From NCBI RefSeq assembly GCF_021049285.1, contig NZ_CP088017.1, forward strand, positions 1,313,380 through 1,377,379: a stretch of DNA of 64,000 nt. Reading direction: 5' to 3'. Position 1 is the stretch's first letter, and each line of letters opens with the position of its first letter. Below are positions 1 through 64,000 of the stretch, in pieces. The position numbers were made by a program, and so were the translations under genes. The DNA comes from Ruania halotolerans (lineage in GTDB: Bacteria > Actinomycetota > Actinomycetes > Actinomycetales > Beutenbergiaceae). Under the pieces are notes generated by a model that worked only from the letters and a program-made list of their open reading frames with translations, did no database searches and was not told the DNA's origin.

Positions 1-902
1 AGGTCTCTGGGTTCGTCGAGGATGTCATCACCGGTGTGGTGACCGAGGCCACCTCGAACCCCCACCCGGAGCAGTGGGACCTGGAGCAGCTCTGGACGGA
101 TCTGCGCACCATCTACCCGGTCTCGATCACTCCCGAAGAGGTCATCGAGGAGGCCGGGCACGTCACGCGGTTGAGCACCGAGGGGCTCGTCGCTGAACTC
201 GTCTCGGACGCGAAGGTTGCCTATGCGGCCCGGGAACAGGAGCTCACCAGTGAGGTGATGCGCCAGGTGGAGCGCCGCGTGGTGCTCTCCGTGCTGGACC
301 GCAAGTGGCGCGAGCACCTCTACGAGATGGACTACCTCAAGGAGGGTATCGGCCTGCGGGCGATGGCCCAGCGTGATCCGCTGGTGGAGTACCAGCGCGA
401 GGGTTACCAGCTCTTCCAGGCGATGAACGAGTCGATCAAGGAAGAAGTGGTCGGGTACCTGTTCAACCTTGAGGTGAAGAAGAAGGCGGATCCGGACGAG
501 ACTGACGGCGCGGCTGCCGAGGCGGGCCCGCTCCCTGCGGTGGCTGCTGACGGCGGAGCCTCACCCCAGGGTGGTTCTGCCGCACCGGGTGGTGGGTCCG
601 GTATGGCCGCCGCACAGTCGCGTCAGGGCCAGGGTGGTCGCCGGGCGGGGCGCAAGTCTGCGCCGCAGCGGCCCAGTGCCCCCGCCGCTGAGGCGGAAGA
701 CCCGCTCGGTCTCGGTGCCCCGCAACGGGCAACCGCATTGCAGTACTCGGCTCCGAGTGCGGATGGTGACGGGGGAACCACCGTGCGTGGTAGCGGCCCT
801 GCCCCTCGTGGATCCGGCGAGGATTCAGGATCTGCAGGGGCCTCGGGTGCGAACCGTGAGGCTCGCCGGCGTGCGGCGAAGGCGGCCAAGAAGCGGCGCT
901 GA
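1..902 (+). CDS. secA: Preprotein translocase ATPase SecA, C-terminal part (5' end outside window)
   Basis: SecA is the cytoplasmic ATPase that drives preproteins through SecYEG. The open frame enters from the left edge in the frame of base 3, so the N-terminal nucleotide-binding motor is not visible. About 300 residues remain. They include the helical scaffold/wing region with 'LDRKWREHLYEMDYLKEGI' and 'RDPLVEYQREGY', both highly conserved in SecA, then a roughly 150-residue low-complexity tail rich in Ala, Gly, Pro and Gln that ends in a basic 'REARRRAAKAAKKRR'. The Cys-rich zinc motif found at the end of many SecA proteins is absent, as is usual for actinobacterial SecA1. The Rv3235-family gene that follows on the other strand is a common actinobacterial neighbour. 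The family call is secure; the full length cannot be judged. Confidence 0.96.
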   Translation, partial: VSGFVEDVITGVVTEATSNPHPEQWDLEQLWTDLRTIYPVSITPEEVIEEAGHVTRLSTEGLVAELVSDAKVAYAAREQELTSEVMRQVERRVVLSVLDRKWREHLYEMDYLKEGIGLRAMAQRDPLVEYQREGYQLFQAMNESIKEEVVGYLFNLEVKKKADPDETDGAAAEAGPLPAVAADGGASPQGGSAAPGGGSGMAAAQSRQGQGGRRAGRKSAPQRPSAPAAEAEDPLGLGAPQRATALQYSAPSADGDGGTTVRGSGPAPRGSGEDSGSAGASGANREARRRAAKAAKKRR

Positions 903-911
903 GTTCCGCCG

Positions 912-1421
912 TCAGCCGATCCGTACGGCGGTGGTACGCCACCTGCCGCGATGTGCCTCCAGGCGCACGGCAGCGGCGCGTACTCGCGCACCGTCGTGCA
1001 GGACCACCGAGCACTCCCAGATGCCATCGGTGACCTCGCATGAATGCACTCGTTTGATGGCGACGGCACGCGGCCGCCGGGGACGCCCAGCGATCTGGAT
1101 CCCTAGGGCAGCGCGTCGGTTCAACGCCGTCCAGACGGTGGGGTCGAGCCACCGGCTCAGTTGAGCGACCGGGCGCATACCCAGGAGCGCCTCCGCACTT
1201 GCCCGCACGATCACGCCGGCCCATTCGGCCGCATCGGGCCGTTCCGAGGTCCGCCCGTTTGACCACACCAGCCGCGGAGCGGGCGCCTCGTTCTCAGGTC
1301 CTGGTGGATGCTCGGCGGCGGTGGCGTCGAAACGGAGCCGGTCCCAGCGATCCTCCGGAACGGCAGGAGCAGCATGGGGGTGGGCTCGGGCGGTGGTGTA
1401 GTCCAGTGCGGGCGTGCTCAT
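912..1421 (-). CDS. Rv3235 family (DUF6459-type) protein
   Basis: A 169-residue protein of the small actinobacterial family named after M. tuberculosis Rv3235; its biochemical function is unknown. The recognisable part is the C-terminal half: 'AGVIVRASAEALLGMRPVAQ', 'LSRWLDP', and a final segment 'SCEVTDGIWECSVVLHDG..VRAAAVRLE' that would form a small beta-rich domain. The N-terminal 50 residues look disordered. Two adjacent ATG codons are possible; the AAAGGAG ribosome site lies only 2 bases before the first (1424) but 5 before the second, so 1421 is chosen. The gene runs tail-to-tail against secA, as in many actinobacteria, and the LysM membrane gene lies upstream on the same strand, so the two may be co-transcribed. 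No catalytic motif is visible. Confidence 0.8.
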   Translation of the reverse strand: MSTPALDYTTARAHPHAAPAVPEDRWDRLRFDATAAEHPPGPENEAPAPRLVWSNGRTSERPDAAEWAGVIVRASAEALLGMRPVAQLSRWLDPTVWTALNRRAALGIQIAGRPRRPRAVAIKRVHSCEVTDGIWECSVVLHDGARVRAAAVRLEAHRGRWRTTAVRIG

Positions 1422-1521
1422 CATTGCTCCTTTGTCTGCGACTGTGCGGTCTCTGGCCGCGTCTCGTTCGGTGGCGTCCCGGTGGGTGGGTGCTGTGCGC
1501 TGAGGGGAGCACCGCCGCGTG

Positions 1522-2439
1522 TCATTGGCGGACCTGATCAGTGGCGGGGGCTCGCAGCTGCATGCCAGGCAGGATCAGATCTGGATCGGCACCGACCATG
1601 TCCTCGTTTGCCGCGTACCACCGCGGCCAGGCTGCGGCGATCTGCGCCGACGACGGATCCGGCGGCAGATGGTCAGCGGCGATCGACCACAGGGAGTCCC
1701 CGGGCAGGACTTCATACGTCATCTCGGTGTTGTCCTGCTCCGCCGGCGTTTCGGTCTCGTCCTCGTCTTCGGCGTCGGCTTCGGCGTCGGCTTCGGCGTC
1801 GGCCGGATGATCGGTGGTGCGTCCCGGGACCTCCCGGCCTGCGGGTGATCGCTGTTCGGGTGACGTGGATGCCTCCGGGCGCTCCTGAGCACCGTGCTCG
1901 TCAACAGGTTCGGGATCGGTGACCCAGCCGAGATCGTCTGGTGCCTCCGCCCGATCCTGGCTCGCCGCGGCGATCTCCATCGATCCCGCACCGGCGGGGG
2001 TGGTGACGGCGTGCGCAGGAGCGGCGAAGAATCCGGCGGCGAGTGCGGCACTGGTGCCGATACCCACGAGCCGCGCGATTCCTGGAGCTCCTCGGCGCCG
2101 GATCATGCGCTCTGCGGTCGTCCAGGCCCCGCCCACCGCCCGCACGGCCAGGCAGAGCACACCGAGGGAGGCGCTGAGGGCGTACCACGCGGCCACAAGC
2201 GTGCCCACGGCCGCGGCGGCCGCGGTCGTCACCTCGTCGATCGAGGCGCCGCCGGTGCGGTGCGCGTTCTCCATGCTGCGGACGGCTTCGAGTCCGAGCT
2301 GTCCGATCAGCACAGCGAGAGCGCTCGTACCCACTGTTGTCAGGAGGCCGAGGCCAAGCCGCGAGCCGGTGCCCGGCCGGGTTCCTGGCGTCGTGGTGCT
2401 CCGCGTGTGATGCCGAACTTGTATGTCGATGAGCGTCAT
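1522..2439 (-). CDS. LysM-domain membrane protein
   Basis: A 305-residue envelope protein. Three hydrophobic segments are visible at about residues 26-50, 80-105 and 125-147. A long acidic Ala/Glu/Asp/Pro linker follows (about 150-235), then a C-terminal LysM domain beginning 'YEVLPGDSLWSIAADHLPP' and ending near 'DPDLILPGMQLRAP'. LysM domains bind the glycan of peptidoglycan or related N-acetylglucosamine polymers, so the linker probably reaches into the wall. The acidic linker contains a perfect 12-bp triplication (see repeat). No Shine-Dalgarno sequence precedes the ATG, so a very short or absent leader is possible. The divergent gene at 2549 shares the 109-bp intergenic region. The role is inferred from the domain only. 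Confidence 0.8.
   Translation of the reverse strand: MTLIDIQVRHHTRSTTTPGTRPGTGSRLGLGLLTTVGTSALAVLIGQLGLEAVRSMENAHRTGGASIDEVTTAAAAAVGTLVAAWYALSASLGVLCLAVRAVGGAWTTAERMIRRRGAPGIARLVGIGTSAALAAGFFAAPAHAVTTPAGAGSMEIAAASQDRAEAPDDLGWVTDPEPVDEHGAQERPEASTSPEQRSPAGREVPGRTTDHPADAEADAEADAEDEDETETPAEQDNTEMTYEVLPGDSLWSIAADHLPPDPSSAQIAAAWPRWYAANEDMVGADPDLILPGMQLRAPATDQVRQ
1767..1802. repeat. Three perfect copies of a 12-bp unit inside the LysM gene
   Basis: The unit CTTCGGCGTCGG occurs three times in a row and encodes an Ala-Asp-Ala-Glu repeat in the acidic linker. Unit changes would keep the reading frame and alter only linker length. Confidence 0.85.
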
Positions 2440-2548
2440 ATGATTTCAGTTCGTGTCGGTTCGTGACATTGGATGTGTATAGATGTACATGGATTGTTGG
2501 CGGTTGTCGAGCGTGTGGCCGACCTGTGGACAGCCGTACGCTGGTTCG

Positions 2549-3058
2549 ATGCGATGGGACGATGTCTTCGCCGACCTGCAGGCAGAGTTCGACGCGGCAT
2601 TGCGCAGTGAGGACGAGGCGGAGATCGCCGAACTGGCGCGCGCCGAGATGGCGAGTACGGTGCTGGCGGATCGTTGTCGCGCACGCCGCGGGCACGAGCT
2701 CACCGTGCGCGTGCGTGACGGGAGCGACCGCACCGGCATCATCCTCGAGTCGAACCGCGCGTGGTTGCTGATCGGTGCCGGCGAACGGCGGGTGCTGGTC
2801 CCGATGAGTGCGGTCGTCCTCGCCTGGCCGCTGGGTGGTGAAGTCGCACCAGAGCCGGGAGCCGTGGAGCTGCGGATGGGACTGGGCCGCGCCTTGCGGG
2901 CCTTGGCGCAGACTGGCTCAGAGGTGGCGGTGCGTACTCTCGCGGGCGACCATCGTGGCCGCCTGGCGCGCGTGGGCGCCGATCATTGCGACCTGGTCAC
3001 GCCGCAGGCGCTGATCACCGTGGCCTGGGCGGGACTCATGAGCGTGGAATCTCACTGA
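2549..3058 (+). CDS. Hypothetical actinobacterial protein
   Basis: A 169-residue cytoplasmic protein without signal peptide or membrane segment; I do not recognise a named domain. It begins with an acidic helical stretch ('MRWDDVFADLQAEFDAALRS') and continues into alternating beta-type segments ('LTVRVRDGSDRTGIILES', 'AWLLIGAGERRVLVPMSAVV'), including a possible small beta-barrel. The start at 2549 is preferred over in-frame codons from 2483: a -10-like TACGCT at 2537-2542 sits 6 bases before this ATG, which suits a leaderless transcript, and the residues upstream look non-coding (Cys/Trp-rich). It is divergent from the LysM gene. Function is unknown; being a real gene is supported by codon pattern and length. 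Confidence 0.7.
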   Translation: MRWDDVFADLQAEFDAALRSEDEAEIAELARAEMASTVLADRCRARRGHELTVRVRDGSDRTGIILESNRAWLLIGAGERRVLVPMSAVVLAWPLGGEVAPEPGAVELRMGLGRALRALAQTGSEVAVRTLAGDHRGRLARVGADHCDLVTPQALITVAWAGLMSVESH

Positions 3059-3112
3059 CGCAACAGTCGGCGGCGGTTGCGGCACCTGACGTCCAGCGGT
3101 GACCTGGATTGC

Positions 3113-3331
3113 CTAGTCCTCGCCGTGGTCGCCGGTCTGCAGCCGCTCGGCGGTACGCGTGTACATCCGCTCGATGTAGGCCTCGAGTTCGGTGTTCTCC
3201 ACCCGCCAGACACCCTTGCCGCCGATCTGGATACCGCGAAGCTCGCCGGTGCGCACCAGGGCGCGCGCCTGCGACATGGTGATCTGCAGGATCTCCGTGA
3301 CATCTGCGAGTGAGAGGAACCGCTGCTCCAT
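3113..3331 (-). CDS. Excisionase-type helix-turn-helix protein
   Basis: A 72-residue MerR/excisionase-like DNA-binding protein. The pattern 'FLSLADVTEILQITMSQARALVRTGEL' is the winged helix-turn-helix, followed by the wing 'GGKGVWRVENTELEAYIERMY', typical of the small actinobacterial 'helix-turn-helix domain' family. Codons upstream of 3331 are open but encode Cys-rich sequence unlike the family, so the ATG at 3331 is used. It lies between a hypothetical gene and the SAF/CpaE-like pair and is transcribed opposite to both. There is no integrase or phage gene nearby, so the Xis-like fold should be read as a general transcription factor. The target is unknown. Confidence 0.82.
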   Translation of the reverse strand: MEQRFLSLADVTEILQITMSQARALVRTGELRGIQIGGKGVWRVENTELEAYIERMYTRTAERLQTGDHGED

Positions 3332-3465
3332 GCCCCCAGTTTGGCACTGAATTCGGCAGCGGACGGCGCACCGAGTCCACTCCTGTGGACAACTGCCATT
3401 CGGCACACACGGAATCGGGCGGTTTGGCAGCATGGGGTCAGTTCGTCGACCAGAGGGGGAGCACT

Positions 3466-4122
3466 ATGACCGCACCAGTGGCACCACGCATTCGCCGCCC
3501 GAGCTGGCGTGATCCGCGCCTGGGAGTCGGTGTGCTGCTGGTCGCTGGGTCCGTTGCGCTCGGATCCTGGGTGGTGAATCAGGCGAACCAGACGGTCGAG
3601 GTCTACGCGGCACCGGATGTGCTCACGCCGGGGGAGACGATCGTGGTGGAGGATCTGGAGCTCGTCTCGGTCAGCGTGCCGGAGGTGGACGCCACCTATG
3701 TGACTCCGCGCAACCCGCCGGAGCCGGGCGCAGTGATAGTGCGGACGGTCCACGAGGGGGAGATCATTCCGCTCGCCTCGGTGGGTGCGGCCGCTGACGT
3801 CGACGTGCGGACCGTGGCCGTGCCGATCGGCACCGCACTGGCCGACAGCATCGGCGTCGGTTCACAGGTTGATGTCTGGGTGGCGGCCGGCGCGGACTCG
3901 CTGGGGTCGGCTGCAGGCGAGGACGAGGTCACCGAGCCGGAGCTGCTGGTCAGCGGCGTGGAGGTGGCGGCCGTGCACGAGGACTCGTCGTTGTTCGCCG
4001 GTCCCGGCACCATGCAGGCCCACCTGCTGGTGCCATCCGGCGAGTTGCCCGCCGTCCTGGCGGCGATGAGTGCGGACTCCGCCATCACGGTGGTTCCGGT
4101 ACCGGGGAGCGGGGCGCCATGA
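3466..4122 (+). CDS. SAF-domain membrane protein (CpaB/RcpC-like)
   Basis: A 218-residue protein with a cytoplasmic N-terminus, one transmembrane helix at about residues 20-38 ('LGVGVLLVAGSVALGSWVV') and an extracytoplasmic SAF domain (about 42-105; 'VLTPGETIVVEDLELVSVSVP' region). SAF domains occur in CpaB-type Flp pilus assembly proteins and flagellar P-ring chaperones. The ATG at 3466 has GAGGGGGA just upstream. The stop overlaps the start of the CpaE-like ATPase gene in an ATGA, so the two are translationally coupled. No pilin, CpaF, TadB/C or secretin genes follow, so a Flp pilus role is only suggested by this pair. Confidence 0.8.
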   Translation: MTAPVAPRIRRPSWRDPRLGVGVLLVAGSVALGSWVVNQANQTVEVYAAPDVLTPGETIVVEDLELVSVSVPEVDATYVTPRNPPEPGAVIVRTVHEGEIIPLASVGAAADVDVRTVAVPIGTALADSIGVGSQVDVWVAAGADSLGSAAGEDEVTEPELLVSGVEVAAVHEDSSLFAGPGTMQAHLLVPSGELPAVLAAMSADSAITVVPVPGSGAP

Positions 4123-5423
4123 CGACGGGAGTCCTCCTCGCGCTGTCCGGCTCTGTGGAGGAGGATCTCGTCGCCCGGATCGGTCGCCATCGCGACCTCC
4201 GGGTGGTCCGGCGCTGCGCCGATGCCGCCGAACTGGTGGCCGCGGCAGTCGCTGGGCTGGGCACCGTTGCCGTGCTCGACGACGAGGAAGTCGTGGACCG
4301 GCGCCTGGTCGCGCGATTGCGATCGGTAGGAGCCGCCACAGTCGTGCTGTGTGACGGCGCTGACTGCGAGCGATACGCCGATCTCGGGGCCATCGCGGTT
4401 CCGCGAGGCGTTGACCCGATGCCTGCCGTGGTGGCGGTGGCCGAGGGTGCGGCGATCACGTCGGTAGCGGAGGAGTTCCCCGGGGAGTCAGACGAACCGG
4501 GTTCGATCGATGGCACCGCAGCGCCCCTGCCGGCGGCCACCCGCCGATCGCCGGTTGAACCACGAGTGATCACGGTGACCGGTGCACCAGGAGCCCCCGG
4601 CCGCACCACGCTCGCCATTGCCCTGGCCGACGAGCTGGCCGCCACCGGTGCGCCGACGATGCTCATCGACGCCGACCTGTGGGGCGGATCCATCGCACAG
4701 ACGCTGGGCCTGGTGGCCGAGTCGGCGGGACTGTCCGCCGCCATCCGCGCCGCCGACCGTGGGAGCCTCGACGATGCCGCACTGGATCGGTTGCTGGTGA
4801 CCATGCCGGATGGCCTTCGCGTACTCACCGGTCTCGCGCGTGCGGCACGATGGCGCGAAGTCGGCCCGGACAGCGTGGATGCCCTGCTCGATCGTGCCCG
4901 ACGACAGGCCGCGTGGGTGGTGGTTGAGGCGCCCGTCTTGGTACCCGAGGATGAGGGCTTCGACGTGGGGCCGGGCCGCAACGCCGTCGCACACACCCTC
5001 CTCGCCGCCGCGCAGGAGGTGCTCGTGGTGGGCGCCGCGGAACCCATCGCGATTCAACGCCTGGTGCAGACCCTGCTGGATCTGCAGGACGTTCCCGGTA
5101 TCGCATCACGACGAACCATCGTGAACCGGTTGCGGCTCTCGGCGGCGGGCCCGCATCCGGATCTGTCCGTGCGTGAAGCCCTGGGCAGATTCGCGGGTGT
5201 CTCCGATCCCCTCCTGGTGCCGGACGATCGCGCACTCGCCGACCGCGCTGTGCTCACGGGAATGACCTGGCGAGCGGCTGGAGCGCTCTCCCCTGCGCGC
5301 CTGGCCGTCAGAGATCTGGCACGCACGTTGCTTGCCGAGGCGGGCCAGCAGGCGGAGGCGACCGGACGCCGTCGGGCCCGGCGGTGGCGCGCCCGGCCCC
5401 GCGGCCGGCGCCGGAGCGGTTGA
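4119..5423 (+). CDS. CpaE/MinD-like P-loop ATPase with altered Walker A
   Basis: A 434-residue protein. Residues 1-125 resemble a receiver-like CpaE N-terminal domain, and a MinD/ParA fold starts near residue 149. The P-loop reads G155-A-P-G-A-P-G-R-T-T164: the position of the catalytic Lys of KGGxGKT is Arg162, and the signature Lys position is Pro157. The following 'LIDADLWGG' (Asp184, Asp186) keeps the acidic switch residues. The C-terminal 20 residues are very basic (Arg-rich). In CpaE-type proteins this ATPase localises pilus or secretion machinery. It is coupled to the SAF gene by a 4-base overlap. Whether it hydrolyses ATP with the Arg substitution cannot be told from sequence. Confidence 0.8.
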   Translation: MTTGVLLALSGSVEEDLVARIGRHRDLRVVRRCADAAELVAAAVAGLGTVAVLDDEEVVDRRLVARLRSVGAATVVLCDGADCERYADLGAIAVPRGVDPMPAVVAVAEGAAITSVAEEFPGESDEPGSIDGTAAPLPAATRRSPVEPRVITVTGAPGAPGRTTLAIALADELAATGAPTMLIDADLWGGSIAQTLGLVAESAGLSAAIRAADRGSLDDAALDRLLVTMPDGLRVLTGLARAARWREVGPDSVDALLDRARRQAAWVVVEAPVLVPEDEGFDVGPGRNAVAHTLLAAAQEVLVVGAAEPIAIQRLVQTLLDLQDVPGIASRRTIVNRLRLSAAGPHPDLSVREALGRFAGVSDPLLVPDDRALADRAVLTGMTWRAAGALSPARLAVRDLARTLLAEAGQQAEATGRRRARRWRARPRGRRRSG

Positions 5424-5483
5424 GGGCGACCGGTCCTGCCAACGGCGACTCCTGCCCGGCGGCGCCTCTGGCAGACTGAGTGG

Positions 5484-5948
5484 ATGCGCGTCTATCTCCC
5501 CGCCACGGTGGCTGAACTGGCCGAGCCCAGCGGCCTGCCCGCCCGCACCGGCCGTGCGGTGACGGCGGCGCTACGGACGGCCCTCGGTGCCGACGCCGAC
5601 GAGGAGATGGCCGAGTACGCGGCCCTGATACTTGCTGCGGAGGATTCACTGGCGAACCTCACCGAGAGCGATGCGATGCGGCGGCTTGTGGTGGCGGCCG
5701 ATGTGCCGGATTCTGCCGTACGTGATGCTGCAGGCCGCGAGGCAGGCGCGGAGCTGGCCCGTGTGCACGTACCCGAGGTGCCGTTCGCCGATGTGGTGAG
5801 TTTCCATGTTGATGCCGCAGACGCCCACACACTCGCCCTGGTGGCCCGTGCGCTCAGCGGTGATGAACAGGCCGTGGCCGAGATCGGTGCGGAAGATCTG
5901 CTCTGGTACGACGTCAGTGAGCGTGAGGTGCTGCTCGCTGAGGTCTGA
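5484..5948 (+). CDS. DUF6912 family protein
   Basis: A 154-residue actinobacterial protein of unknown function. The start 'MRVYLPATVAELAE' and the 'VPEVPFADVVSFHVDAADA' and 'DLLWYDVSEREVLL' segments are typical of the family. It is rich in Ala and acidic residues, with no membrane segment or signal peptide. The ATG at 5484 has no strong ribosome site; a CAGACT -10-like element lies just upstream, so a leaderless transcript is possible. It converges with hisN, whose stop is about 50 bases away. Confidence 0.75.
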   Translation: MRVYLPATVAELAEPSGLPARTGRAVTAALRTALGADADEEMAEYAALILAAEDSLANLTESDAMRRLVVAADVPDSAVRDAAGREAGAELARVHVPEVPFADVVSFHVDAADAHTLALVARALSGDEQAVAEIGAEDLLWYDVSEREVLLAEV

Positions 5949-5996
5949 CGGCGCCACGCGGGCGTCACGGGCGGGGGTGTGCCCCGGCCGACGGTG

Positions 5997-6800
5997 TCAG
6001 TGTCGGCTGAGCTGGGTCAGGACAGTCTCATGCAGGTGCCCGTTGGTGGCCACGGCGCTCCCGCCGAACGGGCCGTCGGCACCCTCCAGCGAGGTGAACC
6101 GCCCGCCGGCTTCAGTGACGATCGGCACCAGCGCGGCCATATCGTAGAGCTCGAGTTCGGGCTCGCAGGCCACGTCCACGGCGCCCTCGGCCACGAGCAT
6201 GTAGCTCCAGAAATCGCCGTAGGCGCGGCTACGCCACACACTCGCCTCGAGCATCAGGAATTCGTCGCGCAGGTCGCGCTCCTCCCAGCCGGCCAAGCTG
6301 GAGTACGACAAGGACGCGTCGGTGATGTCGCGCACTCCGGACACCTGGATTCGGCTGGCTGCTGAGAGGGAGCGACCTGTCCAGGCGCCTGAACCGATGG
6401 CGGCCCACCACCGGCGGCTCAGCGCCGGAGCGCTCACCACGCCCAGCACCGGGTGACCATCGGCGATCAGCGAAATCAACGACGCCCATACAGGCACGCC
6501 CCGGACGAAGTTCTTGGTGCCATCGATCGGATCGATCACCCATTGACGCGGGCCGTGCCCCGTGGTGCCGAACTCCTCGCCGAGAACGGCATCCCGTGGG
6601 CGTGTGCGTGCGAGCTGCGAGCGGACGATCTCCTCGGCCGTGCGGTCGGCGTCGGTGACCGGAGTGGTGTCTGGCTTGGTCTCCACGGTGAGGTCGAGCG
6701 CCTTGAAACGAGACATCGTCTGCGCGTCCACCTGATCGGCGATCACATGCGCCAGCCTCAGGTCGTCGTCGTAGCGCGGCGAGTCAGCGGAGGAGGCCAT
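5997..6800 (-). CDS. hisN: Histidinol-phosphatase (inositol-monophosphatase fold)
   Basis: This 267-residue cytoplasmic enzyme is predicted to remove phosphate from L-histidinol phosphate, the penultimate step of histidine synthesis, in the Mg-dependent inositol-monophosphatase fold used by actinobacteria. Metal-site motifs are 'GEEF' (Glu75-Glu76) and 'DPIDGTKNF' (Asp90, Asp93), with a late acidic metal ligand in 'ELELYDMAALVPI'. The ATG at 6800 begins 'MASSADSPRYDDDLRLAH', the normal family start; longer in-frame codons add Pro/Ser-rich sequence with no similarity. Other members hydrolyse inositol or fructose bisphosphates, so substrate is inferred from overall resemblance to HisN. It converges with the DUF6912 gene and is alone, away from a his operon. 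Confidence 0.88.
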   Translation of the reverse strand: MASSADSPRYDDDLRLAHVIADQVDAQTMSRFKALDLTVETKPDTTPVTDADRTAEEIVRSQLARTRPRDAVLGEEFGTTGHGPRQWVIDPIDGTKNFVRGVPVWASLISLIADGHPVLGVVSAPALSRRWWAAIGSGAWTGRSLSAASRIQVSGVRDITDASLSYSSLAGWEERDLRDEFLMLEASVWRSRAYGDFWSYMLVAEGAVDVACEPELELYDMAALVPIVTEAGGRFTSLEGADGPFGGSAVATNGHLHETVLTQLSRH

Positions 6801-6977
6801 GGCCGCAACGTATCGCGCCGGGCCGTCGAGAGGCTGCAGACACGGCCGAGAGGAGGACCCGCGGACCGAGGCACGTTCCGGCGCCGGAGGGACCTGCCAG
6901 GTGACTCCGACGCTCGAACCTTCCTCCGAGGCAACGGCGGGCTGGTCGCCGGGGAAGCGAGGGGCGGTGTGCGGGGG

Positions 6978-7011
6978 TTGTGCATCCACTCATCAAGTGA
7001 TGTGATGACTT
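6978..7011 (+). promoter_or_regulatory. Predicted promoter with overlapping GntR operator upstream of the DUF4185-type gene
   Basis: A TTGTGC at 6978-6983 and TGTGAT at 7001-7006 are 17 bases apart. The 17-bp pseudo-palindrome at 6995-7011 fits AAGTnATnnnATnACT(T/C) and lies over the -10 element and predicted start point. The same pattern occurs at 8322-8338 on the GntR promoter, so I infer it is that regulator's operator. Outer arms ATCAAGT/ACTTGAT (6992-7014) are perfectly inverted. Confidence 0.62.
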
Positions 7012-7054
7012 GATCATTCATCTCGGAACCTCTCCGACTGGCGAAGGAGCCACA

Positions 7055-8206
7055 ATGAGACCCTCCCGCGTCCTTGCAAGCGCGACCGCCGGCGCAACTG
7101 CGCTGGTTCTGCTCAGCGCCGCCCCGTCCATGGCGGGCAACGACCGGCCCTCATCCCGGTGTGATCTGCTCGATGCAGAGATCTCCACAACTGCACAGGA
7201 GCACGAGGACCTGACCGCACAATTCGGTGCCTACGGCGATAGCGGTCAAGGCTGGACCGGTGGAGATTCCACCTTCTCGATACCGCTGCAGGACGGCCGC
7301 AATGTGTGGGTCTTCTCGGACACCTTCTTGGGTCCAGTGAACTCTGACGGCACTCGCCCGTTGGAGACGCCCTTCCTCAACAACAGCTTCGTTGTGCAGG
7401 ACACGGATGGCCTGAATACGGTCACCGGTGGCACGCCCGCCGAGCCCGCCTCGCTGATCGAACCTCCCGAAGACGGTGGCTGGTACTGGGTGGGCGATGG
7501 GGTCCAGGCCTCGGACGGAACCGTCCAACTCACGGCGCTGCAGTTCTGGTACGGCGGCGGAGGAGCATTCGACTTCGGGTGGGAGAGTAACCACCTGGCC
7601 CGGTTCGATGCCGACACTCTCGAGTTGCTCGCGCTGACCGACCTTCCCTCAGAGTCCGGAGTTCAATGGGCGAGCTGGATCGAACCGGCCGGAAAGTACA
7701 CCTACATCTACGGCGTCGAAGACGGCGGTGCAGAGAAGTTCATGCACGTCGCCCGGGTGCGGGGTACCGATCTCACGGCGCGCTGGCAGTTCTGGACCGG
7801 GAACAGGTGGAGCTGGGATGAGACGCGCACTACCCGGCTGATGGATGGAGTGGCGAACGAGTACAGCGTCTCCGCACTCGCCGACGGCTACCTGTTGATC
7901 ACCCAGGACACTCACGAGATCTTCAGTCGCAACATCGAGGCGTACGTGGCGTGCTCCCCGACCGGTCCATTCCATCCGGTCGGCACCGTCTATGAGATGC
8001 CCGAGGTTGGCGCCGGTGGGAGTTACGGGAACCCGAACATCTTCGCGTACAACGCGCATGAGCATCCTGAGTTGCGGGAGGTGACTGAGAGCGGGATGAC
8101 GACGGTGCTGACCTACAACGTGAACAGCTTCGATTCCGCCGACTTGTACGACGACGTCACCATCTACCGGCCTCGCTTCGTCGAGCTCGAGATCGACATC
8201 GGCTGA
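7055..8206 (+). CDS. Secreted DUF4185/DUF5005-type beta-propeller protein
   Basis: A 383-residue exported protein. Residues 1-27 form a Sec signal peptide (basic start, hydrophobic 'GATALVLLSAAPSMAG'). The mature part has the family hallmark 'VWVFSDTFLG' near residue 88 and repeated Trp/Gly-rich blades ('GGWYWVGDGVQ', 'WASWIEP', 'YTYIYGVEDGG'), as expected for a five-bladed propeller related to glycoside-hydrolase folds. The activity of the family is not settled. The ATG at 7055 has GAAGGAG upstream; the open frame from 7010 includes the operator region and is not used. It shares a predicted operator with the downstream GntR gene, so it probably acts outside the cell on the polymer whose fragments the ABC importer takes up. 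That link is inference. Confidence 0.75.
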   Translation: MRPSRVLASATAGATALVLLSAAPSMAGNDRPSSRCDLLDAEISTTAQEHEDLTAQFGAYGDSGQGWTGGDSTFSIPLQDGRNVWVFSDTFLGPVNSDGTRPLETPFLNNSFVVQDTDGLNTVTGGTPAEPASLIEPPEDGGWYWVGDGVQASDGTVQLTALQFWYGGGGAFDFGWESNHLARFDADTLELLALTDLPSESGVQWASWIEPAGKYTYIYGVEDGGAEKFMHVARVRGTDLTARWQFWTGNRWSWDETRTTRLMDGVANEYSVSALADGYLLITQDTHEIFSRNIEAYVACSPTGPFHPVGTVYEMPEVGAGGSYGNPNIFAYNAHEHPELREVTESGMTTVLTYNVNSFDSADLYDDVTIYRPRFVELEIDIG

Positions 8207-8304
8207 GTCCCATTCCGCCGCCGTGGCGCGACTCGCGGACGTGATCCGGCAGCGCTTCGCCTGTCGCGACAAGTCGGCGGTGGGAGTGGTGGCTCGACAC
8301 GGGC

Positions 8305-8338
8305 TTGCACCCGATGAGATCAAGTGATTAGATCACTC
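8305..8338 (+). promoter_or_regulatory. Predicted gntR promoter with overlapping operator; leaderless start
   Basis: TTGCAC (8305-8310) is 17 bases from TTAGAT (8328-8333), which is 6 bases before the ATG at 8340. The 17-bp pseudo-palindrome 8322-8338 (core AGTGAT-tag-ATCACT is a perfect inversion) covers the -10 and start point, the layout of an autorepressed leaderless gene. It matches the site at 6995-7011. Confidence 0.65.
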
Positions 8339-8339
8339 T

Positions 8340-9035
8340 ATGTCTTCCGTTCCGTCGTTGCGACGCAACCTCTCCGGTGACCTCGCTCAGGCCGTGGTCG
8401 CACTGCTCGAACAGGAGGGACTGCGCACCGGCGATGCACTGGAGTCACTGAAGGCGCTCGCCGCTCGCTTCGACGTCGCCGTCCCGACGATGCGCGAGGC
8501 GTTGCGCCGCCTCGAAGGCCTCGGGGTGGTGGACTTCCGGCACGGGTCGGGTATCTATGTGGGCGCCAATGCCGGACGGCGGGTACTCGCCAATCCGGTG
8601 CAGTCCCGTCCGGATGCTGACCAGCTTGTTGAACTCCTCGAGGCACGTCGGCAGATCGAGCCTTCGCTGGCCATGTTGGCCGCGCAGGTGCGCGACCCTG
8701 CCGGGATCGCCGTGATGGATCAGACCCTGAGCCGCGCGAAGGATCAGATCGTCTCCGGCGATGAGGAACTCTGGCTGACCAACATTGACTTCCACCGCGC
8801 CGTGGCGGCGGCCGGCGGAAATGGCGTGCTGGTGGAGATCCTCGATTCGATCGTGCTCATCCACGCCGAGGATCAACGAGAGATTCTCCGTCTGCACGGT
8901 GACGCTGACGACGACTATGCCGAGCACGCACACATCGCCGAGTGCGTGCGCCGCGGCGACCCCCTGGCGGCGCGAGACGCCGCATTTGCCCACCTCGACC
9001 ACGTGGTCGAAGTGATCCGGGCCCGGCGCCGCTGA
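8340..9035 (+). CDS. GntR-family transcriptional regulator (FadR/FCD type)
   Basis: A 231-residue repressor-type regulator. The N-terminal winged helix (residues about 12-78) contains 'SLKALAARFDVAVPTMREALRRLEGLGVVD' (in part), followed by the wing 'FRHGSGIYVG'. Residues about 95-225 are the all-helical FCD ligand domain, with His and Asp residues ('FHRAVAAAGG', 'HAHIAECV') in the metal-binding positions of the family. FCD regulators often respond to sugar acids or their metabolites, which fits the dehydratase gene nearby. No ribosome site is needed because the predicted -10 is 6 bases upstream of the ATG. It heads the ABC-importer/catabolic cluster and probably represses it, itself and the secreted DUF4185-type gene through the paired operators. 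Confidence 0.88.
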   Translation: MSSVPSLRRNLSGDLAQAVVALLEQEGLRTGDALESLKALAARFDVAVPTMREALRRLEGLGVVDFRHGSGIYVGANAGRRVLANPVQSRPDADQLVELLEARRQIEPSLAMLAAQVRDPAGIAVMDQTLSRAKDQIVSGDEELWLTNIDFHRAVAAAGGNGVLVEILDSIVLIHAEDQREILRLHGDADDDYAEHAHIAECVRRGDPLAARDAAFAHLDHVVEVIRARRR

Positions 9036-9059
9036 GCCCCAGCAGCTGTACTCACCCGA

Positions 9060-9077
9060 CCGGCGGACTCCCGCCGG
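9060..9077. other. Hairpin between gntR and the binding-protein gene
   Basis: Perfect 7-bp stem CCGGCGG/CCGCCGG with a 4-base loop. No T-run follows, so it is more likely an mRNA-stabilising or attenuating structure that lets the binding protein be made in excess over the regulator than a full terminator. Confidence 0.5.
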
Positions 9078-9113
9078 GCCGGAACTGTTCCTTCAACACG
9101 AAGAGGTGTCCCG

Positions 9114-10373
9114 ATGAGAACCAAGCTTGCCCTCGCCACTGCGGCGTTGACCGGAGCTGCCCTCGCTCTCACTGCCTGCTCCGGCGACGGCGGCAGTGCA
9201 GGTGGAGACAGTGAGAGCACCACGATCGGCTTCTTCACCAACAAGGCCGCGTGGGAACCGTCATTCGACGATATGAACACGGCCTCCGAGGACGACGGGT
9301 TCACGTTGGACTTCACCGGGTACTCCGATCAGGCGGCGTATGACGCCTTCGTCAAGCAGGCCTTCCGCACGAACGAGAAGCCCGATCTATTCACCTGGCA
9401 GACCGGGCCCTCTCTCGGCGAGATCGTGGAGGCCGGCATGGTCGCCCCGACGACCGAGATCTGGGAACAGGCGATCGCGGACGGCGACGTCGAGGAAGGC
9501 CTCGCCGCCGACTACACCTTCGACGGTGAGCAGTACTGCGTGCCCCTGAACCACGTCTACTGGGTGATGTACTACAACAAGGACATCTACGCCGAGTACG
9601 ACCTCGAGGTGCCGACCACCTGGGACCAGCTGATGGGCAACGCTCAGGTCCTGGTGGATAACGGTGTGGTCCCGTTCCACCAGATGAACATCATCTTCGA
9701 GTTCGTGTGGTTCCAGGCGATCCTGCTCGGCCTCGACCCCCAGGCCTATGACGGCCTCGCGGACGGTTCCACGAGCTACACGGACCCGAGCGTGGTGGAG
9801 GCCATGACCATCTGGCACGACATGCAATCGGACGGGTACTTCGTGGATCCGGGCGTGACGACCGATCCGCAGACCCAGCTGCAGACCGGTGAGGTGGCGA
9901 TGATGTACTTCGGGACCTTCTTGACCGGCCAGCTCGGCGACATCGACATGGTCTCCAACGAGGACTACGGGATCTTCCCGATGCCGAACGTCAACCCAGA
10001 GCTCGAGGAGCGCCAGGTCGTCGTCGAGACGGGACCACTGTGTGTGGGAGCGGGCAGCGCCAACGAGGACGCTGCTCTGGAGTACAGCGCCTGGTGGATG
10101 GGGGACGAGGCCCAGTCCGCCTGGGCCGAGTCCCGCGGTGACCTCTCCTTCAACCCCGACGCGACGGTCGCCGATCCGGCACTCGCGGAGATCACTGCCG
10201 AGGTCTCCGGCGAGGGCAACTCGATCCACACCCGGTACCTCGAGGCCACGCCCGTCCCCATCTACACGGTCGCAGCCGAGGAGTTCGGTGCCTTTGTCAC
10301 CAACAATGACGACCCGATGGGGCACTTGGAGGCGATCCAGGCCGAGGCAGATGCCTACTGGGACGAGCAGTGA
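9114..10373 (+). CDS. ABC transporter sugar-binding lipoprotein (CUT1 type)
   Basis: A 419-residue extracellular solute-binding lipoprotein. The signal ends in lipobox 'LTAC' with Cys22 as the lipidated residue, followed by a Gly/Ser linker. The mature sequence is a type-2 periplasmic-binding fold of the family that binds oligosaccharides ('TNKAAWEPSF', 'PDLFTWQTGPSLGEIVEAG', 'YCVPLNHVYWVMYYNKDIY'). Aromatic residues abound, as in carbohydrate pockets. It is followed by two permease genes, with a GTGA overlap at its stop, so all three form one transcript. The ligand cannot be told; the downstream enzymes point to an acetylated or acidic oligosaccharide (inference). Confidence 0.92.
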   Translation: MRTKLALATAALTGAALALTACSGDGGSAGGDSESTTIGFFTNKAAWEPSFDDMNTASEDDGFTLDFTGYSDQAAYDAFVKQAFRTNEKPDLFTWQTGPSLGEIVEAGMVAPTTEIWEQAIADGDVEEGLAADYTFDGEQYCVPLNHVYWVMYYNKDIYAEYDLEVPTTWDQLMGNAQVLVDNGVVPFHQMNIIFEFVWFQAILLGLDPQAYDGLADGSTSYTDPSVVEAMTIWHDMQSDGYFVDPGVTTDPQTQLQTGEVAMMYFGTFLTGQLGDIDMVSNEDYGIFPMPNVNPELEERQVVVETGPLCVGAGSANEDAALEYSAWWMGDEAQSAWAESRGDLSFNPDATVADPALAEITAEVSGEGNSIHTRYLEATPVPIYTVAAEEFGAFVTNNDDPMGHLEAIQAEADAYWDEQ

Positions 10374-11290
10374 CACTCCCCACTCCCCGGCAGGCCGATC
10401 TGCTCCCGGCGGCACGGCCGACCCGGAACCAGTACTGGCTTTCCAGTGCCGGCTTCGTGGCACCGGCCGTGCTGCTGGTGGCCGTGGTCCTCTACCTGCC
10501 GTTCATCTGGACCACCTGGATCAGCTTCACCGAGTACAACGGTCTCGGTGACCCGGTCTGGGTGGGTCTGGAGAACTACCGGGAGATGTTCGCCGATCCC
10601 GAGTTCCTCACCTCGATCAGGAACACCCTCTTCTGGGTGGTCGGCACGATCGCGCTTCCCGTGGGCCTGGGCCTGCTCATCGCCACGCTCAGCCACGGGA
10701 TGCCGAACGCCACCGTGTTCCGGCTTCCGTTCCTCATTCCGTACGCGGTCTCCGGAGTCGCGGTCGGAGTCATCTGGTCGTTCGTCCTGCAGACCAACGG
10801 AGCCCTCAGTCAGGCACTGGCATTCCTCGGGCTGCCGGGTTCGGAACTGCGTTGGTTGCTCGATGATCCGCTGAACACCTTCGTGATGATCGGAGCCGCC
10901 ACCTGGCAGGGGGCCGGTGTGAACGCGCTGCTGTTCGGGATCGGATTGCAGTCCATCCCGAAGGAGCCGATCGAGGCGGCCCGCGTGGACGGTGCGAGCG
11001 GATTCACGCTGTTCCGCACGATGACCTGGCCGATGCTCGCGCCGTTGACCACGGTGGTGGTGGGCCTGGCGATCGTCGGCAGCTTGAAGACCTTCGACGT
11101 CATTTGGGGCATGACGAAAGGTGGTCCGGGCAGGGTCTCGGAGACCCTCGCGCTGACCATGTTCAAGGAGACCTTCGTGAACAACGCCTACGGTCTCGGC
11201 GCCGCCGTCGCCCTATTCCTCACCGTGGTGACCGTGCTGGCCTCGATCATCTACCTGCGCCGTCAGCTCGCTGACTCGCGGTCGATCTGA
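10370..11290 (+). CDS. Sugar ABC transporter permease, MalF-like
   Basis: This 306-residue inner-membrane protein has six predicted transmembrane helices, the first at about residues 24-47 ('SAGFVAPAVLLVAVVLYLPFIW' region). The cytoplasmic EAA loop reads 'EAARVDGASGFTLFRTMTWPML', here split by the usual EAA-x3-G spacing that docks the ATPase. The GTG start overlaps the binding-protein stop in a GTGA. It pairs with the next permease to form the CUT1 channel. No ATPase gene is present in the locus, so a shared MsmK/UgpC-type ATPase from elsewhere is expected, as is common in actinobacteria. Confidence 0.92.
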   Translation: MTLPTPRQADLLPAARPTRNQYWLSSAGFVAPAVLLVAVVLYLPFIWTTWISFTEYNGLGDPVWVGLENYREMFADPEFLTSIRNTLFWVVGTIALPVGLGLLIATLSHGMPNATVFRLPFLIPYAVSGVAVGVIWSFVLQTNGALSQALAFLGLPGSELRWLLDDPLNTFVMIGAATWQGAGVNALLFGIGLQSIPKEPIEAARVDGASGFTLFRTMTWPMLAPLTTVVVGLAIVGSLKTFDVIWGMTKGGPGRVSETLALTMFKETFVNNAYGLGAAVALFLTVVTVLASIIYLRRQLADSRSI

Positions 11291-11300
11291 GGAGGTGGAC

Positions 11301-12110
11301 ATGCTCATCCGACGCATCGTGCTTGGCGCACTAGGCCTGCTCTGGCTGGTGCCGGTGTACCTGCTGCTCGCGAACGCTTCCAAACTGCCTGCCGAGTTCG
11401 GCGACTACGGTCTCTGGGAACCCGGCACGGTGACCGGCCTCTGGGCCAACCTGGGCGAGGCATGGGATCGCGGGAAGCTCTCCGGTGGTCTGCTCTCCAC
11501 CGCGGTCTACGCACTCGTCTCGCCGTTGATCGCGGTGGTGGTTGGCGCAGCGGCCGGGTTCTCCATCGTCGCGCTGCGGCTGCGGCATGGGTTCGCCTGG
11601 TTCGTGGTGATCTTCGCCAGTTCGATCTTCCCGCTGCAGATGATCCTGATGCCGCTGTTCGTGGGATATGCCGAGACGGGGTTGTTCAACACCAGGCTCG
11701 GGATGATCCTGGTGTACACCGTGATCGCGGTGCCGTTCTCGGCGTTCGTGCTGCGCAACTTCTTCACCGGGATCGCTCACCAGGTGTTCGAGGCGGCTGT
11801 GGTGGACGGAGCATCCACGCGGCGCATCTTCGCCCAGATCTACATCCCGATGGCGATGCCGGCGCTCATCGCGGTCTTCATCCTGCAGGCGACCTTCATC
11901 TGGAACGATCTGCTGCTCGGCCTCACCCTCACCCAGTCCGCTGAGGTGCGCCCGATCGTCACGGCACTGTCGGCGTTGCAGAGCACCTACGGCGGTTCGG
12001 CCATGTCCACGGTGCTCGCGGGTGGTCTGCTGGTCTCACTGCCCACAGTGGTGCTGTTCCTCGCCACCCAACGGGTGTTCACCCGTGGCCTTTCGCTCGG
12101 CCAGTTCTAG
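11301..12110 (+). CDS. Sugar ABC transporter permease, MalG-like
   Basis: The second permease is 269 residues long with about six membrane helices. It carries the EAA loop 'EAAVVDGASTRRIFAQIYIP' and ends 'LFLATQRVFTRGLSLGQF', a common ending for MalG-type subunits ('G...G..KG' type). The ATG at 11301 follows GGAGG by 5 bases; the GTG at 11295 overlaps that ribosome site and is rejected. The stop TAG runs straight into GAGG, the ribosome site of the next gene, so expression with the dehydrogenase is coupled. Confidence 0.92.
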   Translation: MLIRRIVLGALGLLWLVPVYLLLANASKLPAEFGDYGLWEPGTVTGLWANLGEAWDRGKLSGGLLSTAVYALVSPLIAVVVGAAAGFSIVALRLRHGFAWFVVIFASSIFPLQMILMPLFVGYAETGLFNTRLGMILVYTVIAVPFSAFVLRNFFTGIAHQVFEAAVVDGASTRRIFAQIYIPMAMPALIAVFILQATFIWNDLLLGLTLTQSAEVRPIVTALSALQSTYGGSAMSTVLAGGLLVSLPTVVLFLATQRVFTRGLSLGQF

Positions 12111-12119
12111 GAGGTATTC

Positions 12120-12968
12120 GTGTCCGAATCAACGTCCGACGGCGGACCGCACCAGGCCGTGGTGGTCACCGGAGCCGCAGCCGGTATCGGTGCCGGTGCC
12201 GTGCGCCAGCAGGTGGCGCAGGACCGGCGCGTGTACGCCATCGACGTGGACGCTGACGGTCTGCGCGCGTTGGTCAACGAGGCACCTGAGCAGGTGGTGG
12301 CGGTCCCTGCGGACGTGGCGGACGAATCCGCCGTGGAGGCTGCGTTCGCCATGATCGCCGACGACGCAGCGCGGGCCGGGGTCGGTCTCGGGTCGCTGGT
12401 CTGTGCCGCGGGAGTCCAGACGTACGGCACAGTCGACGGCACCGATATGGCCACCTACGACAAAGTGATGGGCGTCAACGTGCGCGGTGCGTTCCTGGCC
12501 GCTCATTTCACGATTCCGCTGATCCGCGCGACCGGCCGGGGCGGCAGCATCGTGCTCGTTTCCTCAGTGCAGGCCTATGTGGCCCAGCGAGGAGTCGCCG
12601 CCTATGCCGCCACCAAGGGCGCGCTTCTCTCCCTGACCCGTGCGATGGCGGTGGACCACGCGGGCGAGAGGATCCGGGTGAACGCCGTCTGCCCCGGCTC
12701 CGTGGACACCCCGATGCTGCGCTGGGCGGCCGGCCTGCACATCGGCGGCGACGGACCACCAGATCCCGCAGCTGTGGACACCGTCGTGGCCGAATGGGGA
12801 CGTTCCCATCCGTTGGGCCGGGTGGCCAGCACCGACGAGGTCGCCGATGTGATCGGCTACCTGTTGAGTGAGCGTGCCTCCTTTGTGACGGGAGCAGACC
12901 TGAAGGTGGACGGCGGACTCACGGCGGGCAACGCCGTCGCGCTGCCGAACGAGGGGAGTGGGCAGTGA
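12120..12968 (+). CDS. SDR-family NAD(P)-dependent oxidoreductase
   Basis: This 282-residue classical short-chain dehydrogenase shows the cofactor motif '[11 protein letters not shown]' near residues 18-28 and the acidic 'IDVD' after beta-2, which favours NAD. The 'CAAGVQ' (NNAG-like) region, the catalytic Ser in 'SSVQAYV' and 'YAATK' give the Ser-Tyr-Lys set. Next to a lactonase and a sugar-acid dehydratase, the likely role is oxidation of an aldose to its lactone (a sugar 1-dehydrogenase), but a keto/hydroxy interconversion of a sugar acid is equally possible by fold. The GTG start sits right after AGGAGGT; the stop overlaps the dehydratase GTG by four bases. Confidence 0.88.
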
Positions 12969-14248
12969 GCACCAGCGGACTGAGTATTGCGGCGATCCGG
13001 GCCACCACGGTGACCGTGCCGCTGGAGGCGCCGCTGCGGCACTCCAACGGCGCCCACTGGGGCCGCTTCGTGCGCACCATCGTGGAGGTGGAGGCCAGTA
13101 ACGGCCTGATCGGGCTCGGAGAGCTCGGCGGGGGAGGTCAGGGCGCCGAGGCGGCTGTGCACGCACTCACCCCCTACCTAGTGGGGCACGACCCGGCGAA
13201 CACCGAGGCGCTGCGGTTCATGATCGCCAACCCCACCGCGAGCCTGTACAACAACCGCACGCAACTGCTCGCCGCGGTCGAGTTCGCCTGTCTGGACCTG
13301 GTCGGTCAGCACGTCGGCCTACCGGTGCATGCGCTGCTCGGCGGGAAGGTGCGCGATGAGGTGGAGTTCGCCTCCTACCTGTTCTACCGCTACGCGGGCC
13401 CGGACGGGACCGGTGAGATCCGTACCGCTGATGACCTCGTTGCCGAGGCGCGCCACCTGAAGGACGCGTACGGATTCCGCGTGCACAAACTCAAGGGCGG
13501 GGTCTTCGCCACCGACCACGAGCTGGAGTGCTACGAGGCGCTCGCCGAGGCGATGGGGCCGACCGACCGGTTGCGCTACGACCCGAACGGTGCGCTCAGC
13601 GTGGAGGAATCGATCCGGTTCGCCCGCGCCATCGAGGATCTCCCGAACGACTACCTGGAGGATCCGGTCTACTCGATGACCGGGATGCGCCGGGTACGGG
13701 AGAACACCCCGATCCCGCTGGCCACGAACACGGTGGTGGTCAATGCCGAGCAGCTCGCAGCGAACGTGCTGCACCCGGCCGCCGACGTGATCTTGCTCGA
13801 CACCACCTTCTGGGGCGGGATCCGGCAGTGCCTGAAGGCCGGTGCCATCTGCGAAGCCTTCTCGCTCGGGGTGGCGGTGCATTCCTCCGGTGAGCTGGGC
13901 ATCCAGTTGGCCACGATGTTGCATCTGGGTGCTGCCCTTCCGAATCTGACCTTCGCTGCCGACGCGCACTACCACCACCTCACCGATGACGTTGTCGAAG
14001 GCGGCCTGCGCCCCTATGTGGACGGGAAGATGGCCGTGCCCACCGAACCCGGCCTCGGAGTGCGGCTGGACCGCGACAAGGTGGCCGAGTACGCCGAGCT
14101 GTACCGCGAGCTGGGCGGCTACCCCTATGACCGCGATCCCGGCCGGCCGGACTGGTACCCGCTGCTTCCGAATACGTCGTTCGCGGACCACACCGACGGC
14201 AGGTTGCCGGAGCCGCTCGCGGCCGAATACGCCCGACGGCGGCGCTGA
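12965..14248 (+). CDS. Enolase-superfamily sugar-acid dehydratase, glucarate-dehydratase-like
   Basis: At 427 residues it is the size of glucarate dehydratase. Catalytic positions are visible: the KxK pair Lys175/Lys177 in 'HKLKGG', metal ligands Asp206 ('YDPNGA'), Glu232 ('LEDPV') and Asn255 ('LATNTVV'), and the Asp279/His306 dyad ('DTTFWGG', 'VHSSGELG'). An Asn as third ligand is characteristic of the glucarate/galactarate dehydratase subgroup rather than mandelate racemase. The product would be a 2-keto-3-deoxy sugar acid. The true substrate may be a mono-acid such as an aldonate, because lactonase and dehydrogenase genes flank it. It is coupled at both ends by overlaps (GTGA; TGATG at the esterase). 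Confidence 0.88.
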
Positions 14249-15219
14249 TGCCCCGGTTCGACCTCCCGCTGGAGGAGCTACGCACCTATCGCAACCCCCG
14301 CCCCGTGCCATCGGGACTGGCCGCGTACTGGGAGCGCACCCTCGACGAGGCCCGCGGCGCCGCGACATCTGGGGTGCGTTGCGTCCCGGCCGAGACCGGG
14401 CTCGTCACCGTGGACGCCTACGACGTGACCTTCCCAGGTTTTGGCGGAGATGAGATCAAGGCGTGGTGGCTCCTGCCGCGCGGCGCCACGTCCGAGCTGC
14501 CCGTGGTGATCGAACTGCTCGGCTATGGCGGTGGCAGGGGCCGCGTGCATGAACGCCTGCATTGGGCCTCGCACGGCTTCGCCCAGCTTGTGGTGGACAG
14601 TCGCGGGCAGGGAAGCATCTGGAACGCCGGTGCCACACCTGATCCCCATGGCTCCGGTCCGGCCGGACCCGGGATGCTCACCCGGGGTGTGGACCACCCC
14701 GACCACCTGTACTACCGGCGGCTGATCACCGACGTCGTCCGTGCCGTGGACGCCGTCGGGCACCTGCCGGGTGCGGATCCTCGGCGAGTGGCCACCGTCG
14801 GGCACAGCCAGGGTGGCGCGCTCGCCCTGGCGGCCGCGGCGCTGCACTCAGGCGTGGCCGCGACGGCGGCCCGCGCACCGTTCCTGTGCGGGATCGCCCG
14901 GGCCGTCGAGCTGACCGATGCCCCGCCGTACGGCGAGCTGGCCGGATACCTCGCGGTGCACCGGACCCAGGCCGAGAACGTCCTCGCCGTGCTCGATCAC
15001 GTGGACGTCTCGCACCTGGCACCCCAGATCGCCTGCCCCACCTGGATCTCGGTGGGACTGACCGACGTGACCTGTCCGCCGTCGGGAATCTTCGGTGCCA
15101 TCAACGCCATGCCGCGACGCCCTGAACAGGTGCGGGTGTGGCCGTGGAACGGCCACGAGGCCGGCGGGCCCGACGACGATGCGCACCTGGCCGACTGGCT
15201 CACCGACACCCTGACCTGA
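14248..15219 (+). CDS. Acetylxylan-esterase-like alpha/beta hydrolase (CE7/AXE1 family)
   Basis: A 323-residue esterase of the AXE1/cephalosporin-C-deacetylase family. The triad is visible: Ser187 in 'GHSQGG', Asp273 in 'GLTDVTCPPS' and His303 in 'NGHEAGG'. The N-terminal 'FDLPLEELRTYRNP' and 'YWERTLDEAR' are family signatures. There is no signal peptide, as is normal for CE7, so it removes acetyl groups from small imported oligosaccharides in the cytoplasm. It shares a one-base overlap with the dehydratase gene and lies 3 bases before the glycosidase-like gene, so deacetylation probably prepares the substrate for that enzyme. Confidence 0.9.
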   Translation: MPRFDLPLEELRTYRNPRPVPSGLAAYWERTLDEARGAATSGVRCVPAETGLVTVDAYDVTFPGFGGDEIKAWWLLPRGATSELPVVIELLGYGGGRGRVHERLHWASHGFAQLVVDSRGQGSIWNAGATPDPHGSGPAGPGMLTRGVDHPDHLYYRRLITDVVRAVDAVGHLPGADPRRVATVGHSQGGALALAAAALHSGVAATAARAPFLCGIARAVELTDAPPYGELAGYLAVHRTQAENVLAVLDHVDVSHLAPQIACPTWISVGLTDVTCPPSGIFGAINAMPRRPEQVRVWPWNGHEAGGPDDDAHLADWLTDTLT

Positions 15220-15222
15220 GAG

Positions 15223-17337
15223 ATGCGAGAACCGATGAACCCCCTCATCCCGACCTGCGCCGACCTCGCCTCGGACGAGGTGACCGATGCCTTCGACGAC
15301 ATGGTCAACCCGCCCGGTCTGACGAACCACTGGGCGACAGCTCAGGTCGATCACGACGTGCTCGCCGTCCGGAGCCTGAACGTGCCACCGGTCTCCCAGG
15401 GCGATTCGATCTCCGGCCAGCTCTACCTCGGAGGGCGGCTGGCCCGCTCCTACGGCCAGCCCGTGCACACCCGGTGGCGGCCGGACCGGGTGGACCGGCG
15501 CACCACCATCGACGGGTGGGACCTGCGCACGGAGACGGTGTGCCCGCCCGGAGAACCCGGCGTCCTGGTACGCCTGAGCGTCACCAACACCGAAGGGCCG
15601 CGCACCCTGCGCCTCGGCGTGTGGTTGACGTCCACGGTGACCCGGTCGCCGCAGGCGTGGCTGGCCGCCGAGCCCCCGCAGGCAGAGAACACCCTGACCC
15701 GCGAGGGGATCCGGGTGACCGGGACCGACCAGCGCGCCTGGTCCGTCCAGGACCTGCACCCACCGGCCGGGGCTACAGCGCTGCCCGGTTCTGCGCGCGT
15801 GGTCGAGGCCGAGGTCGAGGTCGGTGCGGGGGAGACCTGCACATGGACGTATCTGCACGCCGTGGCCGGCTCGGCCGAGGAAGCGACGGCAGCAGCGGAC
15901 CGGATCGGCGGTGTGGCCCCGACCGCAGTGGCCGCCAGTGAGGAGACGTGGAACCGCTCGTTGGCCGCCCTGTTCGACCCCGACGACCCAGAGTTCGCCG
16001 GCAGCCTGCCGGTGCTGGACACCAGCGACACGAACCTGCGCACGCTCTACTGGTGGGGCGCCGTCGGGGTGCTCTGGTTCCGCCGGGACAACCCGGCCTC
16101 GGTGCACGGGCGCACCTACGACACCCTGATGCCGCGGTACTGGCAGACCACCACCTTCATCTGGGATTACGCCCTCTCTTCGCACGTGCATGCCCAACTC
16201 GAACCGGCGGTGATGCGCCGGCAGATCGCTCACTGGGTGGGCCTGGACATCACCCAGCACTTCGGCACGGAATGGCTCACCGGCGGGCCGGTCGGCTACT
16301 GGTACTCGGTGAATCACTACGCGATGACCCGCCTGGTGCGCGACTACATCGCCTTCACCGGCGACTGGGCGTTCCTCGCCGAGGAGCTCACCACCCCCGA
16401 CGGCGTCACGCGTCCGCTGCGCGAGCACCTGCGTGCCTGGGCGCGGCACTGGCACAGCCTGCGGTCGGAAAGCGGGCTGGCCGACTATGGCGAGATCGAC
16501 AATCTGCTCGAGTGTGTCTCCTCCTACGTGCACGAAGTGGCGAGTCTGAACGCGGCGAACGTGTGGTGCCTGCGCATCGCGGCCCGGTTCGCCGAGCTGG
16601 ACGGTGAGGCGAGTGAGGCCGCGGACCTGCGCGCCGAGGCCGAGGAGCTGGTGAGGCTCGTCCGGGAGCTCTACATCCCGGGGGCGGGCCACTTCTATGC
16701 CCGCCAGCCCGACGGCACCCTGGTCCCCACCAAGCACTGCTACGACTTCGCCACCGTCGGCACCACCATCGCCGAGGACCTCCCGGTCGAGGTGCGCGAG
16801 GAGATGGTGCGCTTCTTCGACTCCGAACTACGGACGCCGTCGTGGATGCGGGCGCTCTCCGCCCATGATCCCGATGCCGGGTACTCGCTGCGTGCCGACC
16901 ACCAGTGGAATGGGGCCTACCCGGCCTGGCCGCCGGACTCGGCGCGGGCCGCGATCGCGCTCGGGCACCCCGAGGTGGTCGCGGAGTGGCTGCCCGGTCT
17001 GGCGCGGACGGCCAACCAGGGACCGCCCGGGCAGGCGCACTTCGTGGAGGAGGCCGCGCAGCCGGTGAACGGGGGAGCGCGCAAGACCCCGCCACAGTTC
17101 CCGTACCTGATCGACTGGTCCTGCTCCTCGGCAGGGTCGTTCGTGGAGCTGGTGATCAGCGGGATCTTCGGCGTGGACGTGGGCCTCGACGGTACCGTCA
17201 CCGCCGACGGGTGGGTCGGCCGGCTCGACCCGGATGCGACGTTGCGCGGTCTGCGGGTGGGCGGCCAGTGTTATGACATCACAGGCGGCCAGGTGGTCCG
17301 CTCTACCGACGACCAGAAGGACGACACACCCTCATGA
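15223..17337 (+). CDS. Six-hairpin (alpha/alpha6 barrel) glycosidase-like protein
   Basis: A 704-residue protein without a signal peptide. An N-terminal beta-sandwich (about 1-240) precedes a helical barrel with Trp-rich motifs: 'TLYWWGAVGVLWFRR', 'FIWDYALSSHVHAQLEP', 'YWYSVNHYAM', and 'DHQWNGAYPAWPPDSARAA', a layout seen in GH37/GH63-like and related six-hairpin enzymes. Candidate acids are the Asp in 'IWDY' and 'DYGEIDNLLE'. I cannot place it in a numbered family, so the linkage it cuts is unknown. ATG 15223 and ATG 15235 are both possible; the latter has GCGAGA five bases upstream. It is coupled to the DUF4432 gene by overlap. Confidence 0.72.
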   Translation: MREPMNPLIPTCADLASDEVTDAFDDMVNPPGLTNHWATAQVDHDVLAVRSLNVPPVSQGDSISGQLYLGGRLARSYGQPVHTRWRPDRVDRRTTIDGWDLRTETVCPPGEPGVLVRLSVTNTEGPRTLRLGVWLTSTVTRSPQAWLAAEPPQAENTLTREGIRVTGTDQRAWSVQDLHPPAGATALPGSARVVEAEVEVGAGETCTWTYLHAVAGSAEEATAAADRIGGVAPTAVAASEETWNRSLAALFDPDDPEFAGSLPVLDTSDTNLRTLYWWGAVGVLWFRRDNPASVHGRTYDTLMPRYWQTTTFIWDYALSSHVHAQLEPAVMRRQIAHWVGLDITQHFGTEWLTGGPVGYWYSVNHYAMTRLVRDYIAFTGDWAFLAEELTTPDGVTRPLREHLRAWARHWHSLRSESGLADYGEIDNLLECVSSYVHEVASLNAANVWCLRIAARFAELDGEASEAADLRAEAEELVRLVRELYIPGAGHFYARQPDGTLVPTKHCYDFATVGTTIAEDLPVEVREEMVRFFDSELRTPSWMRALSAHDPDAGYSLRADHQWNGAYPAWPPDSARAAIALGHPEVVAEWLPGLARTANQGPPGQAHFVEEAAQPVNGGARKTPPQFPYLIDWSCSSAGSFVELVISGIFGVDVGLDGTVTADGWVGRLDPDATLRGLRVGGQCYDITGGQVVRSTDDQKDDTPS

Positions 17338-18389
17338 CGCAGGCACAGGTGAGCGAGGTGGATCTCGGCAAGGGCTGGACGGGGCTCCGGCTGAGCAGTG
17401 CGGAGCTGGAAGTGACGTTGATCCCGCAGCAGGGCTGCGACGTGCATGCCCTGGTGGATCGGCGGACCGGGGTGGACGTGTTGTGGAAGACCCCATGGGC
17501 GATGCCCCCGGCCGGGACGGGCCGCTGGAACGCCGAGGACGAGGCGGAGTGGCTCGAGCGATTCAGCGGCGGCTGGCAGCTGCTGTGCCCCAATGGGGGT
17601 GACGCAAGCGAGGCGCCTGGTGGCCTGACCTGGGGTTGGCATGGCGAGGCGTCCCGGATTCCGTGGCAGCTCTTCGATTCTGGAGTCGAGGCGGACGGGG
17701 CCGTCCACGCGAGGCTGCGCACCCGCCTGACCAGGGCGCCTTTGCAGATCGAACGACGGGTCGCCGTCAGGGGAGCGGTGCTCAGTATCGAGGAGTCGGT
17801 CACGAACACCAGCCCGGACCCGATCGAGATCATGTGGTCCCATCACCCGGCATTCGGTGCGCCGCTGATCGGACCCGCCACCCGGATCTACACCAGCGCG
17901 GCCACCATCACCGCCGACGCCAAGGATGCCGGTACCGATCTGGAACCTTCCGCTACGGCGGAATGGCCGCACCCCGCGCCTCGCGCGGGCCAGGAACCGG
18001 CCGACTTCTCCCGCATCCCGGAGCGCCCGCGCGCGACCCTCGCCTACCTCGGCGACTTTGCCAGCGACGGGTGGTACGCGATGGTGAACCCGGAAATCGA
18101 CCTCGGGGTCGGGCTGCGGTGGGATGCGGACCTGTTCCCGCACGCGTGGTACTGGCAGGAGCTGCGTGCCAGCGCCGGTGCGCCCTGGTGGGGCGAGGTG
18201 TACGTCACCGCGATCGAGCCGGCGTCCACGATTCCCGGGCACGGGATCGCCCATGCCAAGGCTCGCGGCGCGAACCTGGTGCGCCTGGCCGGTGGTGCCA
18301 CCCGCAGCACCACGATTGAGGCCACGACGTTCGCACCCGACGGTGAGGTGCGCCGGATCGGCCCTGCCGGCGCGGTCGAGCACGGCTGA
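17334..18389 (+). CDS. DUF4432 / aldose-1-epimerase-like protein
   Basis: A 351-residue protein with a galactose-mutarotase-type beta-supersandwich. Visible features are 'LIPQQGCDVHALVDRRTGVDVLW', shortened here to the core 'QGCDVHAL', the 'WQLLCPNGG' segment, 'WSHHPAFGAPL' with the paired His typical of the fold, and late 'PWWGEVYVTAIEP'. It may interconvert anomers so that the dehydrogenase receives the right form, or act on a carbohydrate chain end; the family is poorly characterised. Its ATG overlaps the glycosidase stop (ATGA). A 13-base gap with GAGCGAGGAAC separates it from the lactonase gene. Confidence 0.78.
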   Translation: MTQAQVSEVDLGKGWTGLRLSSAELEVTLIPQQGCDVHALVDRRTGVDVLWKTPWAMPPAGTGRWNAEDEAEWLERFSGGWQLLCPNGGDASEAPGGLTWGWHGEASRIPWQLFDSGVEADGAVHARLRTRLTRAPLQIERRVAVRGAVLSIEESVTNTSPDPIEIMWSHHPAFGAPLIGPATRIYTSAATITADAKDAGTDLEPSATAEWPHPAPRAGQEPADFSRIPERPRATLAYLGDFASDGWYAMVNPEIDLGVGLRWDADLFPHAWYWQELRASAGAPWWGEVYVTAIEPASTIPGHGIAHAKARGANLVRLAGGATRSTTIEATTFAPDGEVRRIGPAGAVEHG

Positions 18390-18402
18390 GCGAGGAACGT
18401 CG

Positions 18403-19236
18403 ATGGCTACCGTTCGCGTCTTCCACGACGGCACACTGACCGAGCCGCGCTTGGACCACCCCGAGGGGGTGGCCGTGCACCCGGACGGCAGTCTGTGGTG
18501 CGGCGGAGAGCGGGGCCAGCTGTACCGGGTGGCACCTGACGGCGGCTCTCGTGAAGTGGTGGCGTCCACCGGTGGGTTCGTACTCGGCGTGGACATCGAC
18601 GCGAACGACCTTGAGCACCCGGTGTACCTGTGTGATCTTGGCCACCGAGCGGTGTATCGGTACGCACCCTCGACCGGATTGGAGCAGGTCACCCGTGGGG
18701 GAGCGCGTCCATTCGTCACGCCGAATATGGTGCGGGCGGCGCCGTCGGGGGCGCTGTACGTGACCGACTCGAATGTGCAGGGTGAGCCGGGAGGTGGGGT
18801 GTACCGGTTTGTCCAGGCTGCACCGGGGGAGCCGTGGGCCGGTGGGCTGTGGTTCGACGAGCCGCTGAACTTCGCCAACGGCCTGGCGGTGTCGGAGGAT
18901 GAGACGTGCGTCTACGTCGTCGAGACGTTCGCTGCCCGTGTGGTGCGGATTCCGATTCTGCCCGACGGCGGCCCTGGCCCCGTGGAGGTGGTCGCCAAGA
19001 TGCCGGGGGTACTGCCCGACGGCGTCACGCTCGGCCCGGACGGGCTGTTGTACGTGGGTTGCTACGAGCCGTCCCAGGTGCTCCGGGTGGACCCGGCAAC
19101 CGGTGCGGTGAGCGTGCTGGTCGCCGATCCCACCGCACATCTGCTCTGCCATCCCACGAACGTCGCCTTTCGCGGGTGGGAGCTGTTCACCGCCAACTTG
19201 GGTCGCTGGCACTTGGCAGTGGTCGACCTCACCTGA
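18403..19236 (+). CDS. SMP-30/gluconolactonase family lactonase
   Basis: A 277-residue six-bladed propeller. The divalent-metal ligands of the family are all present: Glu21 ('HPEGVAV'), Asn108 ('TPNMV'), Asn159 ('FANGLAV') and Asp206 ('LPDGVTL'). Such enzymes open aldonolactones to aldonates, which would link the dehydrogenase (making a lactone) to the enolase-superfamily dehydratase (using the acid). The ATG at 18403 has GCGAGGAA upstream; an open frame further 5' overlaps the DUF4432 gene and is a shadow. It is the last gene of the cluster; sdhC follows after 112 bases with its own signals. Confidence 0.88.
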   Translation: MATVRVFHDGTLTEPRLDHPEGVAVHPDGSLWCGGERGQLYRVAPDGGSREVVASTGGFVLGVDIDANDLEHPVYLCDLGHRAVYRYAPSTGLEQVTRGGARPFVTPNMVRAAPSGALYVTDSNVQGEPGGGVYRFVQAAPGEPWAGGLWFDEPLNFANGLAVSEDETCVYVVETFAARVVRIPILPDGGPGPVEVVAKMPGVLPDGVTLGPDGLLYVGCYEPSQVLRVDPATGAVSVLVADPTAHLLCHPTNVAFRGWELFTANLGRWHLAVVDLT

Positions 19237-19347
19237 GTAGCCCGCTCGTAGTTTTCGTGACGGTAATCGTTCGTATCTCGGTGTTGTCACGGCGCCTCCT
19301 GCGTGCGCGGAGAACCCTCCAGAGGCGTTAAGTTAGGGCTCGTGGCA

Positions 19348-20064
19348 ATGCGAACGGTGACCTCGTCCCCCCGAACCCCGGTGTGGCGCTCGACCGTCGT
19401 CCTGAAGGTCGCGATGGCGATCAGTGGTCTCGTGCTGGTGGGCTTCTTGCTGGCCCACATGTACGGGAACCTGAAGGTCTTCGCCGGCCAGGAGGCGTTC
19501 GACGAATACGCCCACCATCTGCGCGAACTCGGTGAGCCCATGCTGCCCTACGCGGGTGCGCTGTGGCTCATTCGCATCGGGCTCCTGGCGGCGATCGGCG
19601 TCCACATCTTCTCGGCGGTGACGCTCTGGCGTCGCGCACGAGCCGCGACCGGCGGTAAGGGCGGAAGCCGGTATGCCAGCACACAGGCCAAGCGCGGCAG
19701 CCAACGGGGCTACGCCTCGTTCACCATGCGCTGGGGCGGTGTCGTGATCATCCTGTTCACGGTCTACCACCTCATGCACTTCACGTGGAACAACGTCGCG
19801 CCCGGTGGTGCCTCGGACAGCCCGTACGAGCGAGTCGTGAACGGCTTTGAGATCTGGTGGGTGGTGCTGAGCTACACGGTCGCGCTGCTCGCCGTCGGCT
19901 TCCATCTGCGCCACGGAATCTGGGCCGGCCTGGCCAGTCTCGGAGCGAACACGAGCCAGCGGCGGCGCCGTCAGCTCAATCTTCTGGCGACGGTTGTCGC
20001 TGTAGTCATCACGGTGGGTTTCCTCCTCCCGCCGTTCGGAATCTTCTTCGGATTGGTCGGCTAA
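19348..20064 (+). CDS. sdhC: Succinate dehydrogenase cytochrome b subunit
   Basis: A 238-residue membrane anchor of the one-subunit cytochrome b558 type, with about five membrane helices. It holds haem and menaquinone for SdhAB. Histidines lie in 'LLAHMYGNLKVF', 'GVHIFSAVTLW', 'YHLMHFTWNN' and 'GFHLRHGIWAGLASLG'. There is no separate sdhD, as expected for this type. The ATG at 19348 has AGGG 9 bases upstream; a GTG at 19342 lies 7 bases after a TAAGTT -10-like element and could be a leaderless start. The flavoprotein GTG follows the stop directly. Confidence 0.93.
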   Translation: MRTVTSSPRTPVWRSTVVLKVAMAISGLVLVGFLLAHMYGNLKVFAGQEAFDEYAHHLRELGEPMLPYAGALWLIRIGLLAAIGVHIFSAVTLWRRARAATGGKGGSRYASTQAKRGSQRGYASFTMRWGGVVIILFTVYHLMHFTWNNVAPGGASDSPYERVVNGFEIWWVVLSYTVALLAVGFHLRHGIWAGLASLGANTSQRRRRQLNLLATVVAVVITVGFLLPPFGIFFGLVG

Positions 20065-22013
<1,949 letters not shown>

Positions 22014-22017
<4 letters not shown>

Positions 22018-22760
22018 ACATCACCCTTCGCATCTGGCGACAGAAGAACTCCGAGACGTCTGGCGCGATGCAGACCTATCAGGTGGCCGACGTCTCCCCG
22101 GACATGTCGTTCCTGGAGATGCTGGACGTCCTCAACGAACAGCTCACCGTGGCCGGGGACGACCCGATCGCGTTCGACAGCGACTGCCGCGAGGGCATCT
22201 GCGGGATGTGCGGACTCGTCATCAATGGGCTCGCGCACGGTCCGAACGACATGGTCACCACCTGTCAGCTGCACATGCGCAGCTTCTCCGACGGAGACGT
22301 GATCGACGTCGAACCGTGGCGCGCGCAGCCGTTCACGGTAATTAAGGACCTGATCGTGGACCGGTCCTCGTTCGACCGGATCATCCAGGCGGGCGGCTAC
22401 ATCAGCGCCCCCACCGGCACCGCTCCGGACGCACACGCGGCCCCGGTGGCCAAGGCTGACGCAGACGCCGCATTCGACGCCGCCACGTGCATCGGCTGTG
22501 GTGCCTGTGTGGCCGCGTGCCCGAATGGGTCGGCCTCGTTGTTCATGGCCGCGAAGGTCGCCCACCTCGGCCTGCTTCCGCAGGGGCAGCCGGAGCGGGA
22601 TTCCCGTGCGCTGGACATGCTGGCTCAGCACGACCACGAGGGTTTCGGTGGTTGCACGCAGATCGGCGAGTGCACGGCGGCATGTCCGAAGGGCATCCAG
22701 ATCGACCTGATCTCCCGCATGCAGCGCGACGTGCTCGGCGCACTGTCACACCGCCGCTGA
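22014..22760 (+). CDS. sdhB: Succinate dehydrogenase iron-sulfur subunit
   Basis: This 248-residue subunit carries electrons from FAD to the membrane quinone site. Cluster ligands are clear: '[10 protein letters not shown]' plus a later 'TTCQLH' for the 2Fe-2S, '[15 protein letters not shown]' for the 4Fe-4S and '[15 protein letters not shown]' for the third cluster. The GTG start overlaps the sdhA stop by four bases. The 200 bases after the stop are Pro/Cys-codon-like and GC-rich and hold repeat element A (22884-22933), with no gene visible. Confidence 0.96.
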
Positions 22761-22883
22761 CCTGTCTGGCCCTGCGCCTCTGCGTACGGCCCCCTCGGGT
22801 CCCCAGGCGCCTCGTCCCACGGGTCCCTCCGTTTCTGCACCCATCAGTTCCCGCCCCGTCCCACCCGCACCCCCTCAACCTCC

Positions 22884-22933
22884 TGGGCCCAACTTTCGGC
22901 CCATTCTCGGGTCTCACCGTGATTTTCGGGCCC
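22884..22933. repeat. 50-bp repeat element A, inverted partner of element B
   Basis: Begins TGGGCCCAAC and ends TTTTCGGGCCC. Its reverse complement matches 23938-23987 at 41 of 50 positions without gaps. The pair brackets the AbiEi/DUF559-type gene. The outer end of each copy is the palindrome TGGGCCCA. Confidence 0.8.
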
Positions 22934-22961
22934 TTCTAGCTCGCCTAGCTCGCCGCGAGGG

Positions 22962-23876
22962 TCAGCGTTGCCGCCATGACGCGTCGGCATCGACTGGTTG
23001 GTCAAGTGATCGAGCCAGTTTCGCGAGGAAGTCGAATCGCCGAGCGGGCTTGTAGTAGTCGTCGGCGACGATCTCGATGTATGTCCACCGGTTGGCTTCT
23101 GCCCATTCCCGTCGAGCGATGTCCATCGGGCCGCGCGACGGAGTGAAGTGCTCCTTGCCCTGATACTCGACGACGACGCGCTTGCTCTTCCAGACCAGGT
23201 CCCCGTCGCCGATCCAGCCGCCCACGTCGTCGTCGAGGGCCACATTCAACTCCGGTTCGGGAAGGCCGGACCACACGATCGCCAAACGTACGCGGGACTC
23301 CATGTGCGACCGTGACCCAACCCGGATCCAGCGCGCCGCCCGGTGCAATCTATCCGCGTACCGGATGCGTGGACGTCTCAGGCCCTCGAGGAGCGGTTCG
23401 ACCGAGCCGAACCGGTTGGCGACCGAGTCGCCGACGACCACGAGGTCCTCGATGCTCATCCGAGCGGCCAGATCGCACCACGTGTCGACCAAGTCGGTGA
23501 CCCGGAGTCCGTTGACGACGGTCACACGTCGATGTTCGAGGCCTTTGTGATGGACGCAACCCGCGCGGCGGATCCGTGCCTTCGTCGTGTCCCGCATCAC
23601 CTCAAGGTTGTCGTCCACCGACGGGCTGCGGGGGAGTCGCAGCCTGTGGATCGTCGCAGCGGTCAGTCCTGAGAAGGTGACGTCATCAGGAAGGCCAACG
23701 GCGGTAGCGCGGGCCAGATCGGGGACCGTGGCGGGCGCTTCCGCCGCACGAACGCCATGAGTGGGGCGGCTCATCGTCGTGTCGTAGAGACGGCTCTGCC
23801 CCATCCCGAGCCCGCGCGCCTCGCGGACCCGGAAGGCGCGACCTGCGAGAACAGGAGGCAATGGTTGACGTCTCAT
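22962..23876 (-). CDS. AbiEi-like N-terminal domain fused to a DUF559/Vsr-like nuclease domain
   Basis: A 304-residue protein of an orphan type common in actinobacteria. The N-terminus ('LAGRAFRVREARGLGMGQSRL' in part) resembles the winged-helix AbiEi antitoxin domain. From about residue 190 there is a DUF559/Vsr-like PD-(D/E)xK nuclease core: Glu in 'SHMESRVRL', Asp in 'IGDGDLVW' and Glu in 'VVVEYQGKEHF'. 'RREWAEANRWTYIEIVADD' is the usual late helix-strand. Codon use is slightly less GC-rich than neighbouring genes. No AbiEii toxin partner is next to it. It is bracketed by inverted 50-bp repeats, which suggests arrival as a unit. The activity is unproven; toxin, antitoxin or repair roles are all open. 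Confidence 0.75.
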   Translation of the reverse strand: MRRQPLPPVLAGRAFRVREARGLGMGQSRLYDTTMSRPTHGVRAAEAPATVPDLARATAVGLPDDVTFSGLTAATIHRLRLPRSPSVDDNLEVMRDTTKARIRRAGCVHHKGLEHRRVTVVNGLRVTDLVDTWCDLAARMSIEDLVVVGDSVANRFGSVEPLLEGLRRPRIRYADRLHRAARWIRVGSRSHMESRVRLAIVWSGLPEPELNVALDDDVGGWIGDGDLVWKSKRVVVEYQGKEHFTPSRGPMDIARREWAEANRWTYIEIVADDYYKPARRFDFLAKLARSLDQPVDADASWRQR

Positions 23877-23937
23877 GACGCCAGAGTCCCTGGTCTCGGT
23901 ACATCGGCGCGCTCGCTATCCACAGGTGCAGCTCGGC

Positions 23938-23987
23938 GGGTCCGAAATTCGGGGTGAAACCCGAGAAAGGGTCGAATATTGGGCCCA
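23938..23987. repeat. 50-bp repeat element B, inverted partner of element A
   Basis: Begins GGGTCCGAAA and ends TTGGGCCCA; 41 of 50 bases agree with the reverse complement of 22884-22933. It is directly followed by the tandem array at 23989. Confidence 0.8.
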
Positions 23988-23988
23988 T

Positions 23989-24090
23989 GACGGGTGGGAG
24001 CGGCCCAGGACGGGTGGGAGCGGGCCAGGACGGGTGGGTGCAGGCCCAGGACGGGTGGGTGCAGGCCCAGGACGGGTGGGTGCGGGCCAG
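23989..24090. repeat. Five tandem 20-21 bp units, with a degenerate sixth
   Basis: Units start at 23989, 24009, 24029, 24050 and 24071, each beginning GACGGGTGGG and ending CCAG; the third and fourth are identical (21 bp). A degraded copy runs to about 24105. The array lies between repeat element B and the 3' end of rsgA (24117). Units are head to tail without spacers, so it is a minisatellite and not a CRISPR array. Confidence 0.85.
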
Positions 24091-24116
24091 GGCGGGAGGG
24101 GAGCGCGTGCGGAGGG

Positions 24117-25130
24117 TCAGTCGGTGGCCTGGCGGCTGGTGAGTAGCCGGCGAAACGAGTCCAGGCGGGCGCGGTCGGTATCGGAGCCGTGTTCCGCCCA
24201 CGGATCGAGGGCACAGTCCGGGGCGTCGCCGGTGTGCGTACAGCCCCGCGGACACTCCGCTGCCACCGCGGCGAGGTCGGCGAATGCTGCCACGAACTGG
24301 TCGGGATCGACATGGGCGAGCCCGAAGGACCGAACGCCCGGGGTGTCGATGATCCACCCACCGGCTGGCAACGGCAGAGCGACCGCGGATGAACTGGTGT
24401 GGCGTCCCCGGCCGGTCACCACGTTCACATCGCCGGTCGCCCGATCCGCATCCGGCACCAGGGCATTCACCAGCGTAGATTTCCCGACGCCGGAGTGCCC
24501 CACCAGGACCGAGACCCGCCCTGTCAGGTGTTCGGCCACCGCCTCGACCCAAGCGGCGCTGTCCCGCTCGTGGCGGGTCGCCACCGACCGCACGTCCAAG
24601 GCTGCGTAACGGCGCGCGAAGTCATCCGCATAGGACTCGGTCACCAGATCAGCCTTGGTGAGTACCAGCAGCACCCCCATCCCGGCATCGAATGCGGCCA
24701 CGAGGAACCGGTCGACCATCCGAGGGCGCGGCTCTGGATCTGCCAGTGCCGTGACGATCACGAGCTGGTCGGCGTTGGCGACGATTCCACGCTCAGTGGG
24801 GTCGGTATCATCGGCTGATCGTCGCAGCAACGTCTGCCGATCCTGCACCCGTACCACGCGCGCGAGCGTCCCTTCGGAGCCGGAGACATCCCCCACGAGA
24901 TCCACCCGGTCTCCCACCACCACGGCCCCGCGCCCCAGTTCACGGGCCTTGATTGCCACGATCGAGGTGCCGGTGTCGGTGAGCACCTGGTAGCGCCCAC
25001 GGTCGACCGCGGTGACGAACCCTGGTTTCGCGTCGGCGTGTTCGGGCCGCTGTTTCGTCCGTGGCCGCGACCCACGCCGATTCGGGCGAATCCGGACATC
25101 GGCCTCGGAGTACGCCTCGCGCCGGGCCAT
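24117..25130 (-). CDS. rsgA: Ribosome small-subunit-dependent GTPase A
   Basis: A 337-residue circularly permuted GTPase that helps mature the 30S subunit. Order: an OB-like N-terminal domain (about 40-110), then G4 'LTKADLV', G1 'GHSGVGKST', G3 'DTPGVRSFG', and the C-terminal zinc site 'CPRGCTHTGDAPDC' (Cys, Cys, His, Cys). The ATG at 25130 overlaps the aroA stop by one base (TGATG), which decides it over the ATG 33 bases upstream. aroA-rsgA coupling is a usual actinobacterial arrangement next to the sigR region. The tandem repeat lies just beyond its stop. Confidence 0.95.
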   Translation of the reverse strand: MARREAYSEADVRIRPNRRGSRPRTKQRPEHADAKPGFVTAVDRGRYQVLTDTGTSIVAIKARELGRGAVVVGDRVDLVGDVSGSEGTLARVVRVQDRQTLLRRSADDTDPTERGIVANADQLVIVTALADPEPRPRMVDRFLVAAFDAGMGVLLVLTKADLVTESYADDFARRYAALDVRSVATRHERDSAAWVEAVAEHLTGRVSVLVGHSGVGKSTLVNALVPDADRATGDVNVVTGRGRHTSSSAVALPLPAGGWIIDTPGVRSFGLAHVDPDQFVAAFADLAAVAAECPRGCTHTGDAPDCALDPWAEHGSDTDRARLDSFRRLLTSRQATD

Positions 25131-26470
25131 CAGCGCGCGCCGCCGCCGAGCATCGAGTGCCACATGCCGGTGAAGTTGGGCAGCGTCTTGGCCGTGGTGC
25201 CCACGTCCACCACGCCCACACCTGGCACCGCCAAGCCGATCATGGCGGCGAAGGTAGCCATTCGATGGTCGTGGTAGGTCTGCACCTGCGCCCCGTGCAG
25301 ATCGCCGCCGCGGATCAGCAGCCCATCGTCGAGTTCCTCGGCGTATCCGCCGAGCCTGGTGATCTCGCTGACCAGCGCTGCGAGTCGATCGGTCTCATGC
25401 CCGCGCAGGTGCGCGATCCCGCGCAGCCGGGACTCACCAGGAGCCAGGGCCAGGAGGGCAGCGATCGTCGGGGCGAGCTCGCCGGCTGCGGTCAGGTCGA
25501 GGTCCACCGGCGTCACGGTGCCGGTCCCGCGGACGGTCAGGACGCCGTCGGACAGCTCCACTGCGGCCCCCAGCCGAGTGAGGATATCCGGGAGCAGCCC
25601 GCCGGGCTGGGTGGTCAGGGTGGGCCAGAAGGGCACCCGCACAGTGCCGCCCACAGCCAGTGCCGCGCCGAGGAACGGTGCGGCGTTGGACAGGTCCGGC
25701 TCGATCACCACATCGCCACCGGCGATCTCGCCTGGCTCCACCCGCCACTTCCCGGGTGCCACATCGTCCACGTCCACCCCACGCTCGCGCAGCACCGCGA
25801 TCGTCATGTCGATGTGCGGCTGGCTGGGCAGCACCTCACCGATGTGATGCAACGTCAGCCCGAGTTCGAACCGCGGCGCTGCGAGCAGCAGACCGGACAC
25901 GAACTGGGACGAGGTGGAGGCGTCCACGTCGACTTCGCCGCCGCGGACTCCGCCCGTGCCGTGCACCGTGACGGGCAGGTACTGCGGTGTATCGCTCGGG
26001 TCAGCCTGTGCGAGGTCATCACCGGCACTCACCCGCACACCGAGCGCGGCGATCCCACGCAACACCGGGCCCATCGGCCGCACGCGGGCGCCCGGGTCGC
26101 CGTCGAGGCGTACGGGCCCGTCGGCCAGCGCAGCCAACGGCGGGAGGAAACGCATCACCGTCCCCGCGAGCCCGCAGTCGATGTCGACACCCCCGCGCAG
26201 CGGCCCAGGGAACACCTCCAGCGTTGCGCCGTCGTCAGTGCTGGCGATCTGTGTGCCGAGGCTACGCAACGCACCGATCATCAGGTCAGCGTCCCTGGAG
26301 CGGAGCGCGCCGCGGATCGTAGTGGGTTCGGCGGCGAGGGCTGCCAGCGGCAGCGCGCGGTTCGTCAGAGATTTCGATCCGGGAACGACGACCGTCGCGT
26401 CGAGCGGGCGGTCGGGCGTCGGCGCGGACCAGACGTCCACGGAGTCACTGAGTGCAGGAGGAGTCGCCAC
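25130..26470 (-). CDS. aroA: 3-phosphoshikimate 1-carboxyvinyltransferase (EPSP synthase)
   Basis: This 446-residue enzyme joins shikimate-3-phosphate and phosphoenolpyruvate in the shikimate pathway. Signatures are 'VPGSKSLTNRAL' near the start, 'DCGLAGTVMRFLPPLAAL', 'GDPGARVRPMGP' and the late 'RGHETDRLAALVSEI'. The GTG at 26470 gives the usual N-terminus ('ATPPALSDSVDVWSAP'); an ATG at 26506 and open frame beyond it are possible but add atypical residues. It is translationally coupled to rsgA. The divergent tdk gene begins 149 bases away. Confidence 0.95.
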   Translation of the reverse strand: MATPPALSDSVDVWSAPTPDRPLDATVVVPGSKSLTNRALPLAALAAEPTTIRGALRSRDADLMIGALRSLGTQIASTDDGATLEVFPGPLRGGVDIDCGLAGTVMRFLPPLAALADGPVRLDGDPGARVRPMGPVLRGIAALGVRVSAGDDLAQADPSDTPQYLPVTVHGTGGVRGGEVDVDASTSSQFVSGLLLAAPRFELGLTLHHIGEVLPSQPHIDMTIAVLRERGVDVDDVAPGKWRVEPGEIAGGDVVIEPDLSNAAPFLGAALAVGGTVRVPFWPTLTTQPGGLLPDILTRLGAAVELSDGVLTVRGTGTVTPVDLDLTAAGELAPTIAALLALAPGESRLRGIAHLRGHETDRLAALVSEITRLGGYAEELDDGLLIRGGDLHGAQVQTYHDHRMATFAAMIGLAVPGVGVVDVGTTAKTLPNFTGMWHSMLGGGAR

Positions 26471-26618
26471 GGGCTCCAGCCTACGGCGTCGCTCCGCGCC
26501 GCTCATCCCGTGCCGGCCCACCAGCTGTCGGCCCACCAGCGGTGGGGTCCAGTATCTGCCGGGCGAACAACTGGCGACGCTGGCTCGCTTACAGTGTTCC
26601 GCGGCGAAAGGACAGCGT

Positions 26619-27236
26619 GTGGCCAAGCTTTACTTCCGATACGGGGCGATGAACTCCGGCAAGTCCACCAGCCTCCTGCAGGCGGCGTTCAACTATGAGG
26701 AGCGTGGCCAGCGGGTGCTGCTGGCGAAGCCTGCGGTGGACACCAAGGGCGACGGGCAGATCATCTCCCGGCTCGGCCTCACCCGGCAGGTGGACTTCCT
26801 AGTTCCCCCGGATGCTTCGGTGCGTGAGTTGTTCGCTGCGCACGCCGCGGGCCGCGAACCGGGCACCCTGGATATCGATGTGCCGCCAGTGGCGTGCCTG
26901 CTGGTGGACGAGGCGCAGTTCTTCACAGGCCACCAGGTCGAAGACCTGTTCCGCATCGCTGTGGTCGATGGGGTCCCCGTGCTCGCCTACGGTATCCGTA
27001 CCGATTTCCGTACCCGAGCGTTCGTCGGATCAGCGCGTCTCCTGGAGCTCGCGCACTCGCTGGAAGAGCTGAAGACCATCTGCCGGTGCGGACGCAAGGC
27101 GGTCCTGACCACCCGAACGGTCGGCGGCCAGGTGGTGCTGGACGGCGACCAGGTGGCTATCGACGATCAACGGCTCGCCTACGAGGCGCGGTGCGGCACC
27201 TGCTACCTGGAGGTCTCCGCAGACCGCCTCGGGTGA
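26619..27236 (+). CDS. tdk: Thymidine kinase
   Basis: A 205-residue type-II thymidine kinase that salvages thymidine to dTMP. The P-loop is 'GAMNSGKST', 'LLVDEAQFF' contains the catalytic Asp-Glu, and the zinc-lasso Cys residues appear as 'CRCGRKA' and 'CGTCY'. The GTG at 26619 gives the canonical start 'AKLYFRYGAMNSGKS'; GAAAGGA stands 7 bases upstream. The very long frame open upstream lies antisense to aroA and is not coding. It converges with the DoxX gene. Confidence 0.94.
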   Translation: MAKLYFRYGAMNSGKSTSLLQAAFNYEERGQRVLLAKPAVDTKGDGQIISRLGLTRQVDFLVPPDASVRELFAAHAAGREPGTLDIDVPPVACLLVDEAQFFTGHQVEDLFRIAVVDGVPVLAYGIRTDFRTRAFVGSARLLELAHSLEELKTICRCGRKAVLTTRTVGGQVVLDGDQVAIDDQRLAYEARCGTCYLEVSADRLG

Positions 27237-27259
27237 GCGGCTCGTGCGAGCGGGCGCCG

Positions 27260-27829
27260 TCAGGAAATTTTCGCCTGCACGGCGCGAATCCCCGACTTCA
27301 GCTCCGCCTTACCGGCCTTGATCTCGGCCTTGGCGATCCGCAGTTGGTCCTCGAGATCGGACTTGACGTCGGAGAGATCGGTGCGGTGCTCGCGCCAGTT
27401 CTGCACCTGCCACGCCATCGACGGCTTGCCCTGGCGATCCTGTGCGGCGAAGATCAGCCCGGCCATGACGGCACCACTGCGCATGAAGCCATTGAGCTTC
27501 TCGCGACGGTCCTCACCCTTGGCGCTCCAGAATGGGTAGCGGATGATTGTCCGCTTGAAGGCCACCACGGCCAATGTGCCCGCGGCCAGGCGCGGCGCCT
27601 TCCCTGTGGCGAGCAGCACACCGGCGCCCACGCTCACCCCGCCCATCAAGCGCACCATCGTGGCGCGCTTCTTCGGCAGCCAGGGCACCTTCTCGGAGAC
27701 CTTGTCCAGGAGCGGTTCCCACGGTTCGAGGAGGGCGACGTGTTCATCCGCGTGCCGGATGGCGTCGATACCGTCCACCACGAAGACGGACGCGAGCAGA
27801 GGTCGGGCTAGAGCACGCACAGGATCCAT
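27260..27829 (-). CDS. DoxX-family membrane protein
   Basis: A 189-residue protein with about four membrane segments in the first 125 residues ('[16 protein letters not shown]' opening, '[26 protein letters not shown]') and a charged C-terminal helix rich in Lys, Glu and Asp ('[20 protein letters not shown]') likely to form a coiled coil in the cytoplasm. DoxX proteins are linked to thiol/redox stress in actinobacteria (with SodA and a thiosulfate sulfurtransferase in mycobacteria), but here it merely neighbours sigR. Function is inferred from family only. Confidence 0.8.
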
Positions 27830-27926
27830 GCCTCATTGCTACCGCAGATTGCGCGTTGGTGCGAGCCGATCGTCCGGATGTCGGTTCACGACCACCGCTG
27901 GATGGGCGTCAATGAGCAACCGGACA

Positions 27927-27952
27927 GGAATGTCCGAGGCGCCGACGGCGTT
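27927..27952 (+). promoter_or_regulatory. SigR-type promoter upstream of sigR (GGAAT-N18-GTT)
   Basis: GGAAT at 27927-27931 and GTT at 27950-27952 are separated by exactly 18 bases, the consensus for SigR/SigH-type sigma factors. The expected start point falls about 2-4 bases before an in-frame GTG at 27962, so this transcript could encode SigR with 52 extra N-terminal residues. Autoregulation is inferred. Confidence 0.7.
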
Positions 27953-28103
27953 GGGCCAGTCGTGAGTGCAACGACCTTTCCCGCGGGCTCCCTGTCGCGA
28001 CGACCGTCCTCTCGAGCGGACGGCCGTGCCCTCGCGCCGTCCTCGGGCGGCCCGGGTCGGTCCGGTCGCGATCGCGCGGTGATGCGCCGCAGCGCGCGCC
28101 CAC

Positions 28104-28109
28104 TAGGCT
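28104..28109 (+). promoter_or_regulatory. -10-like element for a leaderless sigR transcript
   Basis: TAGGCT lies 8 bases upstream of the sigR ATG (28118), with no Shine-Dalgarno sequence between, fitting a housekeeping, leaderless transcript of the short form. No clear -35 is visible. Confidence 0.5.
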
Positions 28110-28117
28110 CACAGGTG

Positions 28118-28738
28118 ATGACTGACTTCAGCGAGCGCGCACCGCAGGCCGAGACCGCGGCCGAGCGGGAACGGCGATTCGAGGACGACGCGATGCCGTA
28201 CCTCGACCAGCTCTATGGTGCGGCGCTGCGGATGACCCGCAATCCGGCCGACGCCGAGGATCTCGTGCAGGAAACCTTCGCGAAGGCGTTCGCCGCGTTC
28301 GCGCAGTACAAGCCGGGCACGAATCTGAAGGCATGGCTGTATCGGATCCTCACCAACACGTTCATCAACACGTACCGGAAGAAGCAGCGCACGCCGCTGC
28401 AGTCCGATGCGGATCAGGTGGAGGACTGGCAGATCCACCGGGCCGCATCGCACACCTCGACGGGCCTGCGTTCGGCGGAGACCGAGGCTCTGGACGCGTT
28501 GGGTAGCTCGGAGGTCAAGGACGCCCTCGCCCAGCTCGGCGAGGACTTCCGCCTCGCCGTCTACCTGGCCGATGTGGAGGGCTTCGCCTACAAGGAGATC
28601 GCCGAGATCATGGACACTCCGATTGGCACGGTGATGTCCCGGTTGCATCGCGGTCGCGCCCAGTTGCGCGAGCTGCTTGCCGAGCACGCCCGCTCGCTCG
28701 GGATGAAGGTCGGCGCTGACAAGGAAGTGCGTACATGA
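28118..28738 (+). CDS. sigR: ECF sigma factor SigR/SigH (thiol-oxidative stress)
   Basis: A 206-residue ECF sigma factor. Region 2 shows '[29 protein letters not shown]', here recognised through '[17 protein letters not shown]', and '-10' binding '[20 protein letters not shown]'. Region 4 reads '[20 protein letters not shown]' then '[18 protein letters not shown]'. Homologues respond to disulfide stress and drive thioredoxin, mycothiol and proteasome-related genes. The next gene, rsrA, overlaps in an ATGA. The ATG at 28118 gives the usual short form; an in-frame extension to GTG 27962 is open and follows a SigR-type promoter, so a longer isoform is likely too. Confidence 0.94.
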
Positions 28739-28998
28739 ACACCGAACCCGGGCACGAATGTCATTGTGAAGAGGCGCTCGAGCACCTGTACGAGTACATC
28801 GATGCGGAGATGACCGAGCTGGAGCTCGATCGGCTGCGCGCCCATATCTCCGAATGCACCACGTGCCTGGAGGCCGTCAGCCGTGAGCAGGAAGTACGAG
28901 TGATCCTGCGCAAGTCCTGCGTGGAGGTGGCTCCCGACGAATTGCGGATGCGGGTGCGTACTCAGCTCACGCTGCTGCGGGAGAGTCGCCGCGGCTGA
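28735..28998 (+). CDS. rsrA: Zinc-binding anti-sigma factor RsrA
   Basis: This 87-residue redox-sensitive anti-sigma factor holds SigR inactive under reducing conditions. Key residues fall at the positions known for RsrA of Streptomyces: Cys11, His37, Cys41 and Cys44 ('HISECTTC'), with Cys9 and Cys62 in addition. Oxidation of the zinc Cys pair releases SigR. It is coupled to sigR by the ATGA overlap. A strong hairpin (29023-29062) follows the stop. Confidence 0.94.
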
Positions 28999-29022
28999 GC
29001 GACCCCGCGCGCGAGGGCGAAC

Positions 29023-29062
29023 GACAGCGCCGGGACCACCTCATGGTGGGCCCGGCGCTGTC
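29023..29062. terminator. Strong hairpin between convergent rsrA and bL37 genes
   Basis: A 17-bp stem (12 bp outer, 5 bp inner, with one A.G mismatch) and a TCAT loop. It ends both the sigR-rsrA transcript and the opposing bL37 gene; no long T-run is seen on either side. Confidence 0.75.
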
Positions 29063-29083
29063 TGCGTCAGAGTTCCTGAGGAT

Positions 29084-29158
29084 TCAGGAGTTAGGGCGCT
29101 TGCCGTGGTTGGCGGCGCCGTGACGGCGTGCCTTGCGCTTGCGTCCGCGCTTGCTCAT
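29084..29158 (-). CDS. 50S ribosomal protein bL37
   Basis: A 24-residue, extremely basic protein: starts MSKRGRKRKARR and ends ANHGKRPNS. This is the actinobacterial large-subunit protein bL37, first seen in mycobacterial ribosome structures and often missed by gene finders. GGAG lies 6 bases before the ATG on the minus strand. Its place next to rsrA, converging on a shared hairpin, is a normal actinobacterial setting. No alternative start exists in the short frame. Confidence 0.9.
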   Translation of the reverse strand: MSKRGRKRKARRHGAANHGKRPNS

Positions 29159-29248
29159 CGCAGCTCCTTCGTGCTGGGTGGTCAGGGCCGTCGCCTATGA
29201 TCCCACATCTGCAGCAGCGCTCGGAGCGCGGCGCCGGTCAATGCCTCG

Positions 29249-29254
29249 TAGTCT
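29249..29254 (+). promoter_or_regulatory. -10-like element for a leaderless oxidoreductase transcript
   Basis: TAGTCT sits 6 bases before the ATG at 29261 and no ribosome site intervenes. The -35 is not recognisable. Confidence 0.45.
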
Positions 29255-29260
29255 GGCCGG

Positions 29261-30232
29261 ATGCGCGCCGTCTACGCCGCCAGCCAGGACGCTGCTGACC
29301 CGCTGAGCGGACTTGAGGTGGGCGAACTGCCCGAAACCTCGCAGCCGCCGGGGTGGATCCCGGTCCAGGTGCAGGCTGCCGCGTTGAACCACCACGACCT
29401 GTGGAGCCTCCGCGGGGTGGGGTTACGCAGCGAGCAACTGCCGATGATCCTCGGCACTGATGCTGTCGGTGTAGACCCCGACGGCCGGCGGGTACTCGTG
29501 CACGCCGTCATCAACGCGCCGGACTGGCTGGGGGAGGAGACCCTGGACCCTCGCCGCACGCTGCTCTCGGAGCTGCATCCGGGTACGCTCGCCGACCGGG
29601 TCTGGGTCCCGGCTCGCAATGTCCTGCCGGTGCCGCGCTCGCTTTCCATGGCTGAGGCCGCGTGCCTGCCGACGGCGTACCTCACCGCCTTCCGGATGGT
29701 GGTGCACGAGGCGCAGGTGCGCCCCGGGCAGCGGGTACTTGTGCAGGGAGCCGGAGGAGGGGTGGCGACGGCGGCCGCCCAGCTGGCGCGCGCGGCCGGC
29801 GCCCACGTCGTGGTCACCTCCCGCAGCGAGTCCAAGCTGGAGCGTGCCCGCGCACTCGGTGCGCAGGAGGTGGTGCCGACCGGGACCCGGATCGCACCGG
29901 TGGATGTGGTCATCGAGACCGTGGGGGAGGCCACCTGGCAGCACTCGCTGCGCTCACTACGGCCCGGCGGTGTGGTCGTGGTCGCAGGAGCCACGAGCGG
30001 TCCGGCGCCGTCGGCCGACCTGAACCGGGTCTTCTTTCGCAGCCTGCGGATCGTGGGCAGCACCATGGGTACTGCCGCCCAGCTCGCTGAGCTGGTGGCG
30101 ATGGTCGAGGCGACCGGAGTGCGGCCGGTGATCGACTCTGAGTACCAGTTCGCTGACGACACCGGCGTACGGGCCGCGTTCGATCGCCTCGCATCCGGGA
30201 AGGGCTTCGGAAAAGTCGTGGTGACAAACTGA
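29261..30232 (+). CDS. Zinc-type alcohol dehydrogenase-like / quinone oxidoreductase (MDR)
   Basis: A 323-residue medium-chain dehydrogenase/reductase. The GroES-like N-terminal half contains 'ALNHHDLWSLRG', and the Rossmann half 'GAGGGVATAAAQLARAAGAHVV' (core 'GAGGGVATAAAQLA') binds NADP(H). Structural-zinc Cys residues are absent, which points to the quinone-oxidoreductase/enoyl-reductase side of the family. The C-terminus 'GKGFGKVVVTN' is typical. It is monocistronic between bL37 and the NSS transporter. The natural substrate is unknown. Confidence 0.85.
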   Translation: MRAVYAASQDAADPLSGLEVGELPETSQPPGWIPVQVQAAALNHHDLWSLRGVGLRSEQLPMILGTDAVGVDPDGRRVLVHAVINAPDWLGEETLDPRRTLLSELHPGTLADRVWVPARNVLPVPRSLSMAEAACLPTAYLTAFRMVVHEAQVRPGQRVLVQGAGGGVATAAAQLARAAGAHVVVTSRSESKLERARALGAQEVVPTGTRIAPVDVVIETVGEATWQHSLRSLRPGGVVVVAGATSGPAPSADLNRVFFRSLRIVGSTMGTAAQLAELVAMVEATGVRPVIDSEYQFADDTGVRAAFDRLASGKGFGKVVVTN

Positions 30233-30329
30233 GCGGATTCGCGTGCCTTCAGGGCGCGTTGTCGGTACGGTGTGGGGCACATCACACCAGCGACGACCCG
30301 GGTGAGAGACGCCGGATGAGGGGCTGAGC

Positions 30330-31877
30330 ATGAGCGAGAGACAACAGTTCAAAGGGCGGCGAGCCTTCATCTTCGCCGCCATCGGGTCCGCAGTGGGACT
30401 CGGGAACATCTGGCGGTTCCCCTACGTGGCCTACGACGGCGGTGGCGGTGCGTTCATCCTCCCGTACCTGGTGGCGCTGCTCACGGCGGGTGTGCCGTTG
30501 CTGTTCATGTACTACGCGATCGGGCACAAATACCGTGGCTCGGCGCCGCTGAGCTGGCGAAGGCTCGGTGGCGGCGCTGAGGCGATCGGCTGGTGGCAGG
30601 TCGGCATCTCGTTCGTGATCGCCGTCTACTACGCGGTGATCATTGCCTGGGCGGTTCGATACGTGGGGTTCTCCGCGACTCAGGCCTGGGGCGATGACGC
30701 CGCTGGGTTCCTGGTGGGGGACTTCCTGCAGCAGGCTGAGGGCGACGCCGCGTTCGAGGTCGGGGTCAATATGGTGCCGGGCGTCGCGATCCCGCTGGTG
30801 CTGGTCTGGGTGTTCGCCCTCCTGGTGCACTGGCGAGGCATCCAGGGTGGTATCGCACGGATCTCGATGATCTTCATCCCGGTGCTGGTCGGCATCTTCC
30901 TGCTCCTGATGATCTGGTCGCTGACGTTGCCCGGTGCGTTCGACGGACTGAACGCCCTCTTCACTCCGGATTGGTCGGCGCTGACCGATTCCAACGTGTG
31001 GGTGGCGGCGTATGGCCAGATCTTCTTCTCCCTCTCCATCGGGTTCGGCATCATGATCACCTACGCCGCCCACCTGAAGAGGAAGACGAACCTCACCGGA
31101 TCCGGCCTGACGGTTGCCTTCTCCAACTCCGGATTCGAGTTGCTGGCCGGCGTCGCCGTGTTCGCCACGCTCGGATTCATGGCGCAGGCAGCCGGTGTGG
31201 GAGTGAGCGAGGTGGCCGGTGCTGGCATCGGGCTGGCTTTCATCGCCTTCCCCACCATGCTGTCCACGATGCCCGGTGGTGCCATCTTCGGGATGCTGTT
31301 CTTCCTGGCTCTGGTACTCGCCGGTATCACCTCATTGGTCAGCATCGTCGAGGTGGTGCTGACCGCCGTCGAGGACAAGTTCGGAGTCAGCCGGAACGCT
31401 GCGGTCTTCGGCTTCGGAGGCCTGATGGCGATCATCTCGATCGTGCTGTTCCCCACCACCACCGGCTTGAATCTGCTCGACGTGGTCGATGCGTTCGCGA
31501 ACAACTTCGGCATTGTGGGCGCCGGGTTGGTCTCTGTGCTCACTCTCGCCTGGGGGCTGCGCAAACTGCGTACTCTCGGCGACCACCTCAACGAGGTGTC
31601 CTCGTTCAAGGTCGGCATGATCTGGAAAGTGATGGTCGGTCTGGTGACACCGATCATCCTCGGCTTCATGTTCGTCTCCGAGATCGTCAGCCGGATTCAG
31701 GATGGGTACGGTGACCCGCCGATGCCGTCCGGGTACGTCGCCATCTTCGGTTGGGGTTCTGCGATTGCGCTCATCGTCATCGCCGTCATCCTGACGCTAA
31801 TCCCCTGGCGTCCGGGTGTCGTCGACGCACCGTTGGATCACGAGGAGAGCGCTGAGCTCCCCGGGAAGGAGGCGTGA
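30330..31877 (+). CDS. Sodium-dependent neurotransmitter:sodium symporter (NSS) family transporter
   Basis: A 515-residue inner-membrane symporter with about 12 helices. Helix 1 shows the family sequence 'FAAIGSAVGLGNIWRFPYV' with the unwound Na-binding Gly-rich stretch. 'YYAVIIAWAVRYVGFS' and 'QIFFSLSIGFGIMITYAAH' provide further substrate and sodium sites. Bacterial members carry amino acids; this type, with a MetS partner just downstream, resembles the methionine/alanine importers of corynebacteria. A small hairpin with a GGTGTG/CACACC core (30261-30294) lies in the leader. The stop overlaps the metS start (TGATG). Confidence 0.92.
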   Translation: MSERQQFKGRRAFIFAAIGSAVGLGNIWRFPYVAYDGGGGAFILPYLVALLTAGVPLLFMYYAIGHKYRGSAPLSWRRLGGGAEAIGWWQVGISFVIAVYYAVIIAWAVRYVGFSATQAWGDDAAGFLVGDFLQQAEGDAAFEVGVNMVPGVAIPLVLVWVFALLVHWRGIQGGIARISMIFIPVLVGIFLLLMIWSLTLPGAFDGLNALFTPDWSALTDSNVWVAAYGQIFFSLSIGFGIMITYAAHLKRKTNLTGSGLTVAFSNSGFELLAGVAVFATLGFMAQAAGVGVSEVAGAGIGLAFIAFPTMLSTMPGGAIFGMLFFLALVLAGITSLVSIVEVVLTAVEDKFGVSRNAAVFGFGGLMAIISIVLFPTTTGLNLLDVVDAFANNFGIVGAGLVSVLTLAWGLRKLRTLGDHLNEVSSFKVGMIWKVMVGLVTPIILGFMFVSEIVSRIQDGYGDPPMPSGYVAIFGWGSAIALIVIAVILTLIPWRPGVVDAPLDHEESAELPGKEA

Positions 31878-32032
31878 TGGACCCGAGTGCCGTAATCATG
31901 ATGATCATCGCCCTGGGACTCGTCTGGGGGGCGCTAGCAGCGTCGCTGGTTCACCTGCGAAAGCACCCTGAGGAGCCCGACACCTACGACGTTGATGGCG
32001 ACGGCAAGCCCGACACACCGCCGTCGACCTGA
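31877..32032 (+). CDS. NSS transporter small subunit (MetS-like)
   Basis: A 51-residue protein with one membrane helix ('IMMIIALGLVWGALAASLVHL') and a short acidic cytoplasmic tail ending 'DGDGKPDTPPST'. Its size, helix and position match the methionine/alanine import small subunit that is required for activity of the paired NSS protein in Corynebacterium. The ATG overlaps the transporter stop by one base and GGAGG precedes it. Too short to be found by length alone. Confidence 0.85.
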   Translation: MDPSAVIMMIIALGLVWGALAASLVHLRKHPEEPDTYDVDGDGKPDTPPST

Positions 32033-32042
32033 CGCCGCAGCA

Positions 32043-32099
32043 CCTCGCGGTTCGCTCATCCGGCCGGGGTTCCCGGCCTCTCGCGAGCGAACCGCGAGG
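32043..32099. terminator. Perfect 15-bp stem hairpin between metS-like and GDSL-like genes
   Basis: Arms 32043-32057 and 32085-32099 are exact complements, and the loop contains a second 7-bp stem GGCCGGG/CCCGGCC. It lies between convergent genes and probably acts in both directions. Confidence 0.7.
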
Positions 32100-32195
32100 G
32101 TGCGCATTGAGCGCTTCGCCAGGACACATCGACCAAGCGATCGCGGTCCCTGAGGCCGGTCGTGCCACTTGGGCACGCGGGGTTCTACGCGGGCG

Positions 32196-32807
32196 TCAGT
32201 CGTCCTGGGGGATGTCCAGCCAGTCGTGCCAGCCGTTGTGCAGGATCAGCCAGGTGAGCAGGCCGTAGCCCGCCTGCTCCGGGTGAGTCCCACCCGTCGA
32301 GGCGAGATCGGCGAGCCACTGCTCGTGGTTGGCCAGCGGGGAGTATGTCTCCACGTACGGCACCCGGCGTCTACTGCACACATCCGAGAATGCCGTGGAG
32401 AGTTCCGCCAGCGCCGCACCGTCGGTGTCCGTACGCGGCGGGGGGCCGAGCACGAAAGCCGGAATCTGCCGCGCTGCAGCGTCATCCAGCACGTTCGCAA
32501 GGTTGAGCCGACTGCGCGCCAAGGAGAGGCCATGGCGCAGGTCGGCCGAGCCGGGCGCCACCACGAGACGATTCTCGCCCGCTCCGAACCGCCGATTGCA
32601 CTCGCTCTCCCACCGGGCAGAGAGTGCGGTGGTGGTCTCATCCGGGACGGCGAGCGGGTAGTACTCGAGCACATCCTCACTCCGAGTCCGAGCGGCCACC
32701 CGCCCGGTCCACCCCAGACCGCGCGCGTCCCCGATTCCGGCGACGAGCTCGTCGCCGACCACGCAGATCCGCCGCCGGCCGGTGCGCTCCGCGGCGTGGG
32801 CGCTCAC
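32196..32807 (-). CDS. SGNH/GDSL-like protein lacking the catalytic serine
   Basis: A 203-residue protein with the flavodoxin-like SGNH fold. The block I motif reads 'ICVVGDELVAGIGDARGLGW': the nucleophile Ser of GDSL is Glu. Block V has 'GGTHPEQAGY', so the His is kept but the preceding Asp of the catalytic Asp-His pair is not evident. Block III is 'VAPGSADLRHG'. It may be a binding protein or use other chemistry. The GTG start at 32807 overlaps the kgd stop (GTGA), so it is made with Kgd. Longer in-frame codons lie inside kgd and are rejected. Confidence 0.75.
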   Translation of the reverse strand: MSAHAAERTGRRRICVVGDELVAGIGDARGLGWTGRVAARTRSEDVLEYYPLAVPDETTTALSARWESECNRRFGAGENRLVVAPGSADLRHGLSLARSRLNLANVLDDAAARQIPAFVLGPPPRTDTDGAALAELSTAFSDVCSRRRVPYVETYSPLANHEQWLADLASTGGTHPEQAGYGLLTWLILHNGWHDWLDIPQDD

Positions 32808-35800
32808 CGTGCGAACGCCTCCTCCAGGAGCGCAGCCTGCTCGGCCTGGTGGACCTTCGCCGTCCCCGCGGACGGAGCGGCCGAGGCAGGCCGGGAGATC
32901 ACCCGCATCCCGCGCTTGGCCACCACCGGAACATACGCCGGTAGTCGCGTGATCAGGTAGGTCCACGCACCCTGATTGCGTGGCTCATCCTGCACCCAGA
33001 CGAACTCGGCGTTCTCATACCGGCCCAGCTCTGCGGCGATGGCGTCAGCATCGAGCGGATAGAGCTGCTCGATCCGAACCAGTGCCGTCGAGGTGTCCTC
33101 TCGCTTTGTGCGTTCGGCCAGCAGGTCGTAGTAGACGCGGCCGCTGCACAGCAGCACGCGGTCGACTCCGGCCGGGTCCACAGTCGAATCCCCGATCACC
33201 GGCTGGAACGTGCCCGAAGCGAAGTCCTCGATCGTGCTGGTGGCCGCCTTGAGCCGGAGGAGCTGCTTGGGTGTGAAGACCACCAAGGGCCGGCGCGGGC
33301 GCTGGTAGGCCTGGCGCCGGAGCAAGTGGAAGTAGTTCGCAGGCGTGGAAGGTTCGGCAACGATCATGTTGTCCTCGGCGGAGAGCTGCAGGAAGCGCTC
33401 CTTACGTGCCGAGGAGTGGTCCGGCCCCTGACCCTCATAGCCGTGCGGCAACAGCAGCACCACCGACGAACTCTGGCCCCACTTCTGCTCGGCCGCAGAG
33501 ATGAACTCATCGATCACGATCTGGGCGCCGTTGACGAAATCGCCGAACTGAGCCTCCCAGAGCACCAGGGCGTCCGGTCGCTCCACCGAGTAGCCGTACT
33601 CGAACGCGAGGCAGGCGTACTCACTGAGCGAGGAGTCGTACACCCAGAACTTCGCCTGATCGGGCGTGAGGTACATCAGCGGCGTCCACTCGGCGCCGTT
33701 CAAGCGGTCGTGCATCACCGCATGGCGCTGCACGAAGGTGCCGCGCCGGGAGTCCTGACCGGTCAGTCGTACCGGGGTGCCCTCCATCAGCAGGCTGCCG
33801 AAGGCGAGTATCTCCCCGAAGGCCCAGTCCACGGCGCCGTCGGTGGACATCTGGGCGCGCTTTTCCAGCAGTTGATTGAGTTTCGGGTGCACGTTGAAAC
33901 CCTCGGGCGGGCGGGTGTGCGCAGACCCGATGTGCTCGAGCACCTTGCCGGGGACGGCCGTCTGCCACCCGATGATGACTCCGGCGTCCTCCATCTGGGA
34001 CTCCGGGCGTTCGAGGCCGGCCACCTGAGTCTCGGAGGACTGCGCACCGTTGCTGCTCCGGGCTTCGGTGAAGACGCGCTCCAGCTCGGACTTGTAGTGC
34101 TGCAGTGCTTCCTCGGCCTCGTCCTCGGTGAGATCGCCGCGACCCACCAGGGCCTCGGTGTAGAGCTTGCGTACGCTGCGCTTCTTCTCGATGAGGGAGT
34201 ACATCACCGGCTGGGTCATCGACGGATCGTCACCCTCGTTGTGCCCGCGTCGGCGATAGCACACCATGTCGATGATGACGTCCTTGTTGAACTCCTGCCG
34301 ATAGTCGAAAGCCAGTTCGGCCACGCGGGCCACTGCCTCCGGATCGTCCCCGTTCACGTGGAAGATCGGCACCTGAAGGCCCTTGGCCACATCGGTGGAG
34401 TAGAGCGTGGACCGCGAGGCCGAGGCTCCGGTGGTGAAGCCCACCTGGTTGTTGATGAGCACGTGCACCGTCCCGCCGGTGCGGTAGCCACGAAGCTGGG
34501 AGAGTTGCAAGGTCTCGGTCACCACACCCTGGCCCGCGAAGGCGGCGTCGCCGTGGATCAGCAACGGGAGCACGGAGAACCCGGCCCCGCCCAGGTCGAT
34601 GCGGTCCTGCTTGGCTCGCGCCACCCCCTCAAGCACACCGTTCACGGCTTCCAGGTGCGAGGGGTTCGCAGCGAGGTACACCTTCGTGGTGGACCCGGTG
34701 GAGGCGGTGAAGGTGCCTTCGGTGCCCAGGTGGTACTTCACATCACCGGAGCCCTGGACGGTGCGTGGATCCTGGTTGCCTTCGAACTCGGCGAAGATCT
34801 GCGCGTAGGACTTCCCGGCGATGTTCGCGAGGACGTTCAGGCGGCCGCGGTGCGGCATCCCGATGCTCACCTCGTCCAAGGACTCTTCGGCTGCGCGTTC
34901 AAGCACCCGGTCCAACAACGGGATCAGTGATTCGCCACCTTCCAGGCTGAACCGCTTCTGCCCCACGAACTTCGTCTGCAGGAACGTCTCGAACGCTTCG
35001 GCGGCGTTCAGGGTGCGAAGGATCCGCTTCTGCTCCTCCACATCCGGCTTTGCCCAGCCGGACTCCAGCCGCTGCTGGAACCAGCGTCGCTGTGCACCAT
35101 CATGCAGGTGCATGTATTCGGCGCCGATGGTGCGGCAATAGGAGTTGCGCAGCAATCCGAGGATGTCGCGCAGCAACATCTTGGACTTGCCACCGAAGCC
35201 GCCGGTAGGGAAGGTACGGTCCAGGTCCCACAACGTGAGCTGATGGTTCTGCACGTCCAGGTCGGGGTGCTTGCGTTGCCGGTATGCGAGCGGGTCGGTA
35301 TCGGCCAGCAGGTGGCCGCGCGAGCGGTAGGCGTGAATCAACTCGGCAATCCGTGCCGGCTTGCCGAGGTCGTCCTCGCTGTCGGAGTAGACATCGGTGG
35401 TCCACCGGACCGGCTCATACGGCACCCGCAGGGCTGCGAACACCCGATCGTAGAAGCCGTCCTCACCGATCAACTTGCTGTGCACGATCCGGAGGAAGTC
35501 ACCCGACTGGGCGCCCTGGATGATCCGGTGATCGTAGGTGGAGGTCAGCGTGAGGATCTTCGAGATTCCCAGCTTGGAGAGAGTCTCGGCAGCGGCGCCC
35601 TGATACTCGGCCGGGTAGTTCATCGCCCCGACACCGATGATGGTGCCCTGGCCCTCCATCAGGCGAGGTACCGAGTGGACCGTGCCGATCGTGCCCGGGT
35701 TGGTCAACGTGATCGTGGTCCCGGTGAAGTCGTCCACGGTGAGCTTGTTGTTGCGCGCCTTGCCCACCACCTCCTCGTACCCTCGCCAGAATTCCGCGAA

Positions 35801-36718
35801 GTCCATCGACTCCGCACCCTTGATCGAGGGCACCAGCAGTTGCCGGGTGCCATCCGGCTTGGCCAGGTCGATCGCGAGACCAAAGTTCACATGGGCGGGT
35901 CGCACCTGCCCGGGCTTGCCGTCAACCTCGCGGTAGCCGGCATTCATCTCGGGCATGTCGCCAAGGGCTTCCACCACGGCGAAGCCGATCAGGTGGGTGA
36001 AGGACACTTTGCCCCCGCGGCTACGGCGCAGGTGGTTGTTCAGCACGATCCGGTTGTCGACCATGAGCTTCGCGGGCACTGTACGCACGCTGGTCGCCGT
36101 CGGAACACCGAGGCTGGCCTCCATGTTGGTGACGACGCGAGCGGCTGGTCCGCGCAACTTCACCACTTCGTCATCGCCCCCGGCGTCACGGGGGCCACCC
36201 CCGGTGATCGAGCGCGTGTACGCGGCCGTCGGAGCCTCTGCTGTGGCCATCGGGGGCTCAGGCGGCACATCGCCCTGCACGTTCAGCGACGGCGGCGTGG
36301 TGTCATTCGCCTGCGCGGTGGTCGCCGGGGCAGGCTCGACGGGCTTGGCCGGCACAACGGCCGGTCGGCTCGGCGGCGTCGCCTTCGGTGCGGTCGGGGC
36401 CTCGATCGCTGGAGTCCGGGGCGCCTGGCTGCCGCTCGGTGCGGCTCGCTTCGCCTGTTCTGCCTGTGCCTCGGGCGTGACGGGCGTCGACTCGACCGGC
36501 TGCGACGGTGGCGCAGGTGATGCAGTCGAATCGGTGCTCTCACCGTAGGAGTCAGGACTCACCTCGCGCGGTGAGTACGACTCGAAGAAGTCCCACCAGG
36601 CAGGATCCACCTGCGATTTGTCCTCGCGGTACTGGGCGTACATCTCCTCGATGAGCCACTCGTTCCCGCCGAAGGTCGCCGATGCTGACGTGTCGTCGTG
36701 GGGTGCCTGCTGGGACAC
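32804..36718 (-). CDS. kgd: Multifunctional 2-oxoglutarate decarboxylase/dehydrogenase E1-E2o (Kgd/OdhA type)
   Basis: A 1304-residue actinobacterial fusion. Order: a short E1 N-terminal segment ('FGGNEWLIEEMYAQYREDKS'), a Pro/Ala-rich linker, an E2o-type acyltransferase domain (about 190-430; 'DHRIIQGAQSGDFL' near its end) and the thiamin-dependent E1o part with 'MPHRGRLNVLANIAG', 'GDAAFAGQGVV' and 'NNQVGFTTGAS'. It feeds the citric-acid cycle by turning 2-oxoglutarate to succinyl-CoA with shared E2/E3. A FHA regulator (GarA/OdhI) controls homologues through this enzyme, but none is in the window. The GTG at 36718 is chosen because GAGGG lies 10 bases upstream; ATG 36742 lacks one. Confidence 0.95.
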   Translation of the reverse strand: MSQQAPHDDTSASATFGGNEWLIEEMYAQYREDKSQVDPAWWDFFESYSPREVSPDSYGESTDSTASPAPPSQPVESTPVTPEAQAEQAKRAAPSGSQAPRTPAIEAPTAPKATPPSRPAVVPAKPVEPAPATTAQANDTTPPSLNVQGDVPPEPPMATAEAPTAAYTRSITGGGPRDAGGDDEVVKLRGPAARVVTNMEASLGVPTATSVRTVPAKLMVDNRIVLNNHLRRSRGGKVSFTHLIGFAVVEALGDMPEMNAGYREVDGKPGQVRPAHVNFGLAIDLAKPDGTRQLLVPSIKGAESMDFAEFWRGYEEVVGKARNNKLTVDDFTGTTITLTNPGTIGTVHSVPRLMEGQGTIIGVGAMNYPAEYQGAAAETLSKLGISKILTLTSTYDHRIIQGAQSGDFLRIVHSKLIGEDGFYDRVFAALRVPYEPVRWTTDVYSDSEDDLGKPARIAELIHAYRSRGHLLADTDPLAYRQRKHPDLDVQNHQLTLWDLDRTFPTGGFGGKSKMLLRDILGLLRNSYCRTIGAEYMHLHDGAQRRWFQQRLESGWAKPDVEEQKRILRTLNAAEAFETFLQTKFVGQKRFSLEGGESLIPLLDRVLERAAEESLDEVSIGMPHRGRLNVLANIAGKSYAQIFAEFEGNQDPRTVQGSGDVKYHLGTEGTFTASTGSTTKVYLAANPSHLEAVNGVLEGVARAKQDRIDLGGAGFSVLPLLIHGDAAFAGQGVVTETLQLSQLRGYRTGGTVHVLINNQVGFTTGASASRSTLYSTDVAKGLQVPIFHVNGDDPEAVARVAELAFDYRQEFNKDVIIDMVCYRRRGHNEGDDPSMTQPVMYSLIEKKRSVRKLYTEALVGRGDLTEDEAEEALQHYKSELERVFTEARSSNGAQSSETQVAGLERPESQMEDAGVIIGWQTAVPGKVLEHIGSAHTRPPEGFNVHPKLNQLLEKRAQMSTDGAVDWAFGEILAFGSLLMEGTPVRLTGQDSRRGTFVQRHAVMHDRLNGAEWTPLMYLTPDQAKFWVYDSSLSEYACLAFEYGYSVERPDALVLWEAQFGDFVNGAQIVIDEFISAAEQKWGQSSSVVLLLPHGYEGQGPDHSSARKERFLQLSAEDNMIVAEPSTPANYFHLLRRQAYQRPRRPLVVFTPKQLLRLKAATSTIEDFASGTFQPVIGDSTVDPAGVDRVLLCSGRVYYDLLAERTKREDTSTALVRIEQLYPLDADAIAAELGRYENAEFVWVQDEPRNQGAWTYLITRLPAYVPVVAKRGMRVISRPASAAPSAGTAKVHQAEQAALLEEAFAR

Positions 36719-36891
36719 TCGGGGATCGCCCTCTTTCACCATGGTGCGCGTATGGATGTGTGAGGTCCAGCCTAGGTGACACACGCGGTGCTTGGCGCAT
36801 CTTGGCGGCCGTGATTCCGCGATTCGGTCGGGGTTGGGTCCTCGCAGGGGGGCGGATCAAAGAGGGGGTCAACACCCGGTCAGGGCGACCC

Positions 36892-38037
36892 TCACGCATC
36901 CCCTTGGGACGGTCTGGCCGCATCGCGCACAGAGCCGGCGCCAGGAAGCGTCACTCGGATCATCGCGCCCGAGCCGTGGGGCGGGTCGGCCACCGCGATC
37001 GTGCCGCCGTGCAGAGTCACCGCCCACCGGGCAATTGCGAGCCCCAGTCCGGTGCCGCCGGTACTTTGCCCGCCGCGCTGACCTGGGGCGTTCCCCCGTT
37101 CGAAACGTTCGAACACCTTCTGACGATCCGCCACCGGAATACCGGGTCCCTCGTCGAGTACCTCGATCACCACGGTCGATCGGCTCGGTTCGGCTCGGCC
37201 GGTGAGCCAGATCGTGCCGCCGCGCGGGGAATGCCGGGAAGCGTTCTGCAGGAGATTGGAGATCACCTGGCGCAACCGTTCCTCGTCAGCACGAAGATGC
37301 AGACCCTCCGGAGTGGTGCTGACCTCCCAGTTCAAGTCACGGCCAGTCTCGTCGGCGGCGTGCCGCGCTTGGGTGACGACGTCCCTGAGGAATGGTCCGA
37401 CGGCGACATCGGCGAGGTCGAGGTCCGCGGCGCCGGCCTCGAGCCGGGAGAGGTCGAGAAGGTAGCTGATCAGCCGGGACAAGCGCTCCACCTGAGTCAG
37501 CGCCGCCTCCAGCTCCTTCGGATCGGGATCGACCACGCCGTCTGCCAGGTTCTCCAGTTGCGCGCGCAGGGCGGCCACCGGTGTGCGCAACTCGTGCGAG
37601 ACGTTGGCCACCATCTCCCGTCGTTGGGTGTCCAGTGTGTCCAGGTCCTGCGCCATGGAGTTGAAGGCTGCCGCCAGCTGCCCCACCTCGTCCTGACTGT
37701 CCGTATGCACCTGCTGGCTGTAGTCCCCGCGCGCCATCGCACCCGCGGCGGCGGTCATCTCCCGCAGTGGCCGAGTCATCCCCCGAGCGAGGATCTGGGT
37801 GAGGACGAGCGAGCACACGAGCGCCACCGGGAACGTGCGGAGCACGCCGAAGTCGAATCTGTCACCGATCCAGGTCACCAGGGTGAACAGGGCCACCGTG
37901 GCTCCGATGATCACGATGAGCTTCATCTTGATCGAGCGCACCGGGTCCAGCGGCCGGAAATCGCCGTAGAGCCCGTCGATCCGATCGCGCCAGTTGACGG
38001 CGGTGCGTGCGTGACGCAGGTGGCGCCGGCTCCTCAT
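36892..38037 (-). CDS. Sensor histidine kinase
   Basis: A 381-residue two-component kinase. Two membrane segments (about 38-60 and 66-86) enclose almost no outside loop, so the signal is probably sensed in or near the membrane. A HAMP domain follows ('RPLREMTAAAGAMARGDY'), then the H-box 'VSHELRTPVAALRAQLE' with the phospho-His, N-box 'LLQNASRHSPRGG', G1 'DEGPGIP', F-box 'FERFERG' and G2 'GGTGLGLAIA'. The response regulator gene lies 39 bases upstream on the same strand. The regulated process is not known; resemblance to MtrB/BaeS-type systems is general only. Confidence 0.92.
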   Translation of the reverse strand: MRSRRHLRHARTAVNWRDRIDGLYGDFRPLDPVRSIKMKLIVIIGATVALFTLVTWIGDRFDFGVLRTFPVALVCSLVLTQILARGMTRPLREMTAAAGAMARGDYSQQVHTDSQDEVGQLAAAFNSMAQDLDTLDTQRREMVANVSHELRTPVAALRAQLENLADGVVDPDPKELEAALTQVERLSRLISYLLDLSRLEAGAADLDLADVAVGPFLRDVVTQARHAADETGRDLNWEVSTTPEGLHLRADEERLRQVISNLLQNASRHSPRGGTIWLTGRAEPSRSTVVIEVLDEGPGIPVADRQKVFERFERGNAPGQRGGQSTGGTGLGLAIARWAVTLHGGTIAVADPPHGSGAMIRVTLPGAGSVRDAARPSQGDA

Positions 38038-38076
38038 CGGATCACCTCGATGACGCTCACGATCGGGGATCGGCGC

Positions 38077-38823
38077 TCAGTGCGCACCGGGTTCAGGATT
38101 GGGCTCAAGTGCGTAGCCCACGCCGTGCACCGTGCGGATCAGGTCAGAGCCGAGCTTGCGTCGAAGCGCCTTCACGTGCGAATCGACCGTCCGGGTCCCC
38201 GAGGCGTCGGCCCAGTCCCACACCTCGGCGAGCAAGCGCTCACGCGAGAGCACGGTCTTCGGGCTCTGGGCGAGGCAGACCAGGAGGTCGAACTCGGTGG
38301 GCGTCAGGTGGGCCTCGTCGTCGGCCCGGCTCACACGGCGAGCCGCCCGATCGATCACGAGGTCACCGAGGGTCAGCGGTGTGCTTCCCGATTCTGTCAC
38401 CGGTGCCTGCCGGGCGCGCTCCACGCGGCGCAGCAGCACCTTCAGTCGAGCGAGAAGTTCGCGCATGGAGAACGGCTTGGTCATGTAGTCGTCCGCGCCC
38501 ACGCCGAGTCCGATGATCATGTCGGTCTCGTCGTCGCGCGCGGTCAACATCAGGATCGGCGGTGCCGCTGTACCTGCTCCGGCATGGGCTGCCTGAATCC
38601 GCCGGCACACTTCCAAACCATCGATCCCGGGCAACATCACATCGAGCACGATGAGGTCCGGATGCAGTGCCTCGGCGGCTCGCACCCCGTCGAGGCCGTC
38701 TGAAGCGGTGTGCGGCACCCAGCCCTCGGCCTCGAGTCGGCGGGCGATCTGCGTGGCGATCTCCGGTTCGTCCTCCACGACGAGGACGACGGTCGATGCA
38801 GATCCTGGTGCTGCGGCAGGCAT
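38077..38823 (-). CDS. OmpR-type response regulator
   Basis: A 248-residue regulator. The receiver (about 10-125) has 'VVEDEPEIA', the phosphoacceptor Asp in 'DLIVLDVMLPGIDG' and Lys in 'MTKPFSMRELLAR'. The C-terminal winged helix has 'LTPTEFDLLVCLAQSPKTVL' and 'SHVKALRRKLG'. Paired with the downstream kinase. The ATG at 38823 starts the normal domain boundary; an ATG at 38841 adds six residues. A 253-bp divergent region with the M23 gene holds both promoters. Confidence 0.93.
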   Translation of the reverse strand: MPAAAPGSASTVVLVVEDEPEIATQIARRLEAEGWVPHTASDGLDGVRAAEALHPDLIVLDVMLPGIDGLEVCRRIQAAHAGAGTAAPPILMLTARDDETDMIIGLGVGADDYMTKPFSMRELLARLKVLLRRVERARQAPVTESGSTPLTLGDLVIDRAARRVSRADDEAHLTPTEFDLLVCLAQSPKTVLSRERLLAEVWDWADASGTRTVDSHVKALRRKLGSDLIRTVHGVGYALEPNPEPGAH

Positions 38824-38977
38824 GACGACACTGTCCCACATCCCGGCCGGGAGGGCGGGTTCCGATCGGCGCGCAACACGCCGAGGTGGGGCTGCTCACG
38901 TTGGTGGACTGTGCGCACCAGTTCCGTTACGCTTTTGTGATCCGGTGAGTTGTGCCATTCAGCAGCAACGGTCGAAC

Positions 38978-38983
38978 TACACT
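38978..38983 (+). promoter_or_regulatory. -10-like element upstream of the M23 peptidase gene
   Basis: TACACT about 94 bases before the GTG start at 39077. No convincing -35. I see no ydaO (cyclic di-AMP) riboswitch core in the leader. Confidence 0.3.
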
Positions 38984-39076
38984 GGAGCGAATCATCCCAC
39001 CACGTCACAGCATCGGTGTGTCGCGTCCTCTCCGCGATGCGCCGACCGTCATGTCCGTCCCCTGCCCGGAGGTTGT

Positions 39077-40435
39077 GTGAGTTCGCAGCGTATGTCGACC
39101 GCTGACGCACTCCCGACCCGGCGCCAACTGCGGGAGGCCGCTCGCCGCGGTGACGTCACTGGCGGTGGACCGCCGGCCTCCGGACGGGTCGAAGCAGCGC
39201 CAGCGAAGACGCCCCGCCCGCTCACCCGCCGGGAGTTGCGGGCACGCGAGCGGGCTCGGATGACGGCAGAGGCTGATGGCAGCCCGGTCGCCGGCGTTCG
39301 GCCGGCGAAGGTTGCCGAGGAGTCCAACGACGCGCCTGGCCGATTGATCGCCGCCCTGGCGTTGCCGGCCTCGGACGGACCGGCAGCGGATATGCGTGCC
39401 GAGTTGCCCGCAGCCCCGCCCGCCACTGCGGAGCTGACCGCTGCACCGGAACACGACGCCGGACCAGCGGCCATCGCCGCTGCCTCCACAGAGCCGGTCG
39501 TTGACGCCACTGCCACTGCCACTGCCACTGCCACGCCGTCGGCGGTTGCGGACGTGCCGGCAACTCCGGCCCCGTCCACGGCGAAGGCGCGTGTCGCGGC
39601 GTTGCCCACGAGAGCTGTGCGGTCGGCGCGGTCGAACCATCGCTGGCTCCCGCGACTTGCCGTGCTGGGCGCGCTCGGCGCGCTGACCACGGTGATTCCG
39701 CTGACCGGAGCCGCGCAGCCGACGTCCTCCACTGACCTGGCGACTGGCCATCCGGTGGCCGAGTCGAGCGCGTTCGACGTGCTCGCGTCCGGCGGTAGCC
39801 CTGTGTCAACCGACGCCTCCGCCGCGCTGGCCGCCGACCCGCTCGCGTCGCTGCGTTCGCTCGCCTCGGCGAGCCGGAGTACTGCTGATCGCGCACCCAC
39901 CTCCTGTGGATCGAGCCCGGTCGAGGCCAACGGTGTGCTGGCCTCGGAGGTCGAAGCCACCGCTCCGGACATCGTGCAGCCGTTGGCTGAAGGCGCGTAC
40001 AACCTCACCTCTCGCTACGGCTACCGCGTGCACCCCATCTTCGGCTCCCGCAGCATGCACACCGGACTGGACATGTCCGCTGCTGCGGGCACGCCGATCC
40101 ACGCCGTCGCCGAGGGCACGGTCACCTACGCGGGCACGGGCAAGGACGGGCGCAGCAGCATGCTCGTCATCGTCGAGCACGAGGTGAATGGTGAACGTTT
40201 CTGGACCTGGTATGTACACATGTATCCGAACGGGGTCTACGTGCAGGCCGGCCAGAAGGTGACGGCGGGTGAGGTGATCGGCGCCGTCGGTTCTTACGGC
40301 AACTCCACCGGTCCGCATCTGCACCTCGAAGTGCACGTGGATGAAGCGCTCACCACGGTGGATCCGCAGACGTGGCTCGCTGAGCATGCTGCTGTGCCGC
40401 TGACGTCGGAAACCCTTCAGTGCACCCAGGGCTGA
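39077..40435 (+). CDS. M23-family metallopeptidase (LytM domain), membrane-anchored
   Basis: A 452-residue cell-wall enzyme or activator. An N-terminal cytoplasmic region of basic 'PTRRQLREAARRG' and 'RPLTRRELRARERARM' motifs is followed by a Pro/Ala/Thr linker, a membrane helix near residues 195-215 ('LPRLAVLGALGALTTVIPL') and the extracellular LytM domain: 'RYGYRVHPIFGSRSMHTGLD', 'HAVAEGTV' and 'GPHLHLEVH' give the His/Asp zinc ligands and catalytic His. It probably cleaves peptidoglycan cross-bridges. The GTG has GGAGG 4 bases upstream; the ATG 15 bases later does not. The (RxxLR)-type basic repeats resemble those of other actinobacterial wall enzymes. Confidence 0.88.
   Translation: MSSQRMSTADALPTRRQLREAARRGDVTGGGPPASGRVEAAPAKTPRPLTRRELRARERARMTAEADGSPVAGVRPAKVAEESNDAPGRLIAALALPASDGPAADMRAELPAAPPATAELTAAPEHDAGPAAIAAASTEPVVDATATATATATPSAVADVPATPAPSTAKARVAALPTRAVRSARSNHRWLPRLAVLGALGALTTVIPLTGAAQPTSSTDLATGHPVAESSAFDVLASGGSPVSTDASAALAADPLASLRSLASASRSTADRAPTSCGSSPVEANGVLASEVEATAPDIVQPLAEGAYNLTSRYGYRVHPIFGSRSMHTGLDMSAAAGTPIHAVAEGTVTYAGTGKDGRSSMLVIVEHEVNGERFWTWYVHMYPNGVYVQAGQKVTAGEVIGAVGSYGNSTGPHLHLEVHVDEALTTVDPQTWLAEHAAVPLTSETLQCTQG
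39506..39534. repeat. GCCACT hexanucleotide run in the M23 gene
   Basis: Four full units and most of a fifth encode an Ala-Thr run in the linker of the M23 peptidase. Length changes of one unit stay in frame. Confidence 0.8.
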
Positions 40436-40527
40436 CCACCCGAGGCTAGCGCTGACCATCCGCGGCTAGCCCGATGGCCGTGCTACTGGCCGGATCCGGG
40501 TCCTCGCCATTCCCGGCGCGACAACAC

Positions 40528-41442
40528 TCAGGTGAGTGCCAGGCCCCAGGTGACTGTGTGGCTCGCTCCAGGAGCGAGGCGGATCAGGTCAGTGCCGGTA
40601 CGGAATGCGTCCGCCACGCAGCTCATCGGTTCGGCCGCCAAGCCGGTCCGCCGCGCGGCCACCGCCGCCACCTGGTCGCCGGTGCACAGCTGCCAGCAGG
40701 TCATCGACCGGTCCATCCACACCGCCGCCGTTCGACCGTCCGAGCCACGCAGTCGTAGCCAGGAGATCCCGTCCTCGTCATAGGTGGCACCGACGAATGC
40801 GTCATCCAAGGCGGTGCTGCCCAGGACGCGTGGTTCGCGGAAGTCGAACTCAGCGGGCAGGTCTGCCACGCCGGTGGGCAGGAGGCGCTCATCGGTGGGG
40901 ACCCATCGGGTGGCATCGAGCTGTAATACCGCCTCGTCCAGGGACCCGGGGCCGGGGGAGAGCCAGGGATGGAAGCCCACTCCATAGGGGGCGTCGACAG
41001 CAGAGGTGTTGGTCGCCGTCGTGGTGATTCGCAAACCCTCGGCAGTGAGCGCGTAACGCACGCTCACGATGAGCGCGAACGGGTAGCCCGGCGTCGGCGG
41101 CAGATCGATGCCGAGTTCGACGGTATCGGTGGTGTGCTCACGGATTCCCCATCGTTGCCAGGAGGCGAGACCATGCAGCGCGGTGCCACGCGCCGGTTCG
41201 GTCAGTGGCAGCTGGTACTCCACACCGTCCCAGGAGTACTGTCCGTCGCGGATCCGGTTCGGCCACGGGACGAGAACGGCCCCGTTCGAGGCAGGGGGGA
41301 GCTCATCCGGGGCGAACGGGACGACCACGTCTCGCGTGCCCACACGGAACTCGCGCAGATGTGCGCCCACCTCCGTGATGGTGGCGACGGCGCCCGCGTG
41401 GGCGATCTGGAACTGTTGACCTGTCGCATGAGTGAGTGGCAC
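40528..41442 (-). CDS. Aldose 1-epimerase family protein
   Basis: A 304-residue mutarotase that interconverts sugar anomers. Fold signatures are 'PWPNRIRDGQYSWDGVEYQL' (substrate-binding), 'LHGLASWQRW' with the catalytic acid His, 'YGVGFHPWLS' with the second His, and the base Glu in the late 'AEPMSCVADAF' region. It belongs to the GalM-like subgroup common in actinobacteria. On the minus strand TAAGGT (41455-41450) is followed after 7 bases by the GTG at 41442, so a leaderless start there is preferred; the GTG at 41451 overlaps the -10 itself. No carbohydrate operon surrounds it. Confidence 0.85.
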   Translation of the reverse strand: MPLTHATGQQFQIAHAGAVATITEVGAHLREFRVGTRDVVVPFAPDELPPASNGAVLVPWPNRIRDGQYSWDGVEYQLPLTEPARGTALHGLASWQRWGIREHTTDTVELGIDLPPTPGYPFALIVSVRYALTAEGLRITTTATNTSAVDAPYGVGFHPWLSPGPGSLDEAVLQLDATRWVPTDERLLPTGVADLPAEFDFREPRVLGSTALDDAFVGATYDEDGISWLRLRGSDGRTAAVWMDRSMTCWQLCTGDQVAAVAARRTGLAAEPMSCVADAFRTGTDLIRLAPGASHTVTWGLALT

Positions 41443-41449
41443 GCCTGAC

Positions 41450-41455
41450 ACCTTA
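41450..41455 (-). promoter_or_regulatory. -10-like element for a leaderless epimerase transcript
   Basis: TAAGGT on the minus strand, 7 bases before the GTG at 41442; this settles the start choice. No -35 recognised. Confidence 0.45.
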
Positions 41456-41556
41456 GCGCCGTGTGCGAGCCGATCATGCGCGAGCTCGGCACGCACGGCA
41501 TCCGTCGAGACGGCATACTGTACGCACGACCAACAGGTGCGACCATCGGGGGAACG

Positions 41557-42762
41557 ATGAGCAGGACCAGATCGGGCGACGCAGCCGCGCCCTCGCCCGG
41601 CCCCGAGGCCCGCGCGCACGCGGCCCTGGACAATCTCGGGCGCCAGTCCCGCACGATCGTCACTCACATGTGTGTGCAGGGGAGATCGGTCGAGGAAGTG
41701 GCCGATGAGCTCGATCTGGATCCCACGCGGGTTGCTGCCCGAGCCGTGCACGCCGACCGGCAATTCCGGCGCGCGTACCTGACGGCGCTGATCCCGCCCG
41801 CTGGTGATCTGGTCTGTGACCGGTACCGTAAGCGGCTCCTCGCAGCGGCACTGGGCGGGCAGGACGTCGCTGGTGCCCGGCATGCCCGCAAGTGCGACAC
41901 GTGCCGCGCTCAGGGTGCCGCAGTGGCCGCCGGGGCAGCCGAGGCTGATCGATTTCTGGCACCGCTGGCCAGCACACTGTTCCTCTCGCCGGAGGCCGGC
42001 GACACGGTGAACGCCGCACCGGATGAGCGCGCGGACCGCCGTCGCAAGCCGGTGCCTTGGCGCGTTCCGGTGGGAATCGCGTTCCTCCTCGCCGGTCTGC
42101 TGTTTCTCGTCGTTCCCTCGGTCACGGCACCGCTGGGCAGTACGACGCGCGATGCTGCGGGACTCGGGGTGCAGGACCAGATGCTGGACTCGGAGCCGGT
42201 GACTGGCGATTCAGCGACCCGGTGGACCGGTGAGGTGGACGAGACGCCTGAGCCCGACGACACCGAAGACTCGGCTGAGACTGACGACGAGGACACCGGG
42301 GCCGAGCCCGAGAGTCCCACAGGTGCAGGTGACCCAGGCTCGGCTGGTGCTGGTGCTGGTGCTGGTGCTGGTGCTGGTGCTGGTGCTGGTGGTGCGACTG
42401 GTGGTGAAAGTGCTGCAGACTCGCCGAGCACCTCATCGCCGTCCACCTCTGCGCCCTCCACGTCATCGCCCTCGACGTCCCCCGAGCCGTCGCCGAACGA
42501 TGAGGCGCCAGCCCCGTCCCCGTCACAGCCTGGGCCGAGCCCGACGACGCCCCCGGCTCCGTCTCCCACACAACCCGCGCCGAGTCCGACGCCCGCTCCG
42601 CAACCTTCTCCGACCCGGCCGGCGCCGAGCCCCACCCCGGCTCCGAGTCCCACGCCCGCACCGGAGGAACCGGATGAGGACGAGGATTCCTCCGGCCTCG
42701 TCGGCGATCTGGTCGGGATCGTCGATGACCTACTCGAGGGTCTCCTCGGCGGCGGTCGATGA
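41557..42762 (+). CDS. Sigma-region-4-like HTH / zinc motif / TM / Pro-Ser-rich surface protein
   Basis: A 401-residue protein of unrecognised family. Residues 30-70 read as a sigma-70 region-4-like helix-turn-helix ('SRTIVTHMCVQGRSVEEVAD' and on). His109-x3-Cys113-x2-Cys116 ('HARKCDTC') is the zinc-anti-sigma signature, with Cys87 as a possible further ligand. One membrane helix follows (about 169-189), then an acidic stretch, an (Ala-Gly) run, and a 150-residue Pro/Ser/Thr-rich outside segment ending in 'SSGLVGDLVGIVDDLLEGLL'. It thus combines DNA-binding, redox/zinc and wall-spanning parts. GGGGGAA precedes the ATG. It could be a membrane-tethered transcription regulator; this is inference. 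Confidence 0.72.
   Translation: MSRTRSGDAAAPSPGPEARAHAALDNLGRQSRTIVTHMCVQGRSVEEVADELDLDPTRVAARAVHADRQFRRAYLTALIPPAGDLVCDRYRKRLLAAALGGQDVAGARHARKCDTCRAQGAAVAAGAAEADRFLAPLASTLFLSPEAGDTVNAAPDERADRRRKPVPWRVPVGIAFLLAGLLFLVVPSVTAPLGSTTRDAAGLGVQDQMLDSEPVTGDSATRWTGEVDETPEPDDTEDSAETDDEDTGAEPESPTGAGDPGSAGAGAGAGAGAGAGAGGATGGESAADSPSTSSPSTSAPSTSSPSTSPEPSPNDEAPAPSPSQPGPSPTTPPAPSPTQPAPSPTPAPQPSPTRPAPSPTPAPSPTPAPEEPDEDEDSSGLVGDLVGIVDDLLEGLLGGGR
42343..42390. repeat. Eight perfect copies of GCTGGT
   Basis: A 48-bp hexanucleotide array encoding an Ala-Gly run just outside the membrane helix of the HTH/zinc/TM protein. Such perfect runs are prone to slippage in whole units, changing spacer length without a frameshift. 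Confidence 0.9.
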
Positions 42763-42865
42763 GCCGCCTGAACTGAATCGAGCCGTCAGGTCCGCTGAAG
42801 TCCAGAGTATGGCTCTCACATGCGAAAGGCCGTGCTCTGTCTTTGCGGTGCACGGCCTGAGAAAA

Positions 42866-42941
42866 TGGTGCCCCCGGCGGGATTCGAACCCACGACCTTC
42901 TGCTCCGGAGGCAGACGCTCTATCCACTGAGCTACAGGGGC
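42866..42941 (-). tRNA. tRNA-Arg (anticodon CCG)
   Basis: Read on the minus strand: acceptor GCCCCTG pairs with CGGGGGC, the D-arm contains TAGCTCAGTGGATAGAGC, the anticodon stem-loop is TCTGC-CTCCGGA-GCAGA with CCG at the anticodon, and the T-arm is GTGGGTTCGAATCCCGC. CCA is encoded. It reads CGG Arg codons. The rest of the 42763-43130 interval holds no gene I can support. Confidence 0.95.
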
Positions 42942-43130
42942 TTTCGCCGCGTCGGAGCCTATCAGGGTGCAGCGGTCGGGTTGAAATCGTGGAGCCGTGG
43001 CTCCACCGTGGGGGCCCGATTCAAGGGAGAGGCGCCTCCTGGTGCGTGCCTCCGGTCGGCCACCGGCGACTGGGCCGTCCTACGATGATTGGGGGGCGCG
43101 CCGTGTCCCACCATCGAGAGGAGTGCAGCG

Positions 43131-43757
43131 GTGACTCAGAACCCCGGGATGAGCGAACCCACCCCGCCCGTGGGACCCGCACCGACCCCGCCGCCTGAGC
43201 GGCGCAGCGCCCTCGTGATCGCCGGGGCCGTCGTCGGTGGCCTGATCGTGCTCGGCGCCCTCGTGTTCGGGGCCATCGCACTGGTCGACTCCCGCGACGA
43301 TCCCATCGACACCGCGACGCCGGCCCCGACCAGCGCGAGCCCCGAGTTCGAGGGCGAGTTGTATGCCCTTCTCCTTGCTGACGCCGAGGTGGTCACTGAC
43401 GCCGATGGTGCGACGTGGCTTCTTGAGGACTCCGGATGGACCGAGGCGAGGGATCTGAGCCCGGAGGCGCTCGAGGCATACACCGGCACGTTCACCTCCG
43501 ACGGTGATGCCCTCATCCTGACCGCGCTCTCCTTCTCCGATGAGGAGGCCGCCGAGGAATACCTGGATCAGGTGCGAACCGACCAGGGGGAGCCGGTCTA
43601 CGAGGGAGCGGTCCGTGAGGATGGCTCCGGAACCCGGTTCGACCACGAGTCCGGTGAGGACACCACGATCCACTGGCGAGATGACGGTTCCGCCTTTGTC
43701 TTCGCCATCACCGGGCCCAGCGGGGCCGAGGCGTTCTATGCAGGGCTGTCGTTCTGA
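43131..43757 (+). CDS. Hypothetical membrane-anchored protein
   Basis: A 208-residue protein: a Pro-rich cytoplasmic N-terminus, one membrane helix at about residues 26-48 ('LVIAGAVVGGLIVLGALVFG'), then a soluble alpha/beta domain of about 140 residues ('WLLEDSGWTEARDLSPEALE' ... 'TIHWRDDGSAFVFAITGPSG'). No named family recognised. GAGAGGAG ends 7 bases before the GTG at 43131, preferred over ATG 43149. Its stop overlaps the proposed CTG start of the ArgS-derived gene (CTGA). Confidence 0.75.
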   Translation: MTQNPGMSEPTPPVGPAPTPPPERRSALVIAGAVVGGLIVLGALVFGAIALVDSRDDPIDTATPAPTSASPEFEGELYALLLADAEVVTDADGATWLLEDSGWTEARDLSPEALEAYTGTFTSDGDALILTALSFSDEEAAEEYLDQVRTDQGEPVYEGAVREDGSGTRFDHESGEDTTIHWRDDGSAFVFAITGPSGAEAFYAGLSF

Positions 43758-44569
43758 GCTCCGGCTCGCACGGTGCCACGCCGCCTTGGCCACCGATCCT
43801 CTGGCCGGATGACCTGACCTCGGCGATCGCATGCATTCTCGCGCTCCCCGCCGGAACGTCGATCCCGCTGCGCGCAGGCACCGGTGACGGCGCCGACTGG
43901 CATACCGATGTGGCGTACGCGGTGCCGACCGGCGCGCCGGCCCAGTCTGAACCGGGAGCCGCGGCCCGGCCGCCCGAGACCGATCAGAGACGGTCAGCGA
44001 TCGCTCGCCGACTCGCGGACCACCTGGGCCTGCACCCGGATGTGACCAGGTGCCGTGCGGATGGAGCCGCCGTGCGGATCTGGCTGAGTTCGGCGTGTCT
44101 GCTCCGAGTGATCCCGCCCATCCTCACGGGCGCTCTCGCCGACTTGCGGCCCTCAGCCCGCACCTCGCGCGGAGGGACCGCTTCCGAGGCGTTCGAGCGG
44201 GTCCAGTTCGCGCATGCACGCGCGCGCAATGTCTCCCGGATCGCCCGTGCGCACGGAGTCAGACCGGCCGATCTGGCGATCGAAGCACCGGCTGCCGTCG
44301 ATCTGCAACTCCCTGACCGGCGGCTTCTGGTGGCCCTCGCTGGTGCTCGATCTGCCCTCGATGCGGGCACCGAACGGTCGGTTCAGGCGCACGCCAGAGT
44401 GCTCGCAGCGATCTACCAGACCTGGTTCACACGCACTCGAACAGCCCCCCGCGGCGCGGAGGCGATAGCCTCGGGGCACCGCACCCGACTCGCCCTCAAC
44501 GATGCAGTCGCCGTGGCACTCGCCACTGAGCTGACCGCCCTCGGCCTCGACGCCCCGGAGCACCTGTGA
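43754..44569 (+). CDS. ArgS-derived protein lacking the catalytic domain (DALR anticodon-binding domain)
   Basis: A 271-residue protein if started at CTG 43754. The first part resembles the arginyl-tRNA synthetase extra domain: 'PDDLTSAIACILALPAGTSI' then 'GDGADWHTDVAYAV' (compare GDWATNVAL) and 'RRLADHLGLHPDVTR'. The second half is a DALR anticodon-binding domain with 'VQFAHARARNVSRIARAHG'. The Rossmann core with HIGH and KMSK is absent. The ArgS-like homology begins well upstream of the first in-frame GTG (43910), and CTG 43754 overlaps the preceding stop in a CTGA, so that unusual start is proposed. It sits between tRNA-Arg(CCG) and lysA, where argS often lies in actinobacteria. Possible tRNA-binding or regulatory role. 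Confidence 0.7.
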   Translation: MSSGSHGATPPWPPILWPDDLTSAIACILALPAGTSIPLRAGTGDGADWHTDVAYAVPTGAPAQSEPGAAARPPETDQRRSAIARRLADHLGLHPDVTRCRADGAAVRIWLSSACLLRVIPPILTGALADLRPSARTSRGGTASEAFERVQFAHARARNVSRIARAHGVRPADLAIEAPAAVDLQLPDRRLLVALAGARSALDAGTERSVQAHARVLAAIYQTWFTRTRTAPRGAEAIASGHRTRLALNDAVAVALATELTALGLDAPEHL

Positions 44570-45903
44570 CCCACCCGAACGCCCCCCACCTATGGCCGGC
44601 CGCGACCGCCGTCATCGACGGTGTGCTGCACCTGGGCGGCACACCGGTGACCGCACTCGCGGAGACCTTCGGTACGCCCTCCTACCTCCTGGACGTCCCG
44701 GGCCTGCGGGCCCGGGCGGCCCACTACCGCGCGGCCTTCGAGAACGCGTTCGCGCCTGCGGACGTCCAGGTCTACTACGCGGGCAAGGCGTTCCTGTCGA
44801 CCGCCCTCGCTCGTTGGGTGCATGCCGAGGGCCTGCGGATCGATACGGCATCGGCCGGCGAACTCGCCACGGCGCTCGCGGCGGGGATCGACGGTAGCGA
44901 TATCGGCTTGCATGGGAACAACAAGTCGCCAGGCGAGATCGACCAGGCATTGGCGTACGGCGTCGGTCGCATCGTGATCGACTCCCTGCCGGAGATCGAG
45001 TTGGTGGCGCAACGTGCGGCGGCGCACGGGGTGCGCGCGCCGGTGATGGTGCGCGTGACCACCGGTGTGCACGCCGGCGGTCACGACTTCATCGCGACTG
45101 CGCATGAGGACCAGAAGTTCGGCCTCTCCCTGGCGGGCGGCGCTGCCATGACTGCGTTGGAGCGCATTCTGGCCCTCCCGGAGCTCGAGCTGCTCGGCCT
45201 GCATTCCCACATCGGCTCTCAGATCCTCGATGCGGACGGGTTCGCTGCCGCCGCGACTGCTCTGCTCGGGCTGCGTGCCGACCTCGCCGAGCGCACCGGC
45301 CACCTGGTCGGCGAACTCGATCTCGGCGGCGGGTACGGGATCGCCTACACCCCGCACGAGAGTGCCGTGGACGTCGTGGCCGTGGCGCGCGCCCTCGCGC
45401 AGGCCTGCCGCGCCGAGTGCGAACGGCTCGGCACGGCGATGCCGGCCTTCTCCTTCGAGCCCGGTCGCGCCATCGTGGGACCGAGCATGATGACGGTCTA
45501 CCGGGTGGGCACCGTCAAGCCCGTCCAGCTTCCTGACGGCGCCTCGCGCCTGTACGTGTCCGTGGACGGTGGGATGAGCGACAACATCCGCCCCGCCTTG
45601 TACGGCGCCAACTACCACGCCGAGCTCGCATCCCGGACGTCCGCAGCACCGCTGGTCACGGCCCGGGTGGTGGGCAAGCACTGTGAAAGCGGCGACATCG
45701 TCGTGCGGGACGTGGCGCTGCCCGGGGACATCCGCGCCGGCGATCTGGTCGCTGTGCCCGCCACCGGCGCCTACGGCCGCTCGATGGCGAGCCAGTACAA
45801 CCTCATCCCACGCCCTGGTGTGGTTGCCGTGGGAGACGGGCCTGCACGTGAGATCGTCCGCCGCGAGACCCTGCAGGATCTGCTCGCCCTCGATCTCGGC
45901 TGA
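44566..45903 (+). CDS. lysA: Diaminopimelate decarboxylase
   Basis: This 445-residue PLP enzyme converts meso-diaminopimelate to lysine. The PLP Lys lies in 'VQVYYAGKAFLS', the phosphate-binding Gly-rich loop in 'ELDLGGGYGIAY', the specificity region 'HSHIGSQI' and 'EPGRAIVG', and the catalytic Cys in 'VGKHCESGDIV'. The GTG overlaps the preceding stop (GTGA). Linked downstream, after 140 bases, to hom-thrC-thrB, a widespread actinobacterial order for the aspartate family. Confidence 0.96.
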   Translation: MTHPNAPHLWPAATAVIDGVLHLGGTPVTALAETFGTPSYLLDVPGLRARAAHYRAAFENAFAPADVQVYYAGKAFLSTALARWVHAEGLRIDTASAGELATALAAGIDGSDIGLHGNNKSPGEIDQALAYGVGRIVIDSLPEIELVAQRAAAHGVRAPVMVRVTTGVHAGGHDFIATAHEDQKFGLSLAGGAAMTALERILALPELELLGLHSHIGSQILDADGFAAAATALLGLRADLAERTGHLVGELDLGGGYGIAYTPHESAVDVVAVARALAQACRAECERLGTAMPAFSFEPGRAIVGPSMMTVYRVGTVKPVQLPDGASRLYVSVDGGMSDNIRPALYGANYHAELASRTSAAPLVTARVVGKHCESGDIVVRDVALPGDIRAGDLVAVPATGAYGRSMASQYNLIPRPGVVAVGDGPAREIVRRETLQDLLALDLG

Positions 45904-45973
45904 TCCTCGAGGCTCCGGCACGACGTCCCCGCCCGCGACGTGGGACGGACGCGAGCGCAGGCGAGAAGCCCTC

Positions 45974-45979
45974 TATTGT
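45974..45979 (+). promoter_or_regulatory. Possible -10 of the hom-thrC-thrB operon
   Basis: TATTGT in the otherwise very GC-rich 140-bp gap between lysA and hom, about 65 bases before the hom ATG. No matching -35 is convincing. Confidence 0.3.
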
Positions 45980-46043
45980 TAAGGACGTTGTGCGTCGGAG
46001 GATTCTGGACGCCGCCGGCCCGAACGATTCCACGAAGGAGACC

Positions 46044-47351
46044 ATGAACGACGGCGCCCCCGCCACCCTTCGGGTGGCTGTACTCGGCTGCGGAGTAGTC
46101 GGCACCGAGGTGGTCCGCGGACTCCTCGGCAACGCCGCCGAGCTGCGCTCGCGGACTGGCACTCAGCTCGATCTCGTCGGGATCGGGGTGCGCTCGCTCA
46201 GTACGACCCGTGACCCGGTGGTCCCGGTGGACCTGCTGACCGACGATCTGACTGGCCTGGTCCGGCGCGCTGATCTGGTGATCGAGCTGATGGGCGGTAT
46301 CGAACCGGCTCGCGGCCTGATCCTGGACTCCCTGGCTGCCGGCGCCAGCGTGATCACCGCGAACAAGGCACTCCTGGCCCAGCACGGCCCTGCCCTGCAC
46401 GAGGCCGCCGATTCTGCTCGAGTGGATCTCTTCTACGAGGCCGCGGTGGCCGGGGCGGTGCCCATCGTGCGCGGTGTGCGGGAGTCGCTCGCGGGCGACA
46501 CGATCACCCGGGTGCTCGGCATCGTCAACGGCACCACGAACTACATCCTTGACGAGATGACGACGAACGGTCTGGACTTCGGCACCGCCCTGGCCCAGGC
46601 GCAGGAGCTGGGTTACGCCGAGGCGGACCCCACCGCCGACGTCGAGGGTTTCGACGCCGCGGCGAAGGCGACGATTCTCGCTTCGCTTGCCTTCCACTCC
46701 CGGACCTCGATGGATGACGTTCCCGTTCAGGGGATCACCTCCATCACCTCGGATGACATCGCCTCCGCCGCGCAGACCGGGCATGTGATCAAGATGCTGG
46801 TGATCGCCGAGCAGGGCGAGCACGAGGGCGTGGCCGGCCTGGCTGTGCGCGTGCACCCGGCGCTGGTGCCCACTACCCACCCGTTGGCGAGTGTGCGTGG
46901 GCCGTACAACGCCGTCTTCGTGGAGGCCGAGGCGGCCGGCACCTTGATGTTCTACGGTGCGGGCGCCGGGGGAGCGGCAACCTCGAGTGCGGTCCTTGGG
47001 GACGTCGTTGCCGCGGCGCGCGATCGAGTGAACGGGGGCAAGGCGCCCTCGGAATCGGCACACGCGGCGCTACCCGCGATGCCGGCTCAGGCTGTGCACA
47101 CCCGGTACCAGATGCGCCTGGACGTGCTCGACGTGCCAGGGGTACTCGCCGAGATCGCTGCCGCCGTGGCCGCCCACGGCGTCTCCATCGAGACGGTCCG
47201 TCAGGGGGTGCGTGACCCCGAGGACGGGGCCGCCCTCGTGATCGTCACCCACTCCGCCAGCGAGTCCGCACTCGCGGCAACTGTGGCAGATCTCGATACG
47301 CTCGACGTCGTCGAGCGAATCACCTCCATCCTGCGTGTGGAAGGAAACTGA
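46044..47351 (+). CDS. hom: Homoserine dehydrogenase
   Basis: A 435-residue enzyme that reduces aspartate semialdehyde to homoserine. The dinucleotide motif '[14 protein letters not shown]' starts at about residue 9, the active-site Lys lies in '[10 protein letters not shown]' and '[10 protein letters not shown]', and '[11 protein letters not shown]' is the family signature. A C-terminal ACT domain (from about 355, '[20 protein letters not shown]') gives feedback inhibition by threonine in homologues. GAAGGAG precedes the ATG at 46044; codons further upstream are not used. Its stop overlaps thrC (TGATG). Confidence 0.96.
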
Positions 47352-48412
47352 TGGCCAAGCCGTGGCGCGGCGTGATCGCCGAATATGCTGACCGACTCCC
47401 GATCGAGGACGGCGACCCTGTCGTCACCCTGGGCGAGGGGGGCACGCCGTTGGTGCCTGCCCCGACTCTTTCGACGACCACGGGTGCCCAGGTGTACCTC
47501 AAGGTCGAGGGGGCCAATCCCACGGGCTCGTTCAAGGACCGTGGTATGACGATGGCGATGAGCAAGGTCGCCGGCACCGGGACCGAGGTGGTGGTGTGTG
47601 CCTCCACGGGAAACACCTCCGCCTCGGCCGCTGCGTACGCCGTCCGGGCAGGGCTGGGCTGCGCGGTGGTGCTCCCGTACGGCAAGATCGCGGCCGGAAA
47701 GTTGGCCCAGGCGATCGTGCACGGTGCCACCTTGCTCGCCGTGGACGGCAACTTCGATGACTGCCTGCGGATCGTGCGCGAACTCGCCGACTCCTACCCC
47801 GTGGCGATGGTGAACTCGGTGAACCCGTATCGCCTGCAGGGGCAGAAGACGGCGGCCTTCGAGGTGGTGGACGCACTCGGGGATGCCCCGACCATCCACG
47901 TGCTTCCGGTGGGCAACGCGGGGAATATCTCCGCGTACTGGATGGGCTACCGCGAGTACGCCGCGGACGGTCTCGCCTCCCGTACGCCGGCGATGTGGGG
48001 CGTCCAGGCCGACGGCGCAGCGCCCCTGGTCAAGGGTGTGCCGGTGGAGTTCCCGGAGACGGTGGCCACTGCGATTCGGATCGGCAACCCGGCGTCCTGG
48101 TCGTTGGCGGTCGGGGCGCGCGACGATTCGGGCGGCCGTATCGATTCGGTGACCGATGCGCAGATTCTCGACGCCCAGGCGATGATCGCCCGCGAGGTCG
48201 GCGTGTTCGTGGAGCCGGCTTCGGCCGCAAGCGTTGCGGGTCTCCTGGTACGGGCTGCGGCCGGTGAGGTGCCTGAGGGTGCCACGATCGTGTGCACGGT
48301 GACCGGAAACGGTCTCAAGGACACGGCCACCGCCCTCGGCGGGCGAGACGTGGATCCGCAGGTGATCGGCACCGACGTCTCCGATGCGGCTCGCGCCCTC
48401 GGCCTGTCCTGA
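47351..48412 (+). CDS. thrC: Threonine synthase
   Basis: A 353-residue PLP lyase turning O-phosphohomoserine into threonine. The PLP-binding Lys lies in '[15 protein letters not shown]', the phosphate loop in '[13 protein letters not shown]', and '[15 protein letters not shown]' is characteristic. It is the short, single-chain type found in actinobacteria. One-base overlap with hom and a 1-base gap to thrB show a single operon hom-thrC-thrB. Confidence 0.96.
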
Positions 48413-48413
48413 T

Positions 48414-49316
48414 ATGCGGCTCGTTCGCGACGAGGTGCGGGTCCGGGTGCCCGCCACCAGTGCCAACCTTGGGCCGGGCTTCGATGCCTTTGGTCTGGCC
48501 CACACGATCCATGATCACGTGCGCGTGCGGGCGACCACCGGTGAGACCGAGGTGCGGGTGATCGGCGAAGGCGCCGGAGAAGTCTCCGGCGGCGATGACC
48601 ATCTCGTGGTGCGCGCCCTGCGAGCTGGACTCGACCACGTGGGCGCGCCTCAGGCAGGGTTCTCGCTCGACTGCGAGAATGCCATCCCGCACGGCCGTGG
48701 CCTGGGCTCGAGTGCCGCGGCCGTGGTGGCCGGGTTGGTTGCGGCACGCGGGCTGATCAGCGAGCCGGAGGCGTTGAACGACCGGGTGCTGCTGGAACTC
48801 GCGACCGATTTCGAGGGCCACCCGGACAATGCCGCGCCGGCGCTGCTCGGTGGTGCGACCGTGGCGTGGATGCAGGGTCGCAATGCTCACGCGGCCCGCA
48901 TTGAGGTCGACTCCCGGATCGCACTCACGGTGCTCGTGCCGACCGAGCGACTGCCCACTAAGCGGGCGCGCGCGGCACTGCCCGCTACCGTCTCGCATGC
49001 CGACGCCGCCTTCAATGCTGGGCGTGCGGGTCTGCTCACCCTCGCGTTGACCTCGCGCCCGGACTTGCTCATGGCCGCCACCGAGGATCGGTTGCATCAA
49101 ACCCAGAGGGCTGACGCCATGATGGCGAGTATCGCGCTGGTGGGCCGGCTGCGAGAGGCCGGCCACCCGGCCGTGGTCTCCGGGGCCGGGCCGACCGTGC
49201 TCGTCTTCGACGATCTCAGTCATCGAGCTCTGGAGCTGGCAGGTCTGGGTAGCGCAGTGCAGGAGTGGTCCGTACGGCGTCCCAGCATCGACCTCGTGGG
49301 GGCGCAGATCCTGTGA
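48414..49316 (+). CDS. thrB: Homoserine kinase
   Basis: A 300-residue GHMP kinase that phosphorylates homoserine. Motif 1 is 'VPATSANLGPGFDAFGLA', motif 2 (the ATP loop) 'IPHGRGLGSSAAAVV' and motif 3 'VSGAGPTVLVF'. The ATG at 48414 stands one base after the thrC stop. A long hairpin 51 bases past the stop probably ends the operon. Confidence 0.96.
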   Translation: MRLVRDEVRVRVPATSANLGPGFDAFGLAHTIHDHVRVRATTGETEVRVIGEGAGEVSGGDDHLVVRALRAGLDHVGAPQAGFSLDCENAIPHGRGLGSSAAAVVAGLVAARGLISEPEALNDRVLLELATDFEGHPDNAAPALLGGATVAWMQGRNAHAARIEVDSRIALTVLVPTERLPTKRARAALPATVSHADAAFNAGRAGLLTLALTSRPDLLMAATEDRLHQTQRADAMMASIALVGRLREAGHPAVVSGAGPTVLVFDDLSHRALELAGLGSAVQEWSVRRPSIDLVGAQIL

Positions 49317-49366
49317 GCCGGAGGTGCGGACGAGTGACCCCACACCATCCGAGGACCGCACCATCT

Positions 49367-49426
49367 GAACCCGTTTCTCGCGTGTGAACCCTCCGCCGCG
49401 GCGGTTCACACGCGAAAAGTGGGTTC
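49367..49426. terminator. Long hairpin after thrB
   Basis: A 13-bp perfect stem (49378-49390 with 49403-49415) extended outward to 49367/49426 with two wobble pairs and one mismatch. Probable end of the hom-thrC-thrB transcript. The rest of the 49317-49678 interval holds a TAGGCT -10-like element at 49512-49517 for rho and a roughly 160-base leader, with no gene. Confidence 0.65.
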
Positions 49427-49511
49427 GAACGCGGCGATGAGGACGTGGTTCGCGTCGTTGTCCGTGGGGCCGCCCGCTCGGCCGCTCGCCGAACTTCCGA
49501 TGCACCGGTGC

Positions 49512-49517
49512 TAGGCT
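49512..49517 (+). promoter_or_regulatory. -10-like element of rho
   Basis: TAGGCT, about 160 bases before the rho GTG. The long leader is compatible with Rho autoregulation, as known in other bacteria, but no specific element is recognised. Confidence 0.35.
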
Positions 49518-49678
49518 GACCGAGCACACTGCTTCGGGGGCGATGTTCCCTGCGGTGATGCCCCAGCCCACGTGCGGCAATGCCGAGTACGTGGCCCTAT
49601 TCCACTCCGGCCGGTCATGGCCGAAGCAATCCCCGCCCTGACAGCTCTGCTCAGGTGCGTGTCGAGGGAAGGAACCTC

Positions 49679-52006
49679 GTGTCAGAACCCAGTACGTCAT
49701 CCGCAGCGCCCCGCAGCGCTGCTCTGTCCTCACTCCGTCTTGCCGAGCTGCAGTCGCTCGCCGGCGAGTTGGGGCTCAAAGGTACCGCCAAGATGCGCAA
49801 GAGCGACTTGGTGGAAGCCATCCGGGCCGCACGTAGCGGCGGGTCCGCGGCGTCCGCTCCGCGCGCCGACGCCCAAGAAGACCAGCGTGCGCCGGCGAAG
49901 CAGGACCGTCCGCCTCGGCGATCCACCGCGAAGTCTGGCTCTGCGAAGACCGACGCCGTGACGTCCGACGCTGCGCAGACCGACACCGAGCGTTCCGACT
50001 CCGGAGAGCCCGCCACAGCGCCCGCGCAGGACGGCGGCTCCGCTCGTGAGAAGGTGAGCTCCGCCGAGAAGGCCCCGGCCGGCCGCTCTCGACGTTCGCG
50101 CAGCCAGGGCACCGGTGCCGCTCAGGCTGAGACTGCCCCCCGGGCCGACGCCGCCCCCCAGGCCGACGCTGCCCCCCAGAGCGACGCTGCCCCCCAGAGC
50201 GACGCTGCCGCCCGGACCGGGGCTGCCGCAGAACGCGAAGCAGGTGGTCAGGTAGCCAGCAGCGACCGGCCCGCGCGTGGTTCCCGGACCAGCAACAGAG
50301 GTTCCGGTGAGGGCCAGGTGAACGGCCAGAACTCCCGCGACGCTCAGTCGAACCGGTCCTCCCGCGACGAGGCGCCCCGCGAGGATCAGCCCGCACGCGA
50401 GAATCAGGCCACGCGTCGCGACCGGGCCGCCGAGGCCGATACGGCCGGTGGCCGCCGCAACCGTCGTGTGCGTTCCGACGGCGGGCAGCCGCAGCTCGAC
50501 CTGCCGTCGATGGGGCAGGACGGTGGCAGTTCCCGTACCCCCTCTCTGGACGACATCCAGTTGCCCGAAGGTCGCCGGCCCGATGATGCGGGTAGCGGGA
50601 GATCTGACTCGTCTGGCCGAAACGATGCCGGCGGTCGCAACTCCCGAGGCGGGCAAGATACCTCCGGTCGCAACCCCAGGAACAGCGGCAACGACTCGGG
50701 CGGCCGGGACGGCCGCCAGGACTCGGCCGCCGCTCGAGAGAGTGACCTGGACGACGAACGCTCGGGCCGTCGTCGGCGGGGCCGGGACAGGTACCGGGAC
50801 CGTAAGCGGCGCGGTCGTTCCCCCGAGCCGATCGAGGAGGAGGTGGAGATCTCCGAGGACGACGTGCTGCTGCCAGTCGGCGGGATCCTCGACATCCTGG
50901 ACAACTATGCCTTCGTCCGGACCAGCGGCTACCTGCCCGGGCCCAACGATGTGTACGTCTCGCTCGGCCAGGTGAAGAAGCACGCCCTGCGCCGTGGAGA
51001 CGCAGTGGTGGGTGCGGTGCGCCAGCCGCGCGAAGGGGAGAACAACCAGCGCCAGAAGTACAACGCGCTGGTGCGCCTGGACCAGGTCAATGGTGTGCCC
51101 GTCGACGAGGTCGGGCATCGTCCGCACTTCTCCTCGCTCACTCCGCTCTACCCCCAGGACCGGCTCCAGCTGGAGACCTCTGCGAAGGAGCTCACCTCGC
51201 GGATCGTGGACATCGTGGCCCCGATCGGCAAGGGCCAGCGCGGTCTGATCGTGGCGCCGCCGAAGGCGGGCAAGACGATCATCATGCAGCAGATCGCCAA
51301 TGCGATCACGGCGAACAACCCGGAGGCACACCTGATGGTGGTGCTCGTGGACGAGCGGCCCGAAGAGGTCACGGACATGGAGCGCACGGTCTCTGGTGAG
51401 GTGATCGCCTCGACCTTCGACCGGCCCGCCTCCGATCACACGATCGTGGCTGAACTCGCCATCGAACGGGCGAAGCGCCTGGTGGAGCTGGGGCAGGACG
51501 TGGTGGTGCTGCTGGACTCGCTCACCCGCCTTTCACGCGCCTACAACCTGGCCGCGCCCGCCTCCGGGCGGATCCTCTCCGGTGGTGTGGACGCCTCCGC
51601 GTTGTACCCACCGAAGAAGTTCTTCGGGGCCGCCCGCAACATCGAGCACGGCGGCTCCCTCACCATTCTCGCCTCGGCGCTGGTGGAGACCGGTTCGAAG
51701 ATGGACGAGGTGATCTTCGAGGAGTTCAAGGGCACCGGGAACATGGAGTTGCGGTTGTCCCGTCACCTCGCCGATAAGCGGATCTTCCCGGCCGTGGACG
51801 TGAATGTCTCCGGTACCCGGCGCGAGGAACTGCTGGTCTCTGAGGACGAGCTGGCGATCATCTGGAAGTTGCGTCGGCTGCTCGGGTCGCTGGACCAGCA
51901 GCAGGCGATCGAATTGCTGCAGTCCAAGCTACGCAACACCTCCTCCAACACCGAGTTCCTGCTCACGGTGAACAAGACCACGCCCACGTCTGGTCACCGC
52001 GACTAG
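49679..52006 (+). CDS. rho: Transcription termination factor Rho with long actinobacterial insertion
   Basis: A 775-residue hexameric RNA helicase, against about 420 in E. coli. The N-terminal SAP-like helix bundle ('[17 protein letters not shown]') is followed by a roughly 330-residue disordered segment rich in Ala, Asp, Arg and Gly, then the cold-shock RNA-binding domain ('[20 protein letters not shown]'), Walker A 'PPKAGKT', Walker B '[16 protein letters not shown]' and the Q/R loop region. Such insertions help actinobacterial Rho bind structured GC-rich RNA. GGAAGGA precedes the GTG at 49679. It stands alone between the thr operon and prfA-prmC. Confidence 0.96.
50132..50216. repeat. Imperfect 18-bp tandem repeats in the rho insertion
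   Basis: About four units around GCCGACGCTGCCCCCCAG encode an Ala-Ala-Pro-Gln-(Ala/Ser)-Asp repeat inside the disordered insertion. Coordinates are approximate at the edges. Confidence 0.7.
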
Positions 52007-52016
52007 CCCCCTTCAC

Positions 52017-52076
52017 CGCGAGTGCGGCCGATTTCGCCCACGTGGTGAGATTTACCCGAGATCAGCCGCACTCGCG
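52017..52076. repeat. Inverted repeat between rho and prfA
   Basis: Arms 52017-52028 and 52065-52076 are perfect 12-bp complements (CGCGAGTGCGGC) around a 36-base loop with a central CCACGTGG. It begins 10 bases after the rho stop. It may act as rho's terminator or be a dispersed palindromic element. Confidence 0.6.
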
Positions 52077-52122
52077 CGGGAGCGGGTGCGCACGTGTGTC
52101 GACGAACGAGGGAGGGATGGGC

Positions 52123-53205
52123 ATGGACCAGGAGTTCGCCACGGTCGAACCGCTGCTTGCCGAGTATGCGGAGATCGAGTCCGCGCTGGCAGATCCAGAC
52201 GTTCATGCCGATCAGGCACGGGCGCGCATGTTGGGCCGGCGCTACGCCGAGCTCGGCCGTGTGGTGGCGGCGTATCGCACCTGGCGCAGCGCCGTCGATG
52301 ATGCGGGAGCCGCGGCAGAGCTCGCCGCGGACGACCCGGCGTTCGCCGTCGAAGTCGAACCGCTGCGTGCCGCGGCGAGAGACGCCGCCGATGCGCTGCG
52401 CAACGTCCTGATCCCGCGTGACCCGGACGACGGCCGAGACGCGATCGTGCAGGTCAAGGCGGGTGAGGGCGGTGAGGAGTCCGCGCTGTTCGCCGCCGAC
52501 CTGTTGCGGATGTATCAACGCTATGCCGAACGGCAGGGGTGGAGTACCCAGCTGCTCGATGAGACCCACTCCGATCTCGGCGGGTACAAGGATGTCTCGA
52601 TGGCGGTGAAATCACGATCCACGGATCCGGCCGAGGGTGTCTGGGCGCACCTGAAGTACGAGGGCGGTGTGCACCGGGTGCAGCGGGTGCCGGTGACCGA
52701 ATCGCAGGGGCGCATCCATACCTCCGCCGCCGGTGTGCTCGTGTTCCCCGAGGTGGATGATCCCGGCGAGGTGGAGATCGATCAGAATGATCTACGCATC
52801 GACGTATTCCGGTCCTCCGGCCCGGGCGGGCAGAGCGTGAACACCACTGACTCCGCCGTCCGGATCACGCACCTTCCGACCGGGATCACCGTCTCCATGC
52901 AGAACGAGAAGTCTCAACTGCAGAACCGCGAACAGGCGATGCGGGTGCTGCGTGCCCGGCTACTGGCGGCTCAGCAGGAGGAGGCCGATGCCGAAGCGGC
53001 GCAACTACGCCGCTCCCAGGTGCGGACTGTGGACCGGAGCGAGCGGATCCGTACCTACAACTTCCCGGAGAACCGGATTGCCGACCACCGCACCGGATAC
53101 AAGGCCTATAACCTCGACGCCGTGCTCTCCGGCGATCTGGGACCGGTGATCGCCTCCGCGATCGAACTGGACGAGGCCGAACGCCTCGCTGCCTCCGGTG
53201 ACTGA
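52123..53205 (+). CDS. prfA: Peptide chain release factor 1
   Basis: A 360-residue factor that reads UAA/UAG and frees the peptide. The catalytic 'GGQ' lies in '[17 protein letters not shown]' near residue 232, in the normal RF1 context. The ATG at 52123 has GAGGGAGGG 6 bases before it; ATG 52117 is too close to that site. The prmC gene begins within its last codons, a near-universal pairing since PrmC methylates this GGQ. Confidence 0.96.
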
Positions 53206-54187
53206 TCCCCGCGGTCCGGCCGGTTCTGGCACCCCGGCCGATCGGTCGCGCGGCACCGCCGATGCCGAACATGCGGCATGGGCCCGTTTGGGACTGGCGG
53301 CCGATGGACAGACGCATGAGCCGCCGTCGTTGAATGCCATCGTCCGGGCCGGATCAGCTCTCCTCGAGGAGGCTGGAGTGCCCTCTCCGGACGTGGACGC
53401 CCTCCGCATCGCCGAGCACCTGCTCAGCGCCCAGCGCCTTACGCTGGTGGTGCCGCCGCGCATGCCCGCCGACTTCCCGCGCCGGTTCGCCGAGGCGATC
53501 GATCGCCGACGGCGCAGGGAGCCGTTGCAGCACATCACCGGTACCGCTGCGTTTCGCTATCTCGAACTCGAGGTGGGGCCCGGAGTATTCGTGCCGCGGC
53601 CGGAGACCGAAGTCGTGGCTGGGGTGGCGATCGACGCAGTGCAGGCTGCGATCGCCGGGGGAGTGGCCCGGCCGGTGGTGGTGGACCTGTGCAGCGGGAG
53701 CGGGGCGATCGCCTGTTCTGTTGCACACGAGGTGCCAGCCGCCGAGGTGTATGCCGTGGAGCTCGGCCAGCAGGCGGCGTCGGCGACGGAGGAGAACGCC
53801 GGCCGCCTGGGCTTGACCATCGACGTGCAATGGTCGGATGCGACCTCTCCGGACGTGCTGGATTACCTCGACGGCACGGTGAACGTGGTCGTGTCCAACC
53901 CGCCCTACATCCCTCCTGATGCGGTGCCGGTGGATCCCGAGGTACGTGATCATGACCCGGACCTGGCCCTCTACGGCGGCGGTGCGGACGGTCTCGACGT
54001 GCCCCGTGGCGTGCTCGCACGCGCGGTGACACTGCTCCGATCCGGTGGCACGCTCGTGATGGAGCATGCCGAGGTCCAGGCGCAGGCGTTGCGGGAGCTC
54101 GCTGAAGGGACCGGTACCTTGGAGCAGGTACGTACCGGTCAGGACCTCGCCGGCCGTGATCGGATGCTGATCGCCCGGAAGCGGTAG
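53198..54187 (+). CDS. prmC: Release factor glutamine methyltransferase
   Basis: A 329-residue SAM-dependent enzyme that methylates the Gln of GGQ in RF1 and RF2. Visible: SAM motif I '[20 protein letters not shown]' and the hallmark '[10 protein letters not shown]'. The N-terminal part has about 60 extra residues over the usual family start, partly because the GTG at 53198 overlaps prfA by 8 bases; a later start cannot be excluded. Coupled to prfA. Confidence 0.93.
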
Positions 54188-54255
54188 CACGCCTGCTCGG
54201 CTCGTTCCGCCGTCGTCGATCGTGCTCGCTGCCCTGCCTCGCTTGGCGACCGGCG

Positions 54256-54657
54256 TCAACGGCGAAGCCGGTGCCGGGTGATCATTGACGCCACGTACCA
54301 GCCGAGGCCGGTTCCCGCGATGTTCGCGAGTATGTCGAGTAGGTCGCCTGCGCGCGCCGGGAGCAGGGTGTGTTGGACGAGCTCACTGAGACCTGCGTGC
54401 ACGAGAAGTCCGAGGACCAACGGACGGGTGCGGATGCCGGCCAGTCTGCCGGTGAGCATGACGAGCGCGAAGATCAGCAGGTGCACGGCCTTGTCAGAGC
54501 CAGGAGTGCTGGGCGTTCCGTCCGGCGTCTGAGGAAGGTAGAGCACCACGAACTGGAGGAGAACTGCCGCGCCGAACGCTGCCCGCAGCAACCAGGAGGC
54601 CCGATCTGGAGAGCGGGGAGAAGCAGGTCCAGGTGAAGGCGGCGCGGAGTTCGGCAC
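54256..54657 (-). CDS. VanZ-family membrane protein
   Basis: A 133-residue protein with about four membrane helices ('ASWLLRAAFGAAVLLQFVVL', 'AVHLLIFALVMLTGRLAGI', 'PLVLGLLVHAGLSELVQH', 'LLDILANIAGTGLGWYVASM'). 'DKAVHLLIFA' and 'ELVQHTLLPARAGDLLDILAN' are the VanZ signature. The family was named for low-level teicoplanin resistance, but most members have no known role. Start GTG 54657 is preferred as closest to the first helix; GTG 54717 is possible, adding a Pro/Ala-rich lead. No ribosome site supports either. Confidence 0.7.
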   Translation of the reverse strand: MPNSAPPSPGPASPRSPDRASWLLRAAFGAAVLLQFVVLYLPQTPDGTPSTPGSDKAVHLLIFALVMLTGRLAGIRTRPLVLGLLVHAGLSELVQHTLLPARAGDLLDILANIAGTGLGWYVASMITRHRLRR

Positions 54658-54729
54658 GGGCTCACTGTGCCACGGTCGAGCAGCACCCGGCGCCGCCCCC
54701 CGTGCAGAGAGGCACACCGAGGGTGAATC

Positions 54730-55611
54730 GTGACAGACTCACCTCTCGTGAGTAACGAGCAGATTCGGGACTGCACCGACGCCGGGACCCGACCGGGCCA
54801 CCTGGATGAGGCGGTCAAGACGCTGGCTTCCGGGGGACTCGTGGTGTTCCCCACCGACACCGTCTACGGCATTGCTGCGGACGCCTTCACCCCGAAGGCG
54901 GTCACGGCGCTGCTGAACGCGAAGGGTCGTGGCCGGCAGATGCCGCCTCCGGTGCTGATCGGTGATGTGCGCACGCTGGACGGCCTCGCCACGGAGATCC
55001 CACAGCCGGTACGTGATCTGGTGGCCGAGTTCTGGCCCGGCCCGCTCACGGTGATCCTGACGGCGCAGCCGAGTCTGCACTGGGATCTTGGCGACACGCA
55101 CGGCACAGTGGCACTGCGAATGCCAGACAACGAGATCGCCCTCGAATTGCTGCGCCGCACGGGTCCGCTGGCGGTCTCCAGTGCAAACAAGACCGGCGAG
55201 GACGCTGCCGTGGCTTGCGCCGACGCCGCCGCTCAGCTCGGGCGCGCGGTGCGCGTCTATCTCGACGGCGGAGCGACCGCTGGCGCCGTGCCCTCCACCA
55301 TCGTCGACGCCACCGGTCCGCGCCTGCGGATCGTGCGCGAGGGAGTGCTCACGGCGGAGGAACTCGGATCCATCGCGCCGGAGTTGCTGCCGGAGAACCA
55401 GGTCGATGACGAGGCCGAGGCCGGCGACTCCGGGGGTGAGGACATCATCGAGACAGCGGACGGTGAGTCGGCGGGCGCTGAGGCAGCAGACAGTGAGCTG
55501 ACGGACGAAGGCGCCCGCGAGACCACGCCGGACGAAACCCATCCGGACGAGACCACGCCGGACGAGACCGAGCCGGAGGGGACTGACACCGAGGACGCCA
55601 CTACGCCGTGA
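54730..55611 (+). CDS. tsaC: L-threonylcarbamoyladenylate synthase (Sua5/YwlC/YrdC)
   Basis: A 293-residue protein. Residues about 20-205 form the YrdC domain that makes threonylcarbamoyl-AMP for the t6A37 tRNA modification: 'GGLVVFPTDTVYGIAADAF', 'NAKGRGRQMPPPVLI', 'GTVALRMPDN', 'PLAVSSANKTGEDA'. The remaining 85 residues are an acidic tail with 'TPDETHPDETTPDETEPE'-like repeats, an unusual addition with no Sua5 C-terminal domain. GAGGG precedes the GTG at 54730 by 6 bases. It is coupled by GTGA to wecA. Confidence 0.93.
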   Translation: MTDSPLVSNEQIRDCTDAGTRPGHLDEAVKTLASGGLVVFPTDTVYGIAADAFTPKAVTALLNAKGRGRQMPPPVLIGDVRTLDGLATEIPQPVRDLVAEFWPGPLTVILTAQPSLHWDLGDTHGTVALRMPDNEIALELLRRTGPLAVSSANKTGEDAAVACADAAAQLGRAVRVYLDGGATAGAVPSTIVDATGPRLRIVREGVLTAEELGSIAPELLPENQVDDEAEAGDSGGEDIIETADGESAGAEAADSELTDEGARETTPDETHPDETTPDETEPEGTDTEDATTP

Positions 55612-56729
55612 GCGTCTATCTGCTGATACTCGCGATCGCGGCGGCGGTCACCTACCTGACCACGCCGCTGGCCAGGCGATTGGCACAACGCACCGGAGCC
55701 GTGACGGCGGTGCGTGCGCGGGATGTGCACACCGTGCCCACCCCGCGGCTGGGCGGGGTGGCGATGGTCGCAGGCCTGGCTGCCGCACTCGTCTTCGCCT
55801 CGCAGACGCGGTTCCTGCAACCGGTGTTCTCCGATTCGTTGCCGTGGGCGATCCTCGCCTGCACAGTGGGAATCTGCCTGCTCGGCGTGGCGGACGACAT
55901 CTGGGACCTGGACTGGATCACCAAGCTGATCGGTCAGATCGTGGTGGCGGGGGCCCTCGCCTGGCAGGGCGTGCAACTGGCCAGCCTGCCGATCTTCGGG
56001 CTGACGATCGGTTCCTTCCGGCTCTCCCTCATGATCACGGTGATCGTGGTGGTGGTGGCGATCAATGCCGTCAACTGGGTGGACGGCCTGGACGGGCTGG
56101 CCGCCGGGGTGATCGCGATCGGGGGCTCGGCCTTCTTCGTCTACACCTATGTGCTCACCCAGAACAACAACCCCACCGACTACTCCAACCTGGCCACGGT
56201 GCTGATCGCGGCCGTGGTAGGCGGGTGCCTGGGCTTTCTCCCGCACAACTTCCACCCCGCGCGGATCTTCATGGGCGATTCCGGTGCCATGGCGCTCGGC
56301 CTCACCGTGGCCGCCGCCGCCATCATGGTCACCGGTCAGATCAACCCGGGGGTGCTCGAAGCCCGGCAGGCCATTCCGGCGTTCGTGCCGATCATCCTGC
56401 CGGTGGCGGTGCTGACATTGCCGCTTCTGGATGTGGCCGTGACCAGCGGGCGGCGGCTACTTGCCGGCAAGTCGCCATGGCATGCCGACCGGACCCACCT
56501 GCACCACAAGTTGCTCGACCGCGGACACTCCCACCGCCGAGCGGTGGCGATCATGTATGTGTGGACCACCGTGGTGTCTTTCAGCGCGGCAGCGCTGGTG
56601 TGGTTCCCGGTGGAGCAGGTGCTCATCGGTGGCGGGATTGGTGCCGTCCTCGCCACGATCGTTACGGTGGTGCCGTTGCCCACGCCCACGTTCCTCAAGC
56701 AACGCACGGCCAGCCATCATCCGAACTGA
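55608..56729 (+). CDS. wecA: Polyprenyl-phosphate N-acetylglucosaminyl-1-phosphate transferase (WecA/TagO type)
   Basis: A 373-residue membrane enzyme of the MraY/WecA family with about 11 helices, starting the arabinogalactan, teichoic acid or other wall-polymer lipid carriers. Visible are 'HTVPTPRLGGVAMV', the Mg-binding 'ADDIWDLDW' region, 'NAVNWVDGLDGLAAGV', 'NFHPARIFMGDSGAMALG' and 'HADRTHLHHKLLDRGHSHR'. It lies between tsaC and atpI exactly as Rfe does in mycobacteria. GTG start overlaps the tsaC stop. Confidence 0.93.
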   Translation: MSVYLLILAIAAAVTYLTTPLARRLAQRTGAVTAVRARDVHTVPTPRLGGVAMVAGLAAALVFASQTRFLQPVFSDSLPWAILACTVGICLLGVADDIWDLDWITKLIGQIVVAGALAWQGVQLASLPIFGLTIGSFRLSLMITVIVVVVAINAVNWVDGLDGLAAGVIAIGGSAFFVYTYVLTQNNNPTDYSNLATVLIAAVVGGCLGFLPHNFHPARIFMGDSGAMALGLTVAAAAIMVTGQINPGVLEARQAIPAFVPIILPVAVLTLPLLDVAVTSGRRLLAGKSPWHADRTHLHHKLLDRGHSHRRAVAIMYVWTTVVSFSAAALVWFPVEQVLIGGGIGAVLATIVTVVPLPTPTFLKQRTASHHPN

Positions 56730-56742
56730 AGGACACCCGCAC

Positions 56743-57348
56743 GTGCCCGAGCCCACGTTCCTCAACGATCGGTACATCCGTACCGAAGCTGTCCTCGCCC
56801 TGATCGCGCGCGTGCTGCGCCGGCTACTGGTGGTCGCGGGCGTCGTCGGCGTGCTCGCCGCGGGTCTCGGCCTACTGGTCGCGGGAGTCGCCGGACTCTG
56901 GGCGGCGTTGCTCGCCGCGGGGATCAGCCTGGTGTTCACGGGCGCCACCGTCCTGGCCATGCACCTTGTGGCAGGCCGCGGGCCCGAACTCCTGCAGATC
57001 GTGCTGATCGGTGGTTGGCTCGTCAAGATGGCGCTGCTCGCTGTGGCGTTGCTCTGGCTGCGCGAACAGGACTTCTATCACCGCGAGATCTTCATCGGTG
57101 CGCTCTTCATCGCCGTGGCTGCCTCGGCTGTCGTCGAGGTCGTCACGATCGCCACCGCGCGCCTGCCCTACGTATCGCCGACGGCGGAGGTCGCCGAGAC
57201 CTCGCAGCCGGACGAGGCAGAGGCGACCTCGCCGTCAGAGGCCTCGAGGGCCCCGGAGAGCACGGGAACGGCGCCCCCTGCGGGAGCCGCCGACGCAGGT
57301 TCTGCGGAGCCCTCACCTTCACATGAACGTCACAATCCACCTGCCTGA
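56743..57348 (+). CDS. atpI: ATP synthase protein I (AtpI-like)
   Basis: A 201-residue membrane protein with four helices within residues 30-135 and a disordered, acidic then Pro-rich tail ('TSPSEASRAPESTGTAPPAG'). Homologues assist c-ring assembly or Mg uptake. The GTG at 56743 has GAAGGA 9 bases upstream. The position just before atpB is the usual one; sequence identity of AtpI proteins is low, so context carries much of the call. Confidence 0.75.
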   Translation: MPEPTFLNDRYIRTEAVLALIARVLRRLLVVAGVVGVLAAGLGLLVAGVAGLWAALLAAGISLVFTGATVLAMHLVAGRGPELLQIVLIGGWLVKMALLAVALLWLREQDFYHREIFIGALFIAVAASAVVEVVTIATARLPYVSPTAEVAETSQPDEAEATSPSEASRAPESTGTAPPAGAADAGSAEPSPSHERHNPPA

Positions 57349-57353
57349 TCAGG

Positions 57354-57359
57354 TAGGCT
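57354..57359 (+). promoter_or_regulatory. -10-like element upstream of atpB
   Basis: TAGGCT about 42 bases before the atpB ATG, right after the perfect palindrome CCTGATCAGG at 57344-57353. This may be the main promoter of the ATP synthase operon; no -35 is clear. Confidence 0.4.
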
Positions 57360-57400
57360 GACTGCAGTCACTTCCAGCCCACCTGAGTTCGGTTCCTGCG

Positions 57401-58285
57401 ATGCTGCCCGGAGCGCAGCTGTGGGTCCACGAGCCCGATGTTCCTGGGGAGAGCACCCTGTCCACCGCAGCCATTGCCGCGCCAATCCTTGCCGAAGGCG
57501 AGGACAGCAGCGGCTTCCACGCCCCCGGAATCGAAGAGTTCTTCCCGGCCGCGTTGTTCGGCAGCACCGACCTCGGCTCCTTCTGGGGATTCGATCGGAT
57601 CATGCTGGTCCGGTTCATCGTCGTGGCCATCCTCCTGTTGCTGCTCTGGTTGGCCACGCGCAAGTCCTCGCTGGTGCCCAGCCGCGGACAGAGCATCGTC
57701 GAACTCGGCGTTCAGTTCGTCCGGGTGCAGATCGGCGAGCAGATCCTCGGCAAGGAGCGTGCGCGCCCCTATCTCGGCATGCTGACCGTGATCTTCTTCA
57801 CGGTGCTCGCGATGAACCTGGCCGGTGTGGTGCCGTTCCTCAACATCGCCGGTACCTCACGCGTGGGGTTGCCGCTCGTCCTCGCCTTGTGGGTGTTCTT
57901 CGTCTACCTGGCTGCCGGTGTGCGCAAGCACGGCATCGGCAAGTACCTGAAGTCACAGCTCTTCCCCCCGGGGATCCCGTGGCCCGCGTACATCCTGATC
58001 ACTCCGATCGAGGCACTGCAGGTGTTCGTGCTCCGGCCGGCCACCCTGACGATCCGGCTCCTGGCGAACATGATGGCCGGGCACCTGATGCTGGTGCTGT
58101 GCTTCGCCGCCACGAACTTCCTGCTGCTCGAGGGCGGTGGGCTGATCAAGATCACCGGCCTGCTGGCCTTCGCCGGCGGCATCTTCATCACCCTGTTCGA
58201 GGTCTTCGTGGCCTTGCTGCAGGCGTACATCTTCACCCTGCTCTCCGCGATCTACGTGAACTTCGCACTCGAAGAGGAACACTGA
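57401..58285 (+). CDS. atpB: F1Fo ATP synthase subunit a
   Basis: A 294-residue Fo stator subunit that carries the proton half-channels. The essential Arg is in 'TIRLLANMMAGHLML', and other helices 'VIFFTVLAMNLAGVVPFLN' and 'FVALLQAYIFTLLSAIYVN' match the family. The ATG at 57401 is used; its ribosome site is weak, and a CTG at 57458 has GGGGAGAG 4 bases upstream and would give the more usual length before 'TAAIAAPILAEGEDSSGFHAP'. Confidence 0.95.
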   Translation: MLPGAQLWVHEPDVPGESTLSTAAIAAPILAEGEDSSGFHAPGIEEFFPAALFGSTDLGSFWGFDRIMLVRFIVVAILLLLLWLATRKSSLVPSRGQSIVELGVQFVRVQIGEQILGKERARPYLGMLTVIFFTVLAMNLAGVVPFLNIAGTSRVGLPLVLALWVFFVYLAAGVRKHGIGKYLKSQLFPPGIPWPAYILITPIEALQVFVLRPATLTIRLLANMMAGHLMLVLCFAATNFLLLEGGGLIKITGLLAFAGGIFITLFEVFVALLQAYIFTLLSAIYVNFALEEEH

Positions 58286-58318
58286 TCCTCATCGAGTACG
58301 AGGCCACGGGCCGCGTAG

Positions 58319-58582
<264 letters not shown>

Positions 58583-58614
58583 TCGATCCCTCACCACAGG
58601 CTTTGGGAGCCCCC

Positions 58615-59241
58615 ATGATCACCGCACACGAGACGCCGAACCCGCTGCTGCCGGCCGGCTACGACATCGTCTGGTCGCTCGTCGTCACGGTCGTCATCGC
58701 GATCTTCTTCTTCAAGTACCTCTTGCCGAAGTTGAACGCGATTCTCGACGAACGTGCCGCCAAGATCGAAGGTGGCCTGCAGCTCGCTGAGAAGGCGCAG
58801 GCTGAGGCCGCCGAGGCCAAGACGCAGGTCGAACGTGAGCTGGTCGCCGCCCGGAAGGAAGCAGCCGGGATCCGTGAGGAAGCCGTCAATGACGGTTCAC
58901 AGATCCTTGCCGAGTCGAAGGCGAAGGCCCAGGCCGAGGCCACCCGGATCGCGGAGAACGCGCAGCGTCAGATTGAAGCTGAGCGGCAGTCCGCGATTGT
59001 CTCGCTGCGCAGCGAGGTGGGCACGCTGGCCACTGAGCTCGCCTCCCGGATCGTGGGCGAGTCCCTCGCTGACGACGCACGCCAGTCCCGGGTGGTGGAC
59101 CGCTTCCTGAGCGAACTCGACGGCACGATGAATGCTCCGGCAGGGGCATCGGCATCGAGTTCGACGGGTGCCTCCGCCGAGGCGTCGGTACCGAGTTCGA
59201 CGAGCACCTCCGCCGAGGCCTCGGCACAGCCGGAGGCGTGA
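58615..59241 (+). CDS. atpF: F1Fo ATP synthase subunit b
   Basis: A 208-residue stator stalk: one membrane helix near residues 16-36 ('YDIVWSLVVTVVIAIFFFKYL' region), then a long charged coiled coil ('LAEKAQAEAAEAKTQVEREL'), and a Ser/Thr/Ala-rich tail after residue 170 with a repeat-like 'SASSSTGASAEASVPSSTST'. GGGAG lies 5 bases before the ATG at 58615. Stop and atpH start overlap (TGATG). Confidence 0.93.
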   Translation: MITAHETPNPLLPAGYDIVWSLVVTVVIAIFFFKYLLPKLNAILDERAAKIEGGLQLAEKAQAEAAEAKTQVERELVAARKEAAGIREEAVNDGSQILAESKAKAQAEATRIAENAQRQIEAERQSAIVSLRSEVGTLATELASRIVGESLADDARQSRVVDRFLSELDGTMNAPAGASASSSTGASAEASVPSSTSTSAEASAQPEA

Positions 59242-60056
59242 TGCGCGCGAACAGCCAGTCCTCCACCGACGCGGCCCGGGAGCGATTCGACTCCGTGCTG
59301 CGCGCGGCTGGAGAGTCCGCCGATGCCCTCGGCACGGAGCTGTTCGCCGTCGTGGACGTCCTGGACTCCTCGGCCACCCTGCGGCGCGCGCTGACCGATC
59401 CCTCGCGGGAGGGTGCGGACAAGGCGCAGGTGGTCGCCGATGTGTTCGGCGGCAAAGTCAGTTCTGACGTCGAGGACCTGCTGGCCGGGCTCGCACGTGC
59501 GCGCTGGTCGGCCGATCAGGACATCGCGGACGCGGTCGAGATCCTCGGGACTGACGCGCTGCTAGCCAGCGCCGAATCTGCGGGGACGCTGCTGGATGTG
59601 GAGACGCAGATCTTCTCGGTGATCCGGCTCCTCGCGGCGAACCGCGAGTTGCGCCTGGCCCTGTCGGACACCTCGCGTGCAGTGCAGGATCGAACCCGGC
59701 TGCTCGACAACGTCACGGACGGTCGCGTTGCTCCGCAGACATCCACGCTGATCGAGCGCGCGCTCGGCAACCGCCGCGCCCCGACTCTGACAGCCGGTCT
59801 GGTACGCCTGAACGAGGCTGCCGCGGCCCGCCGCCAGCAGTTGGTGGCGACCGTGACGGCAGCCGTCCCGCTCAACGAGGGTCAACTCGACCGGTTGAGT
59901 GACATCCTGCACCGCGCCTACGGGCGTGGCGTGCAGCTCAACGTGGCTGTGGAGCCGAGCGTCGTGGGTGGCGTGCGGATCCAGATCGGTGACGAGGTCG
60001 TAGACGCGACCATGCTCAGCCGCCTCGACGAGGCTCGCCGGCGCCTGGCCGGTTGA
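59241..60056 (+). CDS. atpH: F1Fo ATP synthase subunit delta
   Basis: A 271-residue peripheral stalk subunit, long as in actinobacteria where delta carries an N-terminal extension (standard about 180). The C-terminal half has the family pattern '[20 protein letters not shown]' and '[20 protein letters not shown]'. The ATG at 59241 overlaps the atpF stop by one base; a GTG codon just upstream is also in frame. Confidence 0.93.
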
Positions 60057-60123
60057 CCCGCCCCCATCGCTGAAGAACGAACCGATCGCCGCAGCTGGCG
60101 GTCTAAGGAGAAGGACACACAAG

Positions 60124-61752
60124 ATGGCTGAACTGACGATCAAGCCCGAGGAGATCCGGGCTGCGCTGGACAGCTTCGTGGACTCCTACGAGCCGTCCAC
60201 GAGCGCGGCCGAGGAGGTCGGCACAGTCACCCTCGCGGCCGACGGTATCGCGGAGGTCGAGGGGCTGCCCGGTGTGATGGCGAACGAGCTGCTCACCTTC
60301 GAGGACGGTACGCTCGGCCTGGCGCTCAACCTGAACGTGCGGACCATCGGTGTGGTGGTACTCGGTGAGTTCAGCGGCATCGAACAGGGGCAGAGCGTGC
60401 GCCGGACCGGCGAGGTGCTCTCAGTGCCGGTCGGCGATGGGTACCTCGGACGCGTGGTGGACCCGCTCGGCAACGCGATCGACGGGCTCGGTGAGATCGC
60501 CACCGACGGGCGCCGCGCCCTCGAGCTGCAGGCTGCTGGCGTGATGGAGCGCAAGAGTGTGCACGAACCGCTGCAGACCGGGCTGAAGTCGATCGATGCG
60601 ATGATCCCGATCGGTCGCGGTCAGCGCCAGCTGATCATCGGCGACCGGCAGACCGGGAAGACGGCGATCGCGCTCGACACGATTATCAACCAGAAGGCCA
60701 ACTGGGACAGCGGCGATCCCGAGAAGCAGGTGCGCTGCATCTACGTCGCGATCGGGCAGAAGGGCTCCACCATCGCCTCCGTGCGCGGTGCGCTCGACGA
60801 GGCAGGGGCACTGGAATACACCACGATCGTGGCGGCGCCGGCCTCCGACGCGGCCGGCTTCAAGTACATCGCCCCGTACACCGGATCGGCCATCGGCCAG
60901 CACTGGATGTACCAGGGCAAGCACGTACTGATCATCTTCGACGACCTGTCCAAGCAGGCCGAGGCCTACCGCGCCGTCTCGCTGTTGCTGCGCCGCCCGC
61001 CGGGCCGTGAGGCCTACCCGGGTGACGTGTTCTACCTGCACTCCCGGCTGCTCGAGCGTTGTGCGAAGCTCTCCGACGAGCTCGGCGCCGGTTCGATGAC
61101 CGGCCTGCCGATCATCGAGACCAAGGCGAACGACGTCTCGGCCTACATCCCGACGAACGTCATCTCCATCACCGATGGTCAGATCTTCCTCCAGTCGGAC
61201 CTGTTCAACGCCAACCAGCGCCCCGCCGTCGACGTGGGTGTCTCGGTCTCCCGAGTCGGTGGTGACGCGCAGATCAAGGCGATGAAGAAGGTCTCCGGAA
61301 CGCTGAAGATCGACTTGGCGCAGTACCGCTCGCTGGAGGCGTTCGCAATGTTCGCCTCTGACCTCGACCCGACGTCACGCCGTCAGCTCACCCGGGGCGC
61401 ACGCCTCATGGAGTTGCTCAAGCAGCCGCAGTACAGCCCGTACAACGCCGAAGACCAGGTCGTCTCGATCTGGGCCGGCACCAAGGGATACTTCGACGAT
61501 GTCGAGCTCTCCGACGTGCGCCGCTTCGAGTCTGAGCTACTCGACCACGTCCGCCGCCACACCGGCGTGATGGACGCGATCGTCAGCACGGGCAAGTTCG
61601 AGGAGGACACCGAGACCGAGCTCACCGCCGCGGTGGAGAAGTTCCGCTCGTCCTTCCTCGGCTCCGAGTCCTCCCCGGTCGGCGAGGAAGTCTCCGACGG
61701 AGACGACGTCGACGTCGACCAGGAGCAGATCGTCCGGCAGAAGCGGGGCTGA
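60124..61752 (+). CDS. atpA: F1Fo ATP synthase subunit alpha
   Basis: A 542-residue F1 subunit with a noncatalytic nucleotide site: P-loop '[13 protein letters not shown]', '[20 protein letters not shown]' and the C-terminal '[18 protein letters not shown]'. The N-terminal '[16 protein letters not shown]' fits delta binding. The C-terminal 40 residues form an acidic extension ('[18 protein letters not shown]'), as seen in actinobacterial alpha subunits, where it limits ATP hydrolysis. GGAGAAGG precedes the ATG. Four bases separate it from atpG. Confidence 0.97.
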
Positions 61753-61755
61753 GGA

Positions 61756-64000
<2,245 letters not shown>

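Follow-up and report, generated by a model that had tools for sequence, protein, structure and literature searches.

A predicted alpha-mannoside utilisation locus with a probable oxidative, non-phosphorylative mannose route in Ruania halotolerans

Which sugar does a cluster of import and oxidation genes in the actinobacterium Ruania halotolerans serve? The window analysed here, a stretch of 64,000 nucleotides (contig NZ_CP088017.1, assembly GCF_021049285.1), carries ten open reading frames, all on the forward (+) strand and spanning 8340-19236. A preliminary description read these as a locus for importing an acetylated or acidic oligosaccharide and oxidising it through a dehydrogenase, a lactonase and a dehydratase, and named no sugar. 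That type of chemistry is supported. We consider it probable that the locus serves the use of alpha-mannosides and that it degrades mannose by oxidation, without phosphorylation, its substrates and activities being predicted from sequence; D-mannose is the best fit and the most likely sugar.

All ten genes were found where they had been placed, in a single direction, and Pfam returned the families previously named: a GntR/FCD regulator (8340..9035), a sugar-binding lipoprotein (SBP_bac_1; 9114..10373; LTAC lipobox by eye), two ABC sugar permeases (BPD_transp_1; 10370..11290 and 11295..12110), an SDR that is a predicted D-mannose (aldohexose) 1-dehydrogenase (12120..12968), an enolase-superfamily (MR_MLE) protein that is a predicted D-mannonate dehydratase (12965..14248), a CE7 acetyl esterase (AXE1; 14248..15219; no signal peptide by eye), a DUF4432 protein that is a possible aldose mutarotase (17334..18389), and an SMP-30/SGL protein, the predicted mannono-lactonase (18403..19236). 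A six-hairpin glycosidase-like protein, SIXH (15223..17337), lies between the esterase and the DUF4432 gene. The intergenic gaps are, in order, 78, -4, 4, 9, -4, -1, 3, -4 and 13 bases; overlaps of 1-4 bases thus exist, and to say that they join most of the genes was slightly generous because they occur at only 4/9 junctions. The esterase matches the AXE1 domain at 273.6 bits and has the Ser-Asp-His triad S187/D273/H303 at the positions reported before, as does the SMP-30 protein its E21, N108, N159 and D206 (counted from the ATG at 18403). For the DUF4432 protein, phmmer gave no credible PDB match. Directly downstream, sdhCAB (19303-22760) look like a separate function.

SIXH, of 704 aa, matched no family in Pfam or NCBIfam. 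Its predicted model nevertheless bears out the six-hairpin assignment, combining a beta-domain with an (alpha/alpha)6 glycosidase fold. The best PDB matches of two profiles reached E 0.0011 (A1) and 0.0098 (A3; no convincing single stretch), and neither Foldseek nor VIA-align singled out one glycosidase family. The fold is shared with glycosidases of the GH94, GH78 and GH63 type; for GH94 phosphorylases and GH78 rhamnosidases, which have the same beta-domain and (alpha/alpha)6 barrel, identity in structural alignments is 10-16%. SIXH may represent an unnamed glycosidase family, and we predict that it is a cytoplasmic alpha-mannosidase.

At a threshold of 1e-10, SIXH occurs in 23/297 genomes of the order, including 7/8 of the same-genus genomes listed. 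A scan of genome contigs yielded 131 relatives, and we surveyed the loci of the best 80, among which Ruania and Occultella are the nearest relatives with a name. A GC-based caller also proposed many open reading frames that are antisense artefacts (cl10 and cl49, for example), and these were ignored. The order GntR-SBP-permease-permease-SDR-dehydratase-SIXH, which the preliminary description had suggested seeking in other actinobacteria, recurs in many Actinomycetota, beyond chance. Among the best 80, 38 loci carry the dehydratase (37 of these with the SDR; hereafter oxidising loci), 38 carry a protein resembling mannose-6-phosphate isomerase (PMI-like), in most cases together with a ROK kinase (phosphorylating loci), and the remaining four (L049, L078, L092 and L124), with neither route, end at contig ends. 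The two occur together in none of the 80 except L113, which was counted as a PMI locus because its enolase-family match is of only 26% and lies 9 kb away. The plain pattern of ROK plus PMI is seen in 33/38 phosphorylating loci; ROK is absent from three (L073, L099, which starts inside PMI, and L121), and in L077 the ROK matches are of only 30-32% and not adjacent. A profile of the PMI-like family matches B. subtilis ManA (1qwr) with E 7e-10, and the one member scanned had no Pfam match. A quick SIXH tree (81 proteins, 77 labelled) requires at least three changes of route, and its starred branches force two. Downstream of the phosphorylating locus L107 lie an SDR (51%), UxuA, SMP-30 and DUF4432 (34%), and L073, where a type I PMI overlaps SIXH by one base, has SDR and UxuA within the same 12 kb; the routes are therefore exclusive as dehydratase versus PMI, not strictly as chemistry. 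Since one SIXH family feeds either cassette, a common product is implied, and the PMI-like partner points to mannose as that product.

The same survey distinguishes the core of the locus from its accessories. CE7 is present in 12/38 oxidising loci, SMP-30 in 6/38 and DUF4432 in 8/38 (within the examined flanks), so that the lactonase, the DUF4432 protein and CE7 are optional parts and, with lactonase and mutarotase-like gene both dispensable, the full set of ten genes is not an essential pathway. The earlier scheme of import, cytoplasmic hydrolysis, and oxidation by the SDR followed by dehydration fits the conserved gene order and the shared operator described below; its lactonase and mutarotation steps do not share that constancy. 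With CE7 in these 12 loci and a GDSL esterase in 28/38 phosphorylating loci, the idea of an acetylated substrate is plausible, and the imported mannosides are probably acetylated; its acidic counterpart found no support.

The locus also extends beyond ten genes. A DUF4185 gene at 7055..8206 (+), which like both operator copies was absent from the preliminary description, probably shares an operator with gntR. It encodes a predicted secreted DUF4185/GH183-like glycosidase with similarity to DUF4185/DUF5005 (signal sequence by eye); its ATG was preferred over the TTG at 7010 given in the open reading frame list. The DUF4185 profile scores this protein at 37.8, just under the gathering cut-off of 39.5, and matched 39/39 aligned rows with E up to 0.001; homologues lie within the examined flanks of 27/38 oxidising and 35/38 phosphorylating loci. 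Reading of the sequence and a palindrome scan identified AGTGATTAGATCACT at 8323..8337 (+), a putative and likely GntR operator, whose 13-base core occurs once in the window against 0.03 expected. A pattern search of the 4.27-Mb genome found four places with at most one mismatch to AGTGATTAGATCACT (two for the reversed-pattern control), two of them inside the locus: 8323-8337 itself and a second operator-like site, AGTGATGTGATGACT, at 6996..7010 (+), with one mismatch and just 5' of the DUF4185 gene. For the 37/38 oxidising loci with an SBP match, we scanned the stretch that begins 400 bases before the first gene and ends at the SBP for a 17-base form of the site; the best site had 0-4/17 mismatches in 37/37, while the best sites of shuffled controls averaged 6.4-7.2, the form having been chosen partly from the same relatives and the control treating related loci as independent. 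This site precedes gntR or, where a DUF4185 gene comes first (Kribbella, Salinispora), is located ahead of that gene or at its start. The pattern T.GT...AC.A, which we take to be the GntR operator consensus, had no match in the intergenic stretches scanned. Given the shared operator-like site, we read the genes, the upstream DUF4185 gene included, as one putative regulon.

What, then, do the two central enzymes do? The best PDB matches of the SDR (3vtz, 2dtd and 2zk7) are nearly full length, and its best NCBIfam model is PRK06398, aldose dehydrogenase, at 209 bits, below the cut-off of 341. By sequence kinship it resembles Thermoplasma AldT, which is described as mannose-specific (PMC10963439), with Gln at the position of AldT Glu84. 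The dehydratase has K175, K177, D206, N208, E232, N255, D279 and H306; the K-x-K motif, the metal-site Asp, Glu and Asn, and the His-Asp residues of D-glucarate dehydratase GudD are kept in 39/39 aligned rows. The earlier mention of glucarate-dehydratase residues was accurate, in that the catalytic residues of E. coli GudD are kept. The dehydratase scores 85.5 bits against the ManD cut-off of 550, and its nearest solved kin, 3vdg and 4it1, are named only probable or putative glucarate dehydratases. It may be a third type of mannonate dehydratase.

Places where these enzymes occur outside SIXH loci bear on their substrate. SDR relatives at 1e-50 occur in 25/394 genomes of the class, at 27 places, of which we fetched 10 (eight outside the main group and two controls). 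The dehydratase is in the same locus at 5/8 of the outside places: L159 (with its extension L202), L161 (with L214), L162, L164 and L165, the last with a GH1 gene nearby; L163 has a UxuA-like match (38%) about 4 kb from the SDR relative, and no partner was seen in the loci L158 and L160. Dehydratase relatives at 1e-130 occur in 6/396 genomes of the phylum and 23/394 of the class, the own genome being in both sets, and 13 contexts were fetched. GH38 and GH92 are alpha-mannosidase families. In L214 and L202 a GH38 gene (45.4 and 50.6 bits; cut-off 25) adjoins the dehydratase downstream of SBP and permeases, at the place of SIXH, and in L162 dehydratase and SDR accompany GH92 and a D-mannose-isomerase-like gene (419 bits, under the cut-off of 600); these partners come from three genomes. 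Single-query BLAST found the SDR beside the dehydratase, with neither SIXH nor a mannosidase, in L208, L209 and L210. A clade without SDR (L204-L207 and L212; 62-67%) runs against a uniform role; of its loci, L204 and L205 were scanned, and both were confirmed to have Ldh_2, L205 also an HpcH aldolase.

Could the dehydratase simply be an ordinary glucarate or aldarate dehydratase next to an unrelated sugar operon, the case that would have undone the earlier interpretation? TIGR03247 (D-glucarate dehydratase) is its best NCBIfam match and the GudD residues are kept, but the score is 160.2 bits where the equivalog cut-off demands 828.7, and GudD T103, N341 and R422 are replaced by L, S and Y in 39/39 rows (the stretch around R422 being poorly aligned). 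Further, it is paired with the SDR in 37 of the best 80 of 131 loci. A plain glucarate dehydratase is disfavoured because several outside relatives sit with mannose or mannonate genes, and we regard it as very improbable. A second possibility moves the source of mannonate: the SDR would act as a fructuronate reductase (D-mannonate oxidoreductase), with the dehydratase working on mannonate made from the glucuronate of an acidic oligosaccharide. The SDR does adjoin UxuA in L107 and L073; this genome encodes UxaC (555 bits; cut-off 387) next to a protein resembling fructuronate reductase (272 bits; cut-off 603); and the uronate operon that contains the dehydratase (62%) in L211 also encodes UxaE, UxaC, D-mannonate oxidoreductase (375 bits; cut-off 281), a protein resembling KDG kinase (194 bits; cut-off 440) and an aldolase of the DHDPS family, so that by its neighbours the dehydratase there appears to occupy the mannonate step of glucuronate breakdown. 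Against this, the best model of the SDR is an aldose dehydrogenase, D-mannonate oxidoreductase is absent from the 25 matches listed of 218 for the SDR, the oxidoreductase of L211, which scores 375, is 33% identical to the window SDR, and the SMP-30, DUF4432, GH38 and ROK+PMI partners suit an aldose; we hold uronate as the substrate to be unlikely.

Two other sugars deserve weighing. In one, SIXH would be a GH78-like alpha-L-rhamnosidase and the SDR, SMP-30 protein and dehydratase would form an oxidative route for L-rhamnose (6-deoxy-L-mannose), which we think improbable. D-arabinan degradation was the first alternative considered once the DUF4185 gene was found: its product would be an endo-D-arabinanase, and imported D-arabinose would be oxidised to arabinonate. 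With the GH183 endo-D-arabinanases EndoMA1 (PMC10509167) and DgGH4185 (PMC10115798), the secreted protein has in common its GH183-like fold and a pair of Asp spaced 18 residues apart, and it differs in its 18% identity (structural alignment) and its sub-threshold Pfam score. In the Microbacterium D-arabinan cluster, GH183 genes likewise accompany an ABC importer, but that cluster relies on GH172 and GH116 and is depicted as leading to ribulose-5-phosphate (PMC10509167); neither GH172 nor GH116 was matched by the 18 window proteins scanned. We did not adopt this alternative as our principal interpretation, since the remaining partners (PMI-like, GH38 and GH92) point to a hexose, and it has little probability, a mannose-capped arabinan being possible as the polymer.

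Under the preferred mannose reading, a secreted GH183-like enzyme would shorten a mannose-containing glycan outside the cell, and the binding protein and two permeases would import the oligosaccharides, from which CE7 would strip acetyl groups and SIXH would free D-mannose in the cytoplasm. The DUF4432 protein would interconvert anomers, the SDR would convert D-mannose to D-mannono-lactone, the SMP-30 protein would speed an opening of the lactone ring that is also spontaneous, and the enolase-superfamily enzyme would yield KDG from D-mannonate by dehydration. The last steps would fall to a KDG-kinase-like protein and a KDPG aldolase with genes outside the locus; PfkB kinase and KDPG aldolase genes lie adjacent to one another in the own genome, away from the locus, and their link to the operon is a predicted one. 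GntR would presumably repress from AGTGATTAGATCACT until an inducer binds. In the own genome, no UxuA was found and no ManD over the cut-off, and UxuA was found in 0/11 dehydratase-bearing genomes tested, this one included (one genome being 79% complete). About five further enolase-superfamily places are present, three of which match ManD as well as or better than the locus dehydratase does, and these genes could serve mannonate. A PMI gene is also present elsewhere in the genome.

Two papers describe an oxidative mannose route of Thermoplasma acidophilum through AldT, ManD and KDG aldolase (PMC6901390) and predict a Thermoplasma-like one in Natronoglomus mannanivorans (PMC10963439). The proposed locus has in common with these an SDR mannose dehydrogenase, mannonolactone opening and conversion of mannonate to KDG. 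It differs in its bacterial host, in a dehydratase that is GudD-like and not ManD, in a predicted end through a KDG-kinase-like protein and KDPG aldolase, and in its tie to an ABC importer, SIXH and a GH183-like enzyme. The literature searched, with most subscription journals outside reach, contained no recognised description of the proposed pathway in Actinomycetota.

Taken jointly, the proposals are that an unnamed third D-mannonate dehydratase replaces UxuA and ManD in many Actinomycetota, that SIXH is a new alpha-mannosidase family, and that one import-hydrolysis module has been coupled repeatedly to an oxidative or a phosphorylative mannose cassette; the chance that all of this holds is, in our judgement, just short of even. 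If it does, mannose breakdown without phosphorylation would extend to many Actinomycetota, and a likely function would fall to a group of dehydratases for which the closest solved structures (3vdg and 4it1) bear no firmer name than probable or putative glucarate dehydratase. SIXH would be a candidate new glycosidase family, and the finding would suggest how mannonate is handled in genomes with UxaC and without UxuA, such as that of R. halotolerans. Two cassettes naturally swapped behind one importer would offer a clean test case for pathway replacement.

Some Ruania relatives carry a second set of genes for a sugar-binding protein and two permeases (29-48% identity), placed either before the gene for the CE7 acetyl esterase or after that for SIXH, the predicted cytoplasmic alpha-mannosidase (L025:5014-8038; L028:2232-5304; L030:3128-6300). 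Five Glycomyces loci (L102, L114, L117, L119 and L122) have a divergent GH35 gene upstream of the LacI regulator, assigned by Pfam for L102 and by BLAST for the other four.

In the phosphorylating loci, the PMI-like protein (L096:5129-6955; 37 other loci have a homologue) measures about 600 aa; its mannose-6-phosphate-isomerase-like part starts near residue 236 and is preceded by a conserved N-terminal part. A scan of one member returned no Pfam match.

A SIXH paralogue (45%) in a same-class genome adjoins a dehydratase paralogue (68%) and an SMP-30 protein (51%; together L203:9108-13583), and the window's importer has no match in the 20 kb covered around it. A sister clade of the dehydratase (L204-L207 and L212) has no SDR neighbors and probably serves a different sugar-acid route; an Ldh_2 dehydrogenase was confirmed in two of these loci and an HpcH aldolase in one.

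The window's own genome encodes uxaC and a fructuronate-reductase-like gene side by side (L220:6987-9835), although UxuA is absent throughout that genome. Thus, its mannonate step would need another enzyme, which could be the window's dehydratase or the product of another enolase-superfamily gene.
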